This document shows, in pieces, positions 1 to 64,000 of a stretch of DNA of 64,000 bases. The notes under the pieces were generated by a model. The model searched no databases. It was not told the DNA's origin and worked only from the letters and a program-made list of their open reading frames with translations. Origin of the DNA: an uncultured Desulfobacteraceae bacterium (lineage in GTDB: Bacteria > Desulfobacterota > Desulfobacteria > Desulfobacterales > Desulfatirhabdiaceae); the NCBI GenBank assembly GCA_903953895.1, contig CAJBLH010000013.1, forward strand, positions 38,064 through 102,063, written 5' to 3'. A program made the position numbers and the translations under genes. Within the stretch, counting starts at the first letter, position 1. The number at the start of each line of letters is the position of its first letter.

Positions 1-430
1 TTAACCCCAACGTTTGTGCGGAAAACTGATTTGCCGCAGCAGCCTTTGCCGTCGCCTGTTGGGTCGTGCTAGGCTGAATCCCGTCTGTAACCTGATGGCA
101 CATAAGACAATTCCCCCAGTCGGCATGCGTCATCTTCTGTTTAATTGATATCGGGGGGCCTGCCATCACCTTGGAAACTGGTTTGCCGGCATCGATCGTC
201 TGATGGCATTTGCTACAGTTTCCCCAGTACGGATGCAATGCCTTATCTTTGACCCGGATGGGTGGCCCCATAGGCGTTGTAGCGGCAATCAAGGAATATT
301 CCAGAGGGTGCCGTCTGTTCATACAGTCGCGCACCATCCAGCCGATCACCACAACTACCAAAAGCGCAATGATGATAATGGCCGGCCTAAACTGAGACAT
401 ACAAAATTCATATTCGGTTTTACTCTTCAT
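1..430 (-). CDS. Magnetochrome-type membrane-anchored c-type cytochrome, MamP/MamT-like, 3'-truncated by the window edge
   Basis: Manual reverse-strand reading from ATG at 430: MKSKTEYEFCMSQFRPAIIIIALLVVVVIGWMV... (N-terminal TM) then PPIRVKDKALHPYWGNCSKCHQ and PPISIKQKMTHADWGNCLMCHQ, two magnetochrome-like CxxCH units; frame stays open past position 1. Not in the supplied ORF track. Confidence 0.75.
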   Translation of the reverse strand, partial: MKSKTEYEFCMSQFRPAIIIIALLVVVVIGWMVRDCMNRRHPLEYSLIAATTPMGPPIRVKDKALHPYWGNCSKCHQTIDAGKPVSKVMAGPPISIKQKMTHADWGNCLMCHQVTDGIQPSTTQQATAKAAAANQFSAQTLGL

Positions 431-440
431 ATCACCTGCT

Positions 441-1319
441 TTAACTGTCTGAAAATGCAAACAATCTGACCTTAACAATGATCTTTCTGTCGATCGAACC
501 GGCAAGGGCCTGTTTCACATCTTTTTTGATGGTCTCACCCTGGGAAACGGATATTTCGGCCGGAACATAGAGTTCTGTTTCAAATTCCATGTACTGGCCC
601 AGTTCCCTGGCAAAAATATTTTTGATACCACTGACGGTTTCTACTGTCTTTAGCGCTTTTTTCGCATTATCCAGAATTTCTTCATCAGGCGCCTTATCCA
701 AAAGATTCAATGAGGATTCTTTGATGTATTCGATACAAATCTTTAGAATAATCACGCCGACAACAGCCGCCGCCAGCGGGTCCATAAAGTGAAATCCCAT
801 CTTTGCGCCGATAATTCCGATCAATACCGCGATGGAGGCATAGACATCCGACCGGGATTCCCATGCTTTGGCCACCATCGATGGACTGTTGATCTGAGTG
901 CCGGCACAGACGCTTTGGCGAAACATGAGTTCGTTGATTAAAATAGCAATAATGGCGCCCCAGGCTGCCGACCAGCAAATAACAACCTTTCGTCCCTGAA
1001 CGATGCTCAGGATGCCCTCATAAATAATGAAGGAAGCAATCGCCATCAAGAACAAATAGATAATAATCGATACGATATATTCTATCTTTCCATACCCATA
1101 GGGATAATCGTCATCCTCTTGGCGGTCGGAAAGCCTCAATCCGATAATCATGACAAGCGTCGCCAAAAGATCGGCGCAGGAATGAACGGCATCGGCAATC
1201 AATCCTCTACTTTGGCCCACCACGCCCATATAGCCTTTGATCAGGATCATCAGGATATTGCCTACCACATTGACGACACCAACACTATCGGCGCATTTTC
1301 GGCATGCTCGGTATTTCAT
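441..1319 (-). CDS. mamB: Magnetosome cation diffusion facilitator, MamB-like
   Basis: CDF fold with N-terminal MKYRACRKCADSV (CxxC like MamB MKFENCRDC), LIADAVHSCADLLA and AWESRSDVYAS metal-site segments, YPYGYGKIEYI; neighbours mamQ, mamA, mamI. Confidence 0.8.
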   Translation of the reverse strand: MKYRACRKCADSVGVVNVVGNILMILIKGYMGVVGQSRGLIADAVHSCADLLATLVMIIGLRLSDRQEDDDYPYGYGKIEYIVSIIIYLFLMAIASFIIYEGILSIVQGRKVVICWSAAWGAIIAILINELMFRQSVCAGTQINSPSMVAKAWESRSDVYASIAVLIGIIGAKMGFHFMDPLAAAVVGVIILKICIEYIKESSLNLLDKAPDEEILDNAKKALKTVETVSGIKNIFARELGQYMEFETELYVPAEISVSQGETIKKDVKQALAGSIDRKIIVKVRLFAFSDS

Positions 1320-1447
1320 TCTTCACCCATTAACGACCGCTCGGCCTTGATCTCTGCTTCCATTTTCGAAACCGCTTGCAGTAAAAAAAAGGCAAACACC
1401 ACCACTGCAATGATTAGCACAACTCCGACAATTTTAAGAATAAACAT
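1316..1447 (-). CDS. Small single-TM protein (43 aa), unknown function, overlapping mamB by 4 nt
   Basis: Manual reading: MFILKIVGVVLIIAVVVFAFFLLQAVSKMEAEIKAERSLMGEE*; ATGA overlap with the mamB start suggests translational coupling; too short for the supplied ORF track. Confidence 0.5.
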   Translation of the reverse strand: MFILKIVGVVLIIAVVVFAFFLLQAVSKMEAEIKAERSLMGEE

Positions 1448-1482
1448 GGTTGATCGAACCTTTACGAATTTTCATTCTTATT

Positions 1483-1983
1483 CTAAATTACATAATGCCC
1501 CTTCAGCATCGCAAATATCATGACGAAAAAGAGGATTTGCTGCGTGTGCAAAAGGTAAAGGCCTTTTTTGACCTTGCCAGGGGGATATTTGATAAACATC
1601 AGAAATCCCCCGAAAGTAAGCCATCCCATGAGAACAAGGGCGACAATCAGCCAATTGTTTGACCACAAAGATACATAGCAGTGCGCACATGCAACCAGAA
1701 AGGAGGCCGTATTCAGCCAGACATGGTATATCAGCATCCTGTCGAAATAGGATTGAACATTTTTGAAATTGTATTTGATCCGAATTTGCTTGGCCGGGAA
1801 ATAGACATTTGCTGCAAGAAATAGCACCATGCACAGGTTGCCGGAGCCGGTAGCCAGGTTATAATCGGAAGTAACCGCATACACGGCTCCCAGCACCACA
1901 AGAATAGCGACGAATATCGCGCGCATTCTTACCGTTCCATGACCAAATAGAGATAAATTATAGGTGCTTGTGCTTATTTTCAC
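1483..1983 (-). CDS. Multi-TM membrane protein with paired histidines, possible heme-b (ferric-reductase/cyt b-like) protein
   Basis: 166 aa, several TM stretches; HVWLNTASFLVACAH and LLHTQQILFFVMIFAMLKGH place two His on each of two helices; sits inside the mam operon. Confidence 0.7.
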   Translation of the reverse strand: MKISTSTYNLSLFGHGTVRMRAIFVAILVVLGAVYAVTSDYNLATGSGNLCMVLFLAANVYFPAKQIRIKYNFKNVQSYFDRMLIYHVWLNTASFLVACAHCYVSLWSNNWLIVALVLMGWLTFGGFLMFIKYPPGKVKKGLYLLHTQQILFFVMIFAMLKGHYVI

Positions 1984-2039
1984 GTATTGCCGTTCTCCAA
2001 GGTTTCCCGAATTATTTACTATCCGCCTTCGTCCGGCTG

Positions 2040-2945
2040 CTAATAATCAATCGGTTTAAACTGCGCGGCTTCACTGGTGGCCATATAGTAAGGCATAGGC
2101 GTAAAATTGAACATTTTCGCAAAAACATTGATCGGAAATTTGGTGATGATGGTCGTGTAGATGTTTACCATATCGTTGTATTTCAGTCTGGCAGTAGACA
2201 AATCCTTTTCTACATCGGTTATAGACGTCATCAGGGTCAGAAAGGGAGCTGACGATTTCAGGTCTGGATGATCTTCCGCCAATGCGAGCAAGCCTGAAAG
2301 CGGCTTCAGTTCGCTGATGAGCGTGTGCTTTGTTCCCGCAGGATATTCAGCCGTAATCCCTGTATTTTTTTTATGTTCGACCGCAGCGGAGGGTTCGGTT
2401 TTTACCGATGTCTGTGGTTTTGAATCCGCTGACCTGTCCTGAACCGGCCTTAGAGCCGCAGGATTGTCTGCATCGGCTTTCGCCTGCTGATCGTCGATCG
2501 GTGACAATTGCTGCTGGGTATGATCTCTAGTCATATCCGCTCGCATTTTAACGATGTTGGTCAACACCGTACTTTCATGGACCGTATAATGGTACACCGA
2601 CTTCGAAAGATTGACGGAAGTATCATGGCGCCGCTCCAACAAAGCGTTTACATTGCCCAATGCCGCCTGCACGTCATACTGAGCCGCAAGCATGAGGTTG
2701 AAATAATATGCAGAACCCACTGCCAGTAGAATAGCTGATGTAATCAGCGTGATACGGACCCAATGATTTTTGGTGAAAGCCACAAAGGGTTTCCATACGG
2801 TAAGATAAAATCGGTGCCTTGAAACCAGCTCATGCCGATCCTGTTCATACCGGTCTGATTCATACTGATCCTGTTCATATTGATCCAGACCATATATTCT
2901 GCCGTAAGCACTTTGAATGATATTCGAAATATTTCTATTCATCAT
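2040..2945 (-). CDS. mamQ: MamQ, LemA-family magnetosome protein
   Basis: One TM then LemA-like helical domain: YYFNLMLAAQYDVQAALGNVNALLERRHDTSVNLSKSV... TARLKYNDMVNIYTTIITKFPINVFAKMFNF. Confidence 0.85.
   Translation of the reverse strand: MMNRNISNIIQSAYGRIYGLDQYEQDQYESDRYEQDRHELVSRHRFYLTVWKPFVAFTKNHWVRITLITSAILLAVGSAYYFNLMLAAQYDVQAALGNVNALLERRHDTSVNLSKSVYHYTVHESTVLTNIVKMRADMTRDHTQQQLSPIDDQQAKADADNPAALRPVQDRSADSKPQTSVKTEPSAAVEHKKNTGITAEYPAGTKHTLISELKPLSGLLALAEDHPDLKSSAPFLTLMTSITDVEKDLSTARLKYNDMVNIYTTIITKFPINVFAKMFNFTPMPYYMATSEAAQFKPIDY
2826..2885 (-). repeat. 15-bp coding tandem repeat x4 in the mamQ N-terminus (DQYEQ/DQYES/DRYEQ/DRHEL)
   Basis: Seen directly: (ga[tc]c[ag][ag][tc]atga[ag]..) pentapeptide units in frame. 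Confidence 0.8.
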
Positions 2946-2973
2946 GATAAATCTTTTTTCAATACCGCCATTT

Positions 2974-3330
2974 TCAGGTCAATTCCTTAATTCCATGGAT
3001 CAAAGAAGCCGCCCCTGCACCGATTAAGAGAATGGGAAGGAAACCGTTAAAAAAATCGAGAGTGGCGTAGTATTCATCTCCGCCGGCAAAAAGTCCATAT
3101 AATCCGATCAGGAGAAATATGCCGGCCAAAATTGAATTCACCACTCTGTACTCTTTTTTGGCAAAAATGGCTGCTGCCAATAGGGCGAGGCCGATTAAAA
3201 TAAAAATCGGTTGCACAACCCCTTTAATCAAAGTAACCACCAGCACGCTGTTCATATAAACAAAAAACAAACCTACGCTGAAAATGCTCAGTCCCGCGAT
3301 AATGTGTCCTTTTCTCATTGAGATTCTCAT
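2974..3330 (-). CDS. Tandem MamI-like four-TM membrane protein
   Basis: ORF 2974..3372; start probably MRISMRKGH at 3330 since the upstream gene ends at 3350. Two halves both resemble MamI (see findings). Confidence 0.7.
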   Translation of the reverse strand: MRISMRKGHIIAGLSIFSVGLFFVYMNSVLVVTLIKGVVQPIFILIGLALLAAAIFAKKEYRVVNSILAGIFLLIGLYGLFAGGDEYYATLDFFNGFLPILLIGAGAASLIHGIKELT

Positions 3331-3349
3331 CCTCGTATTTTTAAAAGCG

Positions 3350-4327
3350 TCATTGCGGCGCCCCATTATCAATCCATTCGATGATCAAATGGCTGTCCGG
3401 GCCGGCAAATCGATGCATGGGGCCGCCGATACTCACCAGCGACTTTAAAAGTCCGTTGTCCACGTAAACCTTGACATTGTCATAAGTCGTCAGATTCCGG
3501 AATGGGCCGGAATGGCATCGTAGACAGTCCTTCGCCAAAACTTGTCGGATGCCGTTATTATAAGTGATTGTACCCTGCTGCCCCTGCATTCCCATCGCGC
3601 CCTGCGGCTGGCCCGGCGGGCAGTTGGCACCCGATCGAAAAAAAACACGGATTGTGGGAGATTTTTCCGGCGCTCCGTTTTGGGCCCATGTCACGATCGT
3701 CTGAGCGTCATTTCCGGCAAACTGACTCATGGGGCCCTGTACCATGGTTGCCAGCAGCCCGGTATCCGCGTACATTTTCAAACTGTCATAGTCCATCAGA
3801 TTGCGACTTGGGCCCGAATGGCATTGTGCGCAATCATTGCTGATAATATTCTTGATCGTCGGTTCGTAGAAGACCGCCTTGGCTGCTGCAGGTATCATGT
3901 TTTGGTTTTTCAATGCCGCGGCCTGCATGGAAGCGGATTTTTCAGGCGCTCCGTTCTGAGCCCATGTCACGATCGTTTGTGCGTCATTTCCGGCAAACCG
4001 TCGCATGGGCCCCTGGACCATGCTTGCCAGCAATCCGGAATCCGCATATATTTTCAGACTGTCATAGTCCATCAGATTTCGATTCACCCCGGAATGACAT
4101 CGCGCACAATCGTTGCTGATTATATTCTTGATCGTCGGTTCATAATAGACAGCAGTGACGTTTACCTGTATCGCGCCCTGATTATTCGGCGGTATATTCG
4201 ACCCGGAAGGGATCTTCACATCTAAATTTCCCGCAGCATGCCCAAAAAAATGTTCCCCATCGTCGCAATAAAACAATAAAAAAAATGTTCCAAGGAGCAG
4301 AATCAGCGATTTATATACTGACTTCAT
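3350..4327 (-). CDS. Exported cytochrome c with three tandem CxxCH domains
   Basis: N-terminal hydrophobic signal; CARCHSG, CAQCHSG, CLRCHSG each followed by NLMDYDSLK..YAD.GLL..MVQGPM..FAGNDAQTIVTWAQNGAPE-type sequence. Confidence 0.85.
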   Translation of the reverse strand: MKSVYKSLILLLGTFFLLFYCDDGEHFFGHAAGNLDVKIPSGSNIPPNNQGAIQVNVTAVYYEPTIKNIISNDCARCHSGVNRNLMDYDSLKIYADSGLLASMVQGPMRRFAGNDAQTIVTWAQNGAPEKSASMQAAALKNQNMIPAAAKAVFYEPTIKNIISNDCAQCHSGPSRNLMDYDSLKMYADTGLLATMVQGPMSQFAGNDAQTIVTWAQNGAPEKSPTIRVFFRSGANCPPGQPQGAMGMQGQQGTITYNNGIRQVLAKDCLRCHSGPFRNLTTYDNVKVYVDNGLLKSLVSIGGPMHRFAGPDSHLIIEWIDNGAPQ

Positions 4328-4366
4328 GAATTATCCGGATTTATGCGATGTATGATTCGATATGGC

Positions 4367-5131
4367 CTAATAATTGTCTTCATCGAGTTCGCGCTCTAAT
4401 TCCATCACCTTGGTAAAATGCTTGGCAGCAGCTTTATGATCGTCCTTACGCACGTTTAAAAAACCCAGATGTTGATGATATTTGATTTCCGTGGGATTGA
4501 GTTCTATGGCTTTTTTAACGGCTTCAATGGCTTTGTCGATTTCTCCCAACCCATCATAGGCAATCCCGATCAGATAATATACCTTGGGGTTGTCCGGTGT
4601 CTTTTCAGAAACCTTCTCCAATCCTTCTATGGCAGCCTGGTAATCCTTCAGCTTTAGGTGAAGGGAACTTTTTCGATACAGGGCGCCTTTATGCGTCGGG
4701 CTTAAAATCAAGACCTTTTTAAAAGCTTTGATGGCGCTATTGGTCTCACCGGCAGCACTCAGCGCCATTCCCAACTGATATTGAGCATCCGCGTCGGATG
4801 GGTCCAGCCGGGTCCATTCCTTGAGATAGCTCAAGGCTTTTTCTTGCAACCCCTTTTTGGTGTAATGGGTGCTGATATTACGGTAAATCATTGCCTTGTC
4901 TTTTGGGGTCAACGCAAAAAGGGAGTTGTAGGCATCCAGCGTCTTGTTTAAAACACGACCGCAAAAAAGAAGAAAGGCATGCGTATAAAAAGTGGCTGAA
5001 GGCCCAATGCGCTCCGCTCCAGAATGACTGGCCTGGGCTTTGTCCTTTTTTGTCTTGCCTGGCTTTTTGGGAACATCATTTTCTTCTATTTCCTGAACTT
5101 CTTCGTCGTCCTTAAAATCATCATTCATCAT
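4367..5131 (-). CDS. mamA: MamA, TPR magnetosome-associated protein
   Basis: ATFYTHAFLLFCGRVLNKTLDAYNSLF matches the MamA N-terminal region (LYTHYGLSVAKKLG..MVDAFRSAF) followed by TPRs; ORF opens at 5167, likely start MMNDDF 5131/5128. Confidence 0.85.
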   Translation of the reverse strand: MMNDDFKDDEEVQEIEENDVPKKPGKTKKDKAQASHSGAERIGPSATFYTHAFLLFCGRVLNKTLDAYNSLFALTPKDKAMIYRNISTHYTKKGLQEKALSYLKEWTRLDPSDADAQYQLGMALSAAGETNSAIKAFKKVLILSPTHKGALYRKSSLHLKLKDYQAAIEGLEKVSEKTPDNPKVYYLIGIAYDGLGEIDKAIEAVKKAIELNPTEIKYHQHLGFLNVRKDDHKAAAKHFTKVMELERELDEDNY

Positions 5132-5312
5132 TTTCCGATGCCTCCTCCTTTGTTTTTGGCGGTACAAAACCTGCCAATGTAGCTAACAGGCCTATTAACA
5201 TCATACAAATCGGAAGTCCTCCCTTGACGATATCGGCCACATAATAATATTCGTCATAAATTCCCCAGATTCCCAAAGCAAGAAAAAACAAACCTAGAAT
5301 AATATGCAGCAT
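5121..5312 (-). CDS. mamI: MamI, small two-TM magnetosome protein
   Basis: MLHIILGLFFLALGIWGIYDEYYYVADIVKGGLPICMMLIGLLATLAGFV, matches MamI size and pattern; first gene of the mam operon. Confidence 0.8.
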   Translation of the reverse strand: MLHIILGLFFLALGIWGIYDEYYYVADIVKGGLPICMMLIGLLATLAGFVPPKTKEEASENDE

Positions 5313-5462
5313 ATATCCTCCGATATATTGTTATCAATATCACTGAGCGGGCTCCATACCGGTACATCAATGAATTTCACTAAAAAATGGCAGATAGGTG
5401 ATTTCGACCGGTTCTGCTTTATTAAGTGTATAACAAACGTAAATTTTATAGTTCACTAACTT

Positions 5463-5535
5463 ATATTTCGCTCATTTTTTTCTTCAAAATTGATTTATTC
5501 GCTCCGCTGGTTCCCAAGCTGGAGCTTGGAAACCA
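5463..5535. repeat. Intergenic repeat copy A1 with REP-like palindrome
   Basis: 58-bp block 5463-5520 matches 5933-5990 at 56/58 positions; ends in ggttcccaagctggagcttggaaacc. Confidence 0.85.
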
Positions 5536-5932
5536 GCGGATACCATTTTCATGTTTGGGGGTGGCATTGTGCCTATGCCATGATCGTTTGATAGTGCGCT
5601 GATGTACCAGCTAAGGCATCCTTGCCACACCCAATTCCGATAACTTATTAAATCCAAAAAAAGTACAATATTAATTTTAGTTATTTATATTAAACCATTA
5701 TGATTAATTTTAATATTGGCATGTATCATGCTTACTACTCCGGTCAATATCAGCAGGCAGCAATGATATACTTCGAACGGTTGTAATTTGTATTTTTTAC
5801 CCCCACACACCAGCCCCCCCCCCGCTGGGCGAGGGAGATAAAGGATGCATAATTTATAACCGTTCAAGTATACATTTACCAGGTGAGCTGCTGCGACAAA
5901 TGACCATTGGCCCGGATAAACAAGTATATCTT

Positions 5933-6004
5933 ACATTTCGCTCATTTTTTTCTTCAAAATTGATCTATTCGCTCCGCTGGTTCCCAAGCTCCAGCTTGGG
6001 AACC
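5933..6004. repeat. Intergenic repeat copy A2 with REP-like palindrome
   Basis: Same 58-bp block; ggttcccaagct-cc-agcttgggaacc 12-bp arms at 5979-6004. Confidence 0.85.
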
Positions 6005-6080
6005 GATGTCCATGAAGCTCCTGCTTCATGTGTTTTTCTAACGTCCAGAATGTCGTGGCAAGCAAGAGCTTCCCGCCACG

Positions 6081-6107
6081 GGTTTCCACGCTGGAGCTTG
6101 GAAACCA
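6081..6107. repeat. Third REP-like palindrome
   Basis: ggtttccacgctggagcttggaaaccag, same family as the 5509 and 5979 palindromes. Confidence 0.65.
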
Positions 6108-6348
6108 GCCGATGGATGCATTTTCATGGTAAACGCTCATGGCATCGGTGCAATGCCACCCCCAGAGATGAAAATGGGATATTTTTACCCTCACCCCGGC
6201 CCTCTCCCAGAGGGAGAGAATGAATGTATTTTCACGGTAAAATAAAAATGGCGAAGAAAATGAGCAAAAAGTAAGCACTAAATCATAAACGAAAAAAAAC
6301 AATGCTAAAAAGTCACCATTCTGCGCTTACTCCACCGCATAACGCGCT

Positions 6349-6458
6349 GGATTGACTTCGGATTGACTTCGGATTGACTTCGGATTGACTTCGGATTGAC
6401 TTCGGATTGACTTCGGATTGACTTCGGATTGACTTCGGATTGACTTCGGATTGACTTC
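6349..6458. repeat. Perfect 11-bp tandem repeat, 10 copies of ggattgacttc
   Basis: Counted directly; uninterrupted. Confidence 0.97.
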
Positions 6459-6485
6459 GGATTTAGTCAATGAATACAACATATT

Positions 6486-7259
6486 TCAGCATTTGTCAAT
6501 CCTTTCATAAGCCGATTCAATATATTCTCTCCCATAAACTCTTTCTAATCGCCGGATGATAAAATGTCCCCGTGCAGTACATTGGAAATGCTCCAGAAAA
6601 ACGGTATTGATCAACACCCCACCGGCAGCACCCAAAATCGGAACAGCAATGGCGGCTGCTTTTTCTGTAACAACAACCCCGAATCTGGCTGAGACCTGGG
6701 AAATCAGTTTTACAAGAATCGGCGCCCCATCTTCTGCACCGTATCCCAAAAATGCTCCGACGGTTTTGGACAAACCAGCCCGAATAGCGAAATATCCACT
6801 TTCAGCGCAATCATCAGATTGAGACCGTCCGCCATAGGCAAACACTTCCAAGCAAGCCAGACGGGTCTCGATCGACCGGATATCCTCGCCCTCACAGCGG
6901 GCAATATCGGCAATGGACCGAAACATGATCAGAGTGGAGATGGGCAATTCAACCGCCAAAGCAGTCAATCCAAAAGCACCACCCACACCACCCGAAAAGG
7001 CTGCCATCATCTTATGCATTTTTTCTGAGGGCGTTCTTAACGCTCCATCCTGCATCGTTAAAACCGCCAGATTCAAAGTCTCTGTCAACGCTTTTTCAGA
7101 AACCACCTGCACCCGAGCGTTCCACCATGCAGGCAACCGCTGAATCCCCTTCTCAATTGTGGTGCCCAGCTTGTTAAAGATTCTGGATGCAAGACTCGGA
7201 TTATTCAGAAGATGCTTGGCATATTTTAAATCCAGATAATCTGCATGCGAAATGCTCAT
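6486..7259 (-). CDS. EcsC-family protein
   Basis: FSGGVGGAFGLTALAVELPISTLIMFRSIADIARCEGEDIRSIETRLACLEVFAYGG, EcsC-like pattern. Confidence 0.75.
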   Translation of the reverse strand: MSISHADYLDLKYAKHLLNNPSLASRIFNKLGTTIEKGIQRLPAWWNARVQVVSEKALTETLNLAVLTMQDGALRTPSEKMHKMMAAFSGGVGGAFGLTALAVELPISTLIMFRSIADIARCEGEDIRSIETRLACLEVFAYGGRSQSDDCAESGYFAIRAGLSKTVGAFLGYGAEDGAPILVKLISQVSARFGVVVTEKAAAIAVPILGAAGGVLINTVFLEHFQCTARGHFIIRRLERVYGREYIESAYERIDKC

Positions 7260-7285
7260 CGGTTCATTACCATAAAAATACGCTT

Positions 7286-7744
7286 TTAAACAATGGTGCT
7301 TTTACACTGGGTGAAACAAGTCATTGCGTTTTCGTTCAGTAGATTTGAAAGATAGACCCCATTCTGCCTGATGTGTTCTATAGCAGGAAAAAGCTCGGCG
7401 TCAAGATATTCTTTCAGAAGGTATCCATCCGCACCGGATGAAAGGGCTTCCTGAACATATTGTATCTCCCGGTGTGTACTGATGATCAACACCTTGATAG
7501 CAGGATAGAAATGCTTTATCGTGGCGGTCGCCTTGATTCCCCCGATATCCCGCAGGGTGATGTCGACAATGGCCATATCAGCGGCCGGTTCGATCAGACT
7601 CAATATTTCAATGAGCTGAGTACCGTCACGTGCTTCACCGACCACATCCAGATCGCTTCCGGACATGAGAATCCGATTTAAATCCTGGCGGAACATCGCA
7701 TGATCATCGGCCAGAACAACACGGTAATTACTTTTGATTGGCAC
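7286..7744 (-). CDS. Single-domain response regulator related to NarL/FixJ REC, no HTH
   Basis: VVLADDHAMFRQ...MAIVDITL...VLIISTHR...GADGYLLKE; ends before any LuxR HTH. Confidence 0.8.
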   Translation of the reverse strand: MPIKSNYRVVLADDHAMFRQDLNRILMSGSDLDVVGEARDGTQLIEILSLIEPAADMAIVDITLRDIGGIKATATIKHFYPAIKVLIISTHREIQYVQEALSSGADGYLLKEYLDAELFPAIEHIRQNGVYLSNLLNENAMTCFTQCKSTIV

Positions 7745-8084
7745 GTTTTTCTCCGCATTGAACCAATAAGAAACGCATACAATTTTCTATCTGATATTTA
7801 CCGGATTAAACGTACGGCGGCAATTCTCAGAAACAGCCATTTTGATGTGGTCAAAACAATGTATGAATACCCATGCACTGTCAGCCAAAATATCTGTCAT
7901 TTTGCAAAAAATTAAGATTATGGATGTCTTTGGTACAAGAAGTTTATTTCAGGCAGACGTTGAACGGAAAATTGTTCTTCAGGGGAAGCAATACTAAGAC
8001 GGTTAAGGAAGGGTAGAAAGCGTTTCATGGTAAGTAGGGGTGTACAGCGCTTCCGGGCTGAGAGACCCGAAAGTCGCATGTTGG

Positions 8085-8726
8085 TCAGATGTAGCCCTTC
8101 TGGATGGCGTATCTAACAAGATCGGCAGTCTTTTTGAGATTCAATTTCTGCATCATGTTGGCACGGTGACGTTCCACCGTGTGTACACTGACGAAGAGAG
8201 CATCGGCAATCTGTTTGTTTGCCCTTCCCTCCGCAATCAGTTTCAAGACTTCTTTTTCCCGGGTCGTTAGACTGGATTTGCCTAACCCTCTTCGGATCCG
8301 CTCCCAACTGATATCCGGCTTCTCGGAGAGGTGGGGAGACACATAAATACGCCCTTTTCGAATTTTCTCTATAGCAGCAAACAATTCAGAATCGGCATCC
8401 TGTTTCAGAAAATATCCATCCGCTCCCGCGGCAAGGGCCTGGTAAAGATATTCCTGATCCCTGTGCATCGTTACAATCAGTATTTTGACATCCGGATGGA
8501 TGTTTCGGATTTGCGGAATGGCTTCAATCCCTCTGAGATTCGGCATGGAGATATCGAGAATTACAAGCTCCGGGGCACTGCTTTTCGATTTCAGAAGATT
8601 GAGCAGCTCAAGTCCATCACTGGCTTCTCCCACGACCTCAAGATCAGCTATGACAACGATGAGACTTTTCAGCCCCTGCCGAAACAGGGCATGGTCATCG
8701 GCCAAAACGATCCGGTATTTTTCCAT
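8085..8726 (-). CDS. NarL/FixJ-family response regulator (REC + LuxR HTH)
   Basis: VLADDHALFRQGLK..; LTTREKEVLKLIAEGRANKQIADALFVSVHTVERHRANMMQKLNL. Confidence 0.92.
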   Translation of the reverse strand: MEKYRIVLADDHALFRQGLKSLIVVIADLEVVGEASDGLELLNLLKSKSSAPELVILDISMPNLRGIEAIPQIRNIHPDVKILIVTMHRDQEYLYQALAAGADGYFLKQDADSELFAAIEKIRKGRIYVSPHLSEKPDISWERIRRGLGKSSLTTREKEVLKLIAEGRANKQIADALFVSVHTVERHRANMMQKLNLKKTADLVRYAIQKGYI

Positions 8727-10024
8727 CAGACAATATTCCCTTTTGTAAGCGGAACGGAAAAGCCGATTCGGGTCCCCTTTCCTTTTTCGCTGCTCAGATG
8801 AAGCGATCCCCCCAGCATCTTGGCACGTTCTTTCATGGACGCCAGACCCAGACCCTTCTCTGATGATTTTATTGCGGATAACGTCTCCACATCAAATCCC
8901 CTGCCGTCGTCCTCAACGAAGAAGGAAATCGAATCTCCGCCTATCCTTACTCGAATCACGATATTATTGGCATAAGCGTGCTTGCCTATGTTTGTGAGTG
9001 CCTCCTGTACCGTTCTATATACCATAATCTGATGGTCTTTTTGAATTAAATTATCGATGGGCTCAATATCGGCGACCACTTTTACTTTGTAATGTCGAGC
9101 AAAGTTATCGATATACCATTTCAAAGCTGGGGTTAAACCGATATCCTCGAGTATGGATGGACTTAAATCACGGGAAAGGCGATGCACATTATTAATGATC
9201 TCATCGATGTACTGCCGCGTCTGTTTGCATTCCTCCCGGATCGTCGTCTGATCCGACTGAATGTTTTTTTCAATAAACCCAATTCTGAGCTTCAGCACCG
9301 CCAGCGCTCCGCCAAGTTCATCGTGCAGTTCTCTTGCAATTCGGCCCCGCTCTGTTTCTTGAGCAGTCAAAAGCTGATATGACAAGTTTCGAAGTTGCTT
9401 TTCGTATTCTCGCAGCTCTTTTTCGGCCTGTTTACGATTGGTGATGTCATAGAAAATTTGAAGTTTGGAAATGGTTCCGCTTAAATTGAAAAGGGGTGTA
9501 TCGATACGGTGATAAATCTTGCCGGTTTTTAAGGAATGCCATTCCCACTGCACGCTCTTACCAGAAAAAACATCCTGATTCTTACACCAGGAACAGATTT
9601 CCGTTCTGTCATGCAAATACGCATAGCACTTGCGACCGTTAACCTGACCGAATTCTTTTTCAACCACAGGGTTCGTGTACTCGATATCGTATTGCTGATT
9701 GACGATGTACACACCGTCCGGCATCGCATCCAGAATGGATCTGAACTTATTTCGCTCCACCTGTATCGCTTGCTCAACATGTTTGCGTTCTTCTATCTGT
9801 TGCGCAAGCTGATTGTTTGCCTCGGCCAGTGCCAGCACAGCATCCAGGTCGGCCTGGGCCGCACTCAGTTCCGCATCATGCACCTTTTGATGCCAACGCA
9901 GTTCATGAATTATCTGCCGCATTTCTTCAACGGACATCTCATCCAGGTCTTCCGATGACCAAAAGGCTTTTCTCCGAATCATCATCTCGACCCGCCGGCA
10001 GATTTCGTTATCTACCCTTGTCAT
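8726..10024 (-). CDS. PAS-containing HisKA_3 sensor histidine kinase
   Basis: PAS (ILDAMPDGVYIVNQQYDIEYTNP), ERGRIARELHDELGGALAVLKLRIGF, HATPase GRGFDVE..KGLGLASMKERAKMLGG; abuts the RR gene. Confidence 0.92.
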   Translation of the reverse strand: MTRVDNEICRRVEMMIRRKAFWSSEDLDEMSVEEMRQIIHELRWHQKVHDAELSAAQADLDAVLALAEANNQLAQQIEERKHVEQAIQVERNKFRSILDAMPDGVYIVNQQYDIEYTNPVVEKEFGQVNGRKCYAYLHDRTEICSWCKNQDVFSGKSVQWEWHSLKTGKIYHRIDTPLFNLSGTISKLQIFYDITNRKQAEKELREYEKQLRNLSYQLLTAQETERGRIARELHDELGGALAVLKLRIGFIEKNIQSDQTTIREECKQTRQYIDEIINNVHRLSRDLSPSILEDIGLTPALKWYIDNFARHYKVKVVADIEPIDNLIQKDHQIMVYRTVQEALTNIGKHAYANNIVIRVRIGGDSISFFVEDDGRGFDVETLSAIKSSEKGLGLASMKERAKMLGGSLHLSSEKGKGTRIGFSVPLTKGNIV

Positions 10025-10617
10025 GGTAATATCCTCGATGCAAAGCTAATTGGCATTTCTGAAACCGCGGATAAGGCTGCGGCGGATGGTATTACCGGTT
10101 TCTGAAGTTTCCAAGTTTGAGATTTCCATTTTTCCACAACCTGGGGAAAACGATCTTTTGTCTTTTCCGACTGGACAGCAGCAATCATTTTCATCAATCC
10201 ATCGACACCTGGCAATCTGACCTGGATCATCCCTTCTCTGACCCGAATGCACCGGTTCCGACCTTCAGGAATAAGCCGCAATGTTCCATAGGCATCAAAT
10301 TTCTCCGGAAACACAGGAGGAATGATCCGCCAGCACATTTCATATCGATCCAGACATTTTTCCTGTATTTCCTCATAGATCAGTTTATCCTGACCGAGTA
10401 TCTTTCTGGCAAGACTTTGAATCATAAAATTTCGATCAATCGTCGAAACAATTCTAACCCGCCGTTTCAGCATATTGTCTGAAACCAGTCTTTCAAGTTC
10501 TATATAGCCGGAAAGACCGTACTCTTTGGCCACAAAGGCGTCGAATTCAGGCGTGTGCATTGTCTGCCATAATTCCTTTGCGGACATCGGAATTTCATTT
10601 TCTATATAAATATGCAT
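10021..10617 (-). CDS. DUF2505/START-like protein
   Basis: MHIYIENEIPMSAKELWQTMHTPEFDAFVAKEYGLSGYIELERLVSDNMLKRRVRI, START-like pattern; overlaps the HK start. Confidence 0.65.
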   Translation of the reverse strand: MHIYIENEIPMSAKELWQTMHTPEFDAFVAKEYGLSGYIELERLVSDNMLKRRVRIVSTIDRNFMIQSLARKILGQDKLIYEEIQEKCLDRYEMCWRIIPPVFPEKFDAYGTLRLIPEGRNRCIRVREGMIQVRLPGVDGLMKMIAAVQSEKTKDRFPQVVEKWKSQTWKLQKPVIPSAAALSAVSEMPISFASRILP

Positions 10618-10635
10618 TTAAACGTCTCACCATTT

Positions 10636-11916
10636 TCAAGCTGTTACCTGGGACACCTGAGCATCCTCAACCGTATGCGTGGGGCTTATCAGCGGCTTCA
10701 GCCGGTTGAGGTGATACAGGTCGATAACTTCACGTATCGAATGTCCTTCTTTGGCCTGAAATATATCAACCAGTTGATCTTTTAACATATGAAACGATAT
10801 CTCACCGATCCGGGAGGTGAACAGCAGATCAATTGCATAGAGAACCGTAATTCTGGCAACCTTGACGCCGATGTGCTTGTTATCCCCGAGAAATTCATTC
10901 TTATAGAAATCTTCAATTTCCATTCGGTCATGGCCCAATTTCAGAACGGCAAAATACGGCGCTCTGGCAAAATGCCCGGCAACCCTGGCCTCCAGACCTT
11001 CTATATTCTGAACCGGGATCATGGCCAGAACGGTCTCCTCCTTAAGCGGCTCTACATGGATCATGACGGATTCAATGCGCTCGTAATTCGTTACAATGGC
11101 ATCCTCCAGTTTGTCGGCCAGTTCGTGAGCCTTATATAAAGTAAGCGTAGGCCGCGTTGCGATAACGCATTCAACCATCTTGAACGGACCTGACTGGCGA
11201 ATTTTCACCTTACTGACACCTTTGACACCATAGATCAAATTCGCTTTTTTTTCGATTTCGCCCTGCAGTTCCGGGTCCAGGTTGGCATCCAGCAGGATTA
11301 AAAGAGACGACCAGACGTTCTCAGTTCCAAGTTTACACAGCAGCAAAGAAATCAAAATGATGATGGCGCCTTCCACATATGGAATTCTGAAATAGGCCAA
11401 CAGAATTCCGAGCAACACCACCATCGATGTAAAAATATCCAGAAACGCTTCCCGTGAATTGGCCAAAAGCGATTGCGAGCCAATGGCTTTTCCGACTTTG
11501 GATTCCATTTCAGCGACCCCAAACGCCGACAAAGCGGAAAGCATGCTGGCCGCTACGGGGAAAAGAGGAAAAGAGGTCATCGGCTCAAGGGTGAAAAGCT
11601 TTTGATATCCTTCGCGAAACAGTGCAATACCGGCCATGATGATGAACCCGCCTATGATCAGGCAGGCCAGGGTTTCAGCCCTGTACAATCCGTAAGGGAA
11701 TTTTTTTGTTTTGCTGCTTCCGGCAATCCACAGACCAAATCCCGAGGCGGCGTGAGTCAAAAGATCGGCGCCGCTGTGAAAAGCATCCGCAATCAATACC
11801 TGCGAATTAAACAGATAACCGACAATCCCTTTGACTGCCGCCAATAAAAAAGAAATAAATGACGAAAGAAACGCAACCCGTTGGCCTTTTTTCAAATTTT
11901 CAGCGTTGCTTTTCAT
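10636..11916 (-). CDS. Cation diffusion facilitator fused to a C-terminal NifX/NifB-like domain
   Basis: CDF: LIADAFHSGADLLTHAASGFGLW, PYGLYRAETLACLI; C-term VARITVLYAIDLLFTSRIGEISFHMLKDQLVDIFQAKEG, NifX-like. Confidence 0.85.
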   Translation of the reverse strand: MKSNAENLKKGQRVAFLSSFISFLLAAVKGIVGYLFNSQVLIADAFHSGADLLTHAASGFGLWIAGSSKTKKFPYGLYRAETLACLIIGGFIIMAGIALFREGYQKLFTLEPMTSFPLFPVAASMLSALSAFGVAEMESKVGKAIGSQSLLANSREAFLDIFTSMVVLLGILLAYFRIPYVEGAIIILISLLLCKLGTENVWSSLLILLDANLDPELQGEIEKKANLIYGVKGVSKVKIRQSGPFKMVECVIATRPTLTLYKAHELADKLEDAIVTNYERIESVMIHVEPLKEETVLAMIPVQNIEGLEARVAGHFARAPYFAVLKLGHDRMEIEDFYKNEFLGDNKHIGVKVARITVLYAIDLLFTSRIGEISFHMLKDQLVDIFQAKEGHSIREVIDLYHLNRLKPLISPTHTVEDAQVSQVTA

Positions 11917-12161
11917 CCGTCACCCGTGAGACATCCCTCATCCATGAAAAAACTGCGGACCATTTTGGAACCGCACGATGGGCACCTGAGCATAAAACAC
12001 TGAACCCCGAGAGGATGCGGCACATACAATCCGCATGCCGAACAGACGCATCTGATGGACCGTGCGTTATGATTTGTTCCCTGCTGGCCGGATGGGCTGC
12101 ATCGGCCCGGGTGTTTTCGAACCAGACCTTTTTTTCTGAACTGCCCAAACCCGAAAGGCAT
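11913..12161 (-). CDS. Zinc-ribbon small protein
   Basis: CSACGLYVPHPLGVQCFMLRCPSCGSKMVR; ATGA overlap with the CDF gene start supports the frame. Confidence 0.6.
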   Translation of the reverse strand: MPFGFGQFRKKGLVRKHPGRCSPSGQQGTNHNARSIRCVCSACGLYVPHPLGVQCFMLRCPSCGSKMVRSFFMDEGCLTGDG

Positions 12162-12203
12162 GATACTTTCCTTTTCTGTAGATTTTCAGAAAATTCATTT
12201 CGC

Positions 12204-12239
12204 AAGGCAGCAGGGAGGGAACAGGCCTTTTTCGGGCAT
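12204..12239. repeat. Partial copy of the ~110-bp structured intergenic element
   Basis: aaggcagcagggagggaacaggcctttttcgggcat resembles copy 2 at 31976 onward. Confidence 0.5.
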
Positions 12240-12248
12240 GCTGCTGTT

Positions 12249-13091
12249 TTAACTCAGCAGCTTTATTGCCGTTGCCGACCTAAGCGCCACCTGTACCGCA
12301 GATAGAAGTTCACGATTATAAGCCCCAAGATTGACATAGGGGAAAATGCCGCTTTGCGGCCAGAAACTCCTGTGGCCGAAACAGTTGACCATCAGCAGTT
12401 CTTCCTTTGGTAACCGTTCAACTTCCAACCCGCTTGACGATAGTTTCGCCCTGAGATTCTCGATATCCCGAAAGCCTTTCCGGGGTCGTATCTTCATTCT
12501 GATCGGACTCATCGGGATAAGGATCGCCTCGCCATCAGCCGCCGCAAATGCCGCGTCACCCACTTTTTTCAGCTTCTGAAAATCGACATAATCGATAAGG
12601 GCAGCATTCCGGTCTCTGTTGATCACTCGCTGCTGAGCTTCCTCTACCGGACAGTCCAGATAAATGATCACGTCAAAGCTTTCGATAATCTGTGTTCTAA
12701 AAAGGCGTATGTTCTCGTAGATGCAGCCTGTTTTAAAGGGATACGGCTTTTTCATCTCCGATAGGTACAGCGTACGCCATTCAAGCCCCATCCGTTTGGC
12801 CAGACTTCTGCCCAACGTGCTTTTTCCGCTCCCAGGGGGGCCGTCGATACCGATGCACTGAGGAAACACCCGGTTTTGCTCCAGCACCAACATGATCTTG
12901 TCGGCATATTCTTCGACAGGTTGAACTTCTCCATAAGGTTTTTCCGCGCTGCCGGTAATCAATTTTCTGACCCGCCCCCGGATCGCGGATTTTATTGTCT
13001 CCCTGGACAGCAGGTTTATTGCCGCAGCCGTGATAAAAGCAAGGGCCATTTTCGGAAGGATTTCTTTCGTCAGGTCTTTCATGTCTCCCAT
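12249..13091 (-). CDS. Membrane-anchored P-loop kinase-like protein
   Basis: IGIDGPPGSGKSTLGRSLAKRMG (Walker A), FDVIIYLDCPVEEAQQRVINRDR; N-terminal hydrophobic segment. Confidence 0.75.
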   Translation of the reverse strand: MGDMKDLTKEILPKMALAFITAAAINLLSRETIKSAIRGRVRKLITGSAEKPYGEVQPVEEYADKIMLVLEQNRVFPQCIGIDGPPGSGKSTLGRSLAKRMGLEWRTLYLSEMKKPYPFKTGCIYENIRLFRTQIIESFDVIIYLDCPVEEAQQRVINRDRNAALIDYVDFQKLKKVGDAAFAAADGEAILIPMSPIRMKIRPRKGFRDIENLRAKLSSSGLEVERLPKEELLMVNCFGHRSFWPQSGIFPYVNLGAYNRELLSAVQVALRSATAIKLLS

Positions 13092-13172
13092 GGGAACTCC
13101 TGTCTTTGCAATTTCATGGCTATCCCAGACATGGGCAGCATTACCGGTTTTCGGTAATTATCACGCTGTCGA

Positions 13173-13334
13173 TTACACCTTACGAATGCGGGTGAATGGC
13201 TCCCTCTCGTGATCCAGAGCCTCGCTTGCCGGCTTATCGATATATCGGCTTATCATTTTGGATATAATACCTATCACCAGTGGGAGCAACAGTGCAGATA
13301 CGCTCTCCATGATGTATTTTTTTTTGCTTGACAT
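13173..13334 (-). CDS. Small hydrophobic protein
   Basis: MSSKKKYIMESVSALLLPLVIGIISKMISRYIDKPASEALDHEREPFTRIRKV with strong GGAGGT ribosome-binding site. Confidence 0.6.
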   Translation of the reverse strand: MSSKKKYIMESVSALLLPLVIGIISKMISRYIDKPASEALDHEREPFTRIRKV

Positions 13335-13390
13335 GGCACACCTCCAATAGCTTTTAAAGTATAATTGATACACCCAGATCGACATTTGCG

Positions 13391-13633
13391 TCAAGCGCCG
13401 CAATATCCGCGTCCACCGCCACCGACTCCGCCACGTCCGCCCCCACCGCAACCCTTGCCGCCTCCACCCTTGCCGCGTCCACCACAAACCTTTCCGATTC
13501 CGCTGTCGCCCCAGACGTCCAAGGCATTGATGATCCGATCCTTATTTTTGGCCTTATTGGGCGACCTCGTGCAATAACTGCTGTAATTGCGTGAACCATA
13601 CCACCTGCCGTAAAGTGGCGTAAGTGTTAACAT
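13391..13633 (-). CDS. Gly/Cys-rich small protein
   Basis: MLTLTPLYGRWYGSRNYSSYCTRSPNKAKNKDRIINALDVWGDSGIGKVCGGRGKGGGGKGCGGGGRGG...; collinear with NifX/DUF5320 genes. Confidence 0.45.
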   Translation of the reverse strand: MLTLTPLYGRWYGSRNYSSYCTRSPNKAKNKDRIINALDVWGDSGIGKVCGGRGKGGGGKGCGGGGRGGVGGGGRGYCGA

Positions 13634-13661
13634 GTCAGTCACTTACGCCAGTTCTGGATAG

Positions 13662-13967
13662 CTATTCATCCTTGTCCGCTTGTGCAGAAAGCGCATTCAA
13701 CCTTTCCGTAATGACATCCAACTGATTCTGAAGTTCTTCTTTCCGCTGAGCCAGGAAATCCTGCTCGTTTTGCGGCATTGACGAATATTCGCCGCCGTTC
13801 CATCCGGCCTGGCGGCATTGGCCCCTGCCGCCTCCGAAACGATTCCGGCGACCTGCACCTTGACCTGCTGCATATGCGTTCTGATCGCCCTTGCAATATC
13901 CCGATGTTCGGCCTGACATCTGACCATACCCCATGGGCCCTGTTCGATCTCCATTTGGCATTTTCAT
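13662..13967 (-). CDS. DUF5320-type protein
   Basis: MPNGDRTGPMGYGQMSGRTSGYCKGD... plus C-terminal coiled coil; adjacent to NifX. Confidence 0.8.
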   Translation of the reverse strand: MKMPNGDRTGPMGYGQMSGRTSGYCKGDQNAYAAGQGAGRRNRFGGGRGQCRQAGWNGGEYSSMPQNEQDFLAQRKEELQNQLDVITERLNALSAQADKDE

Positions 13968-14362
13968 TACCTCCTTCCCCTGTTGATGTTCTGTTTGCCC
14001 CCTTTAAATCGTCGATGTTGGCACCATTGCCCTGTGGCTTCCGCGTTCGTTATTGACGTCAGTCCGCCAGTCAAAAAGCAGGTCAAAATGTCCTGAACAT
14101 CTCCTGTCAGCCATGCGTATACCGGCAGATCATGATATTTCAACCACTGCATGGAATGACGATCAATACCGCCACAGATCAGTGTATCGACACCCAGGTT
14201 CAGCATCGTCCTGTTTTTTTCTATTGATGAGAGTTTGTTGATCGAAATCTTCCACTGCGCCATGATCTTACCGTCGGCGATATCAACCAGAAGCATCTCC
14301 TGAGCACAATCAAATCGCGGTGAAATGCGGGAGTTAAAAACTGGAATGGCAATTTTCATCAT
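13967..14362 (-). CDS. NifX/NifB-family (dinitrogenase Fe-Mo cofactor-type) protein
   Basis: MKIAIPVFNSRISPRFDCAQEMLLVDIADGKIM...LNLGVDTLICGGID.. Confidence 0.85.
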   Translation of the reverse strand: MMKIAIPVFNSRISPRFDCAQEMLLVDIADGKIMAQWKISINKLSSIEKNRTMLNLGVDTLICGGIDRHSMQWLKYHDLPVYAWLTGDVQDILTCFLTGGLTSITNAEATGQWCQHRRFKGGKQNINRGRR

Positions 14363-14387
14363 GCATCCCCCTGTGTTTCACTTTAAC

Positions 14388-14403
14388 AGCAATAATCAGG
14401 CCA
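14388..14403 (-). promoter_or_regulatory. Predicted sigma54 (-24/-12) promoter for the NifX/CDF operon
   Basis: Minus strand TGGCCTGATTATTGCT: GG-N10-GC spacing, 26 nt upstream of the ATG at 14362. Confidence 0.7.
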
Positions 14404-14488
14404 TCTGTCATAATATACCATATAATTGTATTTTTTTAGATGGTTATAATCGGATCAAGAGTGGATCGGCAAATAATCGTTGTAATGA

Positions 14489-14538
14489 TGCAACCTTCTG
14501 ATTGCAAATGGATGCAAATATGCAATCAGAAGGTTGCA
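14489..14538. promoter_or_regulatory. Perfect 18-bp inverted repeat, putative enhancer-binding sites
   Basis: tgcaaccttctgattgca N14 tgcaatcagaaggttgca; each arm is itself TGCAA-N8-TTGCA. Confidence 0.75.
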
Positions 14539-14627
14539 TTCTATTTCACAAGGGCAGCAGGCGTGTTTTTTGAATAATGGTCAGAGCATTGTCTGTAGCG
14601 GTTAATCCGGCTACGATCATTTTCATT

Positions 14628-16013
14628 TTATCGATACGTGACCCCGAATTTTTTCATCTTGCGCCAGAGGGTTGTTTTATCGATTCCAAGAGCCATTGCG
14701 GTTCTGATACGACTCCCCCCGTTTTTACGCAGAACATCCAAAATGGCAGCGGCTTCAGCAGCCCCAAGAGGTGGGGGGCCAGGGGATATTCTGTTTGCTG
14801 CGGCCTCCTGATGCGTTTTACGGAGCACGCTTTCCTGAAGTTCCCTGGGCAGATGCCGGACCTCGATCAAATGGCCGCGACAAAGAACAAAGGCGTATTC
14901 AATAATATTCTCCAACTCGCGAATATTGCCAGGCAAATCGTGCGTCATCAATATATCGAGGGTATCATCCGACACCCCTTCGATCTCCTTGCCTTTGATG
15001 GCGTTGAACTTGCTGATGAAATGCTCGATCAAAAGGGGGATATCCTCCCGCCTGCGAGAAAGCGGGGGCAGGGAAAGCCTGACAACATTCAGACGATAGA
15101 AAAGATCACCCCGGAATGCGCCCAGTTTCACCAGGCCGGCAAGATCTTTGTTGGTAGCGGCAATGATCCGCACATTCGCCTTCTGTCCGGCGGTTGCACC
15201 CAATGGTTCATATTCCTTCTCCTGGATCACCCGGAGCAACTTGGCTTGCAACGCAGGGGAAATATCGCCGATTTCATCGAGAAAAAGCGTTCCGCCCTCT
15301 GCTCGTGCGAACCGGCCGGGTTTATCCGCCTTGGCATCGGAAAAGGCGCCTTTCATATATCCGAAGAGTTCGGATTCAAGAAGACTGTCCGGCAAAGCAG
15401 CACAATTGATGGCCACATACGCACCTTGGCAGCGACTCAGCTTATGAATCGCCTTGGCAAACAGCTCTTTACCTGAACCACTGGGCCCTTCGATCAACAC
15501 CGTACTGTTGCTGATCGCCACATCCGGCAGGATATTCAATATCTGCTGAATCTCGTGATTCTTACTGATGATATCGGCAGAGTGGTTTCGAATCCGTCCT
15601 GAAAATCTCAGAGCCTTACGCAAGGTTTCGATCGCAGACAAGTCCCTGAACGTCTCCACGCCTCCCACGATTTTTCCCTGCTCATCGCGAAGCACGGACG
15701 TACTGATGCTGATGGGAATTGTTTTTCCATCGCTGTTCAGAATATTGACCGGCAGATTGATACGCGATTCTCCGCCTTCTATGGTGGCTTTCAATGCGCA
15801 GGAAGTCTGGCATATATTGGCCCGCAGAACATCAAAGCATTTCTGGCCGATGGCCAGTTTTCTTGGAACCCCTGTGATCTTTTCAGCCGCACGATTGAAA
15901 TACGTGATATTGCTGTCACTGTCGATGGTAAATACCCCATCGGCAATAGAGTCAAGGATAATATCGAGCTGCCGGTTGACTATCAATTTTTTCACAGCGC
16001 CACTTCGCTCCAA
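14628..16013 (-). CDS. PAS-containing sigma54-dependent transcriptional activator
   Basis: PAS (DSIADGVFTIDSDSNITYFNRAAEKITG), AAA+ (EGPSGSGKELFAKAIH, GTLFLDEIGD), Fis HTH (IRTAMALGIDKTTLWRKMKK). Confidence 0.93.
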   Translation of the reverse strand: MERSGAVKKLIVNRQLDIILDSIADGVFTIDSDSNITYFNRAAEKITGVPRKLAIGQKCFDVLRANICQTSCALKATIEGGESRINLPVNILNSDGKTIPISISTSVLRDEQGKIVGGVETFRDLSAIETLRKALRFSGRIRNHSADIISKNHEIQQILNILPDVAISNSTVLIEGPSGSGKELFAKAIHKLSRCQGAYVAINCAALPDSLLESELFGYMKGAFSDAKADKPGRFARAEGGTLFLDEIGDISPALQAKLLRVIQEKEYEPLGATAGQKANVRIIAATNKDLAGLVKLGAFRGDLFYRLNVVRLSLPPLSRRREDIPLLIEHFISKFNAIKGKEIEGVSDDTLDILMTHDLPGNIRELENIIEYAFVLCRGHLIEVRHLPRELQESVLRKTHQEAAANRISPGPPPLGAAEAAAILDVLRKNGGSRIRTAMALGIDKTTLWRKMKKFGVTYR

Positions 16014-16118
16014 TACAAAAAAAGACTCGTTGAATCTTACACGCTTTCAACCGAGTGAAATAACACAATAGAACAAAAACATACCATGCAGGTAGAATAT
16101 GAATTCAATTGACAATAC

Positions 16119-16135
16119 GCTATCCTTCTGATAGC
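16119..16135. promoter_or_regulatory. Inverted repeat in the divergent intergenic region, similar to the 14489 site
   Basis: gctatccttctgatagc; shares CCTTCTGAT[T/A]GCAAA with 14494 onward. Confidence 0.5.
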
Positions 16136-16147
16136 AAAATACCTGCA

Positions 16148-17449
16148 ATGACTGAAAAAGAACACATCATCGAAGACGAAATCCCAGAAAATTATGCCAC
16201 CGAAAAAGGAGCCTGGCCGCTTATGTTTGTAATGGGCTGTCTTTTGCTGTTGGGACTTGGCATACCCATCCTGCTGATTTATTACATAAAATCTCCACCC
16301 ATCGATCAACTAATGCCGATAATGGGGATATCCTATTCCAAGTTGGTGTATATTTTCCTGGTGAGTACGGCAATTATTACTTACGCATCGGTTTTATTTC
16401 TCAGAGCCAGGCCCATTATCATCTTTCCGGTTTTTGTGATATTATTATATTGCTGCTTTCCATTCATTGTTGGGCTTCGCAACAACCTGCCAATCAAGGA
16501 AGCCATCATCGATACGCCGCTTTTATCACATCTGCCTTTTTTCATAAAGCCGGCCTATCTTTTTTTCGAATTTTTTGTTCCAACTGGAATTCTCATTTGT
16601 TTATTTTTGCAAATTAAAAATATTTTGTCGAAAAAATCAACTTCCTTTGCTTTTTTAAGCCTGGCGTGTTTTCTGGGAACCGCCGCCGTCTTAGGATCTT
16701 CAATATTGACTCAGGCAGGCATTCCTAATCTTGTTACAATCGCCAAATGGTCGAATCCCAATCTTTCCATCAAACAAAACCTGCAACAAGCCTATCCCAT
16801 TCCAGATGAAAACCAGTTATTGTCTTCAACCGCAGAAATTGAGTCACCCGCCAATACGTTTCGAGTTCCGGGCATCGATAGGGAACCTGCCGGACAACCG
16901 GATACAGCAACACTTCGATCAGCCGTGGCTATTCCCAAAGAAGTTTCAACGATGCATGAAATCGATCAAAAATTTCAGCAGCTATCTGCAAAACTGGATC
17001 ACCTTATCGATATCATGCGTCAGAAGCCGTCATCACAGCAAAATGGTCGAGATCAGTTGGCGCCGGCCAATGCAGCCGACCTATCCAAACACAACGAACC
17101 GCCTGCCGCTTCCCTGTCGGCGGCCAAATTGGTTGAAAATAAAACCGATGAGGAAACTCTCGAACAAAAACTGCAGCAGGTATCCACGCGATTGAACGGA
17201 ATCGCCGATACAATTTCGCGTATCGAAACTTTGCTGCCCAAACAGACTTTAGATCAACAGAAATCGCCGGATTTCACTCCCCCGGCTCTTGCAGAACTCC
17301 AAACACAAAGTGTAACAGAGAACGCACCTCTTTCAACGACCAAGGATATCACTCAGGAACTATCGCTCATTTCAACAAAAGTCGATCAAATACTGGAAGC
17401 ACTTTCCCATGATAAGAAACCACACAGGTCGCTTCCCAAAAAACAATGA
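16148..17449 (+). CDS. Multi-TM protein with C-terminal coiled-coil repeats
   Basis: ORF 16109..17449, likely start MTEKEHIIED at 16148; about 6 TM then HEIDQKFQQLSAKLDHLIDIM / LEQKLQQVSTRLNGIADTISRIETLL / ITQELSLISTKVDQILEAL. Confidence 0.75.
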   Translation: MTEKEHIIEDEIPENYATEKGAWPLMFVMGCLLLLGLGIPILLIYYIKSPPIDQLMPIMGISYSKLVYIFLVSTAIITYASVLFLRARPIIIFPVFVILLYCCFPFIVGLRNNLPIKEAIIDTPLLSHLPFFIKPAYLFFEFFVPTGILICLFLQIKNILSKKSTSFAFLSLACFLGTAAVLGSSILTQAGIPNLVTIAKWSNPNLSIKQNLQQAYPIPDENQLLSSTAEIESPANTFRVPGIDREPAGQPDTATLRSAVAIPKEVSTMHEIDQKFQQLSAKLDHLIDIMRQKPSSQQNGRDQLAPANAADLSKHNEPPAASLSAAKLVENKTDEETLEQKLQQVSTRLNGIADTISRIETLLPKQTLDQQKSPDFTPPALAELQTQSVTENAPLSTTKDITQELSLISTKVDQILEALSHDKKPHRSLPKKQ

Positions 17450-17487
17450 ATCCGGTGTTACTTTTTCTGTAAAGGAGTTGCAAGACT

Positions 17488-19062
17488 ATGTCCGATAAGG
17501 AAGAATCTGAAGCAATCTCTGCCAGACTTCAGTTGTTACAGGACAACTTGGCCGAAGCCGTACGGCTGGCCGAAGTTTTTTACACAGGACAGGTAGAGGC
17601 TCAAAATGCGGCACAACAGGCACTAAAAGAAAAAACAGAACTCGAACAACGGATACAAACACTCCTGAATGAAAAATCAGTTGCTGCGGAAACAGCAGAT
17701 GATGTTGATATCGCCCCATTGTTAGCGGAATGTGAAGCGTTACAAAAACGAATTCATGAGCTTGAGAACAATTTGGCTGAAGCCCAAAGCTTGTTGGAAA
17801 CGAGGCTGAAGGAAATCAACGACTTTCAAGCCCGCATCGATCAGGCTCTGACTGAAAAGGCAGATGTTGAAAACCTGAGACGGGGCTTGCGGGATGAAAA
17901 TGTTCGAGTACAAAACGAGATGGTTAAGCTTGAAACCCGTGTGGAAACGGAATGCAATGCACTGAAAGACAAAATTCAGGCGCTTGAAACAAATTTGCGT
18001 ACTGCCGAAAGCCGGGCTGAAACAACCCAAAGAGAAAAGAGCGCTGCAGACGAAAAGATAGAGGCCATCACCGTAGAGAAAAAAACGCTTGAAAACAAAT
18101 ATGAAGATGCATTTACGGGTAAAATTGATGCGGAAAAAGAACTGCGTGCTGCGACCAAGATAAACGAGACCTTAACGATTCAACTGGAGGAGTGCAATAA
18201 ACGGTTGCACAGTCCGATTTCTAAAGTTGCGATGGCTGTGGTGGTGTTGCTTGCCCTGGCCTTGCTTGGATATTCCATCTTTCTTTTCCAGAGCTATCCG
18301 AACCGGTTGGTAAACGTCGATAGACAACTCGAAACATTGGTTACCCGCTTTGAAGACAAGACCCAACTTTTTGATGTGATCAGCCAGGGCCAGAAACAAA
18401 TGTCGGCAAAGCTCGACGAAATTTATCAGGAAGTGGAAATTATCGGCAAAAAGGCCGGCATTCAAATCGGAGCGCCAGGATCGGAAAAACATCCTTCGGA
18501 TACGGGCTTCTCAGGATTGACAGATCGGATTGACAGGCTGGAAAAAGCATTAAGCGACCTGCCTACAGGTCGGATTGCCTGGCAGGAAGAGGTGGATGCA
18601 TTACGCAAGAAAGTGGCCGATCTGGAAAAACAGCGCAAACAATTAGAGATAGAAAAGGCCAAATCATTTCTTCCGGAAGACCGACACTTTAAAATTCTTA
18701 CCGAAGTCTATTTTGATTCGGGTGAAACCAGACTGTCGGAAAAAGCTGCTGAAAATATAAAAACAATCGCTGAAAAAATCAAAAAAAAACCGGATATCCC
18801 CATTCGTATTGAAGGCCATTCCGATGACAAGCCCTTGCGTTGGACTATTTTTGATAGATTCAGCAACAATATGGAATTATCCATAGACCGTGGCGCAACT
18901 GTAGCCAGCATTTTAATCAAAGCCGGCGTAGATGCCAGTCAGATCAGTATCATCGGCGTCGGCCCGGCCCGGCCTGTCTCATCGAATGATAGTTCTGAAG
19001 GTAGGGCAAAAAACCGTAGAGTGGAAATCAAAATGATGGATAGCCCCAATGATTTGGGTTAA
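17488..19062 (+). CDS. Long coiled-coil, single-TM, OmpA-domain protein
   Basis: N-terminal heptad-rich region, TM VAMAVVVLLALALLGYSIFLF, C-term VYFDSGETRLSEKAAENIKTIAEKI...IEGHSDDKPL...AKNRRVEIKM (OmpA). Confidence 0.88.
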   Translation: MSDKEESEAISARLQLLQDNLAEAVRLAEVFYTGQVEAQNAAQQALKEKTELEQRIQTLLNEKSVAAETADDVDIAPLLAECEALQKRIHELENNLAEAQSLLETRLKEINDFQARIDQALTEKADVENLRRGLRDENVRVQNEMVKLETRVETECNALKDKIQALETNLRTAESRAETTQREKSAADEKIEAITVEKKTLENKYEDAFTGKIDAEKELRAATKINETLTIQLEECNKRLHSPISKVAMAVVVLLALALLGYSIFLFQSYPNRLVNVDRQLETLVTRFEDKTQLFDVISQGQKQMSAKLDEIYQEVEIIGKKAGIQIGAPGSEKHPSDTGFSGLTDRIDRLEKALSDLPTGRIAWQEEVDALRKKVADLEKQRKQLEIEKAKSFLPEDRHFKILTEVYFDSGETRLSEKAAENIKTIAEKIKKKPDIPIRIEGHSDDKPLRWTIFDRFSNNMELSIDRGATVASILIKAGVDASQISIIGVGPARPVSSNDSSEGRAKNRRVEIKMMDSPNDLG

Positions 19063-19094
19063 ATCAACTATTTAACTGATATGAATTACTCCAT

Positions 19095-20909
19095 ATGATA
19101 TTACGAATTCTTTTGATCGTATTCCTGAGTTTGATCTGCCAGGATATTCCCCTTGCTTTTCCGGCAGCACCACTGGAAGAGCTGCAGAAAAATGTAAATC
19201 AGGCAACCGCCAATGTGATGCAGTCCGTTGTCAGCGTCAAGGCTCAAAAACAAAGCCAGACCGGTATATTGTACGAGAGTATCGGCTCAGGCTTCGTTGT
19301 TGACGAAAGAGGTTATGTTTTAACCAATCTACATGTGGTTGAAAATGCACAAAATATTACGATATCCCAATGGCGGATCGGTCCGAATGTTATCTCCGCA
19401 ACACTGATGAATACCGATGAATCTTTGGATCTTGCCCTCCTAAAGATTGAAAGCAATGGTATATTCAAGCCTGCACCGCTTGACAATTCCGACCAATTGA
19501 AAATCGGCAACCTGGTGATATGCGTCGGAAGCCCTTTTGGTTTTAAACATAGCGTCACTTTCGGAATTATCAGTGATCTGCATCGAGAAATCGTGATACA
19601 AGGGTTGACATACCAGGATATGATCCAGACCGATGCTGTGATTAACGAAGGCAACAGCGGGGGGCCGATCGTCAATATATTCGGCAGGGTAATCGGTGTT
19701 GGAACTGCTATTTATGCGCCGGACGGCACCTATACCGGGATAGGCTTCGGCATTCCGATAAACCGGGCAAAACATTTTTTCTCGCAAACAACAGGGGCTG
19801 TTCTTGCTGCGGCTACGGCCCCGCTTCCCGCCGCCAATCCCAAAGAGCCGGTCGATATCAACACGAAAATTCCTGACGATCAAATACACAGGCAGTTTTC
19901 TGATTGCAGAGAATGCCATGTGATTTCGGCCAAAAGTGTTGTCACCGTTCAGGCAACCCTGCCCCATCTTCCACTGGAGGGATGCAGCGATTGTCACATT
20001 CTGACAAATGATAAGGTTGCAACAGCTCCGATTACCGTTGCGATGAACGTTCCAAAGCAGATTCCCAGTTTTTTGCAATTTGGATTTTTTGTCCGGTCAA
20101 CCATCCTGATCCTGTTCGGTTTGGTCGTAGGAACTGTTGGCACAATGGTAGGCGTCGGTGGAGGTTTTATTCATGTACCATTTTTAATGCTTGTTTGTGG
20201 TTTTTCCGTTCAGGATGCGATCGGCACATCGATAGGGATTATTTTTTTCAATACAACCGCTGGCTCATTCATGTATTATCATCAAAAATGTATCGATCTC
20301 GATCTGGCAAAAAAACTCTCTTTGATCGTTATCCCCGGAGCTATTTTAGGGCCGCTGATTGTACAGCAATATAACAATTCCTGGTATCTTGTCGTATTTA
20401 CCCTGTTGCTCTTCGTAATCTCCTGTTATTTGTTTTTTACCAACTCGCAGATAAATGTGCTTCCTGAGTTTCGATATAACCGGCGTGTGACGATAGAAGA
20501 TATCGATGGAAATAAAATATCTTATTCAACCAATATCGGGCTGAGCTATATCGGCACATTTATTATCGGCTTTTTTTCAAACCTGATCGGTATCGGTGGC
20601 GGTATTATCCATGTTCCTTTTCTGATTCTGTTTTTAAGAATTCCGGTTCATATCGCGCTTGGCACTTCTCATTTCATTCTGTGTGTATCGTCTTTTGCGG
20701 GAATGATCATGTTCGGGATTTTGGGTAATATCCATTTCGACTATATGATGCCGATTGCTGTGGGGGCCATATTGGGAGCAAAAATCGGCGTGGAGCTTTC
20801 AAAATTGACCAGTCCTGTCGTTATCAGAAAAATGCTGGCGTTGATTCTATTTTTTATCACTTTCAGAATCTTTATTAAACAGATAACTACCATTATGACG
20901 ATTCAATGA
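19095..20909 (+). CDS. MamEO-type fusion: trypsin-like protease + two CxxCH + TauE/SafE transporter
   Basis: TNLHVVENA (His), ESLDLALLKI (Asp), NEGNSGGPIVN (Ser); CRECH and CSDCH; C-term VGTVGTMVGVGGGFIHVPFLMLV...NLIGIGGGIIHVPFLILF TauE repeats. Confidence 0.88.
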   Translation: MILRILLIVFLSLICQDIPLAFPAAPLEELQKNVNQATANVMQSVVSVKAQKQSQTGILYESIGSGFVVDERGYVLTNLHVVENAQNITISQWRIGPNVISATLMNTDESLDLALLKIESNGIFKPAPLDNSDQLKIGNLVICVGSPFGFKHSVTFGIISDLHREIVIQGLTYQDMIQTDAVINEGNSGGPIVNIFGRVIGVGTAIYAPDGTYTGIGFGIPINRAKHFFSQTTGAVLAAATAPLPAANPKEPVDINTKIPDDQIHRQFSDCRECHVISAKSVVTVQATLPHLPLEGCSDCHILTNDKVATAPITVAMNVPKQIPSFLQFGFFVRSTILILFGLVVGTVGTMVGVGGGFIHVPFLMLVCGFSVQDAIGTSIGIIFFNTTAGSFMYYHQKCIDLDLAKKLSLIVIPGAILGPLIVQQYNNSWYLVVFTLLLFVISCYLFFTNSQINVLPEFRYNRRVTIEDIDGNKISYSTNIGLSYIGTFIIGFFSNLIGIGGGIIHVPFLILFLRIPVHIALGTSHFILCVSSFAGMIMFGILGNIHFDYMMPIAVGAILGAKIGVELSKLTSPVVIRKMLALILFFITFRIFIKQITTIMTIQ

Positions 20910-22246
20910 AAAGTGAACCGAGCAGTTTTTATTTTTTAAAAAAACCAGACCGGCCACCTGTTCAAATCAAAAAAACATCCAATACATCCGAGACCAAGCT
21001 GTCTGTGCCTTTGTCGCTGATTCAATACAACAATCCCTTCGATGAAATTGAATATCTTTCCACCTCGATACGAGCCAGAGGGCATATTCCGATCGTCTGG
21101 TCCAAAGCCAGGGGCTTGATGGTCAATCACCTATCCAGAGCCTATCCGCTATTTGACGGTTTCAATGTTGCTGGTTTAAACGACCCTTTGGAAGTGATCA
21201 AATTTATAATCAGTAAACCCCAGGAGTGTATCTCCTATATTTTTGAAGACTTTCATCACTACATCGGTGAAAAAGATACCATCAACCCGGTGGTTGGTGA
21301 AATCCGTTCTCTGATCAAAGAATTATACCGCAATTTAACAGGTCGAAATGAAAGCGTTTTTTTGTTTGTACCCCGTTCATATGAACTGCCGCCCGAGCTG
21401 CAACCTTTTTTCGCCCAATCAATCCCAAAATCTCTAAAAAAAACCAAAGGATACCTGGATCGCTATGGCATGCTTTTAACAGATGCCGAATTTCTTTCGC
21501 ACACAAAGCCCATGATCGGTGCGGATACTCTGATCGAGCGGCTGCTTCAGGTATTATCCCAGATGGAGACGAACAACCCCCTGCTGGTAGGCCCCCCCGG
21601 CGTGGGGAAAACCGCTGTGGTTGAAGGTCTTGCCAGAATGATCTACTCGGGAAAAGTACATCCCAGTCTTCATGGAAAGGCGTTGTATTCGCTTTCATTA
21701 AACAGTCTCATCGCCGGTACACGCTATCGCGGAGACCTTGAAGACCGGCTCGAATGCTTGATGGAGGAAGTACTTCATAAAAAAGATAAGGTCATCATTT
21801 TTATCGACGAGATTCATACTTTGATTGAAGCCGGCGCAACTGAAGGCGGCATGGGCCCCGCTGATATTTTAAAACCGGTGCTTGCCCGCGGAGAATTTCC
21901 CTGTATCGGCGCGACAACTCCAGCAGGAGCAGAATGCTTTGCCAAAGACCCAGCCTTGATGAGACGATTCAAAAAAATTATGGTTCATGAACCATCGGTC
22001 GATCAGTCACTTGCCATATTGAGGGGGATTATCACCTGTTTTGAAAATCACCACCGATTACAGGTCGATGATGATGCATTGGCTACAGCGGTGATGATGA
22101 GTAACAAGCATATCGTCGGTGAATATCTTCCGGGCAAGGCCATCTCGCTGGTTGACGGCGCTGCCGCCTTATGCAGCATGCAGGGCAAAAACAGGGTTAC
22201 AAGCAAAGACATATTGGTTGAAATGGAACGGTTGTTGATGGCTTAG
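20906..22246 (+). CDS. AAA+ ATPase: Ycf46-like N-terminal domain + ClpA/B D1-type AAA
   Basis: LLVGPPGVGKTAVVEGLARMI, VIIFIDEIHTLIEAGATEGGMGPADILKPVLARGE; no second AAA domain; ATGA overlap with the MamEO-type gene. Confidence 0.88.
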   Translation: MKSEPSSFYFLKKPDRPPVQIKKTSNTSETKLSVPLSLIQYNNPFDEIEYLSTSIRARGHIPIVWSKARGLMVNHLSRAYPLFDGFNVAGLNDPLEVIKFIISKPQECISYIFEDFHHYIGEKDTINPVVGEIRSLIKELYRNLTGRNESVFLFVPRSYELPPELQPFFAQSIPKSLKKTKGYLDRYGMLLTDAEFLSHTKPMIGADTLIERLLQVLSQMETNNPLLVGPPGVGKTAVVEGLARMIYSGKVHPSLHGKALYSLSLNSLIAGTRYRGDLEDRLECLMEEVLHKKDKVIIFIDEIHTLIEAGATEGGMGPADILKPVLARGEFPCIGATTPAGAECFAKDPALMRRFKKIMVHEPSVDQSLAILRGIITCFENHHRLQVDDDALATAVMMSNKHIVGEYLPGKAISLVDGAAALCSMQGKNRVTSKDILVEMERLLMA

Positions 22247-22310
22247 TTGAAAGCTATAGTCCTGAAAAATTTTGACATGCCTTGATCAATGCTTCTGCAG
22301 TCAAACTCAG

Positions 22311-23039
22311 TTATAAATCGCAAGTCCTTTTTTGAAGGTATTCCCGCTGAATTACATATATCAGTTCCGTCAGGGCCTTTTCTTCAACCTTATCCATATC
22401 GACAAAATGAATTGCACACGCATGGCTGCCCGCCTCCTTATTCTCTTCAAATCGGACAATTCTCGCCTTTCGAATGCTCACCCGCTGTTTGGAACGTTCC
22501 GATCGGAAGATCACTTCGATATCTGTCAAATTGTCTCCGGTGCATAAAGGCAATACCATATCCGCCAGATTCTGAAGACTGATCAAAGCTCCGAAAGATC
22601 CGCCCAGACTTAAATTGATCACTTGGTTTACTAAGGATACCCCACATTTTTTAAAAACCATCTGTGTGCCGGGCGGAGCGTTCACTCTAAAATTGCGCCG
22701 AAGCTGTTTACGTCTAATGAGATTCGGGAACAACGCCCAGATGTTGTTTTTATAAATTTGAGCGATATCGGCATTGAACATATATGACAATTTGTCTGAT
22801 CCGGCAAATTCGCATTGAATCTGACGGGATGATCCAGCAATCAAATCGGTAAATCCTTTCGGGCATTCGATTATCAAATACGATGCATTCTCTTTGTTCC
22901 GAATATCCTCAACAATGGTCTGCTCTTCATACTCCGTTCCCAACAGCTTCATTCGAATCAGAGACTTACCGTTTTTCACCAGTTCAAGAAGTGCATAAAT
23001 CTTTGTATTACTAGTGAATTCATCAAATTCCAGCTCCAT
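22311..23039 (-). CDS. PilZ-domain (YcgR-like) protein
   Basis: RRKQLRRNFRVNAPPG ... INLSLGGSFGALI. Confidence 0.8.
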   Translation of the reverse strand: MELEFDEFTSNTKIYALLELVKNGKSLIRMKLLGTEYEEQTIVEDIRNKENASYLIIECPKGFTDLIAGSSRQIQCEFAGSDKLSYMFNADIAQIYKNNIWALFPNLIRRKQLRRNFRVNAPPGTQMVFKKCGVSLVNQVINLSLGGSFGALISLQNLADMVLPLCTGDNLTDIEVIFRSERSKQRVSIRKARIVRFEENKEAGSHACAIHFVDMDKVEEKALTELIYVIQREYLQKRTCDL

Positions 23040-23107
23040 CCCGTCGCATCCTTCGGTTTTTTATTTTCTCTTGTGAACCCATTGGATATTTGGAAAAAAC
23101 AGGACGA

Positions 23108-24526
23108 TCACTCTACTGCTTTCGGCAATGCATCATCACTGAACCGCTTATCCGTCATCCGATATTTTTCGATCTTTCTGTAAACCGTAGCCGTATTGAT
23201 CCCAAGAATCATTGCGGTTTTTTTTCGGTTTCCTCCGGTTTCCTGAAGCGCCCGAAGAATGTGCTGCTTTTCCAGGTCTTCAAGCGTCATCAGACCGTTA
23301 CCTTTATTTGATAAAAAACGGTCGGGTTCCAGACTACGAATCGATGAAAGTGTCAGTACCCGAGAACTTTCCAACAAAACAGCCGATGCCATCATGTTTT
23401 CCAGCTCCCGGATATTCCCGGGGAAAGAATACCCCATAAGACATTGTTGCAGTTCCGGGGAAATAGATTCAATGGGGTTGGCTTTACTGTTTCCATATTT
23501 TTGAACGAAATATCGGGCCAAAGGAAGGATATCTTTTTTTCGTTCTCTGAGTGGTGGCATCTTGATGGTGTACATGCTCAACCGATAAAACAAATCCGCT
23601 CTGAAACGCTCCTGCTTGACCTCATTTAGAATATCCCGGTTTGTTGCCGCCAGAATTCGAACATCGATACTCTTGCTGCTGGTACTGCCCAATCGGTAAA
23701 ATTCTTTTTCCTGTATGACTCTGAGCAGCTTACCCTGGAGTGACGGAGCCAGTTCAGTAATTTCATCCAGAAATAGCGTTCCGCCATGAGCCGCTTCAAA
23801 AAAACCTTTTTTATCGCTGATGGCATGGGTATAGGCACCTTTGGTATGTCCGAAAAACTCATCTTCAAAAAGTGTCTGTGTAAAAGCGGCCATATTGACG
23901 GCAAGAAAGGGTTCGGAAGCTCGGCTGCTCAATTTGTGAATCATACGGGCCATCATTTCCTTACCCGTACCCGATTCACCTGTAATGACCACGCTGTAAT
24001 CTGTGGGTGCAACCGCCTCGATCTGATAAAAAACCAGCGCCATTAAATCGTCTTCTGCAACGATTTCATCGAAAGCATGGGGATTGAGTAGATTTGAAAA
24101 AGACTGCTTTCCAGCAAAACGTGCTACTTCTTTTCTAAGATGGTACCGTTTCAGCGCCCGTTGAAGTATCTCTACCAGTTTTTCACCATTGACCGGTTTA
24201 ACCAGATAATCATATGCTCCCAGCCTTATGGCTTGAATTGCCGTAGAAACCTCATCATTTGCGGTAACTATCAAACAAACAGTTTCCGGGAATTCTTTTT
24301 TTATGTTCTCCAGAATTTGCAGGCCACTGACATGCGGCAAGAGCAAATCCAGAAGAATTATTTGGTAAGGGTTTTTGCGAACTCTGTCCATCACCAGCCT
24401 GCTGTCGGAAATGGTGTCCGGCTCCGGCAGATCCGCGCTGAGCAACGTGGCCTTGATACTCAACAAAAGTCCGGGATCATCATCTACAACCAGAATGGGA
24501 GACTTTTCATAAACGGATTCCATCAT
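23108..24526 (-). CDS. NtrC-type response regulator (REC-AAA-Fis)
   Basis: ILVVDDDPGLLLSIK, ITGESGTGKEMMARMIH, GTLFLDEITELAP, Fis NRKKTAMILGINTATVYRKIEKY. Confidence 0.94.
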   Translation of the reverse strand: MMESVYEKSPILVVDDDPGLLLSIKATLLSADLPEPDTISDSRLVMDRVRKNPYQIILLDLLLPHVSGLQILENIKKEFPETVCLIVTANDEVSTAIQAIRLGAYDYLVKPVNGEKLVEILQRALKRYHLRKEVARFAGKQSFSNLLNPHAFDEIVAEDDLMALVFYQIEAVAPTDYSVVITGESGTGKEMMARMIHKLSSRASEPFLAVNMAAFTQTLFEDEFFGHTKGAYTHAISDKKGFFEAAHGGTLFLDEITELAPSLQGKLLRVIQEKEFYRLGSTSSKSIDVRILAATNRDILNEVKQERFRADLFYRLSMYTIKMPPLRERKKDILPLARYFVQKYGNSKANPIESISPELQQCLMGYSFPGNIRELENMMASAVLLESSRVLTLSSIRSLEPDRFLSNKGNGLMTLEDLEKQHILRALQETGGNRKKTAMILGINTATVYRKIEKYRMTDKRFSDDALPKAVE

Positions 24527-24682
24527 ACCTCATTTTACAACAATCAGCCGAGAACAGGGATGAGCCTGCCTTCTATCTTTATAGATTCTGGACGGTCAAA
24601 CGGCGTTTTCCGCTAACTCTCTTCTGCCAGCGGGAGAGATTGAAAGTTTCTAAAAGCACAGATTGTGACCGTTTAACGTATA

Positions 24683-26350
24683 CTACATCAGAATTTTGTC
24701 AACCCTAATTACAAAGTCTTTCAGATTAAACGGTTTATAGAGAATATCGATGAATCCGAACTCAGAGATATCACCCAAGAGCGGATGGCCTTCATGCCCG
24801 GTTATCATCATGATTTTCATATCCGAGAGGACAGGATCTTTTTTGATCACTCTGCAGACCTCGACACCATTCATTTCAGGCATAAACAAATCCATGACCA
24901 AGAGATCCGGCCGGTGAGAACCCAGACGGATACACGCTTCAATGCCATTGGAAGCTTCTTCGACGATGTAAGAACGTCGTTGTATCAGAACTTCCCTCAG
25001 CATTTCACGGATCGATGCATCGTCATCCACGACCAGAATGCGCAAAGGCTTACGCTTGAGTACCGTTGGTAAATGTACATGAAACGTGGCGCCTTCACCC
25101 GGGATGCTCTCGAATGTGATAGTCCCACCATGCGACTTGATGAGATTATAAGATACAGAAAGTCCGAGTCCGGTTCCCCCTTTTTCCTGTTTATCGGTGA
25201 TAAAGGGATTAAAGAGTTTTCCGACAATGGCGGGATTCACTCCTTTTCCATTGTCCGATACCGATATTCGGATATCGCCATCCTGGGACAGAAGACGTGT
25301 AGATATCCGAATTTTTCCGCACTCATGCGCAATGGACTCCGCAGCATTGATGATCAAATTCAGAATCACCTGTTCAATATTCTGAAGGTTTCCCGTTACG
25401 GTGGGAAGATGGTCTTCCATATCCAGATCGACTTCGACATTCAGTTTTCTCAGGGTGGATTGGGAAAGCCGTATGGCATTTTCGATGGCATCATTGATCT
25501 GCATCGGAATTTTCTCGGATTGGCCTGAAAATCTTGAAAAACTCTTCAGGTCGGTCACGATTGCCGCCACGCGTTTTGCAGCCATATCCATATCGGAAAT
25601 GAGCTGCATCAGATGATGGTTGATAAAATCTAACCGCAGGCCTCCATACTTTCTCTGAGGATGCTGTATCGCCTGACCATTGAGAACGGGAATGATATCC
25701 TGCCAGATTTTTTCCAGAAGGGGTATATTGTAGATGATCAAATTGATTGGATTATTGATTTCATGCGCCACACCGGCTATCAGAGCTCCGAGCGCCTCCA
25801 TTTTCTGCGCCTGGTGCAATTGATTCAAGAGTTGACTGCGATCGGTAATATCTTGAATCGTCTCCATTGCCCCGACGACCTTACCTGCAGAATCGCGAAT
25901 CGCCACAGCTACAAAATAGATATTTCGCTTCTCTCCCTGAATGTCCAGTTCATCAGAGGCCTCATAGGCCCCAGGAATGTTTGCACATCTGGAAAAGCTA
26001 TTGTTATCATACCAATTTCGCATGACACTTTCGTCCGCATCCAAAACCAGGTCAACCAGAAGGGGACGATATTGCCCTCTGTAAAAAATCCTGGAATCTA
26101 CGGGCTGGTTCAATACCGTTTCTTTCAGAACTCCGGTCAGAATTTCACAGGCCCGGTTCCAAATCACCACACGATGGTCCGTATCGATGATAAATATTGG
26201 AATGGGGTTCCCATCCACCATGGATGAAAGAAATTCGCCTTCGAAAATATGGCAAGTATCCGGCGCCTGTAGTTCTGAAACTACAGATGGATTCATGAAT
26301 TCCTGGGGTTGACTAACCATGTGTCTCCTCATGATCGCATCAATTATCAT
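24683..26350 (-). CDS. PAS hybrid histidine kinase with C-terminal REC
   Basis: PAS, HEINNPINLIIYNIPLLEK (H-box), HATPase NGKGVNPAIVGKLFNPFITDKQEKGGTGLGLSVSYNLI, REC ILVVDDDASIREMLRE. Confidence 0.94.
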   Translation of the reverse strand: MIIDAIMRRHMVSQPQEFMNPSVVSELQAPDTCHIFEGEFLSSMVDGNPIPIFIIDTDHRVVIWNRACEILTGVLKETVLNQPVDSRIFYRGQYRPLLVDLVLDADESVMRNWYDNNSFSRCANIPGAYEASDELDIQGEKRNIYFVAVAIRDSAGKVVGAMETIQDITDRSQLLNQLHQAQKMEALGALIAGVAHEINNPINLIIYNIPLLEKIWQDIIPVLNGQAIQHPQRKYGGLRLDFINHHLMQLISDMDMAAKRVAAIVTDLKSFSRFSGQSEKIPMQINDAIENAIRLSQSTLRKLNVEVDLDMEDHLPTVTGNLQNIEQVILNLIINAAESIAHECGKIRISTRLLSQDGDIRISVSDNGKGVNPAIVGKLFNPFITDKQEKGGTGLGLSVSYNLIKSHGGTITFESIPGEGATFHVHLPTVLKRKPLRILVVDDDASIREMLREVLIQRRSYIVEEASNGIEACIRLGSHRPDLLVMDLFMPEMNGVEVCRVIKKDPVLSDMKIMMITGHEGHPLLGDISEFGFIDILYKPFNLKDFVIRVDKILM

Positions 26351-26892
26351 TTTCTGATTCTATAATATACTGTTTTTCAAATCAACCTCATTCAGATTTG
26401 AGCTACTGAAAGAATAATACTTTATTTTATCAACCCTAAATCCAAAACTCACTGACGAATGTTATAAATTGAAATAAAGGAACCCAAATCAAGAATTTCA
26501 GCCAGTTGTATTGCGCATAGGGTTCATTTGGAAATTCCCTCAAGTTTTTCTTCAGGCTGCCGATAAAAAGTACCATACAGGTTGCATGATTCCAAGGCAA
26601 TTCACAACACGGCAACATTTATTATTTAATGGTTTTTTGATCTTTATCCTGAAGCATGATAAATACTGTTTTGTTAGGTAACGATGGATACGATTTCTCT
26701 CGGGCTGATCATAAGCAACCCGGTGGATTGGTCATGATATCACAACAAACCGTTTGACATTCAGTCGATCTTGATGCAGTTACGGAGATATTCTGGATGA
26801 TAATTGACGGTGTCATTGTGTTGAGACAAAGTCCTATTCATATACCACTGAACATATCCTAAAAATGAAAAATCGAGTTGGGAGAATCATGC

Positions 26893-27405
26893 ATGGAATT
26901 AGATGTTGCAAAATCACTAGATGGTATCATATCAACCCTTACCAGTCGGGATGGCAAGTACCTGACTTTTACACTGGCAAACGAAGACTACGGCATCGGC
27001 ATCCTTAAAATCAAGGAAATCATTGGTATGATGCCAATCACTTCAGTTCCCCAGACGCCTTCCTTTGTCAAAGGAGTGATCAATTTGCGAGGAAAGGTTA
27101 TACCGGTTGTGGATTTACGTTTGAAATTCGGAATAGCAGCAATCGATTATACGGAACGAACCTGTATTATTGTGGTGGAGATTACCGGCCAATCCGGAGC
27201 TGTCAAAATCGGTATTGTCGTCGATGCCGTTTCCGAAGTCCTCAACATAAAAGCTGAAGACATTGAAAATACACCAGCCTTCGGAACCCGTGTCAATACC
27301 GATTATATTCTGGGAATGGCAAAAATTGGCAGCAGCGTCAAGATTCTTCTCGACATTGATAAGGTATTGACTACACAGGATTTGGTTAGTCTTGGCGATT
27401 CATAA
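26893..27405 (+). CDS. cheW: CheW coupling protein
   Basis: LTFTLANEDYGIGILKIKEIIGMMPITSVPQTPSFVKGVINLRGKVIPVVDLRLKFG; ORF opens at TTG 26878, ATG at 26893 likelier. Confidence 0.92.
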   Translation: MELDVAKSLDGIISTLTSRDGKYLTFTLANEDYGIGILKIKEIIGMMPITSVPQTPSFVKGVINLRGKVIPVVDLRLKFGIAAIDYTERTCIIVVEITGQSGAVKIGIVVDAVSEVLNIKAEDIENTPAFGTRVNTDYILGMAKIGSSVKILLDIDKVLTTQDLVSLGDS

Positions 27406-27424
27406 CATCTTTCACAGCACATAA

Positions 27425-27616
27425 TATAGCTTTTAAGATAAACGGCCATGGCATTGACAATAATGCCGCTCACATAGATGAAAATCAAGCGTTTTTTCAT
27501 TCGTGGTTCAAAAAGTATTTTCATGGTAGTGTTTTTGGGAAGGCAGCAGTGAGGAAATAGTACTTTTCGCGTTCATCCCCGACCGATAACGCACCCAAAA
27601 GCCTTATCGCTATAGC
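27425..27616. repeat. Structured ~110-bp intergenic element, copy 1 (interrupted by ~80-90 bp)
   Basis: tatagcttttaagataa ... gggaaggcagcagtgaggaaatag...catccccgaccgataacgcacccaaaa...gctatagc. Confidence 0.75.
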
Positions 27617-27634
27617 ATAGAATAAAATTGTAAC

Positions 27635-27734
27635 AACCATACATGCAGATAGCCACCTTCCTCTTTGCAGGGAGGATGTAAGTAAAAAGCGCATATTTTA
27701 GCAGGTTAACGTAAAGCAACCTGCATGTATGGTT
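27635..27734. repeat. 14-bp inverted repeat enclosing a 72-nt intergenic segment
   Basis: aaccatacatgcag (27635-27648) / ctgcatgtatggtt (27721-27734). Confidence 0.7.
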
Positions 27735-27973
27735 TTCAAAAAGACATGGAGGTCTTGATGAAAACCAATATTAATCCAGTATTTTTTTTGTACCAGAGCC
27801 TTCACAGAAAGCCCGATACAATTTCCGAGTCATTCTCTGGCAATAAATCGCAATATGCCAGAAAAATGACGATGATTTGTCGCCAACTGATCTACGAGTC
27901 AACTGCGGATGATGTTTTCTGGGTTCTTCCCTCAAAGCTTCAGCGTGAAAAACCACTCGAAAAATTGCTTTGA
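27725..27973 (+). CDS. Small hypothetical protein
   Basis: 82-aa ORF, no recognised motif; overlaps the inverted repeat. Confidence 0.3.
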   Translation: MYGFQKDMEVLMKTNINPVFFLYQSLHRKPDTISESFSGNKSQYARKMTMICRQLIYESTADDVFWVLPSKLQREKPLEKLL

Positions 27974-28007
27974 TCCAATGCAGTTTGGTAAGAACAAGCT
28001 GGGGAAT

Positions 28008-28217
28008 TTATTCGAGATGGTAATCAGAGCGCTCAAAAAGAGGTTGTTTGTCCTTGCTGACAAACATCTGGCAGGGTTTCCCGGATGAATTTCGTTCCAC
28101 GACTCTGCCGGGAATTTCCCGACTTTTGAATCCGAACGCGTTACATCCGTGGGGTTGATTTTTATCCCAGGTAATGTGGTAATGTTTGCAATGTTGACAA
28201 ATTGGAGCTGTCATCAA
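28008..28217 (-). CDS. Small Cys/His-rich protein, possible Zn-binding
   Basis: ICQHCKHYHITWDKNQPHGCNAFGFKSREIPGRVV...GKPCQMF; overlaps the cheD stop. Confidence 0.65.
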   Translation of the reverse strand: MMTAPICQHCKHYHITWDKNQPHGCNAFGFKSREIPGRVVERNSSGKPCQMFVSKDKQPLFERSDYHLE

Positions 28218-28735
28218 TTTCTGTCATCCTCATAAGGATACCAGTCTGATTTTCGAAGTTTTTCAACTTTCAGCACGGCAATCTCATTGGTATGCGTGGA
28301 GTAGACAATCTTTCGGCCCTTACTGCCGCCCGTGTCCTCGGATGTTACGACTATTTTTTCTCTGGATAGTATTTTTCGGGCAATTCTGATGTTTTCCTGT
28401 CCCATATTCTGATGCGACAGCTCCGGATTGTGGGCTCCGCCGACAATCTGCGCCTCAAGATTCTTGATTTTGGAACCGTCTTCCAACATCATGCGAATCA
28501 ATGTCCATACCGCCACATTGCCATAGCGGGTCGTTGTTTTTCCTTTTTCGCGAATCAACGGCAATTGGAAACTGTTCATTCCGCCTACCTTGCGCTTTCG
28601 GTCAAACAAACAAATCGACACCCCTGACCCCAAGACCGCAGAAATAACCGTCGGCCCTGAAGGCATGACCACAAAGCCGGGTTCCAGAAAATAATTTGCC
28701 GGTGCTAACGCTTGTGAAGCATCATACATGGTCAT
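28214..28735 (-). CDS. cheD: CheD chemoreceptor deamidase
   Basis: VISAVLGSGVSICLFDRKRKVGGMNSFQLP ... AQIVGGAHNPELSHQNMGQENIRIARKIL. Confidence 0.88.
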   Translation of the reverse strand: MTMYDASQALAPANYFLEPGFVVMPSGPTVISAVLGSGVSICLFDRKRKVGGMNSFQLPLIREKGKTTTRYGNVAVWTLIRMMLEDGSKIKNLEAQIVGGAHNPELSHQNMGQENIRIARKILSREKIVVTSEDTGGSKGRKIVYSTHTNEIAVLKVEKLRKSDWYPYEDDRN

Positions 28736-29193
28736 TTTCGCGAATCGACGACGATTCCCATATTGTTCAACATCTGCCAGGCTTTATCCCGGTCAGATTC
28801 ATTTTGGGAACTTGATCCGGAGACAATGATGGCCTGAATCACATCATCGCCGATACCCGCCTGTTTCAGTTTGATGATATCGTCAACCGAAGTCAGATTT
28901 AGCGGCTTGACATCCTGTCCATAGACCACGGACGATCGGTCTTTCAGGAATGAACCCTCGGAAATCAGAACCTGCATCGTCTTGTCCGATAGCCTTGCCT
29001 TGGTCTTGAGATCGATCAGTTCATCAACGGTAAAAGCGCATGTTTCAACAACTTTTTCCTTGATAATCAACTGAATTGTATCCCCGCTCAAACCCGCCCT
29101 GTTGAGTCGATTGATGTCTTCGCCGCTGATTCCCCAAACGGAATCGGTAAATATCAGAACCATCCCGAAGACAATCCACAATATTTTGTTCAT
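28732..29193 (-). CDS. Exported hypothetical protein with three helical repeats
   Basis: Signal-like N-terminus; DINRLNRAGLSGDTIQLIIKE / DELIDLKTKARLSDKTMQVLISE / DDIIKLKQAGIGDDVIQAIIVS. Confidence 0.7.
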   Translation of the reverse strand: MNKILWIVFGMVLIFTDSVWGISGEDINRLNRAGLSGDTIQLIIKEKVVETCAFTVDELIDLKTKARLSDKTMQVLISEGSFLKDRSSVVYGQDVKPLNLTSVDDIIKLKQAGIGDDVIQAIIVSGSSSQNESDRDKAWQMLNNMGIVVDSRK

Positions 29194-29197
29194 CAGA

Positions 29198-30109
29198 CTA
29201 CCTCAGATAATCCAGAAGGCTGGGTTGAATAATTTTGGAAGCCGAAGCCAAGGATGCCTGATATGCAGATTGCTGCGCTGTCAAATCCGTGACAGCCTGC
29301 GTCAAATCCAGGTCTTCGGTATCCGATAGCATCTGCGATATGTTGAGTTTATATGTTTCCCAATGGGCTTCTGTTGAATCCAACCGATTCAACCGTGCCC
29401 CGACATTCGACCGTTCATTGGTGATCTGGGTCTGTACTTGATCCAGTGAATCCAGATAGCCGGAAATGGCAGTCTCATTATTGCTCTCCAAATCGGTAAT
29501 GAGATCCGTCAAAACCACTACAGGGTCCTTCTTTATTGTAGAAAGCGGATCGAGCGGATCGACACTACTAAACGCATTCTCCCCACTGACAGCGACATCC
29601 ATCGAAACTCCGTCAGCGATCATCACGGAAAACTCCCCACCATCTCCCTGAAATTCGGATGAAGTTGATAGATTATAGGGCTGATCAACAGTGTTCCGAC
29701 CTCCAAACAGATAACGATCTCCCTGCTTCGTATTGGCCAATTGAATCAATTGATCCCGAATCTGCCGGACTTCCTGGGCTGCAGCATTACGGCTTTCTGC
29801 ACTGGCAGTTCCAGTAGCCTGAGCGACAGTCAGTTCTCTGGCTCGGTTCAGTACCTCATTGATGTCCGCCAACGCAGATTCCCCAGCCTCCAGGCCGGAT
29901 CGCGCATTCGATATATTTCTGACATATTGATCCATCGAATCCAGCATTTTATGATAACCCAGCGATTTTGAGATACCCACCGGATCATCCGATGCACGCA
30001 TGATCCGTTTTCCGGAAGAAATATGGCTTTGGGTATTAAGAAGCTTTTCAACATTTCTCGACAAATTGCTATTGACCTGATTGGCCATCATTTTTTGGGT
30101 AATTCTCAT
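29198..30109 (-). CDS. flgL: FlgL hook-filament junction protein
   Basis: MRITQKMMANQVNSNLSRNVEKLLNTQSHISSGKRIMRASDDPVGI. Confidence 0.93.
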   Translation of the reverse strand: MRITQKMMANQVNSNLSRNVEKLLNTQSHISSGKRIMRASDDPVGISKSLGYHKMLDSMDQYVRNISNARSGLEAGESALADINEVLNRARELTVAQATGTASAESRNAAAQEVRQIRDQLIQLANTKQGDRYLFGGRNTVDQPYNLSTSSEFQGDGGEFSVMIADGVSMDVAVSGENAFSSVDPLDPLSTIKKDPVVVLTDLITDLESNNETAISGYLDSLDQVQTQITNERSNVGARLNRLDSTEAHWETYKLNISQMLSDTEDLDLTQAVTDLTAQQSAYQASLASASKIIQPSLLDYLR

Positions 30110-30121
30110 GAGATACCCTCC

Positions 30122-30967
30122 TCACCTGATAACTTTGATCTTTCCCTTCAAGTTATTTCCCTCTTCCTGTGGTTTATCCTTGAATTGATAAAACATCAGG
30201 ATGCTGATTCTACGATTTCTCGGGTCATAGAGATTGGTCTTAACGAGCGGTTCGGTAGCAGCATATCCGGTTACCCGCATCAGCATCTCCGTCGGCAAAC
30301 CGGCCCGCTCCAGCTCTTTTCGGGCGATAGAAGCCCTTTCTGTGGAAAGCTCCCAATTGCTGTATTTTTGCGGAGCCGCATAGACCAGCGCATCTGTATG
30401 CCCTTCGATGGCAATCTTACGATTGCTGGCGATAATGGCCGGAGCAATCGTTTTCAGAATCCGCTTGCCGTTTGCCGATATTTCAGCACTGCCCAGCGAA
30501 AACATGGTCCCGGTTTCCTTATCCAGAATCTCAACCCGAACAGCCCCCTCAAACGTATCGATAATAATCTGGTCTTTGAAATCGGCAAGTTTAACCTCTA
30601 TTTCTTTTTTCAGTTTCTCGCTCAACATCTCAGCACTTTTCTGCGCTATTTCTTCCTCATTCCCTCCATCGATTTGGAGCGATAGCTCAGGTTTTCCGAC
30701 CGCCTGATCATCCATCAAATTGACTTTAGGGTTAACCTTGGTTTCAACAAACGACAACCCGCTTTTATCAAACACATTAAAGTGCTTGAAATAATAGGAA
30801 ACGCCCGCCCGTTTCTCGGGAGAAACCATTGCAAGCAGCCACATCAGCAAAAAGAAAGCCATCATGGCCGTCACAAGATCAGCATAAGCCACCTTCCAGG
30901 CGCCGCCGTGACCACCGCCGTGCCCTTTCTTCCTAACCTTCTTGATGATTACTGGTTGCCCTTCCAA
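30122..30967 (-). CDS. motB: MotB stator protein
   Basis: WKVAYADLVTAMMAFFLLMWL TM with Asp; OmpA domain IAIEGHTDAL. Confidence 0.93.
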   Translation of the reverse strand: MEGQPVIIKKVRKKGHGGGHGGAWKVAYADLVTAMMAFFLLMWLLAMVSPEKRAGVSYYFKHFNVFDKSGLSFVETKVNPKVNLMDDQAVGKPELSLQIDGGNEEEIAQKSAEMLSEKLKKEIEVKLADFKDQIIIDTFEGAVRVEILDKETGTMFSLGSAEISANGKRILKTIAPAIIASNRKIAIEGHTDALVYAAPQKYSNWELSTERASIARKELERAGLPTEMLMRVTGYAATEPLVKTNLYDPRNRRISILMFYQFKDKPQEEGNNLKGKIKVIR

Positions 30968-31812
30968 TTTTTGATTTCCTCATTGAGTTCTTCAAATCCC
31001 GGCCGATCCGCAAGCGGAATAGCTCTTCTGGCAGACTCCACCGCTGATTGGGGAGCAGCACCGCTGGCCATGGCCAGAATCGCTGTTTTAATGACGTTTA
31101 AATAGGCTTCATGTTCCTTGGCCTTATTTTCAAGATTGGTTGCCACGGGTCCAACAAATCCATAGCTGAGCAGAACTCCCAGAAAAGTTCCCACCAGGGC
31201 TGCCCCGATACTGTGCCCGAGAACTTCCGGCGGTTCGCTGATTTTTCCCATGGTCAGAACCACGCCCAGAACACAGGCAACAATACCCAGTGCCGGCAAA
31301 GCGTCCGAAACTTTTGTCAGTGCCGCAGCGGGAATTATCGCATCGTGTTCCTGGGCCGCTATATCGATTTCCATTAAATTTTCCAGTTCATGCGGGGTCA
31401 TGTTGGAAGAAATTATCGTTCGGAAATTATCGCAGATAAAATTCACTGTCGATGCGCTGGATGCAACAGTGTGATATTTTTTGAAGACTTCACTCTCTTC
31501 CGGGTGATCAATATCCGATTCGATGGCCAGAAATCCTTCTCGTTTGACTTTGAAAAAAATTTCATTCAACAGCAGCAGTAGTTCAACATAGGCTTTTTTG
31601 TCAAGTTCATGGCCGCCGAATATCCCGGTGAGTGCTTTTATGGTCAAAGAAATCGTTTTTTTGGAAGAACCGGTCACAAACGTACCCACAGCCGCTCCGC
31701 CGATAATGACCAGTTCCGCAGGCTGAAACAGAACGCCGAATTGACCATGTTCCATCACATATCCGCCTGCGATAGATACTATTACAACAACAATCCCGAT
31801 AGCAACATACAT
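30949..31812 (-). CDS. motA: MotA stator protein
   Basis: VIVSIAGGYVMEHGQFGVLFQPAELVIIGGAAVGTFV ... ALPALGIVACVLGVVLTMGKISEPPEVLG. Confidence 0.93.
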   Translation of the reverse strand: MYVAIGIVVVIVSIAGGYVMEHGQFGVLFQPAELVIIGGAAVGTFVTGSSKKTISLTIKALTGIFGGHELDKKAYVELLLLLNEIFFKVKREGFLAIESDIDHPEESEVFKKYHTVASSASTVNFICDNFRTIISSNMTPHELENLMEIDIAAQEHDAIIPAAALTKVSDALPALGIVACVLGVVLTMGKISEPPEVLGHSIGAALVGTFLGVLLSYGFVGPVATNLENKAKEHEAYLNVIKTAILAMASGAAPQSAVESARRAIPLADRPGFEELNEEIKNWKGNQ

Positions 31813-31949
31813 AGGTCAATACATCCTGTTTCTGTGAAGGGGCCAGGAATCACTCCCAACCTGTCTTCATGCCACATTTTCAATACAACGTCATGGAGAG
31901 TTATGAAATTGAATAGCCTGACATGATTCAGACAAAAAAATCATGAGAC

Positions 31950-32055
31950 ATAGCTTTTAAGATAATGATTTTGGGAAGGCAGCAGGGCGGGGATAGGCCT
32001 TTTTCGGCCATCCCTGACCGATAACACACCCAGAATCTTATCTGGAAATCTATAG
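31950..32055. repeat. Structured ~110-bp intergenic element, copy 2
   Basis: catagcttttaagataatgattttgggaaggcagcagggcggggataggcctttttcggccatccctgaccgataacacacccagaatcttatctggaaatctatagg. Confidence 0.85.
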
Positions 32056-32056
32056 G

Positions 32057-32632
32057 TTATAAGTTAGATGTTTTTGATCGCTGTCTGAGTTTTCGGACAA
32101 TTTCTCGTTGACGATTCATCAAATAATATCCCATAATTTGTTTTACGTCATCCGCCATTTCTGAAAATTGAATCCATATTTCATGCTGTTCCGATGTAAC
32201 GATTCCGACATGTAATACCCTGCCATACAGAATGATCCAAACCGGCGTATTTACAGGCAGCAGCATTTTAATTTCAACAAAATCACCGGTTACAAAATCA
32301 TTAGAAGTCAAAACTCGCATATCTTCTTCGCTGATGGACACCTGTCGGTTTTGGGCCTGGTTGAATCCATCGCTGTTCTGAATCAGCTTTTCCAGGATCG
32401 AATTCAGTTTTGCGTCAATGGAAATCAGTTTTTTCCAGAGCTTGGGGCTGATCGTTTCATCCGGCAGATCTTCTTCGAGTACGGAAAGCCCGATGCCGGA
32501 ATAGAATCCGGAATAAATCATGGCTTTGGTACAGGAAGCATCCTCAATTTTTTTTAAAGCAATCAAGAGAACATCTTCGACACGATATGAGGACTGCCGC
32601 CCATCCGTCTGAACATCCATAATATTTCGCAT
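32057..32632 (-). CDS. PilZ-like hypothetical protein
   Basis: FVTGDFVEIKMLLPVNTPVWIILYGRVLHVG...IWIQFSEM. Confidence 0.6.
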   Translation of the reverse strand: MRNIMDVQTDGRQSSYRVEDVLLIALKKIEDASCTKAMIYSGFYSGIGLSVLEEDLPDETISPKLWKKLISIDAKLNSILEKLIQNSDGFNQAQNRQVSISEEDMRVLTSNDFVTGDFVEIKMLLPVNTPVWIILYGRVLHVGIVTSEQHEIWIQFSEMADDVKQIMGYYLMNRQREIVRKLRQRSKTSNL

Positions 32633-32709
32633 TTATTTGACAAACAACCGTTTTCTACAGCCCGGCTACAGGGTTAAAGCAAAACCTGATTCGCCGGTTT
32701 TCACTTTCT

Positions 32710-34119
32710 TTACACCAAGCCGATGACTGTGTCCATCATCTGCCTGACGGTATCGATCAATTTTGCTGCAGCCGAATACCCCTGTTGATATTTAACTAAA
32801 TTTACCATTTCTTCATCGAGGGAAACCCCGGAAATAGACTCCCGGTAATTCTCCATCTGATCAACCGTTAACGTATGGTGTTCCAGATTTGACGAAGCAT
32901 TCAAAACATCGCTGCCGACTCTGGAAACCAGGGAATTATAATATGTATCAAAAGTCGCAGAACCGCTATCCATCGTCAAGTTATTCTGAAGCCCGGCAAT
33001 AGCAAGGGCCTGAGAGTTGTCCCCCCGTATCAATTCCGGTGAAACAGATCCTGATGCGGCTGCAATTAGATTGACATTGTCAACAATATCCGGATTCACG
33101 GCAATTGTTGACGCCGACTCCCCGATAAAAAAATCGTTTCCGATGGAGCCGTCCAGACCTTGGCCTGCAGCATGAACCGCATTGACTCGATCAATAATTT
33201 GCCCAGCCAAAAAATCAAGCTGATCTTTATATTCCGGAACTAAGGTATCCCGAACATTCATCCATCCTCTTATATTTCCATCGGTAATAGATATCACTTC
33301 AGCCGTATCCGCCCACGCGACATCAAGATATCCGGAAGTCGTATTCTCGACAGTGGTCAGTTGCCTTGCCGGCGAATTACCAACCAATTCATTACCAACT
33401 CCACCATCTCCCAAAGTAATTGTAACCCGGCCATCTGAATCTTCTGCAGTTGATAAATTTATTTTTTCAGATAGCTGATTGATCAACACATCCCGCTGAT
33501 CTCTAAAATCGTTGGCCGAAGCACCGTTTATTTCCAGCTTTACAATTTTATCATTCAGATCCGAAATCTGAGAAGCCAGGTTGTTGATTTCATCTGTTGT
33601 AGCGATTATACGATCATCCATATCAGCTTGTACCTGATCCAGATATTGGTATTTTTCCTGAAAATTGGATGCCATGTCTTCGCTTGCAGTCACAAGCGAT
33701 TTTCGTTCCGCATAGCCGGATGGATTCAAGGTCAGATCTTGCCATGAATTCCAGAACTGACTCATGTGCTGGCTCAAACCGTCTTCGGAAGATTCGTCAA
33801 AAATGATCTCTACCTGCTGCATTGACTGATTCTCGGCTTGCCATCTGCCTTTTTGCTGAATCTCTCCCTGGATATTTACATTCAAAAACTGGTCATAGAT
33901 GCGTACAACCCCTTGATCTATCACCCCGGCCCCCATGGGGCCGTCTGAAGTGACAATCACCTTGCTCTCCAGATTGACGCGCTGCCTGGAATAACCCGTA
34001 GTGTTCACATTAGCAATATTTTGTCCAGTCACGGATATCGCCAACTGCTGGGTCATCAGGGCGTCTCTTGCGATATACAAAGATGAGTTCAACCCTATCA
34101 TGGCAAAAACCCCTTTCAA
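32710..34119 (-). CDS. flgK: FlgK hook-associated protein 1
   Basis: LYIARDALMTQQLAISVTGQNIANVNTTGYSRQRVNLES; C-term VNLVKYQQGYSAAAKLIDTVRQMMDTVIGLV. Confidence 0.93.
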   Translation of the reverse strand: MKGVFAMIGLNSSLYIARDALMTQQLAISVTGQNIANVNTTGYSRQRVNLESKVIVTSDGPMGAGVIDQGVVRIYDQFLNVNIQGEIQQKGRWQAENQSMQQVEIIFDESSEDGLSQHMSQFWNSWQDLTLNPSGYAERKSLVTASEDMASNFQEKYQYLDQVQADMDDRIIATTDEINNLASQISDLNDKIVKLEINGASANDFRDQRDVLINQLSEKINLSTAEDSDGRVTITLGDGGVGNELVGNSPARQLTTVENTTSGYLDVAWADTAEVISITDGNIRGWMNVRDTLVPEYKDQLDFLAGQIIDRVNAVHAAGQGLDGSIGNDFFIGESASTIAVNPDIVDNVNLIAAASGSVSPELIRGDNSQALAIAGLQNNLTMDSGSATFDTYYNSLVSRVGSDVLNASSNLEHHTLTVDQMENYRESISGVSLDEEMVNLVKYQQGYSAAAKLIDTVRQMMDTVIGLV

Positions 34120-34161
34120 TTTATTCGGTTAGCAACACATCGCGTTCTGCCGGCAATCATG

Positions 34162-35223
<1,062 letters not shown>

Positions 35224-35254
35224 CTATATGACATGCGAAAATCATGCCTTATCT

Positions 35255-35716
35255 TCAGATATCTTCTCTGAAAAAATAAATATCGCAAGGTTCTTCATCT
35301 GCGCTCATTTTTTCCAGAGCAGAAGGGGTGCTCCCTGTCAAAACAATTACAGATTGCGACGGGCTCAGAATCCTCGGGGCATCGAGGTGAAACACCGCTT
35401 CGGCGCCGCCTATTACCGGAAGCCAGTTACCACAGATAATATTTGCGGCTTCTTTTAAAGCATCATGCAAATGACTCTGTTCAACATCTTCGTTGTCGAT
35501 TCCCAGCATGTTTGCAGCCAGCTCTTTTAAAGCATGTTCAGTCATCACCACCGCCAACCGGCCGGAAAAAATGCCGGTAAACGATACTTCAGCCGTAACA
35601 GCATTCTGGAACGGAATCGGCTCTCTGAAAGAATCGGACATAAAAAACATAAAAGCCAGCTTTTCCAGAGATTCGCTGACGATTTTGCTTAATACCATTT
35701 TATGTGTATTACCCAT
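35255..35716 (-). CDS. cheX: CheX-like chemotaxis phosphatase
   Basis: VSFTGIFSGRLAVVMTEHALKELAANMLGID...DALKEAANIICGNWLP. Confidence 0.8.
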   Translation of the reverse strand: MGNTHKMVLSKIVSESLEKLAFMFFMSDSFREPIPFQNAVTAEVSFTGIFSGRLAVVMTEHALKELAANMLGIDNEDVEQSHLHDALKEAANIICGNWLPVIGGAEAVFHLDAPRILSPSQSVIVLTGSTPSALEKMSADEEPCDIYFFREDI

Positions 35717-36098
35717 GACTTACTCCTGAACGGAGGCTCTGATTGACAGCATCACGAACGATTTCAGGCGTGAATGGTTTGCGAATGAATATGGCGCCCA
35801 TTTTTATCAGCCCATCAATCCGGGTCTTGGAGCCTTCTGTGGATATGATGACAACGGGAATATCCCGCATTTCAGGATTTGCCTTCATGCGGATCATCAT
35901 ATCTTCCCCATTCATTACAGGCATGTTGATATCCAGAATCACCAGATCCATCCACCGCATATTGAGAATTTCCAATCCCTCTACACCATTTGAGGCCTCG
36001 TATATATCGCCAAGAGAAAGCCCGCTCATTCGGAGCGTTTTCAGAATCATTGTCCGCATGACGCTGCTGTCATCCACAATAAGGATGTTTATCCCCAT
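35709..36098 (-). CDS. cheY: CheY-like response regulator
   Basis: ILIVDDSSVMRTMILKTLRMSG...DLVILDINMPVMNGEDM; RKPFTPE. Confidence 0.88.
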   Translation of the reverse strand: MGINILIVDDSSVMRTMILKTLRMSGLSLGDIYEASNGVEGLEILNMRWMDLVILDINMPVMNGEDMMIRMKANPEMRDIPVVIISTEGSKTRIDGLIKMGAIFIRKPFTPEIVRDAVNQSLRSGVSHG

Positions 36099-36160
36099 AA
36101 CTCAATTCCCCTTGGTTTTTCATTTGCCCTTAACATTTGAATACGGCCGATACCTCTGCA

Positions 36161-37015
36161 TCAGGAATCGGCCTGAAGGGATGCGGCCAGATCATTCGCC
36201 CACTGCAGTGTCTGACTCACTACCTTTTCAAGATGCTGCTCATTCATACCGATCCGCTCGCAGGCCGCTGGTGACGGACGATATTGGAGTCCTTCCCTGC
36301 CAATGCCGAGTCCCGACATCAAGCACAATACATCCGCCACATGAACAACGTCGATCATATGGTTGGATTTAGGAGCGGCATCCGGATCATGATGCCATCG
36401 CACTGCGCTGATCATTCCCGGCGGAAATAACCATCGCTTCAGAATATTGGCGCCGATTTCAGCATGATCTATACCGAACATACTGCGCTCAACCTGTTCA
36501 AACGGCATATCCTGCATATCTTCTCCATCTATCACTGCGATATCTTCTTTTACATATCGCCCCAGCACCATTTTCCCGACATCATGCAGTAGCGCTGCCG
36601 TAAATACCTCATCAGAAACGGGCAATTTCAGCTCTTTCACCAGAATTTCCGAAGCTACGGATACGGCTACCGAGTGACGCCACAGTTCTCCGGCCGACAA
36701 ATCATAGCCTTGGACGGGCTTATCGACAATAGCGCTGACGCAGGATGCCAGAACAATCTGAGTCAGTTTTTTCCAGCCGATCATCAGAACCGCCTGCCGG
36801 ACCGAACCAATCTTGGTGGGAAGACCAAAATAAGCGGAGTTGGTCAGCTTGAGGATATTGGCTGTCAAGCCGGGCTCATACCGCAATATCTGCTCGATCT
36901 GCGCATTGGTAGTGTTTTCATCTTTCAGCAGGGTCAAAAGCTTCAGCGCTGCAGCAGGCATACTGGGAAAAGACTTGACATCTTCCAAGATTAATTTCAG
37001 TTCGTTTTGGTTCAC
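36161..37015 (-). CDS. HDOD-domain protein
   Basis: LKLTNSAYFGLPTKIGSVRQAVLMIGWKKLTQIV; LLHDVGKMVLGRY. Confidence 0.9.
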   Translation of the reverse strand: MNQNELKLILEDVKSFPSMPAAALKLLTLLKDENTTNAQIEQILRYEPGLTANILKLTNSAYFGLPTKIGSVRQAVLMIGWKKLTQIVLASCVSAIVDKPVQGYDLSAGELWRHSVAVSVASEILVKELKLPVSDEVFTAALLHDVGKMVLGRYVKEDIAVIDGEDMQDMPFEQVERSMFGIDHAEIGANILKRWLFPPGMISAVRWHHDPDAAPKSNHMIDVVHVADVLCLMSGLGIGREGLQYRPSPAACERIGMNEQHLEKVVSQTLQWANDLAASLQADS

Positions 37016-37485
37016 AGCTCTTTTTTAACTCCTTTACTGCTGATGGTCACTTGGCCCGTTGACAGGTCAAAATAAACCGTCCGACTGGCGACTCCTCCCA
37101 CATCTTCAGCTTCGATCATAATATTATTTTTCCAGAGCAGTTTTTTCAGGATGGTATAGTTGCGCTCGCCAATTTTAAACATTTCACTGTTGCCCAATGG
37201 CTGGCCACATCCGGCAACTTTAATCACCATACGGCTTTTTTGACCACCCAGTTCATACAATTGCCGAAAAAGTTCCGGAACTCCCGTATCAACGAACATG
37301 AAAGGATTTTCTGAGGCTTTTTGCAGGTTGATTTTTGAAAGCGGCAGCATGGCATGCAGAAGTCCTCCGACCTGAGCTGCCGGATCATACACCATCAGCC
37401 CTAGACAGCTTCCAAGTGCATGGGTTACGATCATATCATCCCTGCATCCTGTTTTCATATCCCCAACGGCTACAACATGATTCAT
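37012..37485 (-). CDS. cheD: CheD, second copy
   Basis: VTHALGSCLGLMVYDPAAQVGGLLHAMLPLS ... KVAGCGQ. Confidence 0.88.
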   Translation of the reverse strand: MNHVVAVGDMKTGCRDDMIVTHALGSCLGLMVYDPAAQVGGLLHAMLPLSKINLQKASENPFMFVDTGVPELFRQLYELGGQKSRMVIKVAGCGQPLGNSEMFKIGERNYTILKKLLWKNNIMIEAEDVGGVASRTVYFDLSTGQVTISSKGVKKEL

Positions 37486-37579
37486 CTTTACCTGTCCGTG
37501 TTTTCCAGTTTGATCCGTTTATGGTAAATACAACCGCTGGAAAGAATTAAGAATTCCACCAAGCGTTATTTGATTTTTT

Positions 37580-38389
37580 TTATTTCCGATAAGTGGCCGG
37601 CCGAACATATTTGAATTTGTGCGTAATGGCTGACAGCCCCTCGGAATGCCCCACTAAGAGATAACCACCCGGTTCAAGGAATTCCCAGAAACGATTGACC
37701 AGTTGCTGCTGGGTGGGACGGTCAAAATATATCATCACATTACGGCAGAAAATAACATGAAAAGGCCCCTTCATCGGCCACGAGCCCATCAGGTTCAGAT
37801 GGGCCATACGAACCATTGACCGAACATTATCGGCAACCTGATAGGCGCATGCAGCATGACGCGATCTGACAAAATATTTTTGCAGATACGACGATGGCAG
37901 ATCCTTCAGGCTGTCGTCAGGATATAAGGCTTTTGAACCTTTTTCAAGCATTCTTCTGGAAATATCGGTAGCCAGAATCAGCACGTCTCTGCGATCAACA
38001 TCCGTCAAATATTCTCTCAACAGCATCGCCAGAGAATATGGCTCTTCACCCGACGAGCAAGCCGCACTCCAGAACCGTATCCGTCTGCCATTGAGCTGGG
38101 GCAGCACCATTTCCCGCATAAACTTGAAATGTTCGATTTCTCTGAAAAAACTCGTCTTGTTTGTGGTCATGGCATCGATCATCTGGTTCAGCTCATGGTC
38201 TCCGGCCTTGCTATCGATGAGCTCCAGATAAGATTCAACGGAGTCGATACCGATGGCGCGAAACCGCTTCATCAGTCTGGCCTTGACCAGCGCCTCTTTG
38301 CCATCCTTTAGATTGATGCCGCAATGGCGATAAACCAGATCGGATATTTTTCGAAATTGTTTATCGCTCAATTCATGGGTAGCCTGCAT
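37580..38389 (-). CDS. cheR: CheR methyltransferase
   Basis: MTTNKTSFFREIEHFKFMREMVLPQL; RFWSAACSSGEEPYSLAMLL. Confidence 0.95.
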   Translation of the reverse strand: MQATHELSDKQFRKISDLVYRHCGINLKDGKEALVKARLMKRFRAIGIDSVESYLELIDSKAGDHELNQMIDAMTTNKTSFFREIEHFKFMREMVLPQLNGRRIRFWSAACSSGEEPYSLAMLLREYLTDVDRRDVLILATDISRRMLEKGSKALYPDDSLKDLPSSYLQKYFVRSRHAACAYQVADNVRSMVRMAHLNLMGSWPMKGPFHVIFCRNVMIYFDRPTQQQLVNRFWEFLEPGGYLLVGHSEGLSAITHKFKYVRPATYRK

Positions 38390-40929
38390 CAGTTACAGAC
38401 CTTATCAGATCTGTCTTCCTTTTTATCAGCCATATCGGCTGATGTCAGCTTCATCAATCCGGGAATATCAACAATCAGGCCGACCCTTCCGTTAGGCATG
38501 ATAGCCCCGCCGGATATTCCGGGAATCTTCTGCATGGTTTCTCCAAGGGTTTTGATGACCACCTGCTGCCTGCCGACCAACTCGTCAATAATGATCCCTG
38601 CCTGATTTCCATCGTCTTCGATGACGACAACCAGCTCTGGGTTGTCTTCTCGGCAGTCGTCAATTTCATAAAGACACGTCAGTCGATACAGAGGAATCAA
38701 TTTCCCCTGAAGGCTAAGCACGCTGCTTTTATTGAAAACCGTTGAAATGTCTTTTGGATCCGGCTTGATGGATCGAACAATTGAAACTGTAGGAATGACA
38801 TAGGTTTCCTGACCTGCCCGCAAAACCATTCCATCGATGATCGCAAGCGTCAGGGGAAGACTCATTCGGAAAACAGAACCCTTGCCTGGCTCGGACTGGA
38901 TTTCAACCTGACCACGAAGGGATTCAATGTTTTTTTTCACCACATCCATACCAACCCCCCGGCCTGACACATCTGTAACCACTTCAGCCGTTGAAAATCC
39001 GGGCTCCAGAACCAGGTTGTAAACATCTCGGTCGCACAGAGTAGTACAGTCTGTGATCATTCCCTTTTCCAGAGCTTTGGCCAGTATGGCATTTCTGTCC
39101 AATCCCTTGCCATCGTCGATAATTTGAACCACCACACTCCCTGCTGAATGGAAGGCAGACAGTTTCACCATCCCGTTGGGTGATTTGCCACTTTTCTTTC
39201 GCACTTCCGGGGATTCGATTCCATGGTCCACTGCATTTCTTACCATATGAACCAAGGGATCATTGATCACATCCACAAGATTTCTGTCTATTTCGGTATC
39301 TTCCCCCTCTGTTACAAAAGTGACATTTTTTCCCACCTTACGGGCAACATCCCGAACCAATCGCGCCATTTTCTGAAAAGTCGCCTTCAACGGAACCATT
39401 CTCATCGACATCGACAGATCCTGAAGACCGCGAACGATCTTACTGGTATGGTTCACTTTTTTCAGAAGTTCATAATTGGCGGCATGAATGACCACACTGT
39501 CCTGAGCCACCATGGAATGGGCGATAACCATTTCGCCGACCATATCAATCAATCGGTCCAGACGATCCGTACTGACCCGGACCGATGTTTCGACAATTTG
39601 CCTGGAACCCTTCATGCGTTCCTGGGTGCGAAGGGCATGCGCCACATCATTTACCGATGCAGTACCGGTTTTGATTGCCGCCAACCCGAGCAGTTCATTG
39701 GAATGCTCCTTAGCCAACAACTCTATCGACAGTCGATCAGTCTTGCCCTCGGCAATCAGAATATCTCCGAGTCGGGGAGAAGCAACATCATCTCTTTCCT
39801 CGGACACCCCCAGCGCCTCTGGGTTCATCAAAGCTGCCATGAGACCATCATAACCATCGGGTTTGAGCAAAGGAGATCCCCCAATCGCCTTTTCAACCGA
39901 AATCATCAGGGTTTTGAGCATGTCGAGAGACCGCAGGGCAAGATCGGCATAACCACCCTGATATCGGATTTCTCTATCTCGTACCCGGCTCAGCAACGAT
40001 TCTGCATGATGCCCCATCTCTGAAAGGAGCGATAAGTCCAGAAATGCAGAAGTGCCTTTTATGGTGTGAAATGCACGGAATACCGTTCCCACCGCATCCA
40101 TATCTTCAGGATCCACTTCAAGCGATAAAAGCGCCTCCTCGGCCCGGGCGATCAGATCATTGGCTTCCGCTACAAATTCGCAGATAAGATCTGAGTCCGG
40201 ATTTTTCGGCATATAATCCTGGCCCGGATCATCCTTGTTGCGCACAAGTTGTTTGGTCTCAGATGAGTCTGCCTGAACTTCATCCGGATACTCCATCAAT
40301 TGAATGGCCCGTTCCACACAGGTTCCAGCTTCAGACCAAGCATCCGCAAGGCTGTCCGCTTCAAGCAGCGGCATCGTATTCAGAATCTCGATCGCCTTGA
40401 AAATCTGATCCTTTACCGTAGCATGAAGGCCGGCTTGTCCGGAAAAAACGACCAGCGAGTGCATAATTTTCGAAACACCGTCACGATCATCAGGCTCCTG
40501 CTGTATCCATAACAAGGCAAGGTCATTTAAATCCGACTGAAGCAGGTTCGTATCCTCTATAGCAATCGGCAAGTGCCCCGGCATTACCGTCTCGGCGGGA
40601 AGCACCTGACGCAGGGCTTCAATCACAGGACCAGCCAGATATTCTCCCCCCCCACCTTCCACACACTGCTTGCAGACGGATAGGCCCTTAGTCACGGCAT
40701 CAATTGCTGCAAAGGTATTGAGAGCCGTTTTCAAGACGATGGCATTCATCCCCAGAATCGACATATCGAGAATCTGAGACAGTGTGCCGAATGCATCTGG
40801 AATGCAGGTCCGGATGGTCTGCAGATCCGATATGGCTGCATTCCACCCGTCGATATCGTTCAACCCGAGGGTTTCAACCGTATCAATTATCGCCTGGAGT
40901 TTTGGAGTGATTTCTTCAATTGAGTTCAT
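38389..40929 (-). CDS. cheA: CheA histidine kinase
   Basis: FHTIKGTSAFLDL Hpt; NAVDHGIESPEVR; GRGVGMDVVKKNIESLRGQVEI; C-term CheW-like domain. Confidence 0.96.
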   Translation of the reverse strand: MNSIEEITPKLQAIIDTVETLGLNDIDGWNAAISDLQTIRTCIPDAFGTLSQILDMSILGMNAIVLKTALNTFAAIDAVTKGLSVCKQCVEGGGGEYLAGPVIEALRQVLPAETVMPGHLPIAIEDTNLLQSDLNDLALLWIQQEPDDRDGVSKIMHSLVVFSGQAGLHATVKDQIFKAIEILNTMPLLEADSLADAWSEAGTCVERAIQLMEYPDEVQADSSETKQLVRNKDDPGQDYMPKNPDSDLICEFVAEANDLIARAEEALLSLEVDPEDMDAVGTVFRAFHTIKGTSAFLDLSLLSEMGHHAESLLSRVRDREIRYQGGYADLALRSLDMLKTLMISVEKAIGGSPLLKPDGYDGLMAALMNPEALGVSEERDDVASPRLGDILIAEGKTDRLSIELLAKEHSNELLGLAAIKTGTASVNDVAHALRTQERMKGSRQIVETSVRVSTDRLDRLIDMVGEMVIAHSMVAQDSVVIHAANYELLKKVNHTSKIVRGLQDLSMSMRMVPLKATFQKMARLVRDVARKVGKNVTFVTEGEDTEIDRNLVDVINDPLVHMVRNAVDHGIESPEVRKKSGKSPNGMVKLSAFHSAGSVVVQIIDDGKGLDRNAILAKALEKGMITDCTTLCDRDVYNLVLEPGFSTAEVVTDVSGRGVGMDVVKKNIESLRGQVEIQSEPGKGSVFRMSLPLTLAIIDGMVLRAGQETYVIPTVSIVRSIKPDPKDISTVFNKSSVLSLQGKLIPLYRLTCLYEIDDCREDNPELVVVIEDDGNQAGIIIDELVGRQQVVIKTLGETMQKIPGISGGAIMPNGRVGLIVDIPGLMKLTSADMADKKEDRSDKVCN

Positions 40930-40964
40930 GGGATTGGCCGTATTCAGGAATTGAGTAAAAAATT

Positions 40965-41075
40965 CTATAGCTTACAAGATAATGGTTCTGGGAAGGCAGC
41001 AGAGAGGGGATAGACCTTTTTTTGGGGTCATCCCCGACCGATAACGCACCCAAAATCTTTATCTTGAAAGCTATA
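40965..41075. repeat. Structured ~110-bp intergenic element, copy 3, with 17-bp terminal inverted repeats
   Basis: tatagcttacaagataa ... ttatcttgaaagctata (16/17), internal ggggatagacc-tttttttg-gggtcatcccc hairpin. Confidence 0.85.
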
Positions 41076-41169
41076 TCTTGATTGGAAATAGGAACCGCGA
41101 AAAGCGAGATTGACGGTAAAACTGACACCTTCGATGCGAAGGTGCATCCACAATGGAGTTCAGGGCAGC

Positions 41170-41667
41170 CTACACATTGCTGGAAAGAACGGCGCCGCAA
41201 ATTTCCCCCTGATACATTTTTCCGGTACGGAAATACACCGGAGACGGTGTCATCATTTGTACCAGCAAGTTAATCGAAGACCGAACCAGCTTCAGCGAAT
41301 GCGTCAACAGAGACTTGTTCACTTCATTTTCCCGATGAATATCCTGCACGAGTGAAGATATATCAGCAGCACAATGAACCAGCTTCAAAGAGAAGGGAAC
41401 CTCTACATGCTGTGCCAACTGGGTCAGGGTCAACCCCTGCGGGCACCCCAATCGATCGGATATTTTTTTAACCATGTCTTTGCGCTTTTCATCGCCGGCA
41501 TGTATCAACGCCAGGATAGCTTCTTTCTGTATCCGGGCCGAGTTCACCGCATCCAGCTTTGCACTGACAACCGCTTTTTTTTCAATCGCCAGAATATCCA
41601 GCAACGACCGGAACAATTTAGCCTGATTCTCAAGAATATCTATCAACTCTTTTAGCATATTTTCCAT
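41170..41667 (-). CDS. flgN: FlgN-like flagellar chaperone
   Basis: LIDILENQAKLFRSLLDILAIEKKAVVSAKLDAVNSARIQKEAILALI; position after flgM. Confidence 0.8.
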   Translation of the reverse strand: MENMLKELIDILENQAKLFRSLLDILAIEKKAVVSAKLDAVNSARIQKEAILALIHAGDEKRKDMVKKISDRLGCPQGLTLTQLAQHVEVPFSLKLVHCAADISSLVQDIHRENEVNKSLLTHSLKLVRSSINLLVQMMTPSPVYFRTGKMYQGEICGAVLSSNV

Positions 41668-41861
41668 ATGATCGCCTGTTTTTTTGACGTTTTTCTATAT
41701 TTTTTTTTCAGACACCAAGTCGGCCATCGTCAGGGCAGCTCGTACACCTTGCCCGCAGAGAATTGATTTATCAGGAACATAGCGTAAGCACACCGTTTTT
41801 TCAGCCCTTCTATCCGGAAAGAATGTTTCATGTACGTGTGTTGACTGTTAAGCCGGAAGAA

Positions 41862-42173
41862 CTACAGGAACTCATTCAGCAGCGATTCCCCCATCATACG
41901 ATACGCTATCGTTTCAGAAGGAACCGAATAAATCCCCTGCGCAATCTGATTTTTGATTTCAGCTACTTTTTCGACCCGCACATCGGGAATATCCTGCAAC
42001 TGGCTTTTGGCCATCTGAATTTCTTTTGCTGCGGGTGACAACAACACCCGATCTTCACTGGAAGCTGAAACGACTTGACTGTTAGATGTATTCTCACTTC
42101 TCCGAACCCTGGAAGTCTGACTGGTATAGGCTGTTATGCCCGCTGGCTGATTTCTATCTATGATGTTCACCAT
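41862..42173 (-). CDS. flgM: FlgM anti-sigma28 factor
   Basis: C-term DRVLLSPAAKEIQMAKSQLQDIPDVRVEKVAEIKNQIAQGIYSVPSETIAYRMMGESL. Confidence 0.88.
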   Translation of the reverse strand: MVNIIDRNQPAGITAYTSQTSRVRRSENTSNSQVVSASSEDRVLLSPAAKEIQMAKSQLQDIPDVRVEKVAEIKNQIAQGIYSVPSETIAYRMMGESLLNEFL

Positions 42174-42212
42174 ATCTCACTCCTTCTTGCATTGATGGTT
42201 ACTCTGCACAGA

Positions 42213-42240
42213 ATATCAGCCTGTATCAGCCAAAACTTTA
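42213..42240 (-). promoter_or_regulatory. Possible sigma28 promoter upstream of flgM
   Basis: Minus strand TAAAGTTTTGGCTGATACAGGCTGATAT vs TAAAGTTT-N11-GCCGATAA, spacer 1 nt longer. Confidence 0.4.
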
Positions 42241-42310
42241 AATTTATTTCTCTCCGTTTCCCGGGTAAACGATATTGGCTTTTGTAGCAAACATACTTAT
42301 CATCGACAGA

Positions 42311-42652
42311 TCATTCCGTCGGATTGGTTTTGCCGATTTCCGGAACAATTTCCAACTGTCTTTGCACCATCGCAGAAAGTCCTATTCCGCCGGATGCGGA
42401 TAAACTTCTTGCCAGTTCGGCATCCAGCATCTCCGTAAACATTTCTTCCGCCTTACCGCCGCTTGTCAATCCGCCTTTGGGAATTGACGCTCGCATCTCC
42501 TTGAACATGTTCTGAATAAACATCGACTCCATTTCCATACAGGCCGACTTGATTTTGGACTCCTGTTGTGATGCAGAGCGGATCACGCCTGAATGCATCC
42601 CAGCCCCTGTATAGGTGCCATAGCCGGTGGTGGTTTTAAGAGATATATCCAT
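42311..42652 (-). CDS. flgJ: FlgJ-like rod-binding protein (no muramidase domain)
   Basis: KIKSACMEMESMFIQNMFKEMRASIPKGG...FTEMLDAELARSLSASGGIGLSAMV. Confidence 0.88.
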   Translation of the reverse strand: MDISLKTTTGYGTYTGAGMHSGVIRSASQQESKIKSACMEMESMFIQNMFKEMRASIPKGGLTSGGKAEEMFTEMLDAELARSLSASGGIGLSAMVQRQLEIVPEIGKTNPTE

Positions 42653-42731
42653 TGGCAGCCCTTTTGGCAGCGTTACATCCGCCGTTTATCCCGCACTAAG
42701 TGCGATTTTAAGCATTATCTTCTCATATCGA

Positions 42732-43916
42732 TTACATGATTTCCAGTTTGGCCTGCAGCGCGCCGGCTGCCTGAAGCGCCTGAAAAATCGAAATCAAATC
42801 GCGCGGTGTGACCCCGAGGGCGTTCAGGGCACGGACAATTTCTCCGATACTGGCGCCGGCCTCCATCAGAAAAATGGGCGCTTTGTCTTCTTTCACCACA
42901 AGGTTTGTATTGGGGGTCGCCACCGTCTGCCCCTGGGAAAACGGCAGAGGCTGAGAAACATCGGCGGATTCTTTGATCTGTATACTCAGGTTCCCATGTG
43001 CAATGGCAACTTTCGAAATCCTGACATTTTCACCAATCACGACCGTACCGGTCCGTTCATTCACAACCACTTTCGATTCCACATCCGGAGTGACGCCCAG
43101 CGCCTCGATGACAGTCACAAAACCGACCACATTATCCACATATTTAGGCGGAACACGCACTTCGATGCTGGCCGAATCCGAGGTTCTGGCAATCGAGGAA
43201 GAAAAAGCGACATTGATGGATTCAGCTACCCGAGTGGCAGTTGTAAAATCCGGATGATTCAATGTAAGCATCAGGCTTTCCTTGTTCCTGAAACTGGTGG
43301 GCACTTCTTTTTCAATGAGAGCCCCGCCGACAACCCGCCCCACGGTGGGAAAGTTTTTTTGCGCGGATGCGCCGGCGCCTTTGGCGGAAAACCCGCCGGT
43401 GCTGATCGCGCCCTGGGCAATGGCGTATGTCTGACCGTCCGCAGCCTTTAACGGTGTAAATAGCAGTGTTCCTCCCTGCAAGTCTTTTGCATCACCGATC
43501 GAACTGACCGAAACATCCATTCGTGTTCCCGACCTGGAAAACGGGGGCATATCTGCGGTAATCATGACTGCAGCGATATTTTTCACCTTGATATCTATCG
43601 GATTTACCGTCATTCCCATTTTTTCAAGCATACTAACCAGAGACTGTATCGTGAATTTGGCTTTATCCCCATCGCCGGTTCCATTCAACCCCACGACCAG
43701 GCCATATCCCACAAGCTGATTTTGACGCACCCCCTGTATTGAAATGATTTCCTTGATCCTTACTGCATGGGCGTCGGCAGACAAACACAGGAGAATCACC
43801 AGAACAGCCACAGCCCAAACTCCGATCGATCGATTCTTTGCGTATGTTTTTTTCATGCAATCACCGGTATAATATTTAAGGTCATGGTAATATGAATTTT
43901 CTTCACCCACAACCAA
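42732..43916 (-). CDS. flgI: FlgI P-ring protein
   Basis: VRIKEIISIQGVRQNQLVGYGLVVGLNGTGDGDKAKFTIQSLVSMLEKMGM. Confidence 0.96.
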   Translation of the reverse strand: MVVGEENSYYHDLKYYTGDCMKKTYAKNRSIGVWAVAVLVILLCLSADAHAVRIKEIISIQGVRQNQLVGYGLVVGLNGTGDGDKAKFTIQSLVSMLEKMGMTVNPIDIKVKNIAAVMITADMPPFSRSGTRMDVSVSSIGDAKDLQGGTLLFTPLKAADGQTYAIAQGAISTGGFSAKGAGASAQKNFPTVGRVVGGALIEKEVPTSFRNKESLMLTLNHPDFTTATRVAESINVAFSSSIARTSDSASIEVRVPPKYVDNVVGFVTVIEALGVTPDVESKVVVNERTGTVVIGENVRISKVAIAHGNLSIQIKESADVSQPLPFSQGQTVATPNTNLVVKEDKAPIFLMEAGASIGEIVRALNALGVTPRDLISIFQALQAAGALQAKLEIM

Positions 43917-43934
43917 TTGCCTGTTTGTTGTCCG

Positions 43935-44708
43935 CTAAAACGGAGATAAGACGTCCAGAATATTGGCCAGCCAGCCTTTGCGCTGCTGATCATTGACGAT
44001 TCCCGAACCGCTGTAAGCAATTCGCGCATCAGAGATAAATGTTGAAAGCACGACATTTTCATTAGAAATATCCCTGGGTCGGATCACACCGGTTACCACA
44101 ATCAGTTGTGCCTCGTTATTGACAATGATCTCCCTGGACCCGGAAATCGCTAGATTCCCGCTTGGCAATACCCCAATCACCCTCGTAGTGATATAAGCAT
44201 TCAAGTCGCCGCTTCGGCTCGTTCCACCCTGTCCGTTAAATTTAGTGCTAGCCCCGCCGGCAATTCTGGACAACGGATTCAGCCCCTGAGTCGGGTTAAC
44301 ATTGTTTTCAAGACCCAGAAACTTGTCAATACCAAGATTCACGGAGGAATCTCTGCCGGTTGTGGTTGTGGCATTATTGGAGGCTTTTGAGGATTCCACA
44401 ATTTTAATGGTCACGATATCTCCGACCCGCCTGGCTTTTGGGTTGATAAAGAGTTCTCCCATGTTGCCATTTTCCTGCCACAGAGAGCCTTCTGCGAACG
44501 GCTGTGGTGTTTCAGATGCTATATACAGCGGCGGCTGATGCTGTTCAGTGATCGGCTGAACCTGTTTTATCGGTGCGGCGCACCCCCAGAGAAATCCCAC
44601 CATCAATGAAAGCAGGCATCCGAGTTTGATCGCCGAAAAGCACAGTGGTCGCAGATCATGGGTATATGTTTTCTTTAATCCAAAGGCCCAAATCGGTTGA
44701 TTCATCAT
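43935..44708 (-). CDS. flgH: FlgH L-ring lipoprotein
   Basis: GSLWQENGNMGELFINPKARRVGDIVTIKIVESSKASNNATT. Confidence 0.95.
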   Translation of the reverse strand: MMNQPIWAFGLKKTYTHDLRPLCFSAIKLGCLLSLMVGFLWGCAAPIKQVQPITEQHQPPLYIASETPQPFAEGSLWQENGNMGELFINPKARRVGDIVTIKIVESSKASNNATTTTGRDSSVNLGIDKFLGLENNVNPTQGLNPLSRIAGGASTKFNGQGGTSRSGDLNAYITTRVIGVLPSGNLAISGSREIIVNNEAQLIVVTGVIRPRDISNENVVLSTFISDARIAYSGSGIVNDQQRKGWLANILDVLSPF

Positions 44709-44743
44709 AACATCGCCTCCTCAAGAAATACGGTTATCACAAT

Positions 44744-45571
44744 TCAAAACTCCACCTGAACTGTTTTTGGGTCCAAAACCCTGGCAAAAATTTCCTTGTT
44801 TGAATTCAGATTTACCACCCGGACACGATCGCCCTTGATTCCGCTTTCCTTGACTTCTCCTATGGCTGTAATTCTGAGAGTTTCAGACTCGGCAATAATG
44901 GACACCCTGTCATTGCGCTTGACCATCAGTGGTTGTTCAATAATATCAGTTCGAAAAACTTCTTTCGGATTCATGGCTCTCAGCGTCCTTTTTCCCACTA
45001 CATCCTCTATGTTGGAAATGTAATTGGATGGCAGATCCGCCATATCCATTGAAACAACAGTCACATCATCTTTTGCAATGGTCTGATTCCGGTTAAGGGG
45101 TTTCTGAACGACGATGACAGGGGTTTCAACTTCAATCTTGACGGTTGCCGACACTTTTCTGGATGACTGACCATAGATATCGAAAACAATACTCAGTGGA
45201 ACCGTCCCCAGATAATTGGTTTTACCGGGTGGCGCCACTTTATAAGAATATGGTCGATTTGGAAGCACCAGACCGTTACTGGCCTGAACAAGTTTTATCT
45301 TGACACGGCTTTTTTCCCAGGGGATTTTATCGTTCAGAAAATCCATTACGATATCTTCAATCATTTTCCGGGTGATTTCAATGGAACCATTATCCGCCTT
45401 ATCGGACGTTGTAGGTGGGATTAAGGGAATCTGTTCTGCAGTTTGACCGATATTTTCAAAAGAAAACAACATGGTCAGTGCCCCCAACAAGACCACCCTG
45501 AACCATTCCTCCGCACGTTGTCTGATGCCGACTGTCCGAGACATCTGTGGATTTGTTAGACCATTTTTCAT
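44744..45571 (-). CDS. flgA: FlgA P-ring chaperone
   Basis: PLNRNQTIAKDDVTVVSMDMADLPSNYISNIEDVVGKRTLRAMNPKEVF. Confidence 0.92.
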   Translation of the reverse strand: MKNGLTNPQMSRTVGIRQRAEEWFRVVLLGALTMLFSFENIGQTAEQIPLIPPTTSDKADNGSIEITRKMIEDIVMDFLNDKIPWEKSRVKIKLVQASNGLVLPNRPYSYKVAPPGKTNYLGTVPLSIVFDIYGQSSRKVSATVKIEVETPVIVVQKPLNRNQTIAKDDVTVVSMDMADLPSNYISNIEDVVGKRTLRAMNPKEVFRTDIIEQPLMVKRNDRVSIIAESETLRITAIGEVKESGIKGDRVRVVNLNSNKEIFARVLDPKTVQVEF

Positions 45572-45628
45572 CGTCTGCTCCCCCTTGCCACGACCCTAAT
45601 GCAAAAAATCACCAATTGATCAGTTTCC

Positions 45629-46417
45629 CTACCGTTTCAGATTGTTGGCCATCTGCAGCATCTCATCGGCCGCCTGAATGGCTTTGCTGTTGATTTCGTA
45701 AGCCCGCTGGGCCGCAATCATGTTTACCATTTCATCCACTACACTGACATTTGACATCTCCAGACTGCCCTGAGACAGGGTGCCCCTACCATCTTTACCG
45801 GCGGTTCCGGTCGTGACTTCGCCTGATGCCTCGGTTTTCAGATAAAGATTTCTGCCGATACTGGTGAGCCCCGCCTGGTTCGGAAACTGGGCCAGTTCGA
45901 TGGTGCCGATTTGCGTGGGGGTAACATCTCCTGCCTTCAGCGCGGATACAGTGCCGTCCATTCCGATGGTTACTGAAATGGTATTGGTGGGAACGCTGAT
46001 TTCCGGCTCCAGGGGGTATCCATCCGAAGTGACGATTTTCCCGTCACTGTTCAGTTTAAAAGCACCCGCGCGGCTGTAGGCGGTTTCACCATTTGGCTGC
46101 ATGATCTGAAAAAATCCGCTGCCTTCAATGGCAATGTCCAATTCATTTCCGGTGTTCTGATAGTTTCCCTGAATAAATATTTTCTCTGTAGCCACCGGTC
46201 TTGTTCCCTGTCCCAACTGAATTCCGGTCGGCACCTGATTTTCGGATGATGAAGCAGCACCCGCCTGACGAATATTTTGATAGAGCAGATCCTGAAAATC
46301 CGCTCGACTCCGTTTATAGCCGGTTGTGCTGACATTGGCCAGATTGTTGGAAATCACATCGATATTCAATGACTGCGCCTGCATTCCGGATGCGGCTATG
46401 GATAAAGCCCGAGACAT
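45629..46417 (-). CDS. flgG: FlgG distal rod protein
   Basis: [48 protein letters not shown]-term [34 protein letters not shown]. Confidence 0.95.
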
Positions 46418-46507
46418 AATGGCCTCCTTATGATATGTAGTCTTCAGACGATGCGCGGGGAAAAAACCGCATATTCCGCCTGTAGATCGTTTTTTTCTTA
46501 TGGGTTA

Positions 46508-47263
46508 TCATGACAATCTTCCCAGTTCATTGACGGTTTTACTGTTGGTTTCATTGATGGATTGCAGAACTTTCTGATAGGATTCATATCCTCGAATCAC
46601 ATCGATCATCTCGGTCATCATTTTTATGGAATCCACATTGGATCCTTCAATAAATCCCTGCTGTACGATAGCCTTCTCTGCCGGAATCCCCTGATCAGTG
46701 GAATCTATCGGACTGTACAGGGAATCGCCATTTTTCAGCAGCCCTTTTTTATTGGCGAAATCAACGATCTTCAGACTGTCCACCTCTGCGCCGTCAACGA
46801 TCACAGCACCGGTCGCATCCACAACCACATCTTTACCGGAAATCTGAATTTCACTGTCTCCTTTACCCAGAACGGGATATCCCTGCTGGGTCACCAGGGT
46901 GCCATTCGAATTGAGAACAAAATCTCCTTTTCGCGTATATTGAATGCCCCGAGACGTCTGAACAGCAAAAAATCCCTCCCCATCCAGCGCCACATCCAGC
47001 GCATTCCCCGTTTCTTTCATGGACCCCTGATCAAAGTTGATAAACGTACCGACCGGCAGGGTAGAAATATTATTTACCGACCAATCCTTGAGAGATTCAC
47101 GAGGAATGTTTTCTCTATCTGACGAAGGCATGGATGGAATTCGAAATACTTTATCTTCCTTGAACCCGACGGTGTTTGCATTGGCCATGTTGTTGGACAA
47201 AACTTCCAACCTCATTTCCTGAGATAGTGTACCTGTTAGAATGCCGGTGATTTCGCCTCTCAT
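46508..47263 (-). CDS. flgF: FlgF proximal rod protein
   Basis: FlgF/G-type N-terminus (LEVLSNNMANANTVGFKEDK) and C-terminus; upstream of flgG. Confidence 0.88.
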   Translation of the reverse strand: MRGEITGILTGTLSQEMRLEVLSNNMANANTVGFKEDKVFRIPSMPSSDRENIPRESLKDWSVNNISTLPVGTFINFDQGSMKETGNALDVALDGEGFFAVQTSRGIQYTRKGDFVLNSNGTLVTQQGYPVLGKGDSEIQISGKDVVVDATGAVIVDGAEVDSLKIVDFANKKGLLKNGDSLYSPIDSTDQGIPAEKAIVQQGFIEGSNVDSIKMMTEMIDVIRGYESYQKVLQSINETNSKTVNELGRLS

Positions 47264-47350
47264 ACCGCCCTCTCAATAAAAAAAAATTCGTAAATTCTCA
47301 GATTGATAAGACAGATCATTTATCAACGCCGGAACTTACGAATTTTAAAA

Positions 47351-47366
47351 TGCACAGATTGTGCCA
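47351..47366 (-). promoter_or_regulatory. Predicted sigma54 promoter upstream of flgF
   Basis: Minus strand TGGCACAATCTGTGCA: TGGCAC with GG-N10-GC spacing. Confidence 0.65.
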
Positions 47367-47376
47367 GAATCACGTT

Positions 47377-47811
47377 TTACATGTTTTTAGTTGTTTTGTC
47401 TGAAGCTGTATCCGGTTGCATCCGGCGTAAATTGGCAATCAGGTCGATCTCGCACTGAGGAATATTGATGCGTCCGGCAATCTGATCCGATCCGACACCC
47501 AGATCCAGAAGTCGCCGGACTTCATCATAGGGATCAAGACCGGCTTTTTTTCGCTCCTCATCTGGAGCAACTACCTGGCTGTAATTTTTTATTGAAGCCA
47601 GCACTTCGTCAAAAGATTCGCTCCCGGCAAACGCCGCTGTCGGCGTAGGGTTTAATGGACCGAGATCCTCCGGATGAACCGGATCTGAAATCCGGCTAGG
47701 TGAAACAGTTTTCCGTTTCAGTTTAATCAGATAGAAAATGGAGAATATGCAGCAACAAATCCCGGCTGCATCTAAGAATATCTCCAAATTCATAAGGGTC
47801 GTGTAGGTCAT
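47377..47811 (-). CDS. DUF2802-like single-TM protein
   Basis: TM near N-term; EVRRLLDLGVGSDQIAGRINIPQCEIDLIANL; between fliA and flgF. Confidence 0.7.
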   Translation of the reverse strand: MTYTTLMNLEIFLDAAGICCCIFSIFYLIKLKRKTVSPSRISDPVHPEDLGPLNPTPTAAFAGSESFDEVLASIKNYSQVVAPDEERKKAGLDPYDEVRRLLDLGVGSDQIAGRINIPQCEIDLIANLRRMQPDTASDKTTKNM

Positions 47812-47907
47812 GACATTATTTCCTTCATAAACGACTGGCAGCTATTCTTCCAACGTCATTTTATTGACGTTTTCCTGAACATTTTGACATCACCGATAAA
47901 AAACCGG

Positions 47908-48687
47908 TCAATTATCCAATACTCCGTTCTTGACGAGCTTTTTACGCAAACGCATGATCACCGAAGAATGGATTTGAGAGATTCGGGATTCGGTCAAATT
48001 CATCACCTCTCCAATTTCCTTCAATGTCAGATCATCCACATAGTACAATGAAATTACCGTTCTTTCTCTGTCGGAAAGTGTATCGATGGCTTTAGCTAGC
48101 GCTGCTCTGATCTCCGATGCACGGGTCAACATCAGTGCATCCTGATCTTCACCACTCACAAACTGACTGAGCAGCTTTTCTTTTTCAGCATTTGACGGCG
48201 AATCCATATCATCCATGCTGACAAATGAAATGCTTGCCATACGCTGTAAATCGTCAAATTCATCCGCAGTGAGTCCCAGTTCCTTGGCGACCTCCCAGCT
48301 TTCCACCTCCCTTCCCAGTTTTTTCTCCAGGTGAATCCAGGTCTGCTGCATTTCCCGTACTTTCTTTCGAGTACCCCGAGAGAGAACATCCCGGGACCGA
48401 AGTTCGCTCAATACTGCGCCGCGAATGCGAAATGAAGCAAATGTCGCCAGGGTGTTATCCCTGGTTGGATCAAAGCGATCTACGGACTGAATCAGACCGA
48501 TGATACCGGCATTGATGAGATCATCCACATCCACATGAGCCGGCAGATGCACGGCCATCCGGTGTACGATCCGTTTGACAAACGGAAGGTATTCCGTAAT
48601 CAGCCGGTTCCGTGTTGTCTCATCGTTCCTGTAAGGACTGTCAGGCGTTACCGCAGCAGATTGATTCATATTATCTTCTTTATTCAA
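47908..48687 (-). CDS. fliA: Sigma28, FliA
   Basis: RLITEYLPFVKRIVHRMAVHLPAHVDVDDLINAGIIGLIQSVDRFDPTRDNTLATFASFRIRGAVLSELRSRD. Confidence 0.95.
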   Translation of the reverse strand: MNKEDNMNQSAAVTPDSPYRNDETTRNRLITEYLPFVKRIVHRMAVHLPAHVDVDDLINAGIIGLIQSVDRFDPTRDNTLATFASFRIRGAVLSELRSRDVLSRGTRKKVREMQQTWIHLEKKLGREVESWEVAKELGLTADEFDDLQRMASISFVSMDDMDSPSNAEKEKLLSQFVSGEDQDALMLTRASEIRAALAKAIDTLSDRERTVISLYYVDDLTLKEIGEVMNLTESRISQIHSSVIMRLRKKLVKNGVLDN

Positions 48688-48711
48688 GGCGATAATCCAG
48701 TAAACAATGCA

Positions 48712-49623
48712 TCATGGTTTAGAGAAATCCAGCTTATTGCTGATCAGCTCCTGCCAGAACAAACGCGTATTTTTGGGGGGAAAGACAGCCGTCGGCGATT
48801 GACACAATTTCACGGCCAGAGAACTGAAACACCGACTGGCCTGAGAATCCGGATACAGCTCACATATGGCTTTTTGTCTTCTGACCCCCCGCGTGATGTT
48901 TTTATCATAAGACACATGTCCGATATACTCGATGGCAATGTCCAAAAAACGTTCGGCAACCAGCTTCAGTTGCCGGTATACTTCATGCGCTTCCTGGATA
49001 TCGCTGACCATATTGACCAGCAGCTTGAACTGTTTCACACCATAGCGGAGAGAAAGTATTTTCATGAGCGCATAGGCGTCAGTGATGGATGTGGGTTCAG
49101 GCGATACCACCACAATAACTTCCTGAGCGATTGCATTGAAATACATGACATTTGAAGATATTCCGGCAGCCGTATCGATCAGCAGGATATCGATGGGATC
49201 GATCACCGCATACAGTTCACTCAGGATGTCCGCAGTCTGCGCTTTGGACAGGTTGGCCATTTCCTGAATGCCGGAGGAAGCCGGAAGTATCTTGACGTTG
49301 CAGGGACCATCGACAATAATTTCAGACAGGGTTTTTTCGCCAAGGGCTACATGAGAAAAATTATATTTGGGAGTGAGCCCCAGAAGAATATCCAGGTTCC
49401 CCAGCCCCAGATCCGCATCGAAAATCATGACCTTCTTGCCAAGCCGGGACAAGGAAATTCCGAGATTGGCAACGATATTGGTTTTCCCGACGCCGCCTTT
49501 GCCACTGGAAATAGAGATGACCCGTGTACGAGAACCCATATCCGGCTGGGAAGAGAACGTGTCTTTTTTATTTGCCAGTTTCCGCGTCAAACTGATGACA
49601 TTGCTTGCTGAACCTGTCGTCAT
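48712..49623 (-). CDS. flhG: FlhG/FleN MinD-like ATPase
   Basis: VISISSGKGGVGKTNIVANLGISLSRLGKKVMIFDADLGLGNLDILLGL; adjacent to flhF. Confidence 0.93.
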   Translation of the reverse strand: MTTGSASNVISLTRKLANKKDTFSSQPDMGSRTRVISISSGKGGVGKTNIVANLGISLSRLGKKVMIFDADLGLGNLDILLGLTPKYNFSHVALGEKTLSEIIVDGPCNVKILPASSGIQEMANLSKAQTADILSELYAVIDPIDILLIDTAAGISSNVMYFNAIAQEVIVVVSPEPTSITDAYALMKILSLRYGVKQFKLLVNMVSDIQEAHEVYRQLKLVAERFLDIAIEYIGHVSYDKNITRGVRRQKAICELYPDSQASRCFSSLAVKLCQSPTAVFPPKNTRLFWQELISNKLDFSKP

Positions 49624-49634
49624 ATGAATTTACC

Positions 49635-51095
49635 TTATCTTGCATAATAGGGTTGGCCGTTTCCGACCCGATGAACTTCAGCCTCGGTCGCATCCTGGAT
49701 ATCCGGAATATGACTGCAACAGGTTTTGCAGGGGATGTACTGTTTTGAGGCGGCATCTTCAACGCTTTGAAACACGATACGATTTTCCGGTTTAATGCGT
49801 TTGGCCCAGGCGCATTCGGGATGATGAAAAAGAATGGAGTTGTGATTGGCCACATAATGGTCCCGAAACCGGGAGGCATTGTTTATATAGGGTATGATTT
49901 CTGCTGTTTTTCCAGGCGGAACATGCCAGGGTCTGCTTTCCCTGACTGGGTTCAGCATCAGTTCCACAATTTTTTCAAGTGTGGCCATTTCAAGGCTGTT
50001 CGGGATTTCCTGGCCACTGGTAAAAAAGGAAACCGGAAGTTTTGAATGCATCAGCAGATTGAGTACGTTGCCATAAGACTGGGTTTCATCCAGTTTTGAA
50101 ACGATCAGATCGGTAACAGACAGAGGCTGATACGCTTTCAGAATCTGCAGCAAATCCTCGTTTTTTGTTGTAGCGCTTGCCACGAGATACACCTTGTTTA
50201 CATGAATATGTTCCATTATTTCAGTTAGTTCTGCCATCATCTGCACATCGCGGATTCCCATGCCCGGCGTATCGATAAAGATGTGATCCATCTGCTCGAA
50301 ACGTCTCAGTGACGATTTAAACTCCTTGATCGAACTCACCGGTTCTACGGGAATACCGAGAATCTTTCCATAAACCTGCAACTGAGCAGCGGCGGCGACT
50401 CTTTTGGTGTCAAAGGTGATCCAACCGACTTTCTTTCTGAATTGACAGGTATAAATTGCTGTCAACCGCGCCATGGCCGATGTTTTTCCGCTTCCAGCAG
50501 GGCCGAAAAATCCATGAATCTGTCGCCTGTTGGCATTTTCAGGAGGCTTTACGGATACTCCCATTTCTGAAAGTACGTCCATCAGAGCTGAACAAAAGCT
50601 TTGGCTTCCCCATTCCGATTCGGAACCGTATTTGCGAATAAGCGATGTCAAAATCTCTTGAATAAAAACATCTTCCAGCCCTTGATGTGCAAAATGTTGT
50701 TTGAATTTCTCTTTAAAGCTTTCTTCCACACCCGCAGATGACGGTTGAATATTTTTTCGAATGGACTTGGATCCCGTCTGGAAGGAATTCATCAAAGCCT
50801 GGTCGGTGATTGAATCATCGATGCGAACCGATATCTTCTGTCCTTTCAGATTACCGGGAATGCCGCTGGCCGCAGTGGAAACCGATTTTGTCTCTATCGG
50901 CAGTGTCGCTGTATCGTCGTTAAAGGAGTCGGTAGCGGCTGTAACTTCAATCCCTGCTGGTTTTTTGACACCAAACAGACCTTTTCCCTGACTCAGGCTG
51001 CGCGCGGAAAGAATCACCGCATCAGGCCCGAATTCTTTTTTGATCAGCCGCAATGCTTCTGTCATCGTTGGCGCTTCAAATCGTTTAATCTGCAT
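49635..51095 (-). CDS. flhF: FlhF SRP-type GTPase with C-terminal Ada-like Cys motif
   Basis: MQIKRFEAPTMTEALRLIKKEFGPDAVILSARSL; GFFGPAGSGKTSAMARLTAIY; C-term NSILFHHPECAWAKRIKPENRIVFQSVEDAASKQYIPCKTC. Confidence 0.93.
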   Translation of the reverse strand: MQIKRFEAPTMTEALRLIKKEFGPDAVILSARSLSQGKGLFGVKKPAGIEVTAATDSFNDDTATLPIETKSVSTAASGIPGNLKGQKISVRIDDSITDQALMNSFQTGSKSIRKNIQPSSAGVEESFKEKFKQHFAHQGLEDVFIQEILTSLIRKYGSESEWGSQSFCSALMDVLSEMGVSVKPPENANRRQIHGFFGPAGSGKTSAMARLTAIYTCQFRKKVGWITFDTKRVAAAAQLQVYGKILGIPVEPVSSIKEFKSSLRRFEQMDHIFIDTPGMGIRDVQMMAELTEIMEHIHVNKVYLVASATTKNEDLLQILKAYQPLSVTDLIVSKLDETQSYGNVLNLLMHSKLPVSFFTSGQEIPNSLEMATLEKIVELMLNPVRESRPWHVPPGKTAEIIPYINNASRFRDHYVANHNSILFHHPECAWAKRIKPENRIVFQSVEDAASKQYIPCKTCCSHIPDIQDATEAEVHRVGNGQPYYAR

Positions 51096-53190
51096 CTGTC
51101 AGTCTCACTATACCCAAGGATTGAATTCGCATACTGGATAAGATATCATTATAAGATAATATCACCAGATTGGGGATAAACCGGTCCACCAGTTTTCTCA
51201 AATGCAATCGAATCTGCACTGAACACAAAATAATCGGCTGAAGGTTCTGAGAAGTGAACTTTTCCAGATTTCTGGCGATTTGCCGGATGATTTTCTGAGA
51301 AATCTCCGGCTCAATGGCCAGAAAACTGCCCTGGGCACTCTGCTGAAGGGATTGCATCATCAGATTTTCAATCGCATGATCCATTGTCATCAGCGTAAGC
51401 GTTCCTTCCGGCGAAGTATACAGACGAGTAATGGTTCGGGCCAGGCCATGACGAACATATTCGGTCAGCATATCCAGATCCTTTGTCACCGGAGCCCAGT
51501 CTGCAAGGGTTTCCAGGATGGTCAGCAGATCACGGATCGGGATCTGTTCGACCAGCAGGTTTTGAAGAACCTTCACCACTGATCCTAGTGAAAGCAAATT
51601 CGGTACCAACTCTTCAACAATCCTGGGATAAGCTTCTTTAAGGGTATCCAGAAGTTGCTGGACTTCCTGTCTTCCCAGATATTCATGCGCATGTTTTCTG
51701 ATGACATCGGTCAGATGCGTGGTCAGCACTGTTGGAAGATCTACCACCGTGTATCCTTTTCCCATGACATTTTCTTTGTCATTTTCTTTGATCCAATAGG
51801 CGGGAAGGCCAAACGTCGGCTCTTTGGTCGGAACGCCGTCGATTTTTTCCTGGGTCACACCTGGATTCAAGGCCAGATAATGATTGAGCATCAGATCGCC
51901 TCTTGCCACCTCGTTGCCTTTCAGTAAAATCGAATACTCTCCGGGTTTCAACTGCATATTGTCCTGAATGTGAACTGATGGAACCAGAATCCCGATATCC
52001 TGGGCAATCTGCCGGCGAACGGACTTGATACGTTCCAGAAGTTCACCGTTCTGTGCGGCATCCACCATCGGAATCAGGCCGTACCCTACTTCCAGCGCCA
52101 GAATGTCCAGGGGCGGCATCAGTTTAACCGATTCCGGCGCTCTGGCCTTCGCGGATTCAGCTTGAGCCGTATGGACGGCTTTTTCTTTATCGGATTGCGC
52201 CGATTTTGAAAGGATAAATGCCAAGCCCCCGGTCACCACTGAAAGCGTTAAAAAGGGAATTGTCGGAAGTCCCGGAATCAGAGCAAACCCGAAGAGAACA
52301 GAACTGGCAACGGCGATGGCGCGCGGCTGAACCAGAAGCTGAGAGGTTATCTCATTTCCCATGCTCGAATCTGAGCCAGCGCGACTTACAATGATACCAG
52401 CCGCTGTTGAAATGATCAGTGCCGGAATCTGACTGACCAGTCCATCACCCACCGTAAGCAGCGTATAATTTTGGGCGGCATCAGAGAACTCCATGCCGTG
52501 TTGAAAAATGCCGATTCCCAAACCGGCAATAATATTGATCAGGGTAATCAGAATACCGGCGATGGCGTCTCCCCGAACAAATTTGTTGGCACCGTCCATC
52601 GCCCCGTAGTATTCGGCTTCCTGAGCAACCAGCCGCCGTCTGATTTTGGCTTCCTGATCATTAATGAGCCCGGCGTTTAAATCTGCATCGATACTCATCT
52701 GTTTGCCCGGCATGGCATCCAGGGTAAACCGGGCGGCAACTTCAGCAATCCGGCCTGCGCCTTTGGTAATAACCATGAAATTGATAACAACCAGAATCAG
52801 AAAGACAATGACTCCAACCAGATAATTGCCGCCGACAACAAAGTTGCCGAAAGCCATGATCACATGACCTGCGGCATCCGTTCCTTCATTGCCATGAAGC
52901 AGAATCATCCGGGTGGAAGCCACATTCAGTGAAAGCCTGAACAAAGTCGTAATCAGAAGGATAGAAGGAAAAGAGGACAGATCCAGGGGTTTTTGAATGT
53001 ACATTCCCACAAGCAGGATGACCAGTGAAAATGTGATATTGAAGGAAAGCAGCAGATCAAGAATGATGGTTGGCAGCGGTACGATCATGATCATCAGGAT
53101 GGCAATGACTGCTACCGCCATGATAACATCCGCGCTTCGCGTCAGGCGGGCAAGCTGTCCTGCAAAAAAATTCTGTGCAGCAATTTCCAT
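51085..53190 (-). CDS. flhA: FlhA export component
   Basis: DLLLSFNITFSLVILLVGMYIQKPLDLSSFPSILLITTLFRLSLNVASTRMIL. Confidence 0.97.
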   Translation of the reverse strand: MEIAAQNFFAGQLARLTRSADVIMAVAVIAILMIMIVPLPTIILDLLLSFNITFSLVILLVGMYIQKPLDLSSFPSILLITTLFRLSLNVASTRMILLHGNEGTDAAGHVIMAFGNFVVGGNYLVGVIVFLILVVINFMVITKGAGRIAEVAARFTLDAMPGKQMSIDADLNAGLINDQEAKIRRRLVAQEAEYYGAMDGANKFVRGDAIAGILITLINIIAGLGIGIFQHGMEFSDAAQNYTLLTVGDGLVSQIPALIISTAAGIIVSRAGSDSSMGNEITSQLLVQPRAIAVASSVLFGFALIPGLPTIPFLTLSVVTGGLAFILSKSAQSDKEKAVHTAQAESAKARAPESVKLMPPLDILALEVGYGLIPMVDAAQNGELLERIKSVRRQIAQDIGILVPSVHIQDNMQLKPGEYSILLKGNEVARGDLMLNHYLALNPGVTQEKIDGVPTKEPTFGLPAYWIKENDKENVMGKGYTVVDLPTVLTTHLTDVIRKHAHEYLGRQEVQQLLDTLKEAYPRIVEELVPNLLSLGSVVKVLQNLLVEQIPIRDLLTILETLADWAPVTKDLDMLTEYVRHGLARTITRLYTSPEGTLTLMTMDHAIENLMMQSLQQSAQGSFLAIEPEISQKIIRQIARNLEKFTSQNLQPIILCSVQIRLHLRKLVDRFIPNLVILSYNDILSSMRIQSLGIVRLTDAD

Positions 53191-53308
53191 GATTTATCCT
53201 CATAAAAGGAAATAGATTGAGTTTGCAGGAAAATTATGCATGAATTATGCCAGAATAGCATTTAAAGGAAAGATTAACGATTGATTGCGGGGGTGTTCGA
53301 CAACCGTA

Positions 53309-54370
53309 TCAGCGGGTGCCTTTCAAGCGGTAGACATAGGCCAGTATCTCGGCGACGGCCTTGTACATATCGAACGGAATGAAGGCCCCGATGTCCACGG
53401 ATTTGAACATGGCGCGAGCAAGGGGTTTATTCTCGATAACGGGAATGCGGTTGGACTTGGCGATTTCCTTGATTTTTTCGGCAATGTAGCCCGCACCTTT
53501 GGCTATGACTTGCGGGGCTTGCATGTTTTTAGAATCATATTTGAGGGCAATGGCGAGGTGGGTTGGATTGGTAATGACGACCGTGGCCCCCGGAACATCC
53601 GCCATCATTCGGCGACGGGACATCTCCATCTGAATCGATCTGATGCGGGATTTAACCTTGGGATCCCCCTCGGACTGCCGGGATTCTTCCTTGATCTCCT
53701 GTTTGGTCATCCGGAGATCTTTTTGATGCTGCCACCACTGAAACAGATAATCCAGACCAGCAATGGCCGCCATGGCCAGAAAAGTATACAAGCAGATTCG
53801 CAGCGATATTCTGCCGAAAAAAGTCCAGATATCCATCACATCCATGTGGATCAGTAACGGCATGGCCTGGGTCTCCTTTTTGATCAGAGAATAAGCCAGC
53901 CAGCCCAGCACCAGGATTTTTGCAAGAGCCTTCAATACATCTACGGAAGATCGTACGGAGAACAATCTGCCGACCCCCTGAATCGGGTTTAGCTTTGAGA
54001 ATTTTGGGGACAGGGATTGGGTGGATATCGTAAACCCGACCTGAAAAACATTTGCCGCAACCCCTAGAACAAGTGTTGCCAGCATCACCGGTGATACGAT
54101 CAGTGCAAAATCCATCATCACGTTGAGAATCAAGGTTTGAATGGAATCATCTCTTAAAGAAATTGTTCCCATACCGCCGAGGTATCGCTGCATCAGCGCG
54201 GCCATTCGGCTAACCATCCAGGATCCGGATGCATAAAATGCGACAATCGCGCCCAGAAGAACCAGTGCGGAAGAAACCTCTTTGCTGTGAATGACCTGGC
54301 CTTCTTCTCTGGAATCTCTCTCGCGCTTGGGTGTTGCCTGCTCGGTTTTCTCCTGATCGTTCTCCGCCAT
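53309..54370 (-). CDS. flhB: FlhB export component
   Basis: EKTEQATPKRERDSREEGQVIHSKEVSSAL; NPTHLAIALKYD autocleavage motif. Confidence 0.97.
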   Translation of the reverse strand: MAENDQEKTEQATPKRERDSREEGQVIHSKEVSSALVLLGAIVAFYASGSWMVSRMAALMQRYLGGMGTISLRDDSIQTLILNVMMDFALIVSPVMLATLVLGVAANVFQVGFTISTQSLSPKFSKLNPIQGVGRLFSVRSSVDVLKALAKILVLGWLAYSLIKKETQAMPLLIHMDVMDIWTFFGRISLRICLYTFLAMAAIAGLDYLFQWWQHQKDLRMTKQEIKEESRQSEGDPKVKSRIRSIQMEMSRRRMMADVPGATVVITNPTHLAIALKYDSKNMQAPQVIAKGAGYIAEKIKEIAKSNRIPVIENKPLARAMFKSVDIGAFIPFDMYKAVAEILAYVYRLKGTR

Positions 54371-54380
54371 GGGTTTTTCC

Positions 54381-55196
54381 CTATTGCCCCATCAGTTTCA
54401 TGATCTGAACAATTTCCTTTCCGAGCCCGTTCAACAGTTGACTTAAAAATGTCATCATCATCGGAAGCGAAAGAGAAAGAAAGAGAAATCCAATTAAAAT
54501 GTTGACCGGTGTCGCCACCATAAAGACATTCATCTGTGGAACGGTTCGGCCGACCAGTCCCAGACCCAGACTGACCAGAAGCAAAGCGACGATCACCGGT
54601 GACCCCGCCCTTACAGCGATTACGAACATATCTCCGGCAGCCTGCGTGAGGCGGGCCATCAGATTCCCTGAAGAATGAAATCCGAAAGGCGGAATCAGCG
54701 TAAAACTCTCGACCAGCGCCCGGATCACCCAATGATGGGCATTTGTCGTCAAAAAAATCAAAAGAGCAAACATATAAATCATCTGGGAAATGACGGGTAC
54801 CTGAGTACTGGACATGGGATCGATGACATTGGCGACACTGAAGCCCATTTGAAACGCCACCAGCTCGCCGGCCAGTTGAATGCCGGTGAATACCAGCCGG
54901 ATCAGGTAGCCGCTGATGACGCCGATGAGAATTTCACCGGCAATGCCGATGACAAAAGGAACCAGGGATGGCGCCGGTGAAACCGGCTCCAGCTTGACAA
55001 TCGGATAAAGCACCAGGGTAATGGTAAAACAGAGTCCGATCTTGAATGTCGTGGGAATATTCCGACTGTCAAATACCGGCACCATCAGTGTCATTGCACT
55101 GACACGCACAAAAATAAACAGAAAGAGCTGAATCTGAGGCAGAGAGATGCTGAGTGTGGTCATGCAATCAACGAACGGTTGTCGGTAAATTGACAA
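54381..55196 (-). CDS. fliR: FliR
   Basis: FVRVSAMTLMVPVFDSRNIPTTFKIGLCFTITLVLYP; gene order. Confidence 0.95.
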   Translation of the reverse strand: MSIYRQPFVDCMTTLSISLPQIQLFLFIFVRVSAMTLMVPVFDSRNIPTTFKIGLCFTITLVLYPIVKLEPVSPAPSLVPFVIGIAGEILIGVISGYLIRLVFTGIQLAGELVAFQMGFSVANVIDPMSSTQVPVISQMIYMFALLIFLTTNAHHWVIRALVESFTLIPPFGFHSSGNLMARLTQAAGDMFVIAVRAGSPVIVALLLVSLGLGLVGRTVPQMNVFMVATPVNILIGFLFLSLSLPMMMTFLSQLLNGLGKEIVQIMKLMGQ

Positions 55197-55437
55197 TGAC
55201 GTTACGGGTAAAATCCACCATAATCTCCATCATCCAGGGAAAGAAGACGATCAGGGCGATTCCGACTGCAATCATTTTGGGAATCAGCACCAGCGTCATT
55301 TCATTGATCTGTGTTGCAGCCTGAAACACGCTGACCAGAACTCCGGCAATCAGTCCCACCACGAGTACGGGCATGGACAGCAAGGCTGCTGTTTTCATCG
55401 CTTCCATAAAAAAACTCGTTACGAATTCCGGCGTCAT
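55168..55437 (-). CDS. fliQ: FliQ
   Basis: AMKTAALLSMPVLVVGLIAGVLVSVFQAATQINEMTLVLIPKMIAV. Confidence 0.96.
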   Translation of the reverse strand: MTPEFVTSFFMEAMKTAALLSMPVLVVGLIAGVLVSVFQAATQINEMTLVLIPKMIAVGIALIVFFPWMMEIMVDFTRNVIVNLPTTVR

Positions 55438-55452
55438 CGGGCAGTACTCCTT

Positions 55453-56250
55453 TCACACGAATCCTTTGACCAAAGACCCCACAATCAGTTGCCAGCCATC
55501 CACTAGGACAAACAGGAGCAATTTAAACGGCAGGGAAATCATGATGGGCGGAAGCATCATCATGCCCATGGCCAGCAGGACACTGGCAACCACCATATCA
55601 ACGATCAGAAATGGAATAAACAGCAGAAACCCGAGTTGAAAAGCCGTTTTAAGCTCGCTGATGATAAATGAGGGAATCAAGACCATTGTCGGGATATCCG
55701 CCGGAGTATCGGGCCGTTTAAGCCCCACAATTTCAACAAAAAGCGCCAGATCTTTTTCCCGGATCTGTTTGTACATAAATTTGCGAATGGGAATCAACGC
55801 CGTATTCAGCGCCTGTTCAGCGCCGATTTTTTTCTCAAGATAGGGCTGGAGGGCATTCTGGTTGACATCCTGCCAGACTGGGGTCATGACATAAAAAGTC
55901 AAAAACATGGCCAGACCGATCAGAATTTGATTCGGCGGCATCTGCTGGGTGCCCATCGCTTGGCGAAGTAAAGAGAACACGATAATGAACCGTGTAAAGG
56001 ATGTCAGCATGATCAGAATCGCCGGAGCAATGGACAACAGCGTCAGGATTGCAAAAATCTGAATCACGACGGATACGTCTTCAGGCCCCTTGACTTTGTC
56101 CATAGCGATGGAGATCATCGGGAAATTACCTGCCGGCTGCGGATCAGCCCCCCAGACCACAGATGCCATAAGCATTCCGACGGCCATAAAGCAGATGGTT
56201 CTTCCTGACTGGTGAAGCATAGAAGACAAAATGTTCTGGATGCACATCAT
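55453..56250 (-). CDS. fliP: FliP
   Basis: [55 protein letters not shown]. Confidence 0.97.
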
Positions 56251-56296
56251 GGCAACCCGATGAGTTCATTATTTATCGCTTACCGCTTAGGCAGCA

Positions 56297-56635
56297 TCAA
56301 TCTGAAACCGTCTGCTGCCCCCTGCCGGCCGATATCTGGTCTGCCGATATCCGTTTTCGAATGTCTGCATCCACAATTTTATCCAGCAGCTCCATGCGGT
56401 CTCCGGCCATGCCGATCACCAGAACGGCGCCCGGAACTTCAACAAGAGCGATTTGTTTTTTTATCCCTACAGTACGAACATTCAGTACGCGGATCAGCGA
56501 ATCCGTCTTCCCGATAAAACCGGCATGAAAAAAACGCTTCATCAGGTGAAGACAGGCATACAGGCCCCCTGAAAGAACAACCAGAACCCCCAGCATCTTC
56601 ATTACGGTATAAATGATATTGGGCTGATCAATCAC
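56297..56635 (-). CDS. fliO: FliO
   Basis: Single TM, VRTVGIKKQIALVEVPGAVLVIGMAGDRMELLDKI; position fliN-fliO-fliP. Confidence 0.85.
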   Translation of the reverse strand: MIDQPNIIYTVMKMLGVLVVLSGGLYACLHLMKRFFHAGFIGKTDSLIRVLNVRTVGIKKQIALVEVPGAVLVIGMAGDRMELLDKIVDADIRKRISADQISAGRGQQTVSD

Positions 56636-57006
56636 CGCAGTCTCTCGATCCGTTCCATGGGGCTGATGATTTCCGTCAGGCGAATCCCGTATTTCTCATT
56701 AACGACAACAACTTCACCTCTTGCAATCAACCGCTGATTGGCAAGCACTTCCAGTGTCTCACCGGCGACTTTGGACAATTCAACAACAGAGCCCTGCCCC
56801 AGTTTCAGAAGATCATTGATCATCAAGGTGGTTCGGCCCAGCTCGACAGATATCTCCAGGGGGATATCCAGGATAAAATCCATATTGTATTTTTGAGCAG
56901 CGGGCTTATCGGCTGATCTGCTTTGGGCGCGTGACGCAGCCCCGGTTGTTCCTTGGTCGGGCCTCGATGCGCCGGATTTGATTCTATTGGGATCGCCCAC
57001 TGTCAT
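56632..57006 (-). CDS. fliN: FliN
   Basis: ILDIPLEISVELGRTTLMINDLLKLGQGSVVELSKVAGETLEVLANQRLIARGEVVVVNEKYGIRLTEI. Confidence 0.96.
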   Translation of the reverse strand: MTVGDPNRIKSGASRPDQGTTGAASRAQSRSADKPAAQKYNMDFILDIPLEISVELGRTTLMINDLLKLGQGSVVELSKVAGETLEVLANQRLIARGEVVVVNEKYGIRLTEIISPMERIERLR

Positions 57007-57985
57007 GATGATCTCCTTTAGGGCTTAGCAACGCGGTAATTTCAACCGCACGATTTCCTTTGGCGATTCCGGGAAACCCCATATATTTTGGGACGCTGCC
57101 AATGCTTAGGGTAATCAGGTCATCCGGACCTGAATTGAGTTTGAGGATATCCGAGACCTGAAGATTCAGCAAATCGCTAACGGATTGAACCGTCCTTCCC
57201 AGTTCCGCAATCACCTCAACGACCGTGTCGTCCAGCAAGTGTTCCAGTTGAGGCTTCCAGGCATAGGCCATGTCTTTTTCTCTTAGATATTTGCTTGACA
57301 GTCTCTCTTTTATCGGCTCCAGCATCAAGTATGAAACACAGAGATAGATATTGCCTGAAAATTCTTTTCCATGCAGGAGAAATACAATGACCATCACCAG
57401 ATCGCTGGAATTGACGATATGAACAAATTCGGATTTGGTTTCTATTTTTTTCAATACGATTTTGACAGGGAACAGAAATTCCCAGGCTTTCTCGAAATTG
57501 GACAATACTTCAACGGCAAATTTGCGCATCATCCGTAACTCGATCAGGGTGAAATCCCTGACTTGGGTCAAGGGTTTTCCGTCTCCTCCGAACATGCAGT
57601 CGATCAAAGAAAATACAAGGTCCGTTTCAATGGCCAGAAGGCCAGACCCGATCAGGGGATCCATGCTGAAGATATTGTAGCAGGTCGGATTGGGAAAGGC
57701 TTTGATGAAGTCACCATATTTGACCATCTCCGTAGATACCAGGGAAACTTCAATGGCACGCTGAAGGCTTCCGGAAAGCGAGCCCTGAAGGGTTCCGGTA
57801 AACTTGTCGTAGACCTCTCCCAGAGCATAGAATTCGTCGCGCATGATAATACGCTGGGACGTCAGGTCATAGGTCTCGACTTTGGGTCCCTGCGAAACGA
57901 CATCTGCTTCAAGATTGACTTCGCCCTTGGCCATCGCACCGAGAAGGGCGTCAATTTCTTCCTGCGACAATATCTGGTCAGACAT
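56984..57985 (-). CDS. fliM: FliM
   Basis: MSDQILSQEEIDALLGAMAKGEV; DPLIGSGLLAIETDLVFSLIDCMFGGDG. Confidence 0.97.
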   Translation of the reverse strand: MSDQILSQEEIDALLGAMAKGEVNLEADVVSQGPKVETYDLTSQRIIMRDEFYALGEVYDKFTGTLQGSLSGSLQRAIEVSLVSTEMVKYGDFIKAFPNPTCYNIFSMDPLIGSGLLAIETDLVFSLIDCMFGGDGKPLTQVRDFTLIELRMMRKFAVEVLSNFEKAWEFLFPVKIVLKKIETKSEFVHIVNSSDLVMVIVFLLHGKEFSGNIYLCVSYLMLEPIKERLSSKYLREKDMAYAWKPQLEHLLDDTVVEVIAELGRTVQSVSDLLNLQVSDILKLNSGPDDLITLSIGSVPKYMGFPGIAKGNRAVEITALLSPKGDHHDSGRSQ

Positions 57986-57999
57986 AATGGCTCGATGCG

Positions 58000-58464
58000 T
58001 TATTGAATGACAAATTCCGTAAAATAAATTTTTTTCACCATTTCTTTACCCAGCAAACCGTTTAAATCGGAGACAATTTCGGTGCGCAGCGAATGCTTTC
58101 CTTCCGTGGTCTGGAGTTCCTCCACCTTTCTGGAAGGAAGAATCATCAATATGCTGTCCCGGATTTGCGGTAGCCTTTTCGTCATCTCTTCGGCAAATTT
58201 AGACTCCCCCAACTCAAGACCCATGGTGATTCTCAGATACCTCTTACCGCCCTGATCCGAAAGATTCACAATAAAAGGTTCAAGCGAAAAAATCGGGCCG
58301 ATGCCGCCTTGCTCGGTTTTTTCAGCCGTTTTAGCGGATTCTTCCCCGGATCTAAGATTATCCAGCGAGGAGAGCTTCTGCCACATCATGAAGAATCCAC
58401 CGCCGATGATTGCCAACACGATCAGTGAAACAGCCGCAATAATAATGATGTTTTTCTTTGACAT
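58000..58464 (-). CDS. fliL: FliL
   Basis: Single TM; FSLEPFIVNLSDQGGKRYLRITMGLELGE. Confidence 0.93.
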   Translation of the reverse strand: MSKKNIIIIAAVSLIVLAIIGGGFFMMWQKLSSLDNLRSGEESAKTAEKTEQGGIGPIFSLEPFIVNLSDQGGKRYLRITMGLELGESKFAEEMTKRLPQIRDSILMILPSRKVEELQTTEGKHSLRTEIVSDLNGLLGKEMVKKIYFTEFVIQ

Positions 58465-58465
58465 A

Positions 58466-59194
58466 TTATGAATCCATCATCTCCAGAACGATCTCGACAC
58501 GTCGATTTTTTTCCCTGTTGACAGGGCTGTCATTGGGGTAAATCGGCTTGGAATCTCCGTAACCCACTGCTGAAAGACGCTGAGGCGCTATTTTTCCGTT
58601 ATCGATAAAATATTTGACCACATGCACGGCTCTGGCAATTGAAAGCTCCCAGTTTGATGGAAAGCGCATGCTTCGGATCGACACATTGTCGGTATGTCCT
58701 TCAACACGAATGGCGAATCGATTGCTCTGAAGAATCAATATGATTTTATTCAGAACGGGATAGCCTTCAAACCGCAACTCTGAAACACCACTTTGAAAAA
58801 GAATGCTGTCCGAAAGGGTGAGACTCAACCCCTGCGGGGTTTGTATCACCGTTATTTCGGGAAGACCGGCCAAATCATCGATCGCATGCTGCGTCTCTTC
58901 TGAAAACCCGGCATCCACAGTTGAATCACCACCGGAAATTTCCTGAGCCGTCGGCAGGACAGGTCTGACAACCTGAACAGCCGTTTTTTTACCTTCGAGG
59001 AGTACCCCCAGTGCGCTCTGAAGTGAACCGACAAGCTTTTCGGATTTTTGGGCATTGATATTGCCCATTGCAAACAGCAGAACAAAAAATACCATCAGCA
59101 GGGTGATCAGATCGTTAAAAGTAATCAACCACCCCGGAGGATTCTCTGTTTCTTGTTCTGTTTCGATCGTGATTCTACTATGATTTTCTCTCAT
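58466..59194 (-). CDS. MotB-type stator protein, ion-binding Asp present
   Basis: NPPGWLITFNDLITLLMVFFVLLFAM; OmpA VEGHTDNVSIRSMRFPSNWELSIARA. Confidence 0.9.
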   Translation of the reverse strand: MRENHSRITIETEQETENPPGWLITFNDLITLLMVFFVLLFAMGNINAQKSEKLVGSLQSALGVLLEGKKTAVQVVRPVLPTAQEISGGDSTVDAGFSEETQHAIDDLAGLPEITVIQTPQGLSLTLSDSILFQSGVSELRFEGYPVLNKIILILQSNRFAIRVEGHTDNVSIRSMRFPSNWELSIARAVHVVKYFIDNGKIAPQRLSAVGYGDSKPIYPNDSPVNREKNRRVEIVLEMMDS

Positions 59195-59940
59195 TGAACA
59201 ACCTTTTTAATTTCATTTCGAAAAAAAAGGAGCTCAACCCGGCGATTCCCGGCTCTATTCTCCGGGGTATCATTGAGGAAACGGGGTTTGTACTCGCCAA
59301 AACCCGCCGCCTGCAACCGATCACCGGCAATGAGGCATTTATCCAAAAGATACCTGGCGACGTTTACGGCCCGTGAGGTGGACAATTCCCAATTGGATGG
59401 ATACCGGCTGGTTCGGATGGGCGTATTGTCCGTATGCCCTTCAATGCGAAGACTGTAAGAAGGATAATTCGAAACAATCGTTCCCACATGCTCAATCAGC
59501 TTTCTGGCTTCCGGCAGCAGATCCGCCTGACCTGCTTGAAACAAAATTCTGTCGGAAAGCTGAAGAACGACCCCCTTTTCCTGCACCGACACTTTGATGT
59601 CATTTTCTATCCCCAATTCGCCGGCCATCGCTTGCACATTGCTATATATACCTGCCAGCTCACTGTCAACAGTTACCATATCGGGTGCAACCGGCAACGC
59701 TGATTCGCCGGATTCAAAGCGCTGTCCGCCGGTAAAAACACCAACGGCCGTTGAAAATGACCGGCCCACTTGAACCAGCTTCGACCGGTCTGTCACCGAA
59801 TATGCACACAGCAGGATGAAAAAGCACAGCATCAGGATGATAAAACCGGCATATACGACAGCCCAGGAGTTACCAGGGACAGGGGAAGGATCGCTCGCCA
59901 TACGATATCGGGATTTGGGGTTCATGATGCCGCCGAGCAC
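59191..59940 (-). CDS. MotB-like paralogue lacking the TM Asp
   Basis: NSWAVVYAGFIILMLCFFILLCAYS (Gly in place of Asp); OmpA IEGHTDNTPIRTSRYPSNWELSTSRA. Confidence 0.88.
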   Translation of the reverse strand: MLGGIMNPKSRYRMASDPSPVPGNSWAVVYAGFIILMLCFFILLCAYSVTDRSKLVQVGRSFSTAVGVFTGGQRFESGESALPVAPDMVTVDSELAGIYSNVQAMAGELGIENDIKVSVQEKGVVLQLSDRILFQAGQADLLPEARKLIEHVGTIVSNYPSYSLRIEGHTDNTPIRTSRYPSNWELSTSRAVNVARYLLDKCLIAGDRLQAAGFGEYKPRFLNDTPENRAGNRRVELLFFRNEIKKVVQ

Positions 59941-59947
59941 AGTGGCC

Positions 59948-60736
59948 TTAATTTCGCATTGGTTGTTTTTGAAGCACTCGCGGTGAAATAAATGCTTTCA
60001 GTTTTTGTTCCACAATCCGGTGATTATCTCCTGCCTGAATCGCCAGAATGCCTTCCAGAATCATCTGCTTGACCAGCATCTCCTGCTTGCTGCGGGTTTT
60101 GAGCTTTCCGGCAATGGGGTTAAACAGCAGGTTGGCCAGAACAGATCCATAAAACGTGGTCAGCAGGGCAAGCGCCATCGGTGCGCCGATCAGTGCGGGA
60201 TCATTCATCTGTCTGAGCATCTGCACCAGACCGATAAGGGTTCCCAGCATTCCCATCGAGGGCGCATAGGCACCCATGGTTGAAAATATTTCCGCTCCGA
60301 TTTTATGGCGCTCCCCGACATAAGCGATCTCCGTGGACAACACATCTTCAATGGCGCTGGATTCCATTCCATCGATCGCCATCTGAATCCCCTTGACCAG
60401 AAACGGATCATTCATATTCTTCAACTGGGATTCAAATGAAAGAATACCTTCAGCCCGCGCTTTTTTGGCAATTTGCACCATGATGGGAATCAGCTTCATC
60501 GGGGATTGATGGCGGTGCATAAATGCATTTCTGGCAATGCCGACAACACTCATCACTTCAGAAATCGGATATGCAATCAGCGTAGCACCCATGGTTCCAC
60601 CAATGACAATCATCAGAGAAGGATAATCCAGAAACCATATCCCCGGCCCTCCCATCAAAATGGCGCTGACCACCAGGACTGCCGCCACCAGGATGCCCAG
60701 CAGTGTCGTGATGTCCATAAAAACCGGTCTCCTCAA
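59948..60736 (-). CDS. MotA/PomA-type stator protein
   Basis: DYPSLMIVIGGTMGATLIAYPISEVMSV; MGAYAPSMGMLGTLIGLVQMLRQMNDPALIG. Confidence 0.94.
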   Translation of the reverse strand: MRRPVFMDITTLLGILVAAVLVVSAILMGGPGIWFLDYPSLMIVIGGTMGATLIAYPISEVMSVVGIARNAFMHRHQSPMKLIPIMVQIAKKARAEGILSFESQLKNMNDPFLVKGIQMAIDGMESSAIEDVLSTEIAYVGERHKIGAEIFSTMGAYAPSMGMLGTLIGLVQMLRQMNDPALIGAPMALALLTTFYGSVLANLLFNPIAGKLKTRSKQEMLVKQMILEGILAIQAGDNHRIVEQKLKAFISPRVLQKQPMRN

Positions 60737-60739
60737 TCA

Positions 60740-60973
60740 TCAGTGAAGGACTTCCGGAAACTGTCGAAGGACATCTGCTGCCGAAGCATGATTCTGAAAG
60801 ACCATTCGCCGGTAATCCATGATTCTTTTAGACAATTCTTCCACAGGTTCCTTGACCATCAGCCGATCCCTGTTCGTAAATGTGATCAGGGTATCGGGCG
60901 TAGCTTGAACCGATTGAATTTTTTCGGCATTCACTACCATTTCGATATTGTTCAGGCGGGTTACCTTGATCAT
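60740..60973 (-). CDS. flbD: FlbD-family protein
   Basis: MIKVTRLNNIEMVVNAEKIQSVQATPDTLITFTNRDRLMVKEPVEEL; true start likely 60973. Confidence 0.92.
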   Translation of the reverse strand: MIKVTRLNNIEMVVNAEKIQSVQATPDTLITFTNRDRLMVKEPVEELSKRIMDYRRMVFQNHASAADVLRQFPEVLH

Positions 60974-61059
60974 AAATTTATCTCCCTCATCAATAACTGC
61001 AGAGTACAGCGGCCAGAGGCAAAACGCGGCCTCCGCCACTCCCTGGTTTAGGCTATGGA

Positions 61060-61866
61060 TTACCGTTTGATATTGACCAGTTCCTGCAGAATTTCATCGC
61101 TGGTGGTGATGACCTTGGAGTTGGCTGAAAACGCCCGCTGGGCAGTAATCATGTTGACGAACTCTTTGGCGATATCGACATTGGACATTTCAAGGGATGA
61201 TGTTTCGACCGCAAAGCCGGTTGTTGTACCTGGAACATCGATTGGATCCATGTCACCTTCCGTGGTCTTTATGTAAAGGTTGCCATTCGATTTTGCCATT
61301 ACAGAACTATCCGTCGTATCACATATTGCAATCTGAAATAAGTCTTCTCTAAGGCCTGAGGTTTTGTTATATGCTGAATATACGCCGTTATCGTCAACTA
61401 AGATATCCTGATATGTTGTCATATCAATTACGACTGCTTCAGTGGGTACTGGTGAGGACGGAACAGGAGTGTTGATTAAAAGATTTACTCCCTGAACCGC
61501 CATTCCATCAGAAGTCTGAAGATTACCACTTGAATCGAATTTGAATTCACCATCACGGGTATAGTAGGTTTTGTTACCATCCGAAACCATAAAAAATCCG
61601 TTGCCGGCTATAGCCATATCATAAGAACTCGATGTTCTTTGAATGGTCCCCTGCTGCCAATCATAGCGGAGGTCACCCGTCAACACCCCACTGCCGACTT
61701 CCTGGCCTGTAAATCCGCCGACCGATTGGTTGATCAGGTTCTCGAAAGAAAGTTCCGAAGACTTATACCCAGTGGTATTGACATTGGCAATATTGTCGCC
61801 GATAACAGCCATTCGCTGGGTACATGCGTTTAAACCGGATATTCCGGAATACATTGAACTCATCAT
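61060..61866 (-). CDS. flgE: FlgE-like hook protein, short (268 aa)
   Basis: MYSGISGLNACTQRMAVIGDNIANVNTTGYKSSELSFENLINQSVGG; directly after flgD. Confidence 0.85.
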   Translation of the reverse strand: MMSSMYSGISGLNACTQRMAVIGDNIANVNTTGYKSSELSFENLINQSVGGFTGQEVGSGVLTGDLRYDWQQGTIQRTSSSYDMAIAGNGFFMVSDGNKTYYTRDGEFKFDSSGNLQTSDGMAVQGVNLLINTPVPSSPVPTEAVVIDMTTYQDILVDDNGVYSAYNKTSGLREDLFQIAICDTTDSSVMAKSNGNLYIKTTEGDMDPIDVPGTTTGFAVETSSLEMSNVDIAKEFVNMITAQRAFSANSKVITTSDEILQELVNIKR

Positions 61867-61945
61867 ATGAACTACCTCCTGTGATTATTGATGCTGTATG
61901 TTATAAATCTGTCTCTGTAAAATCTATTGACCTGTTTTTTTTCGT

Positions 61946-62617
61946 CTACTCATTCGCCTGATCTGTCACCTCAATAATTGCTGAATAAGGTATTTCAATA
62001 TCCTTAGCCAGCAGGTAGGTACTGCCATCATGATAGCTGACCCCAGTCACCGTTACCTCGATATAGGCCGCTGTACTCATGATCTCTCCATCCTTGTTTT
62101 GGGCCTGAACCGAGAATGAATAAGTGTCGGCAGGCATTGAATTACCATTTTCATCTGTGCCGTCCCAGACAACACTCTGCGAACCAGCGCTCAACGCATC
62201 CATTTCGATTTTTTTGACGGTCGTACCGGTTGCATCTAAGATGCTTACATAAACCTTAGCCGCATCTTCGCCCAATTGGTACTGCACTTCGTATGTTTCT
62301 CCAGTACCCAACTCAAACATACTGCCGCTGGCTTTGATGGTTTTACCAACAAAAGTGACTGCTTGAGAATTATTGATGGATTGCTCGAATAATTGTAATA
62401 CCTGGATGTTCGAGTTAACATTCTGGAGTTGTTCCAAAGAGCTGAACTGCGCCAATTGGGTGACAAACTCCGTACTGTCCGCAGGATTCAGCGGGTCCTG
62501 GTTCTGAAGCTGGGTAACCAGAAGCTTCAAAAAATCATCTTTATCCAGCGTCTGACTACTTGCGCTGTATAAACTGTTTGTTGACGATGTGGAATCGCCG
62601 ATGGCTGAAGCCGTCAT
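61946..62617 (-). CDS. flgD: FlgD hook capping protein
   Basis: LDKDDFLKLLVTQLQNQDPLNPADSTEFVTQLAQFSSLEQLQNVN. Confidence 0.95.
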   Translation of the reverse strand: MTASAIGDSTSSTNSLYSASSQTLDKDDFLKLLVTQLQNQDPLNPADSTEFVTQLAQFSSLEQLQNVNSNIQVLQLFEQSINNSQAVTFVGKTIKASGSMFELGTGETYEVQYQLGEDAAKVYVSILDATGTTVKKIEMDALSAGSQSVVWDGTDENGNSMPADTYSFSVQAQNKDGEIMSTAAYIEVTVTGVSYHDGSTYLLAKDIEIPYSAIIEVTDQANE

Positions 62618-62677
62618 GGTTGCCCCCCCTCATATCGGGTACGATTAAACCCGAAAAATTATTCCGACATCTCATTA

Positions 62678-64000
62678 TCAGGCAAAATAATTCACAAGAG
62701 ATCCGCCTCTGGTGCCGGCCTGATCCAATGGTTCCGGCTCCTGCAATGCACTCTTGCCGTTAAGACCCTTACCACTTCCGTAGGCGGGTTCATGCCGAGC
62801 CTGCTTGAATGCACTGCCTTCATTCTGAGAAGAAGCAAAATCCGAGCCACCGGACATCAACATATCCACTTTTACTGAGTTAACGTTAATACCTTGATTT
62901 TGTAGCTCATTTTTGATCATAGACACCTGATTTTCAATCATCTCTTTCACGAGAGAATTTTCTGCCAGAATTTTGACACTCACCTGCTGGTGTTCTGTCG
63001 ACACATGTAGGCGGAGATGCCCCAGGGATTCGGGTTTCAGATCGATTCGAATCTCGGATCGCCCTGATTTAAAATCGGTAGCCGTTTTTTCCACAATCTG
63101 CTGCAACACTTCCGTCTCAAATGTCCGGCCTTCCACCCGAGATTCAGCGGGTGTTGAATTCACCCAGGGTGTCTTTTCGACCTGTCCTTCCTTGGCGTAG
63201 TTTATAGCCAAGTCTGCAAATTTCGGCTCTGATGGTTGAGCAGTTGAGTCCTTTTCAGCACCGAAAAATTTATCCGAGTTGTTTCCAGCCATAAACATAC
63301 TCGAAGTATCGTTATCATCGGCATTTGAAGTTTCAGCCGAAGTGACGACGATCCCACCGGTTTCGGCAGAATCTTTCTCAGAGTGGAATGAAGCAGATCT
63401 GGCTTTAACGGATTGAGGCCTATCGAGATCATTCTGCTGATCTGCAGGAAATTGTTCACTGGCGGTTGCATCCATAACCATGCTGTCGGCAGGAATTTTT
63501 TTCGCAAAATCCAAGTTCATATCAATGGCGTTTTTCTCTGCCGATTGACTATCATTCATCATATTCGGGATTGACTGCAGATCGCGTTGTTGCCTGTGCA
63601 TCTTGGGTGTTCCTTTGACCGGAACATCCTGTACCTGGACCGTACTTGATGCATCAGATTTCAAAGCACTCTCCGATTCTGATTCCAATGCTGTTACAAC
63701 ACTGAAATGCCGCACCCCTGCAAACACCGGCGGCGCCTTGACATCAACCCTCTGAGGCTGCACGGGTTCAGTAGAAACCGGCTCCAAAACCAATGATGAT
63801 TCAACCTGTTCTATCGGGTTCTTCCCCAACACTTCCACTGGAGCATCCTGTACCCGAGAAGCCGTACCGGAAACTTCTGCTCTCGATACCCCTGGCGATT
63901 CCGGAACTGTTCTCGAAACATTCTGACGCCACCCGGTAAATACCGGCGGAACCTTCACATCGACCCCATGAGACTGCACGGGCTCATCGGAAACCGGCGC
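62678..64000 (-). CDS. fliK: FliK hook-length control protein, 5'-truncated by the window edge
   Basis: C-term IRIDLKPESLGHLRLHVSTEHQQVSVKILAENSLVKEMIENQVSMIKNELQNQGINVNSVKVDM; frame open to 64000. Confidence 0.9.
   Translation of the reverse strand, partial: APVSDEPVQSHGVDVKVPPVFTGWRQNVSRTVPESPGVSRAEVSGTASRVQDAPVEVLGKNPIEQVESSLVLEPVSTEPVQPQRVDVKAPPVFAGVRHFSVVTALESESESALKSDASSTVQVQDVPVKGTPKMHRQQRDLQSIPNMMNDSQSAEKNAIDMNLDFAKKIPADSMVMDATASEQFPADQQNDLDRPQSVKARSASFHSEKDSAETGGIVVTSAETSNADDNDTSSMFMAGNNSDKFFGAEKDSTAQPSEPKFADLAINYAKEGQVEKTPWVNSTPAESRVEGRTFETEVLQQIVEKTATDFKSGRSEIRIDLKPESLGHLRLHVSTEHQQVSVKILAENSLVKEMIENQVSMIKNELQNQGINVNSVKVDMLMSGGSDFASSQNEGSAFKQARHEPAYGSGKGLNGKSALQEPEPLDQAGTRGGSLVNYFA

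Follow-up and report, generated by a model that had tools for sequence, protein, structure and literature searches.

The mamI-2 locus

The window analysed here is a stretch of 64,000 nucleotides from an uncultured Desulfobacteraceae bacterium. It holds on one strand, in this order, mamI-1, mamA, mad1, mamI-2, mamQ, mad2, mamB and a gene for a mamP-like magnetochrome protein, the last of which extends beyond the window edge (Table 1). The start of mamA and the end of mamI-1 overlap by 11 nt, and the product of mad2 has no family match in NCBIfam or Pfam. The gene of interest encodes the membrane protein MRKGHIIAGLSIFSVGLFFVYMNSVLVVTLIKGVVQPIFILIGLALLAAAIFAKKEYRVVNSILAGIFLLIGLYGLFAGGDEYYATLDFFNGFLPILLIGAGAASLIHGIKELT (translation of the window ORF). 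It lies between mad1 and mamQ in the same direction as both, with mamI-1 and mamA upstream, and the two genes that separate it from mamI-1 are mamA and mad1, in agreement with the spacing of two genes given in a preliminary description of the locus. Because of this gene order, we identify the gene as mamI-2. The name and the matching order from mamI-1 to mamB have been published for Desulfovibrio sp. FSS-1 (NNJEOMEG_00109; PMC7951924) and for MMP XL-1 (XL1_145_00040; PMC9145555), and the same position is taken in RS-1 by DMR_41140, described as a possibly redundant homologue of mamI (PMC4287615). The novelty implied in the preliminary description is reduced accordingly, the gene being a known one found in many Desulfobacterota clusters.

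A minus-strand gene was previously placed at 2974-3330. The gene is present, but its start is at 3318: the in-frame upstream ATG at 3330 is not conserved, and all orthologues use the ATG equivalent to 3318. A chance ORF was considered and rejected, and so was a pseudogene, given the conservation in 21 genomes and a dN/dS of 0.11 between two species of the genus, which is similar in the two halves and shows purifying selection. Between the same two species, synonymous divergence is far lower for mamI-1 (pS 0.12; window 5121-5312 against L062:2033-2224) than for mamI-2 (pS 0.44).

Table 1. Features of the magnetosome gene cluster in the window
Feature	Position	Strand	Description and basis
mamI-2	2974..3318	-	114 aa, two MamI hairpins; translation, NCBIfam MamI matched twice, orthologues with same start
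N-terminal MamI hairpin	3166..3306	-	residues 5-51, HIIAGLS...AAAI; hhalign against MamI-1
Lys32-Gly33, loop 1	3220..3225	-	conserved; column counts
Linker FAKKEYRVV	3139..3165	-	residues 52-60, basic, predicted cytoplasmic; sequence and positive-inside rule
C-terminal MamI hairpin	2989..3138	-	residues 61-110; hhalign against MamI-1
DEYY motif, loop 2	3067..3078	-	residues 81-84, common to MamI-1, absent in N-half; column counts
AGG insertion before DEYY	3079..3087	-	three residues, in the window's genus and one Desulfovibrionaceae genome (G920); alignment
mamI-1	5121..5312	-	63 aa, single hairpin; NCBIfam MamI 83.6 bits, above cut-off 80
mamA (TPR)	4367..5131	-	NCBIfam MamA E 1.1e-81
mad1	3350..4327	-	three CXXCH motifs; location and published three-haem description agree with RS-1 and FSS-1
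mamQ (LemA family)	2040..2945	-	NCBIfam MamQ E 1e-22 (below cut-off); Pfam LemA E 2.9e-30
mad2 (membrane protein)	1483..1983	-	assigned from its place after mamQ and before mamB in the published order (PMC7951924)
mamB (CDF transporter)	441..1319	-	NCBIfam MamB E 7.2e-72, best CDF model, below curated cut-off

Three minor observations concern the cluster itself. Between mad2 and mamB there is a single-TM ORF of 43 aa, MFILKIVGVVLIIAVVVFAFFLLQAVSKMEAEIKAERSLMGEE (1316-1447, minus strand), to which ORFs of 43-58 aa correspond at the equivalent place in L059, L060, L062 and L066, and it is probably an unannotated small gene of the magnetosome cluster. At about 6346-6465, a short way upstream of the cluster's mamI-1 end, there are about ten tandem copies of an 11-12-bp unit, GGATTGACTTC. 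A mamI-3, listed for RS-1, FSS-1 and XL-1, was not found in the window's own genome by tblastn with its own MamI and a further genome search; it may have been lost or be too diverged for the searches used.

Two MamI-like hairpins in MamI-2

The analysis confirms the claim of the preliminary description: MamI-2 is a tandem of two MamI-like membrane hairpins. The two half-sequences given there are exact by translation. The NCBIfam MamI equivalog model NF040963 has two partial matches in the protein (E 1.7e-8, 34.2 bits), showing homologous hairpin domains, but MamI-2 is not a single hairpin scoring above 80 bits and stays below the curated cut-off (34 against 80 bits). When the genome is searched by tblastn with its own MamI, it returns MamI itself and exactly the two halves of MamI-2, nothing else. 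The comparison of each half with MamI by hhalign, set as the check beforehand, was made with profiles of 18 MamI-2 and 12 MamI-1 sequences. Both halves match MamI-1 significantly, the N-half with 95.5% probability (E 1.5e-8) and the C-half with 99.1% (E 1.8e-18), and the N-half matches the C-half with 86.6% (E 4.5e-6). As a null, profile columns were shuffled within TM and loop blocks only, thereby keeping the hydrophobic layout, in 300 trials per comparison. None of the 300 reaches the observed score, which is 41.6 against a maximum of 26 for the N-half with MamI-1, 86 against 32 for the C-half with MamI-1, and 30 against 25 for the two halves. Reversed profiles, as an hhalign control, give no significance. 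In a hairpin-only repeat with more sequences and with comparisons of real families, the order is unchanged; the two halves match more weakly there (56%), yet above all 100 shuffles. In addition, the gapless in-register BLOSUM score is unique among the 29 offsets compared, far above the 28 others, and a MamI-1 HMM run on 4740 ORFs picks out not a single unrelated membrane protein: its matches are limited to MamI-1, the two halves of MamI-2, always in one register, and further MamI-like hairpins.

The direct resemblance of the two halves is weak (21% identity, hhalign 56-87%), and so is that of the window's N-half alone to MamI (15/47 identical, domain E 0.009). The latter, with the richness of both N-half and MamI in Gly and Leu, would suit a first half that is an unrelated hydrophobic hairpin, only the second half being MamI and the repeat an artefact of composition; this is hardly credible, however, in view of the composition-keeping shuffles (0/300; observed score 42, highest null score 26), the non-significant reversed profile, the unique register, and the His and Lys-Gly that are invariant in the N-half and common to MamI-1.

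Residues were counted in a common register of 47 columns for 22 MamI-2 and 16 MamI-1. All 22 N-halves carry His at column 1 and Lys-Gly at columns 28-29, and no DEYY residue is in register there (DEYY Asp in 0/22). The C-half has Asp-Glu in 22/22, next Tyr (one Trp) and then a downstream Asp-Phe in the loop, with Lys in 0/22 and Asn, Tyr, Ser, Val or Ile in its place. Both sets are present in MamI-1, where the DEYY Asp occurs in 16/16, Glu in 14/16, and Lys in 15/16 with one Arg. The partition is clean: His and Lys-Gly are kept in the N-half, DE(Y/W) and the loop Asp in the C-half. It may represent a division of labour between the halves. The patterns that had been proposed as shared need correction in this light. 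G-x-x-x-DEYY is seen in the second half, but the first half lacks DEYY and has H-I-I, G-L and K-G, while in G-x-x-P-I the Pro of the N-half is displaced by one residue, as Q-P. Compared with the single-hairpin MamI of NF040963, the hairpin register and HII/GL are common to both, with KG found in the N-half of MamI-2 and DEYY and D in its C-half. MamI is one hairpin of about 60-77 aa (77 aa in MSR-1) and, unlike MamI-2, carries both loop signatures in one loop.

Occurrence and origin of the double form

We then present an overall view of MamI-2, surveyed by protein and profile searches in about 1100 genomes, with Nitrospirota, Omnitrophota and Alphaproteobacteria outside the survey. Orthologues in other magnetosome clusters, for which the preliminary description advised to look, are indeed found: 21 genomes in 9 families have 22 full-length copies, with both hairpins in every copy. 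They are about 110 aa long and start with MRxxH, and the window MamI-2 is 52-87% identical over the full length to other MamI-2. Wherever the contig extends far enough, a MamI-1 gene lies about 2 kb from MamI-2; the exceptions are G669 and G920, in which the two are on separate contigs. In contrast to the copies of FSS-1, XL-1 and RS-1, the window copy has the AGG insertion before DEYY. The same three-residue insertion in loop 2 (window 3079-3087), which yields FAGGDEY, is present in L127 of the Desulfovibrionaceae genome G920, by parallel gain or transfer. A C-half-only MamI-2 in G087 (contig C28, L061:5985-6152) was set aside because mamQ, mad2 and mamB are missing from its cluster and the mamI-1 frame is broken; decay or misassembly is probable.

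G1016, a genome of 5.3 Mb in three contigs, encodes at 4650431-4650763 a full two-hairpin protein, MRFGHLLSGLAVFGLGLFFTYYYSPLVVGVFKGSLQPIMIIIGMLALLSVVFDKTRYKKINLLVAVVMLAVGGYGWYDEYIATMDFLYGVLPIALVLFGVISVAHGVRTLK, which aligns with other MamI-2. This match lies between the published positions of RS-1 mutations in mamQ (4649752-4650091) and mad1 (4650957) (PMC4287615) and therefore corresponds to the RS-1 slot DMR_41140. With G1016 identified as RS-1 by those coordinates, the DMR_41140 protein of D. magneticus RS-1 is also double. The papers on the FSS-1, XL-1 and RS-1 genes say MamI homologue only and were not found to mention two hairpins; nor was any statement of MamI-2 as two MamI units found in the literature searched, which was without the key 2013 comparative paper. 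Within that literature, as far as searched, the doubling and the residue partition between the halves are new, and the doubling corrects the view of MamI-2 as just another redundant mamI copy.

The greigite-type-like clusters (G433, G713, G651 and G437) have only single-hairpin MamI-4 and MamI-5, without DEYY; thus the double form is a feature of the magnetite-type cluster, as far as the genomes seen show. Both are also of the MamI family (hhalign 97.6-97.9% against MamI-1) but, unlike MamI-2, have a W-rich loop, and MamI-5 adjoins a MamO-like protease.

In a hairpin tree of 72 rows and 47 columns, the N-halves form one clade (100/99) and the C-halves another (97/100). Since each half is its own clade, the doubling arose a single time, before the clusters of Desulfobacterales and Desulfovibrionaceae parted, be it through descent or cluster transfer, the taxon names being derived from the RS-1 match and published clusters. 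Duplication and fusion had been suggested as the origin; the two-unit architecture stands, and none of the tested tree groupings is rejected with 47 columns. That two MamI paralogues evolved apart and then fused, instead of one hairpin being duplicated internally in tandem, has a chance only a little below even, and would leave protein and function unchanged. Each half is closer to MamI-1 (mean identity 32% for the N-half and 39% for the C-half) than the halves are to each other (21%), the free tree joins C with MamI-1 with support of only 38/78, and raw material for fusion was present because such clusters contain more than one mamI gene, indeed several. However, complementary residue loss alone would drive the halves apart faster than from MamI-1, and in constrained trees N+C as one clade (p-AU 0.40) is retained as well as N+MamI-1 (p-AU 0.48).

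Proposed role of MamI-2 and MamI relatives elsewhere

Based on the tandem homology, conservation, operon context, residue partition and purifying selection, we consider it fairly likely that MamI-2 is a four-helix covalent MamI pseudo-dimer, which would sit beside MamI-1, MamQ and MamB in the magnetosome membrane at an early stage and help to shape or stabilise the invagination. The topology, the dimer-like packing and the membrane-forming role are predictions. Four TM helices are expected, with the termini and linker probably in the cytoplasm and both loops facing the magnetosome lumen, because the N-terminus (RK), the linker (KKEYR) and the C-terminus are basic and loop 2 is acidic (positive-inside rule). 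Duplication of a unit whose helix number is even causes no inversion, and both hairpins would therefore be oriented alike, as two MamI monomers would be. MamI-2 could thereby serve as a linked MamI pair in early membrane assembly, with MamI-1 either as its partner or acting in parallel to it. The two hairpins would be specialised, the N-hairpin having kept MamI's His and loop Lys-Gly and the C-hairpin the loop Asp together with DEYY. No relative of MamI-2 with a solved structure turned up in a profile search. Single-sequence AlphaFold models of two window proteins are of low confidence (pTM 0.54 and 0.30); one such model has a continuous helix of 50 residues and is too poor to display hairpins, and a search of the PDB for similar folds with these low-confidence models yielded nothing below E 2.

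MamI is predicted to span the membrane with two TM helices, and AMB-1 requires it for invagination (PMC3905215, PMC9512821). It is dispensable for vesicles in MSR-1 (PMC4902198), so the membrane-shaping role is not general. The screen in RS-1 reported no mamI mutant, and possible redundancy was offered as the reason (PMC4287615). A bolder proposal, which we hold only tentatively and think doubtful, is that MamI is dimeric in the magnetosome membrane and that MamI-2 is a locked asymmetric dimer, used by Desulfobacterota magnetite-type clusters beside MamI-1. Its lobes would jointly carry the full MamI signature, one giving His and Lys-Gly and the other the DEYY/Asp loop.

Alternatively, the old MamI scaffold may have taken a new task in place of membrane shaping, as membrane partner of neighbouring electron-transfer or transport proteins (the Mad1 cytochrome, Mad2 or MamB). 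The gene has mad1 on one side and mamQ on the other in those magnetite-type clusters whose flanks were read, mutation of mad1 or mad2 in RS-1 impairs crystals and not vesicles (PMC4287615), and the MamI-2 loop residues are unlike those of MamI-1. We regard this as rather unlikely, since the MamI-1 loop is almost intact in the C-half, and greigite-type clusters carry separate MamI paralogues at other positions. As for the pseudo-dimer, few proteins have been linked to the formation of a bacterial organelle membrane, MamI among them, and a tandem MamI with split residues offers a sequence-based argument for the hairpin acting in pairs and assigns residues to sides. The residue partition is the part that a specialist may find worth testing.

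MamI may also have relatives beyond the magnetosome clusters, against a published statement (PMC3905215). A two-TM protein of 93 aa (MKTLIGGAVAAVLGLIGVSIWF...GVLPIMLLLGGGLALYLGF) adjoins purF on contig C22 of the window's own genome (L015:1399-1680, minus strand). It matches the MamI model with E 8.8e-9, below the cut-off, and MamI-1 by hhalign with 81%, where 1 of 100 shuffles is equally good. The protein (equivalents L006-L013 and L021) is present in all 10 family genomes searched, most of them without a MamI-1 or MamI-2 match. In addition, proteins of about 190-200 aa with a MamI-like N-terminal hairpin are found in f139 g319 genomes (L082:1498-2061, plus strand, and L083-L087), their genes lying outside any mam cluster seen. 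They match the NCBIfam MamI model with E 1.7e-10 (below cut-off) and MamI-1 by hhalign with 92% (0/100 shuffles), and their C-terminal Cys motif resembles the Ada metal-binding domain, just under the cut-off.

Follow-up and report, generated by a model that had tools for sequence, protein, structure and literature searches.

A probable satellite magnetosome operon with a chimeric MamEO gene and a Mad27-like AAA gene in a Desulfobacterota bacterium

MamEO proteins of Desulfobacterota, such as those of RS-1 and BW-1, have the domain order Trypsin-MCR1-MCR2-TauE. The TauE domain of MamO is required for the proteolysis by MamE (PMC4794232), and a stand-alone tauE gene is required for magnetite in RS-1 (PMC4287615). 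Two further kinds of described proteins are relevant here: Mad27 of Desulfobacterota magnetotactic bacteria (published from FH-1, RS-1 and XL-1), which has an ATPase domain, and anchors of the coiled coil-TM-OmpA type (MotB, TssL and Pal-type domains), in which an OmpA domain is combined with a TM segment or periplasmic anchoring. We compared with these systems four genes, A to D, found in a window of 64,000 nucleotides (the whole stretch of DNA analysed) from an uncultured Desulfobacteraceae bacterium. The same contig carries a full magnetosome gene cluster (MGC) directly upstream; the four genes stand at its end, at a distance of 11 kb from mamA (Table 1).

The four ORFs, whose coordinates were checked, are tightly packed in the same direction, with gaps of 38 bp between A and B and 32 bp between B and C, and C and D overlap by 4 bp (ATGA). 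This agrees in position, close packing and overlap with the preliminary description, whose domain assignments also hold: a coiled coil in A (judged by eye), OmpA (PF00691) in B, Trypsin_2, two CxxCH motifs and TauE (PF01925) in C, and AAA in D. Topology and coiled-coil calls on these proteins are simple predictions. Terminator-like sites within the operon show no excess over shuffled sequences. Chance could account for the close packing by itself, but not for the finding, described below, that gene pairs recur in other magnetotactic genomes.

Table 1. Features of the operon and its surroundings in the window
Feature	Position	Strand	Description
Main MGC end within window	441..5167	-	MamB/M-type CDF, haem protein, MamA TPR; L010 and L009 are its upstream continuation
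Response regulators and histidine kinase	7286..10024	-	Homologues of 8085-10024 flank satellite D loci of Desulfamplus MAGs
Gene A	16148..17449	+	433 aa; five predicted TM segments, then coil-rich C-terminus
Gene B	17488..19062	+	524 aa; coiled coil-TM-coil-OmpA
OmpA domain of B (PF00691)	18709..19017	+	Putative peptidoglycan anchor; 70 bits against a cut-off of 27.2
Gene C	19095..20909	+	MamEO chimera of 604 aa with signal/TM, HtrA protease head, two haem motifs of magnetochrome type and a TauE tail of stand-alone type
Two magnetochrome-type motifs of C	19857..20000	+	CRECH at residue 271, CSDCH at residue 297
TauE tail of C (PF01925)	20106..20867	+	162 bits; not of MamEO TauE lineage
Gene D	20906..22246	+	446 aa tandem AAA protein, Mad27-like
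N-domain of D	21002..21445	+	AAA fold, degenerate and lacking Walker A; motif YI[FL]EDFHH
C-domain of D	21452..22204	+	ClpB/ClpC NBD1-type AAA; Walker A, Walker B, pore-loop YRG

Gene C shares with MamEO of Desulfobacterota the domain order, the head clade and the positions of the triad and of the CxxCH motifs. In the tree of HtrA/trypsin heads its head falls inside the MamE/MamEO clade with support of 100/99, and the score against the NCBIfam MamE model is 183 bits, below the cut-off of 800. The predicted catalytic triad is complete (H80, D112 and S188), unlike that of alphaproteobacterial MamO, which is degenerate. Both haem motifs are kept in six homologues; the second strictly fits the published MCR pattern, and in the first IH replaces PH. 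In contrast to Desulfobacterota MamEO, however, gene C has a TauE tail of another lineage and lies away from the mamAB operon, about 23 kb from the empty MamEO slot between a PDZ gene and mamE-Nter. In the main MGC of both the host genome and its nearest relative, Umea1_bin-2529, the MamEO slot and the mad27 slot are empty.

In the TauE tree, the tail of C groups with stand-alone TauE proteins, several of which are MGC-borne, namely those of YD0425bin50, G393, AM-lipid bin-222 and G469. The tree and the AU test (p 0.0067 and 0.006) reject its placement as an ordinary MamEO TauE. A single clade of the C tail and all MGC stand-alone TauEs that leaves out the TauEs of G001 and G002 was also rejected (AU p 0.02), so that a strictly magnetosomal donor lineage is not supported. 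The stand-alone magnetosome TauEs also include DMR_41280 of RS-1; the comparison of the C tail covered the MGC TauEs just named. Unlike these stand-alone proteins, the TauE of C is fused to a MamEO head: judging from the trees, gene C combines the protease and magnetochrome part of MamEO with a TauE of another, stand-alone type. Through its exchanged transporter half, this chimera connects magnetosome genes that normally lie separately.

Gene D gives a ClpA/ClpB-type AAA match and is a tandem protein, in which a degenerate AAA domain is followed by an NBD1 of the ClpB/ClpC type. This second half resembles ClpB/ClpC NBD1 closely (Z of about 30, 42-45% identity), with Walker A/B and the pore loop kept. 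The second NBD, which carries the ClpP-binding loop in Clp proteins, is absent from D, and the degenerate AAA stands where the Clp N-domain would; D with its 446 aa and one NBD1 (residues 179-446) differs in this from ClpB, ClpC and ClpA, which have two NBDs and the Clp N-domain. Searches of the N-domain against Pfam and PDB sequences gave nothing significant, unlike the fold search, which was significant (AAA-type); the relation tested was with the N-domain found in an AAA protein of the CDC48/FtsH type. This domain presumably resembles Ycf46, on which our literature search found nothing. Homologues of D hold the mad27 position, between mad26 and mad28, in BW-1 and others, whereas D of the window has moved out of the cluster and is joined to C. 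Judged from the named loci, by its ATPase domain and the position of its homologues, D is in all likelihood either Mad27 or a paralogue of it; a paralogue is considered because two MAGs carry two homologous types.

Gene A starts at ATG 16148, 13 codons into a longer TTG ORF; its predicted TM segments occupy residues 26-187 and are followed by coil-like repeats. No existing name was found for this MGC-associated family. The gene often lies directly before mamA, and it is upstream of mamA in G091, G067, G196 and G275. A seems to be one more membrane protein associated with magnetosomes, encoded in many cases close to the start of the mamAB operon. Protein B consists of a coiled coil (residues 1-248), a TM segment (249-267), a coil and a C-terminal OmpA domain (408-510). 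This is the layout of OmpA anchors, with the PF00691 domain behind a TM segment, and peptidoglycan binding is putative. Compared with MotB, TssL and Pal-type proteins, B has a long N-terminal coiled coil, predicted to be cytoplasmic, and scores far under every named equivalog cut-off. It is not a family conserved across relatives, since broad matches reach the OmpA domain alone, but its counterpart L071:5210-6811 directly precedes D in another magnetotactic MAG. Our literature search on magnetosome, OmpA and peptidoglycan found nothing relevant; B points to a direct connection between peptidoglycan and the scaffolds of magnetosomes.

Among the genomes searched, with one short contig (G464) undecided, A, full-length D and the MamEO head occur only with magnetosome genes. 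Gene A is present in 13 of the 389 genomes of the order, all 13 with MGC genes; D is present in nine, all of which belong to the 17 genomes where Mad28 is strong (p about 5e-14, with relatedness disregarded). Three A-positive genomes lack strong Mad28 and are not counter-examples to the MGC link, since mamA-type clusters adjoin A there. The 13 named D loci are in BW-1 or in MAGs that have magnetosome genes or share the neighbouring genes, and in the samples searched full-length D is confined, or almost so, to genomes with magnetosome genes, a restriction in common with Mad27. The magnetosome relation proposed in the preliminary description is borne out by these counts and by the full MGC on the contig. 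For the four genes as a set the outcome was divided: the complete order A-B-C-D was seen in the host genome alone, while the TauE-D pair recurs in G393 and AM-lipid bin-222, the A-TauE and B-D pairs both occur in YD0425bin50, and A-coiled coil-D recurs in Desulfamplus MAGs. One conserved block is excluded by Umea1_bin-2529, in which A stands at another place, B is absent, and C is separated from D by a methyltransferase and a restriction-like gene. Other MamEO genes adjoin mamAB genes rather than A, B or D, which is the kind of unrelated neighbourhood that the preliminary description had named as counting against it. Nor does the suggestion of a candidate undescribed subsystem hold in its original form: MamEO is already described, D is most likely Mad27 or a paralogue, and the set is not a conserved block; an envelope-spanning assembly is nevertheless plausible.

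On sequence grounds we think it rather probable that A-D is a displaced (satellite) magnetosome operon for an envelope-anchored unit that would couple lumenal proteolysis, haem redox, TauE transport and a cytoplasmic AAA motor. This reading is based on the MGC on the same contig, the co-occurrence of A and D, the clade of the C head, its exchanged tail, the empty MamEO and mad27 slots and the recurrent gene pairs, and on the precedents of MamO TauE for MamE proteolysis and RS-1 tauE for magnetite. Several arrangements speak against it: the uniqueness of the complete order, the state of Umea1_bin-2529, the presence of D without A in BW-1 and ER2bin7, the presence in G091 of A and a normal MamEO without D, and the contigs G287, G331 and G339, where A has no MGC neighbours. 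The parts of the reading are supported, and the joint mechanism is what we infer. The four proteins would form one unit of the inner membrane or magnetosome membrane, in which the head of C, in the lumen or periplasm, would, like MamE, cleave biomineralisation proteins and carry out redox chemistry with its haem; the tail of C may supply transport or activation like the TauE of MamO in AMB-1. D may be an ATP-driven remodeller, in the cytoplasm, of Mad coiled coils and actins or of the cytoplasmic part of B; A and B would tether the whole to the cell wall and in this way link the maturation of magnetosomes to position. More tentatively, and with some doubt, A, B, TauE and D may represent an undescribed envelope-spanning magnetosome subcomplex of Desulfobacterota, in which a cell-wall anchor is coupled to a transporter and an ATP-driven motor. 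In this lineage the TauE of the subcomplex would have received the protease-haem head of MamEO, so that a core magnetosome protein would have changed its transporter half. As evidence from gene fusion and synteny, the exchanged tail and the recurrent TauE-D, A-TauE and B-D neighbourhoods speak for joint working. They bear on the reason for the fusion of TauE with magnetosome proteases and on the function of the mad ATPases, and they give specific targets for knock-out and interaction studies.

It is unlikely that A, B and D alone are a chain-positioning apparatus, that is, a cytoskeletal remodelling motor with a cell-wall anchor, with which the chimeric MamEO is merely co-transcribed. Other D genes do have coiled-coil mad genes around them, as well as those of the actins MamK and Mad28, the A-coiled coil-D arrangement of the Desulfamplus MAGs has no TauE, and the usual home of MamEO is mamAB; but TauE adjoins D or A in the three genomes named above, and the ATGA overlap binds C to D. 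A distinctly improbable account makes TauE and D a transport pair, in which D would regulate the TauE transporter or assemble it in the magnetosome membrane, with accessory roles for A, B and the protease-haem head. Clp-type motors are not known as partners of TauE, and D also occurs without adjoining TauE, beside coiled coils and actins; what favours the pair is that TauE is near D in five genomes, one of them from another class, and that tauE of RS-1 is essential on its own (PMC4287615). Very improbable, finally, is a general envelope proteolysis or stress system lying near the MGC by chance. HtrA proteases, ATPases of the Clp type and OmpA domains are widespread, and TauE is next to DegP in two congeners without other magnetosome signs; yet within the order the distribution of A, full-length D and the MamEO head follows that of magnetosome genes, D has no second NBD for the ClpP-binding loop of its family, and the head of C bears magnetochrome motifs and belongs to the MamEO clade.

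The earlier reading of A–D as four close-packed plus-strand genes was borne out by the open reading frames and their junctions: A and B are separated by 38 bp and B and C by 32 bp, C and D share an ATGA overlap, and terminator-like sites within the operon showed no excess over shuffled sequences. The four genes are probably co-transcribed. In Pfam, B has an OmpA domain, C has Trypsin_2 and TauE and D has AAA and AAA_lid_9, and the search with A gave no match; in NCBIfam, C matched MamE (183 bits) and MamO (128 bits), both far under the family cut-offs. The window covers positions 38064-102063 of its contig (C13 of G000), which also carries a full deltaproteobacterial-type magnetosome gene cluster (MGC), whose gene names were assigned from position and homology, not from experiment.

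Features of the A–D operon, the main MGC and the region between them
Feature	Position in the window	Strand	Size or content
Gene A	16148-17449	+	433 aa
Gene B	17488-19062	+	524 aa
Gene C	19095-20909	+	604 aa
Gene D	20906-22246	+	446 aa
Main MGC	first 5 kb and region upstream of the window	-	MamA, haem protein, CDFs, MamE-type and PDZ proteins, NapH, FeoB
Main MGC, further	same span	-	MamK, coiled coils, HEAT protein, Mad28, MinD
Between MGC and operon	10636-11916		CDF transporter with C-terminal Nitro_FeMo-Co domain
Second Nitro_FeMo-Co match	13967-14362		weaker
Kinase-like gene	12249-13091		deoxynucleoside-kinase-like protein

Sequence comparison shows that C is a chimera, with a MamEO head and a TauE tail of a different lineage. 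The protease-haem head falls within the MamEO clade (support 100/99), separate from MamE-Nter and housekeeping DegP, and its triad H80/D112/S188 and both CxxCH motifs are kept across six MamEO heads. In MamE-Nter of the same genome, Gln and Asp replace the catalytic His and Ser, which agrees with the literature, where an active protease is paired with an inactive one (PMC4794232). When the tail of C was the query, stand-alone TauEs of its clade scored 118-192 bits versus 79-96 for MamEO TauEs, and the BW-1 tail reached 350-400 bits with other MamEO TauEs. In two trees, the MamEO TauEs formed one clade (99/97; 100/99) with the C tail outside, and grouping the tail with them was rejected (AU p 0.0067 and 0.006). 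The G469 MGC holds its nearest relative, a stand-alone TauE. Since its clade also includes DegP-adjoining TauEs of two congeners, G001 and G002, in which Mad28, A and full-length D were all looked for and not found, the donor lineage is not confined to magnetosome clusters. There, TauE lies directly beside DegP (L141:230-2655 in G002; L142:784-3212 in G001) and the pair corresponds, as two separate genes, to what is fused in MamEO; these TauEs are near the C-tail lineage.

Gene order shows relocation of C and D. MamEO usually lies between the PDZ gene and mamE-Nter (BW-1, ER2bin7, G091, Desulfamplus MAGs); in the window genome and its nearest relative, Umea1_bin-2529, these two genes are spaced by about 45-50 bp with no MamEO between, and MamEO lies outside the usual slot, adjoining D. 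In BW-1, D separates the mad26-type coiled coil from Mad28, and in nHLHbin7 and ER2bin7 it likewise comes after the mad26-type gene; this slot is empty in the window genome and Umea1_bin-2529. In the latter, a DNA methyltransferase and a restriction-enzyme-like second gene are inserted between C and D (L030:4891-6880). Homologues of the deoxynucleoside-kinase-like protein adjoin D in ER2bin7 (49%) and Mad28 in nHGRbin17 (29%). A MamE-Cter-type haem/PDZ protein at L010:17883-19400 has a tandem repeat of about 35-40 residues (APMTQNQVETLAEQLGVPKTQQAVTQALQ).

Within the samples searched, sequence matches show restriction to genomes with magnetosome genes. Full-length D (N-domain plus AAA) was matched in 4 of 57 relatives, each with an MGC, and the N-domain profile was clear in nine of 389 genomes of the order, all among the 17 with strong Mad28 matches; one more match, in G013, was weak (E 1e-5), its protein being a CDC48/FtsH-type AAA. 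A named scan gave 13 D loci, all of them in BW-1 or in MAGs that carry magnetosome genes or share the same gene neighbours. The phylum search added three genomes, the D contig also bearing MGC genes in G393 and G469, and the short one of G464 having no clear MGC gene. A was positive in 13 of the 389 genomes, ten with strong Mad28 and three (G067, G196, G275) with mamA-type clusters adjoining A. It lies directly upstream of mamA in G091, and adjoins MinD-Mad28 in G362 and a stand-alone TauE in YD0425bin50; on the contigs of G287, G331 and G339 it had no MGC neighbours. We found no published name for A in the literature. The Desulfamplus MAGs have the order A-coiled coil-D. Their intervening gene (L067:8083-9699 and equivalents), holding the same place as B in the window, encodes a zinc-ribbon-like coiled-coil protein (CLICR...CPCCG). 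Broad matches to B were restricted to the OmpA domain. YD0425bin50 has a protein of B layout whose gene overlaps D and which can be aligned with B over the greater part of its length (474 residues, 23%), a kind of score that coiled coils inflate; in AM-lipid bin-222, an OmpA coiled-coil protein longer than B lies 1.3 kb beyond D.

The gene position of D suggests that it is Mad27 or a Mad27 paralogue. Mad27 is an ATPase-domain protein proposed as the energy source for chain assembly (PMC9840458), and in one case is just outside the magnetosome cluster (PMC7951924). Two MAGs have two D copies each, those at or near the classical slot forming a clade (99/99). The AlphaFold model of D matches ClpC/ClpB NBD1 (Z about 30), and its N-domain modelled alone, which is without Walker A, matches the p97/Rix7 AAA domain (Z 11.8 over 123 residues).

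In five genomes TauE and D lie together or share a cluster: as C-D in the window genome and Umea1_bin-2529, divergent neighbours in AM-lipid bin-222, in one cluster in G469, and on one strand with mad23-26-type genes, STAS and Mad28 in G393, which is outside the order and has a stand-alone TauE and a D 60% identical to that of the window. MamE-dependent proteolysis in AMB-1 requires the TauE domain of MamO (PMC4794232), and magnetite formation in RS-1 requires stand-alone tauE (PMC4287615). Regarding function, the simplest reading is that A–D would act as one unit in which protease/haem and TauE activities are linked to remodelling by an AAA protein and to anchoring in the wall, with the C head probably lumenal or periplasmic, D cytoplasmic and B reaching to the wall.

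About 20 genomes found in the order search with Mad28 (<345 bits) have an actin-like protein with 39-50% identity to Mad28. In G287, two Mad28-like genes are neighbours (L139:2267-5723), the second encoding 722 aa with a long extension.

Follow-up and report, generated by a model that had tools for sequence, protein, structure and literature searches.

A probable Mad27 ATPase in magnetosome gene clusters joins a Ycf46-type N-domain to a single Clp D1 module

Introduction

What kind of motor is encoded by an AAA+ gene that overlaps a magnetosome protease gene, and does it serve the protease or the magnetosome chain? The gene lies in a 64,000-nucleotide stretch of DNA from an uncultured Desulfobacteraceae bacterium, the whole of which is here called the window. 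The original prediction described it as a hybrid of a Ycf46-like and a Clp-type ATPase that was tied to the protease and had an architecture not known from magnetosome clusters. In deep-branching magnetotactic bacteria the chain rests on a coiled-coil and actin network, and the literature searched describes no energy-driven remodelling factor for it. In RS-1, the magnetosome chains are organised by a network of interactions among Mad20, Mad23, Mad25, Mad26, Mad28 and MamK (PMC12748827). A role in energising the assembly of chain bundles has been proposed for Mad27, one of the proteins credited with an ATPase domain (PMC9840458).

Results

The AAA+ gene closes a four-gene run

The open reading frame was placed exactly at 20906-22246 on the plus strand, where an intact frame encodes a protein of 446 aa, the probable Mad27, which we followed through its translation, family alignments (A1 and A3) and an AF2 model (pLDDT 79.7). 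No transmembrane (TM) segment or signal sequence was found in this protein. Its gene is the last in a run of four (16109-22246), which begins with a multi-TM protein carrying a C-terminal coiled coil (16109..17449, +), relatives of which lie near Mad27 in Desulfamplus MAGs. The second gene of the same operon (17488..19062, +) encodes a protein with a coiled coil, one TM segment and a C-terminal OmpA/peptidoglycan-binding domain, and the third (19095..20909, +) encodes a MamEO-like protein with an N-terminal membrane/signal segment, an HtrA protease and a TauE domain. The MamEO-like protein retains intact protease triad motifs and two magnetochrome-like CxxCH motifs; Pfam matched it with Trypsin_2 and TauE, and the NCBIfam MamE/MamO models matched below the full-length cut-off. 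Given the N-terminal segment and the haem motifs, the protease domain should be lumenal or periplasmic. The ATG of the AAA+ gene shares the letters ATGA with the stop codon of the MamEO-like gene, and translation of the two is therefore probably coupled.

The magnetosome context that had been predicted was borne out by this MamEO-like gene and by three further genes of the window, encoding MamA (TPR; 4367..5167, -; NCBIfam MamA 273 bits, cut-off 200), a MamQ-like protein (LemA; 2040..2945, -) and a MamB/MamM-type cation diffusion facilitator (441..1319, -; below the equivalog cut-off). The same contig encodes MamK (467 bits, cut-off 400), MamA, Mad23-26, Mad28 and FeoB. The Mad23-28 genes lie about 40 kb from the AAA+ gene, the window copy being a relocated one.

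The N-terminal half resembles the degenerate N-domain of Ycf46-type ATPases

Nothing in residues 1-180 was named by Pfam, NCBIfam or PADLOC. When 291 genomes of the order were searched with the N-terminal half, seven strong carriers and some weak matches were returned, and one of the weak matches was to a Ycf46-type protein with tandem AAA domains (L039). We then compared a profile of 14 family N-domains with the N-domains of 15 proteins, which we class as Ycf46-type by the architecture of that family. The two profiles aligned with a probability of 97.8% and an E-value of 1.1e-12 (hhalign), while the best of 50 column-shuffled controls reached 1.1%. Moreover, every one of the 16 members was matched by the Ycf46-N HMM, at E-values of 3e-13 to 9e-5 (Z = 10000), whereas none of the reversed or Clp sequences was, and the divergent member from G382 (L079, YLLEDFHYYL) was still found by both profiles. 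These profile, shuffle and HMM results place the likeness to Ycf46 well beyond chance.

The domain covers residues ~35-175 (21008..21430, +), as delimited by hhalign, the HMM and its own model. Modelled alone with AlphaFold, it took an AAA core fold (pLDDT 81.8), which matched p97 D1 with a Z-score of 11.8; p97 D1, Rix7 and FtsH all scored about 11-12 over ~128 residues. No Ycf46 chain was among the matches of the fold searches, which is not evidence against a relation, and the profile found no sequence relative among solved structures (best E 0.027, spurious). The position of Walker A is occupied by YNNPFDEI, so no P-loop is present. The EDFHH motif (residues 114-118; 21245..21259, +; alignments A3 and A4) forms a Walker-B-like strand that coincides with the Walker B position; across the 16 N-domains of A4, four of the five residues never vary and the second His is kept in at least 90%. 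The helical lid of Ycf46 N-domains is missing in the family, and the D1 module comes directly after the N-domain. On profile and model grounds, then, this domain is a homologue of the P-loop-less Ycf46 N-domain, in line with the original prediction.

The C-terminal half is a single Clp D1-type module

The ClpA/B D1-type AAA+ module with its small lid extends over residues ~180-433 (21443..22204, +), as defined by profiles, PDB matches and a tree. Over residues ~180-430 the NCBIfam profiles of ClpB (E 4e-82), ClpA (2e-81) and ClpV/TssH (8e-74) matched, Pfam identified AAA plus AAA_lid_9, and the best PDB relatives were the D1 domains of ClpC1 and ClpB (E ~1e-65, ~45% identity). The chain stops 29 aa past the lid motif LPGKAISLVD, and a second AAA module (D2), the ClpB M-domain and the ClpP-docking loop are absent; neither Pfam nor NCBIfam matched a Clp_N domain in the protein. 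The predicted single module, with no D2 and no peptidase-docking loop, was thereby confirmed.

The motor motifs comprise Walker A (GPPGVGKT, residues 229-236; 21590..21613, +), pore loop 1 with its aromatic kept (GTRYRGD, residues 271-277; 21716..21736, +), Walker B (VIIFIDEIH, residues 296-304; 21791..21817, +) and, invariant in A3, an arginine-finger pair RR (residues 353-354; 21962..21967, +) within DPALMRRF. The family conserves sensor 1, both Walker motifs and the arginine fingers, and nearly all members keep an aromatic residue in the pore loop; in a simple motif scan of 16 members, one divergent sequence gave no Walker B match and one other sequence no pore-loop match. Judged by these motifs, the D1 domain is catalytically complete. 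In a tree of D1 modules only, taken from the family and from ClpA and ClpB of relatives, the family branched with full support as a separate clade, apart from the ClpA and ClpB D1 clades that were sampled.

The architecture recurs in magnetosome clusters of Desulfobacterota

About 16 relatives share the same two-part build (414-671 aa), all of them in Desulfobacterota and, in the neighbourhood survey, nearly all beside mam/mad genes; the architecture is therefore not an oddity of the window. When 84,980 species genomes were scanned, 14 loci were recovered, all from Desulfobacterota and several from Desulfamplus, including D. magnetovallimortis; RS-1 was not among the genomes matched. A phylum-level search added G306, G377 and G382. 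Most relatives carry a further N-terminal extension, which the window copy does not have. The closest relative, G006, retains it.

Among the 291 genomes of the order, MamK and Mad28 were encoded in all seven carriers (p = 3.7e-12, only indicative, as the genomes share kinship). Ten of the 291 encode both a MamK that passes the cut-off and a close Mad28 (E below 1e-100), all seven carriers among them, and no counterpart was detected with a wider profile in the other three (G091, G269 and G287). The protein is therefore accessory and not needed for every chain.

The linkage is to the magnetosome cluster and not to the protease

In D. magnetovallimortis (L053) the genes are ordered mad23-24-25-26, the AAA+ gene and, further on, mad28. 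A Mad26-like gene lies immediately upstream of the family gene in D. magnetovallimortis (L053/L035) and at L054 and L034. Other members stand near Mad28 with a TauE gene (G306), MamK (G046), a DtxR/FeoA-type gene (L051) or TauE-type transporter genes (L052, L078 and L079), and in Desulfamplus MAGs near MamA, a MamQ-like protein, a multihaem protein and MamB. In many relatives the family gene is directly downstream of a coiled-coil gene, often with overlapping frames; coiled-coil proteins, actin-like Mad28/MamK, Mad23-26 and TauE-type proteins are the recurrent neighbours. A MamEO gene was found upstream only in the window, directly, and in G006, with a cassette in between. The association is with the magnetosome cluster and not with the protease, and the tie to a magnetosome protease in the original prediction proved weak.

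Several further observations were made at these loci. In G006, the cassette that separates MamEO from the Mad27 gene (L029 4891-6880) consists of a type II restriction enzyme and a methyltransferase. In G382, Mad27 (L079 3568-5583) has an N-terminus homologous (31% identity, E 4e-15) to a 128-aa free-standing mad-cluster protein of G306 (L078 5104-5490). This fusion with an otherwise separate mad-cluster gene marks the small protein as a likely further partner of Mad27. The single-TM protein with coiled coil and OmpA domain (window 17488-19062; L032 5190-6791) precedes Mad27 either directly or with MamEO in between, and it is possible that it anchors the cytosolic scaffold to the cell wall. 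A deoxynucleoside-kinase-like P-loop protein (window 12249-13091, minus strand) shares 49% identity with one at L033 4425-5369, both in regions of magnetosome genes, and is possibly a further cluster-associated gene. The Mad28-like actin at L035 11434-12645 matches Pfam Volactin, an archaeal actin, with E 1e-79, and many genomes of the order that lack MamK carry relatives of it, which suggests that a broader family of bacterial volactin-like proteins was the source of Mad28. Finally, two Mad27 copies each occur in nHLHbin7 (L047 and L054), with one near mamAB-type genes and the other after mad26, and in ER2bin7 (L033 and L034). MMP XL-1 is likewise reported with two copies, and such duplicates possibly belong to separate magnetite and greigite sets.

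Discussion

Identity of the gene

Since the D. magnetovallimortis gene that follows mad26 and precedes mad28 belongs to the family, the AAA+ gene is very probably the Desulfobacterota mad27, an assignment made by synteny. mad27 adjoins mad26, and in MMP XL-1 mad27-2 comes after mad26-2 (PMC9145555). Besides this place, the family shares with Mad27 an ATPase domain and the length class, whereas the window copy differs in having no N-terminal extension and in following a MamEO-like gene where mad26 would be usual. The mad27 of FSS-1 (1527 bp) is outside the main cluster (PMC7951924), and in both cases a relocated copy has been retained. In the literature searched, there was no report of a Ycf46-N/Clp-D1 architecture, none of the papers naming Mad27 mentions AAA, and ClpA was nowhere mentioned alongside magnetosome Mad genes. 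An architecture unheard of in magnetosome clusters thus turned out to recur in about 16 loci under what is probably an existing gene name; that literature describes neither its build nor how it is likely to act.

A candidate remodelling motor for the chain scaffold

We favour a soluble Mad27 motor, with a live Clp D1 and an inactive Ycf46-type domain, that would remodel the chain scaffold, since the recurrent neighbours are coiled-coil proteins and actin-like Mad28/MamK; we put this at about even odds (roughly 0.5), clients and role being inferred. If it behaves like other Clp D1 rings, Mad27 would form an ATP-driven hexamer whose aromatic pore loop pulls or threads the client chain. Given that D2 and the ClpP-docking loop are absent, clients would be remodelled or disassembled rather than handed over for degradation. 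The pseudo-AAA N-domain, with the N-terminal extension of most relatives, is likely the part that binds clients or adaptors and organises the ring, and the cytosolic motor may act on the coiled-coil and actin-like scaffold. Against this reading, a Clp D1 ring on its own may work only weakly as a motor, the nearest coiled-coil partner in the window bears an OmpA domain, and the Mad23-28 genes are distant. More tentatively, we propose that deep-branching magnetotactic bacteria possess a dedicated ClpV-like motor of this architecture that disassembles or redistributes the actin and coiled-coil chain scaffold. If true, a conserved, magnetosome-specific motor with a testable ATPase, a distinctive domain for clients or adaptors and named candidate clients in the genetically tractable RS-1 would be the missing remodelling factor.

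Four other explanations were weighed. An assembly chaperone or quality-control disaggregase acting as holdase or refolding factor on magnetosome proteins generally would suit a D1 of ClpB type and a linkage to the whole cluster instead of one partner. We hold it unlikely, though worth keeping in view, as the D2 and the M-domain for cooperation with DnaK are lacking and the neighbours are biased toward coiled-coil and actin genes. A Ycf46-like regulatory or membrane-remodelling ATPase, whose targets might be, for example, vesicle proteins or proteins of iron uptake and whose Clp domain would supply generic motor activity, is quite unlikely; it would account for the N-domain held in common with Ycf46-type ATPases and for the TauE-type and FeoA-type genes near some members, but coiled-coil and actin neighbours are equally common or commoner and the role of Ycf46 is itself poorly defined.

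The gene overlap with MamEO, the ClpA-type D1 and the repeated order of MamEO then Mad27 in G006 would fit a Clp-like degradation machine of two parts, in which the AAA+ protein unfolds substrates and passes them to the neighbouring MamEO or another protease. This was rejected on topology, the MamEO protease domain being predicted to face the lumen or periplasm and the AAA+ protein, with neither TM segment nor signal, the cytosol; with no docking loop, no D2 and no adjacent protease in most relatives, we consider it very improbable. That the gene is a common housekeeping Clp/Ycf46-type ATPase near magnetosome genes by chance, an outcome the original prediction had allowed for, is scarcely credible: Clp D1 homologues are present in nearly every genome searched, but the combined architecture occurs only in the seven MamK- and Mad28-positive carriers of the order, beside mam/mad genes at nearly all loci, and the window's own genome encodes separate ClpA and ClpB.

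Comparison with known ATPase systems

The remodelling motor that we favour shares with ClpA, ClpB and ClpC (Hsp100 class 1) the D1 AAA+ module, its lid, the motor motifs and ~45% identity, but not Clp_N, the M-domain, D2 or the ClpP loop, and a degenerate AAA fold stands where Clp proteins have Clp_N. With Ycf46-type ATPases it shares a degenerate N-terminal AAA domain of signature W..G...DP...L..I...YI.[ED]DFH before an active AAA domain. However, the Ycf46-type C-terminus is a classical AAA domain with AAA_lid_3, replaced here by a Clp D1 with AAA_lid_9, and the lid of the Ycf46 N-domain is missing. A Clp D1 would here be redeployed as a lone motor, with an unrelated pseudo-AAA domain in front of it. 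The closest parallel in action, as a functional analogy only, would be ClpV/TssH, the recycler of the type VI sheath, a protease-free Clp-type motor that disassembles a dedicated polymer, although ClpV, unlike the protein described here, has a D2 and an N-domain of its own.
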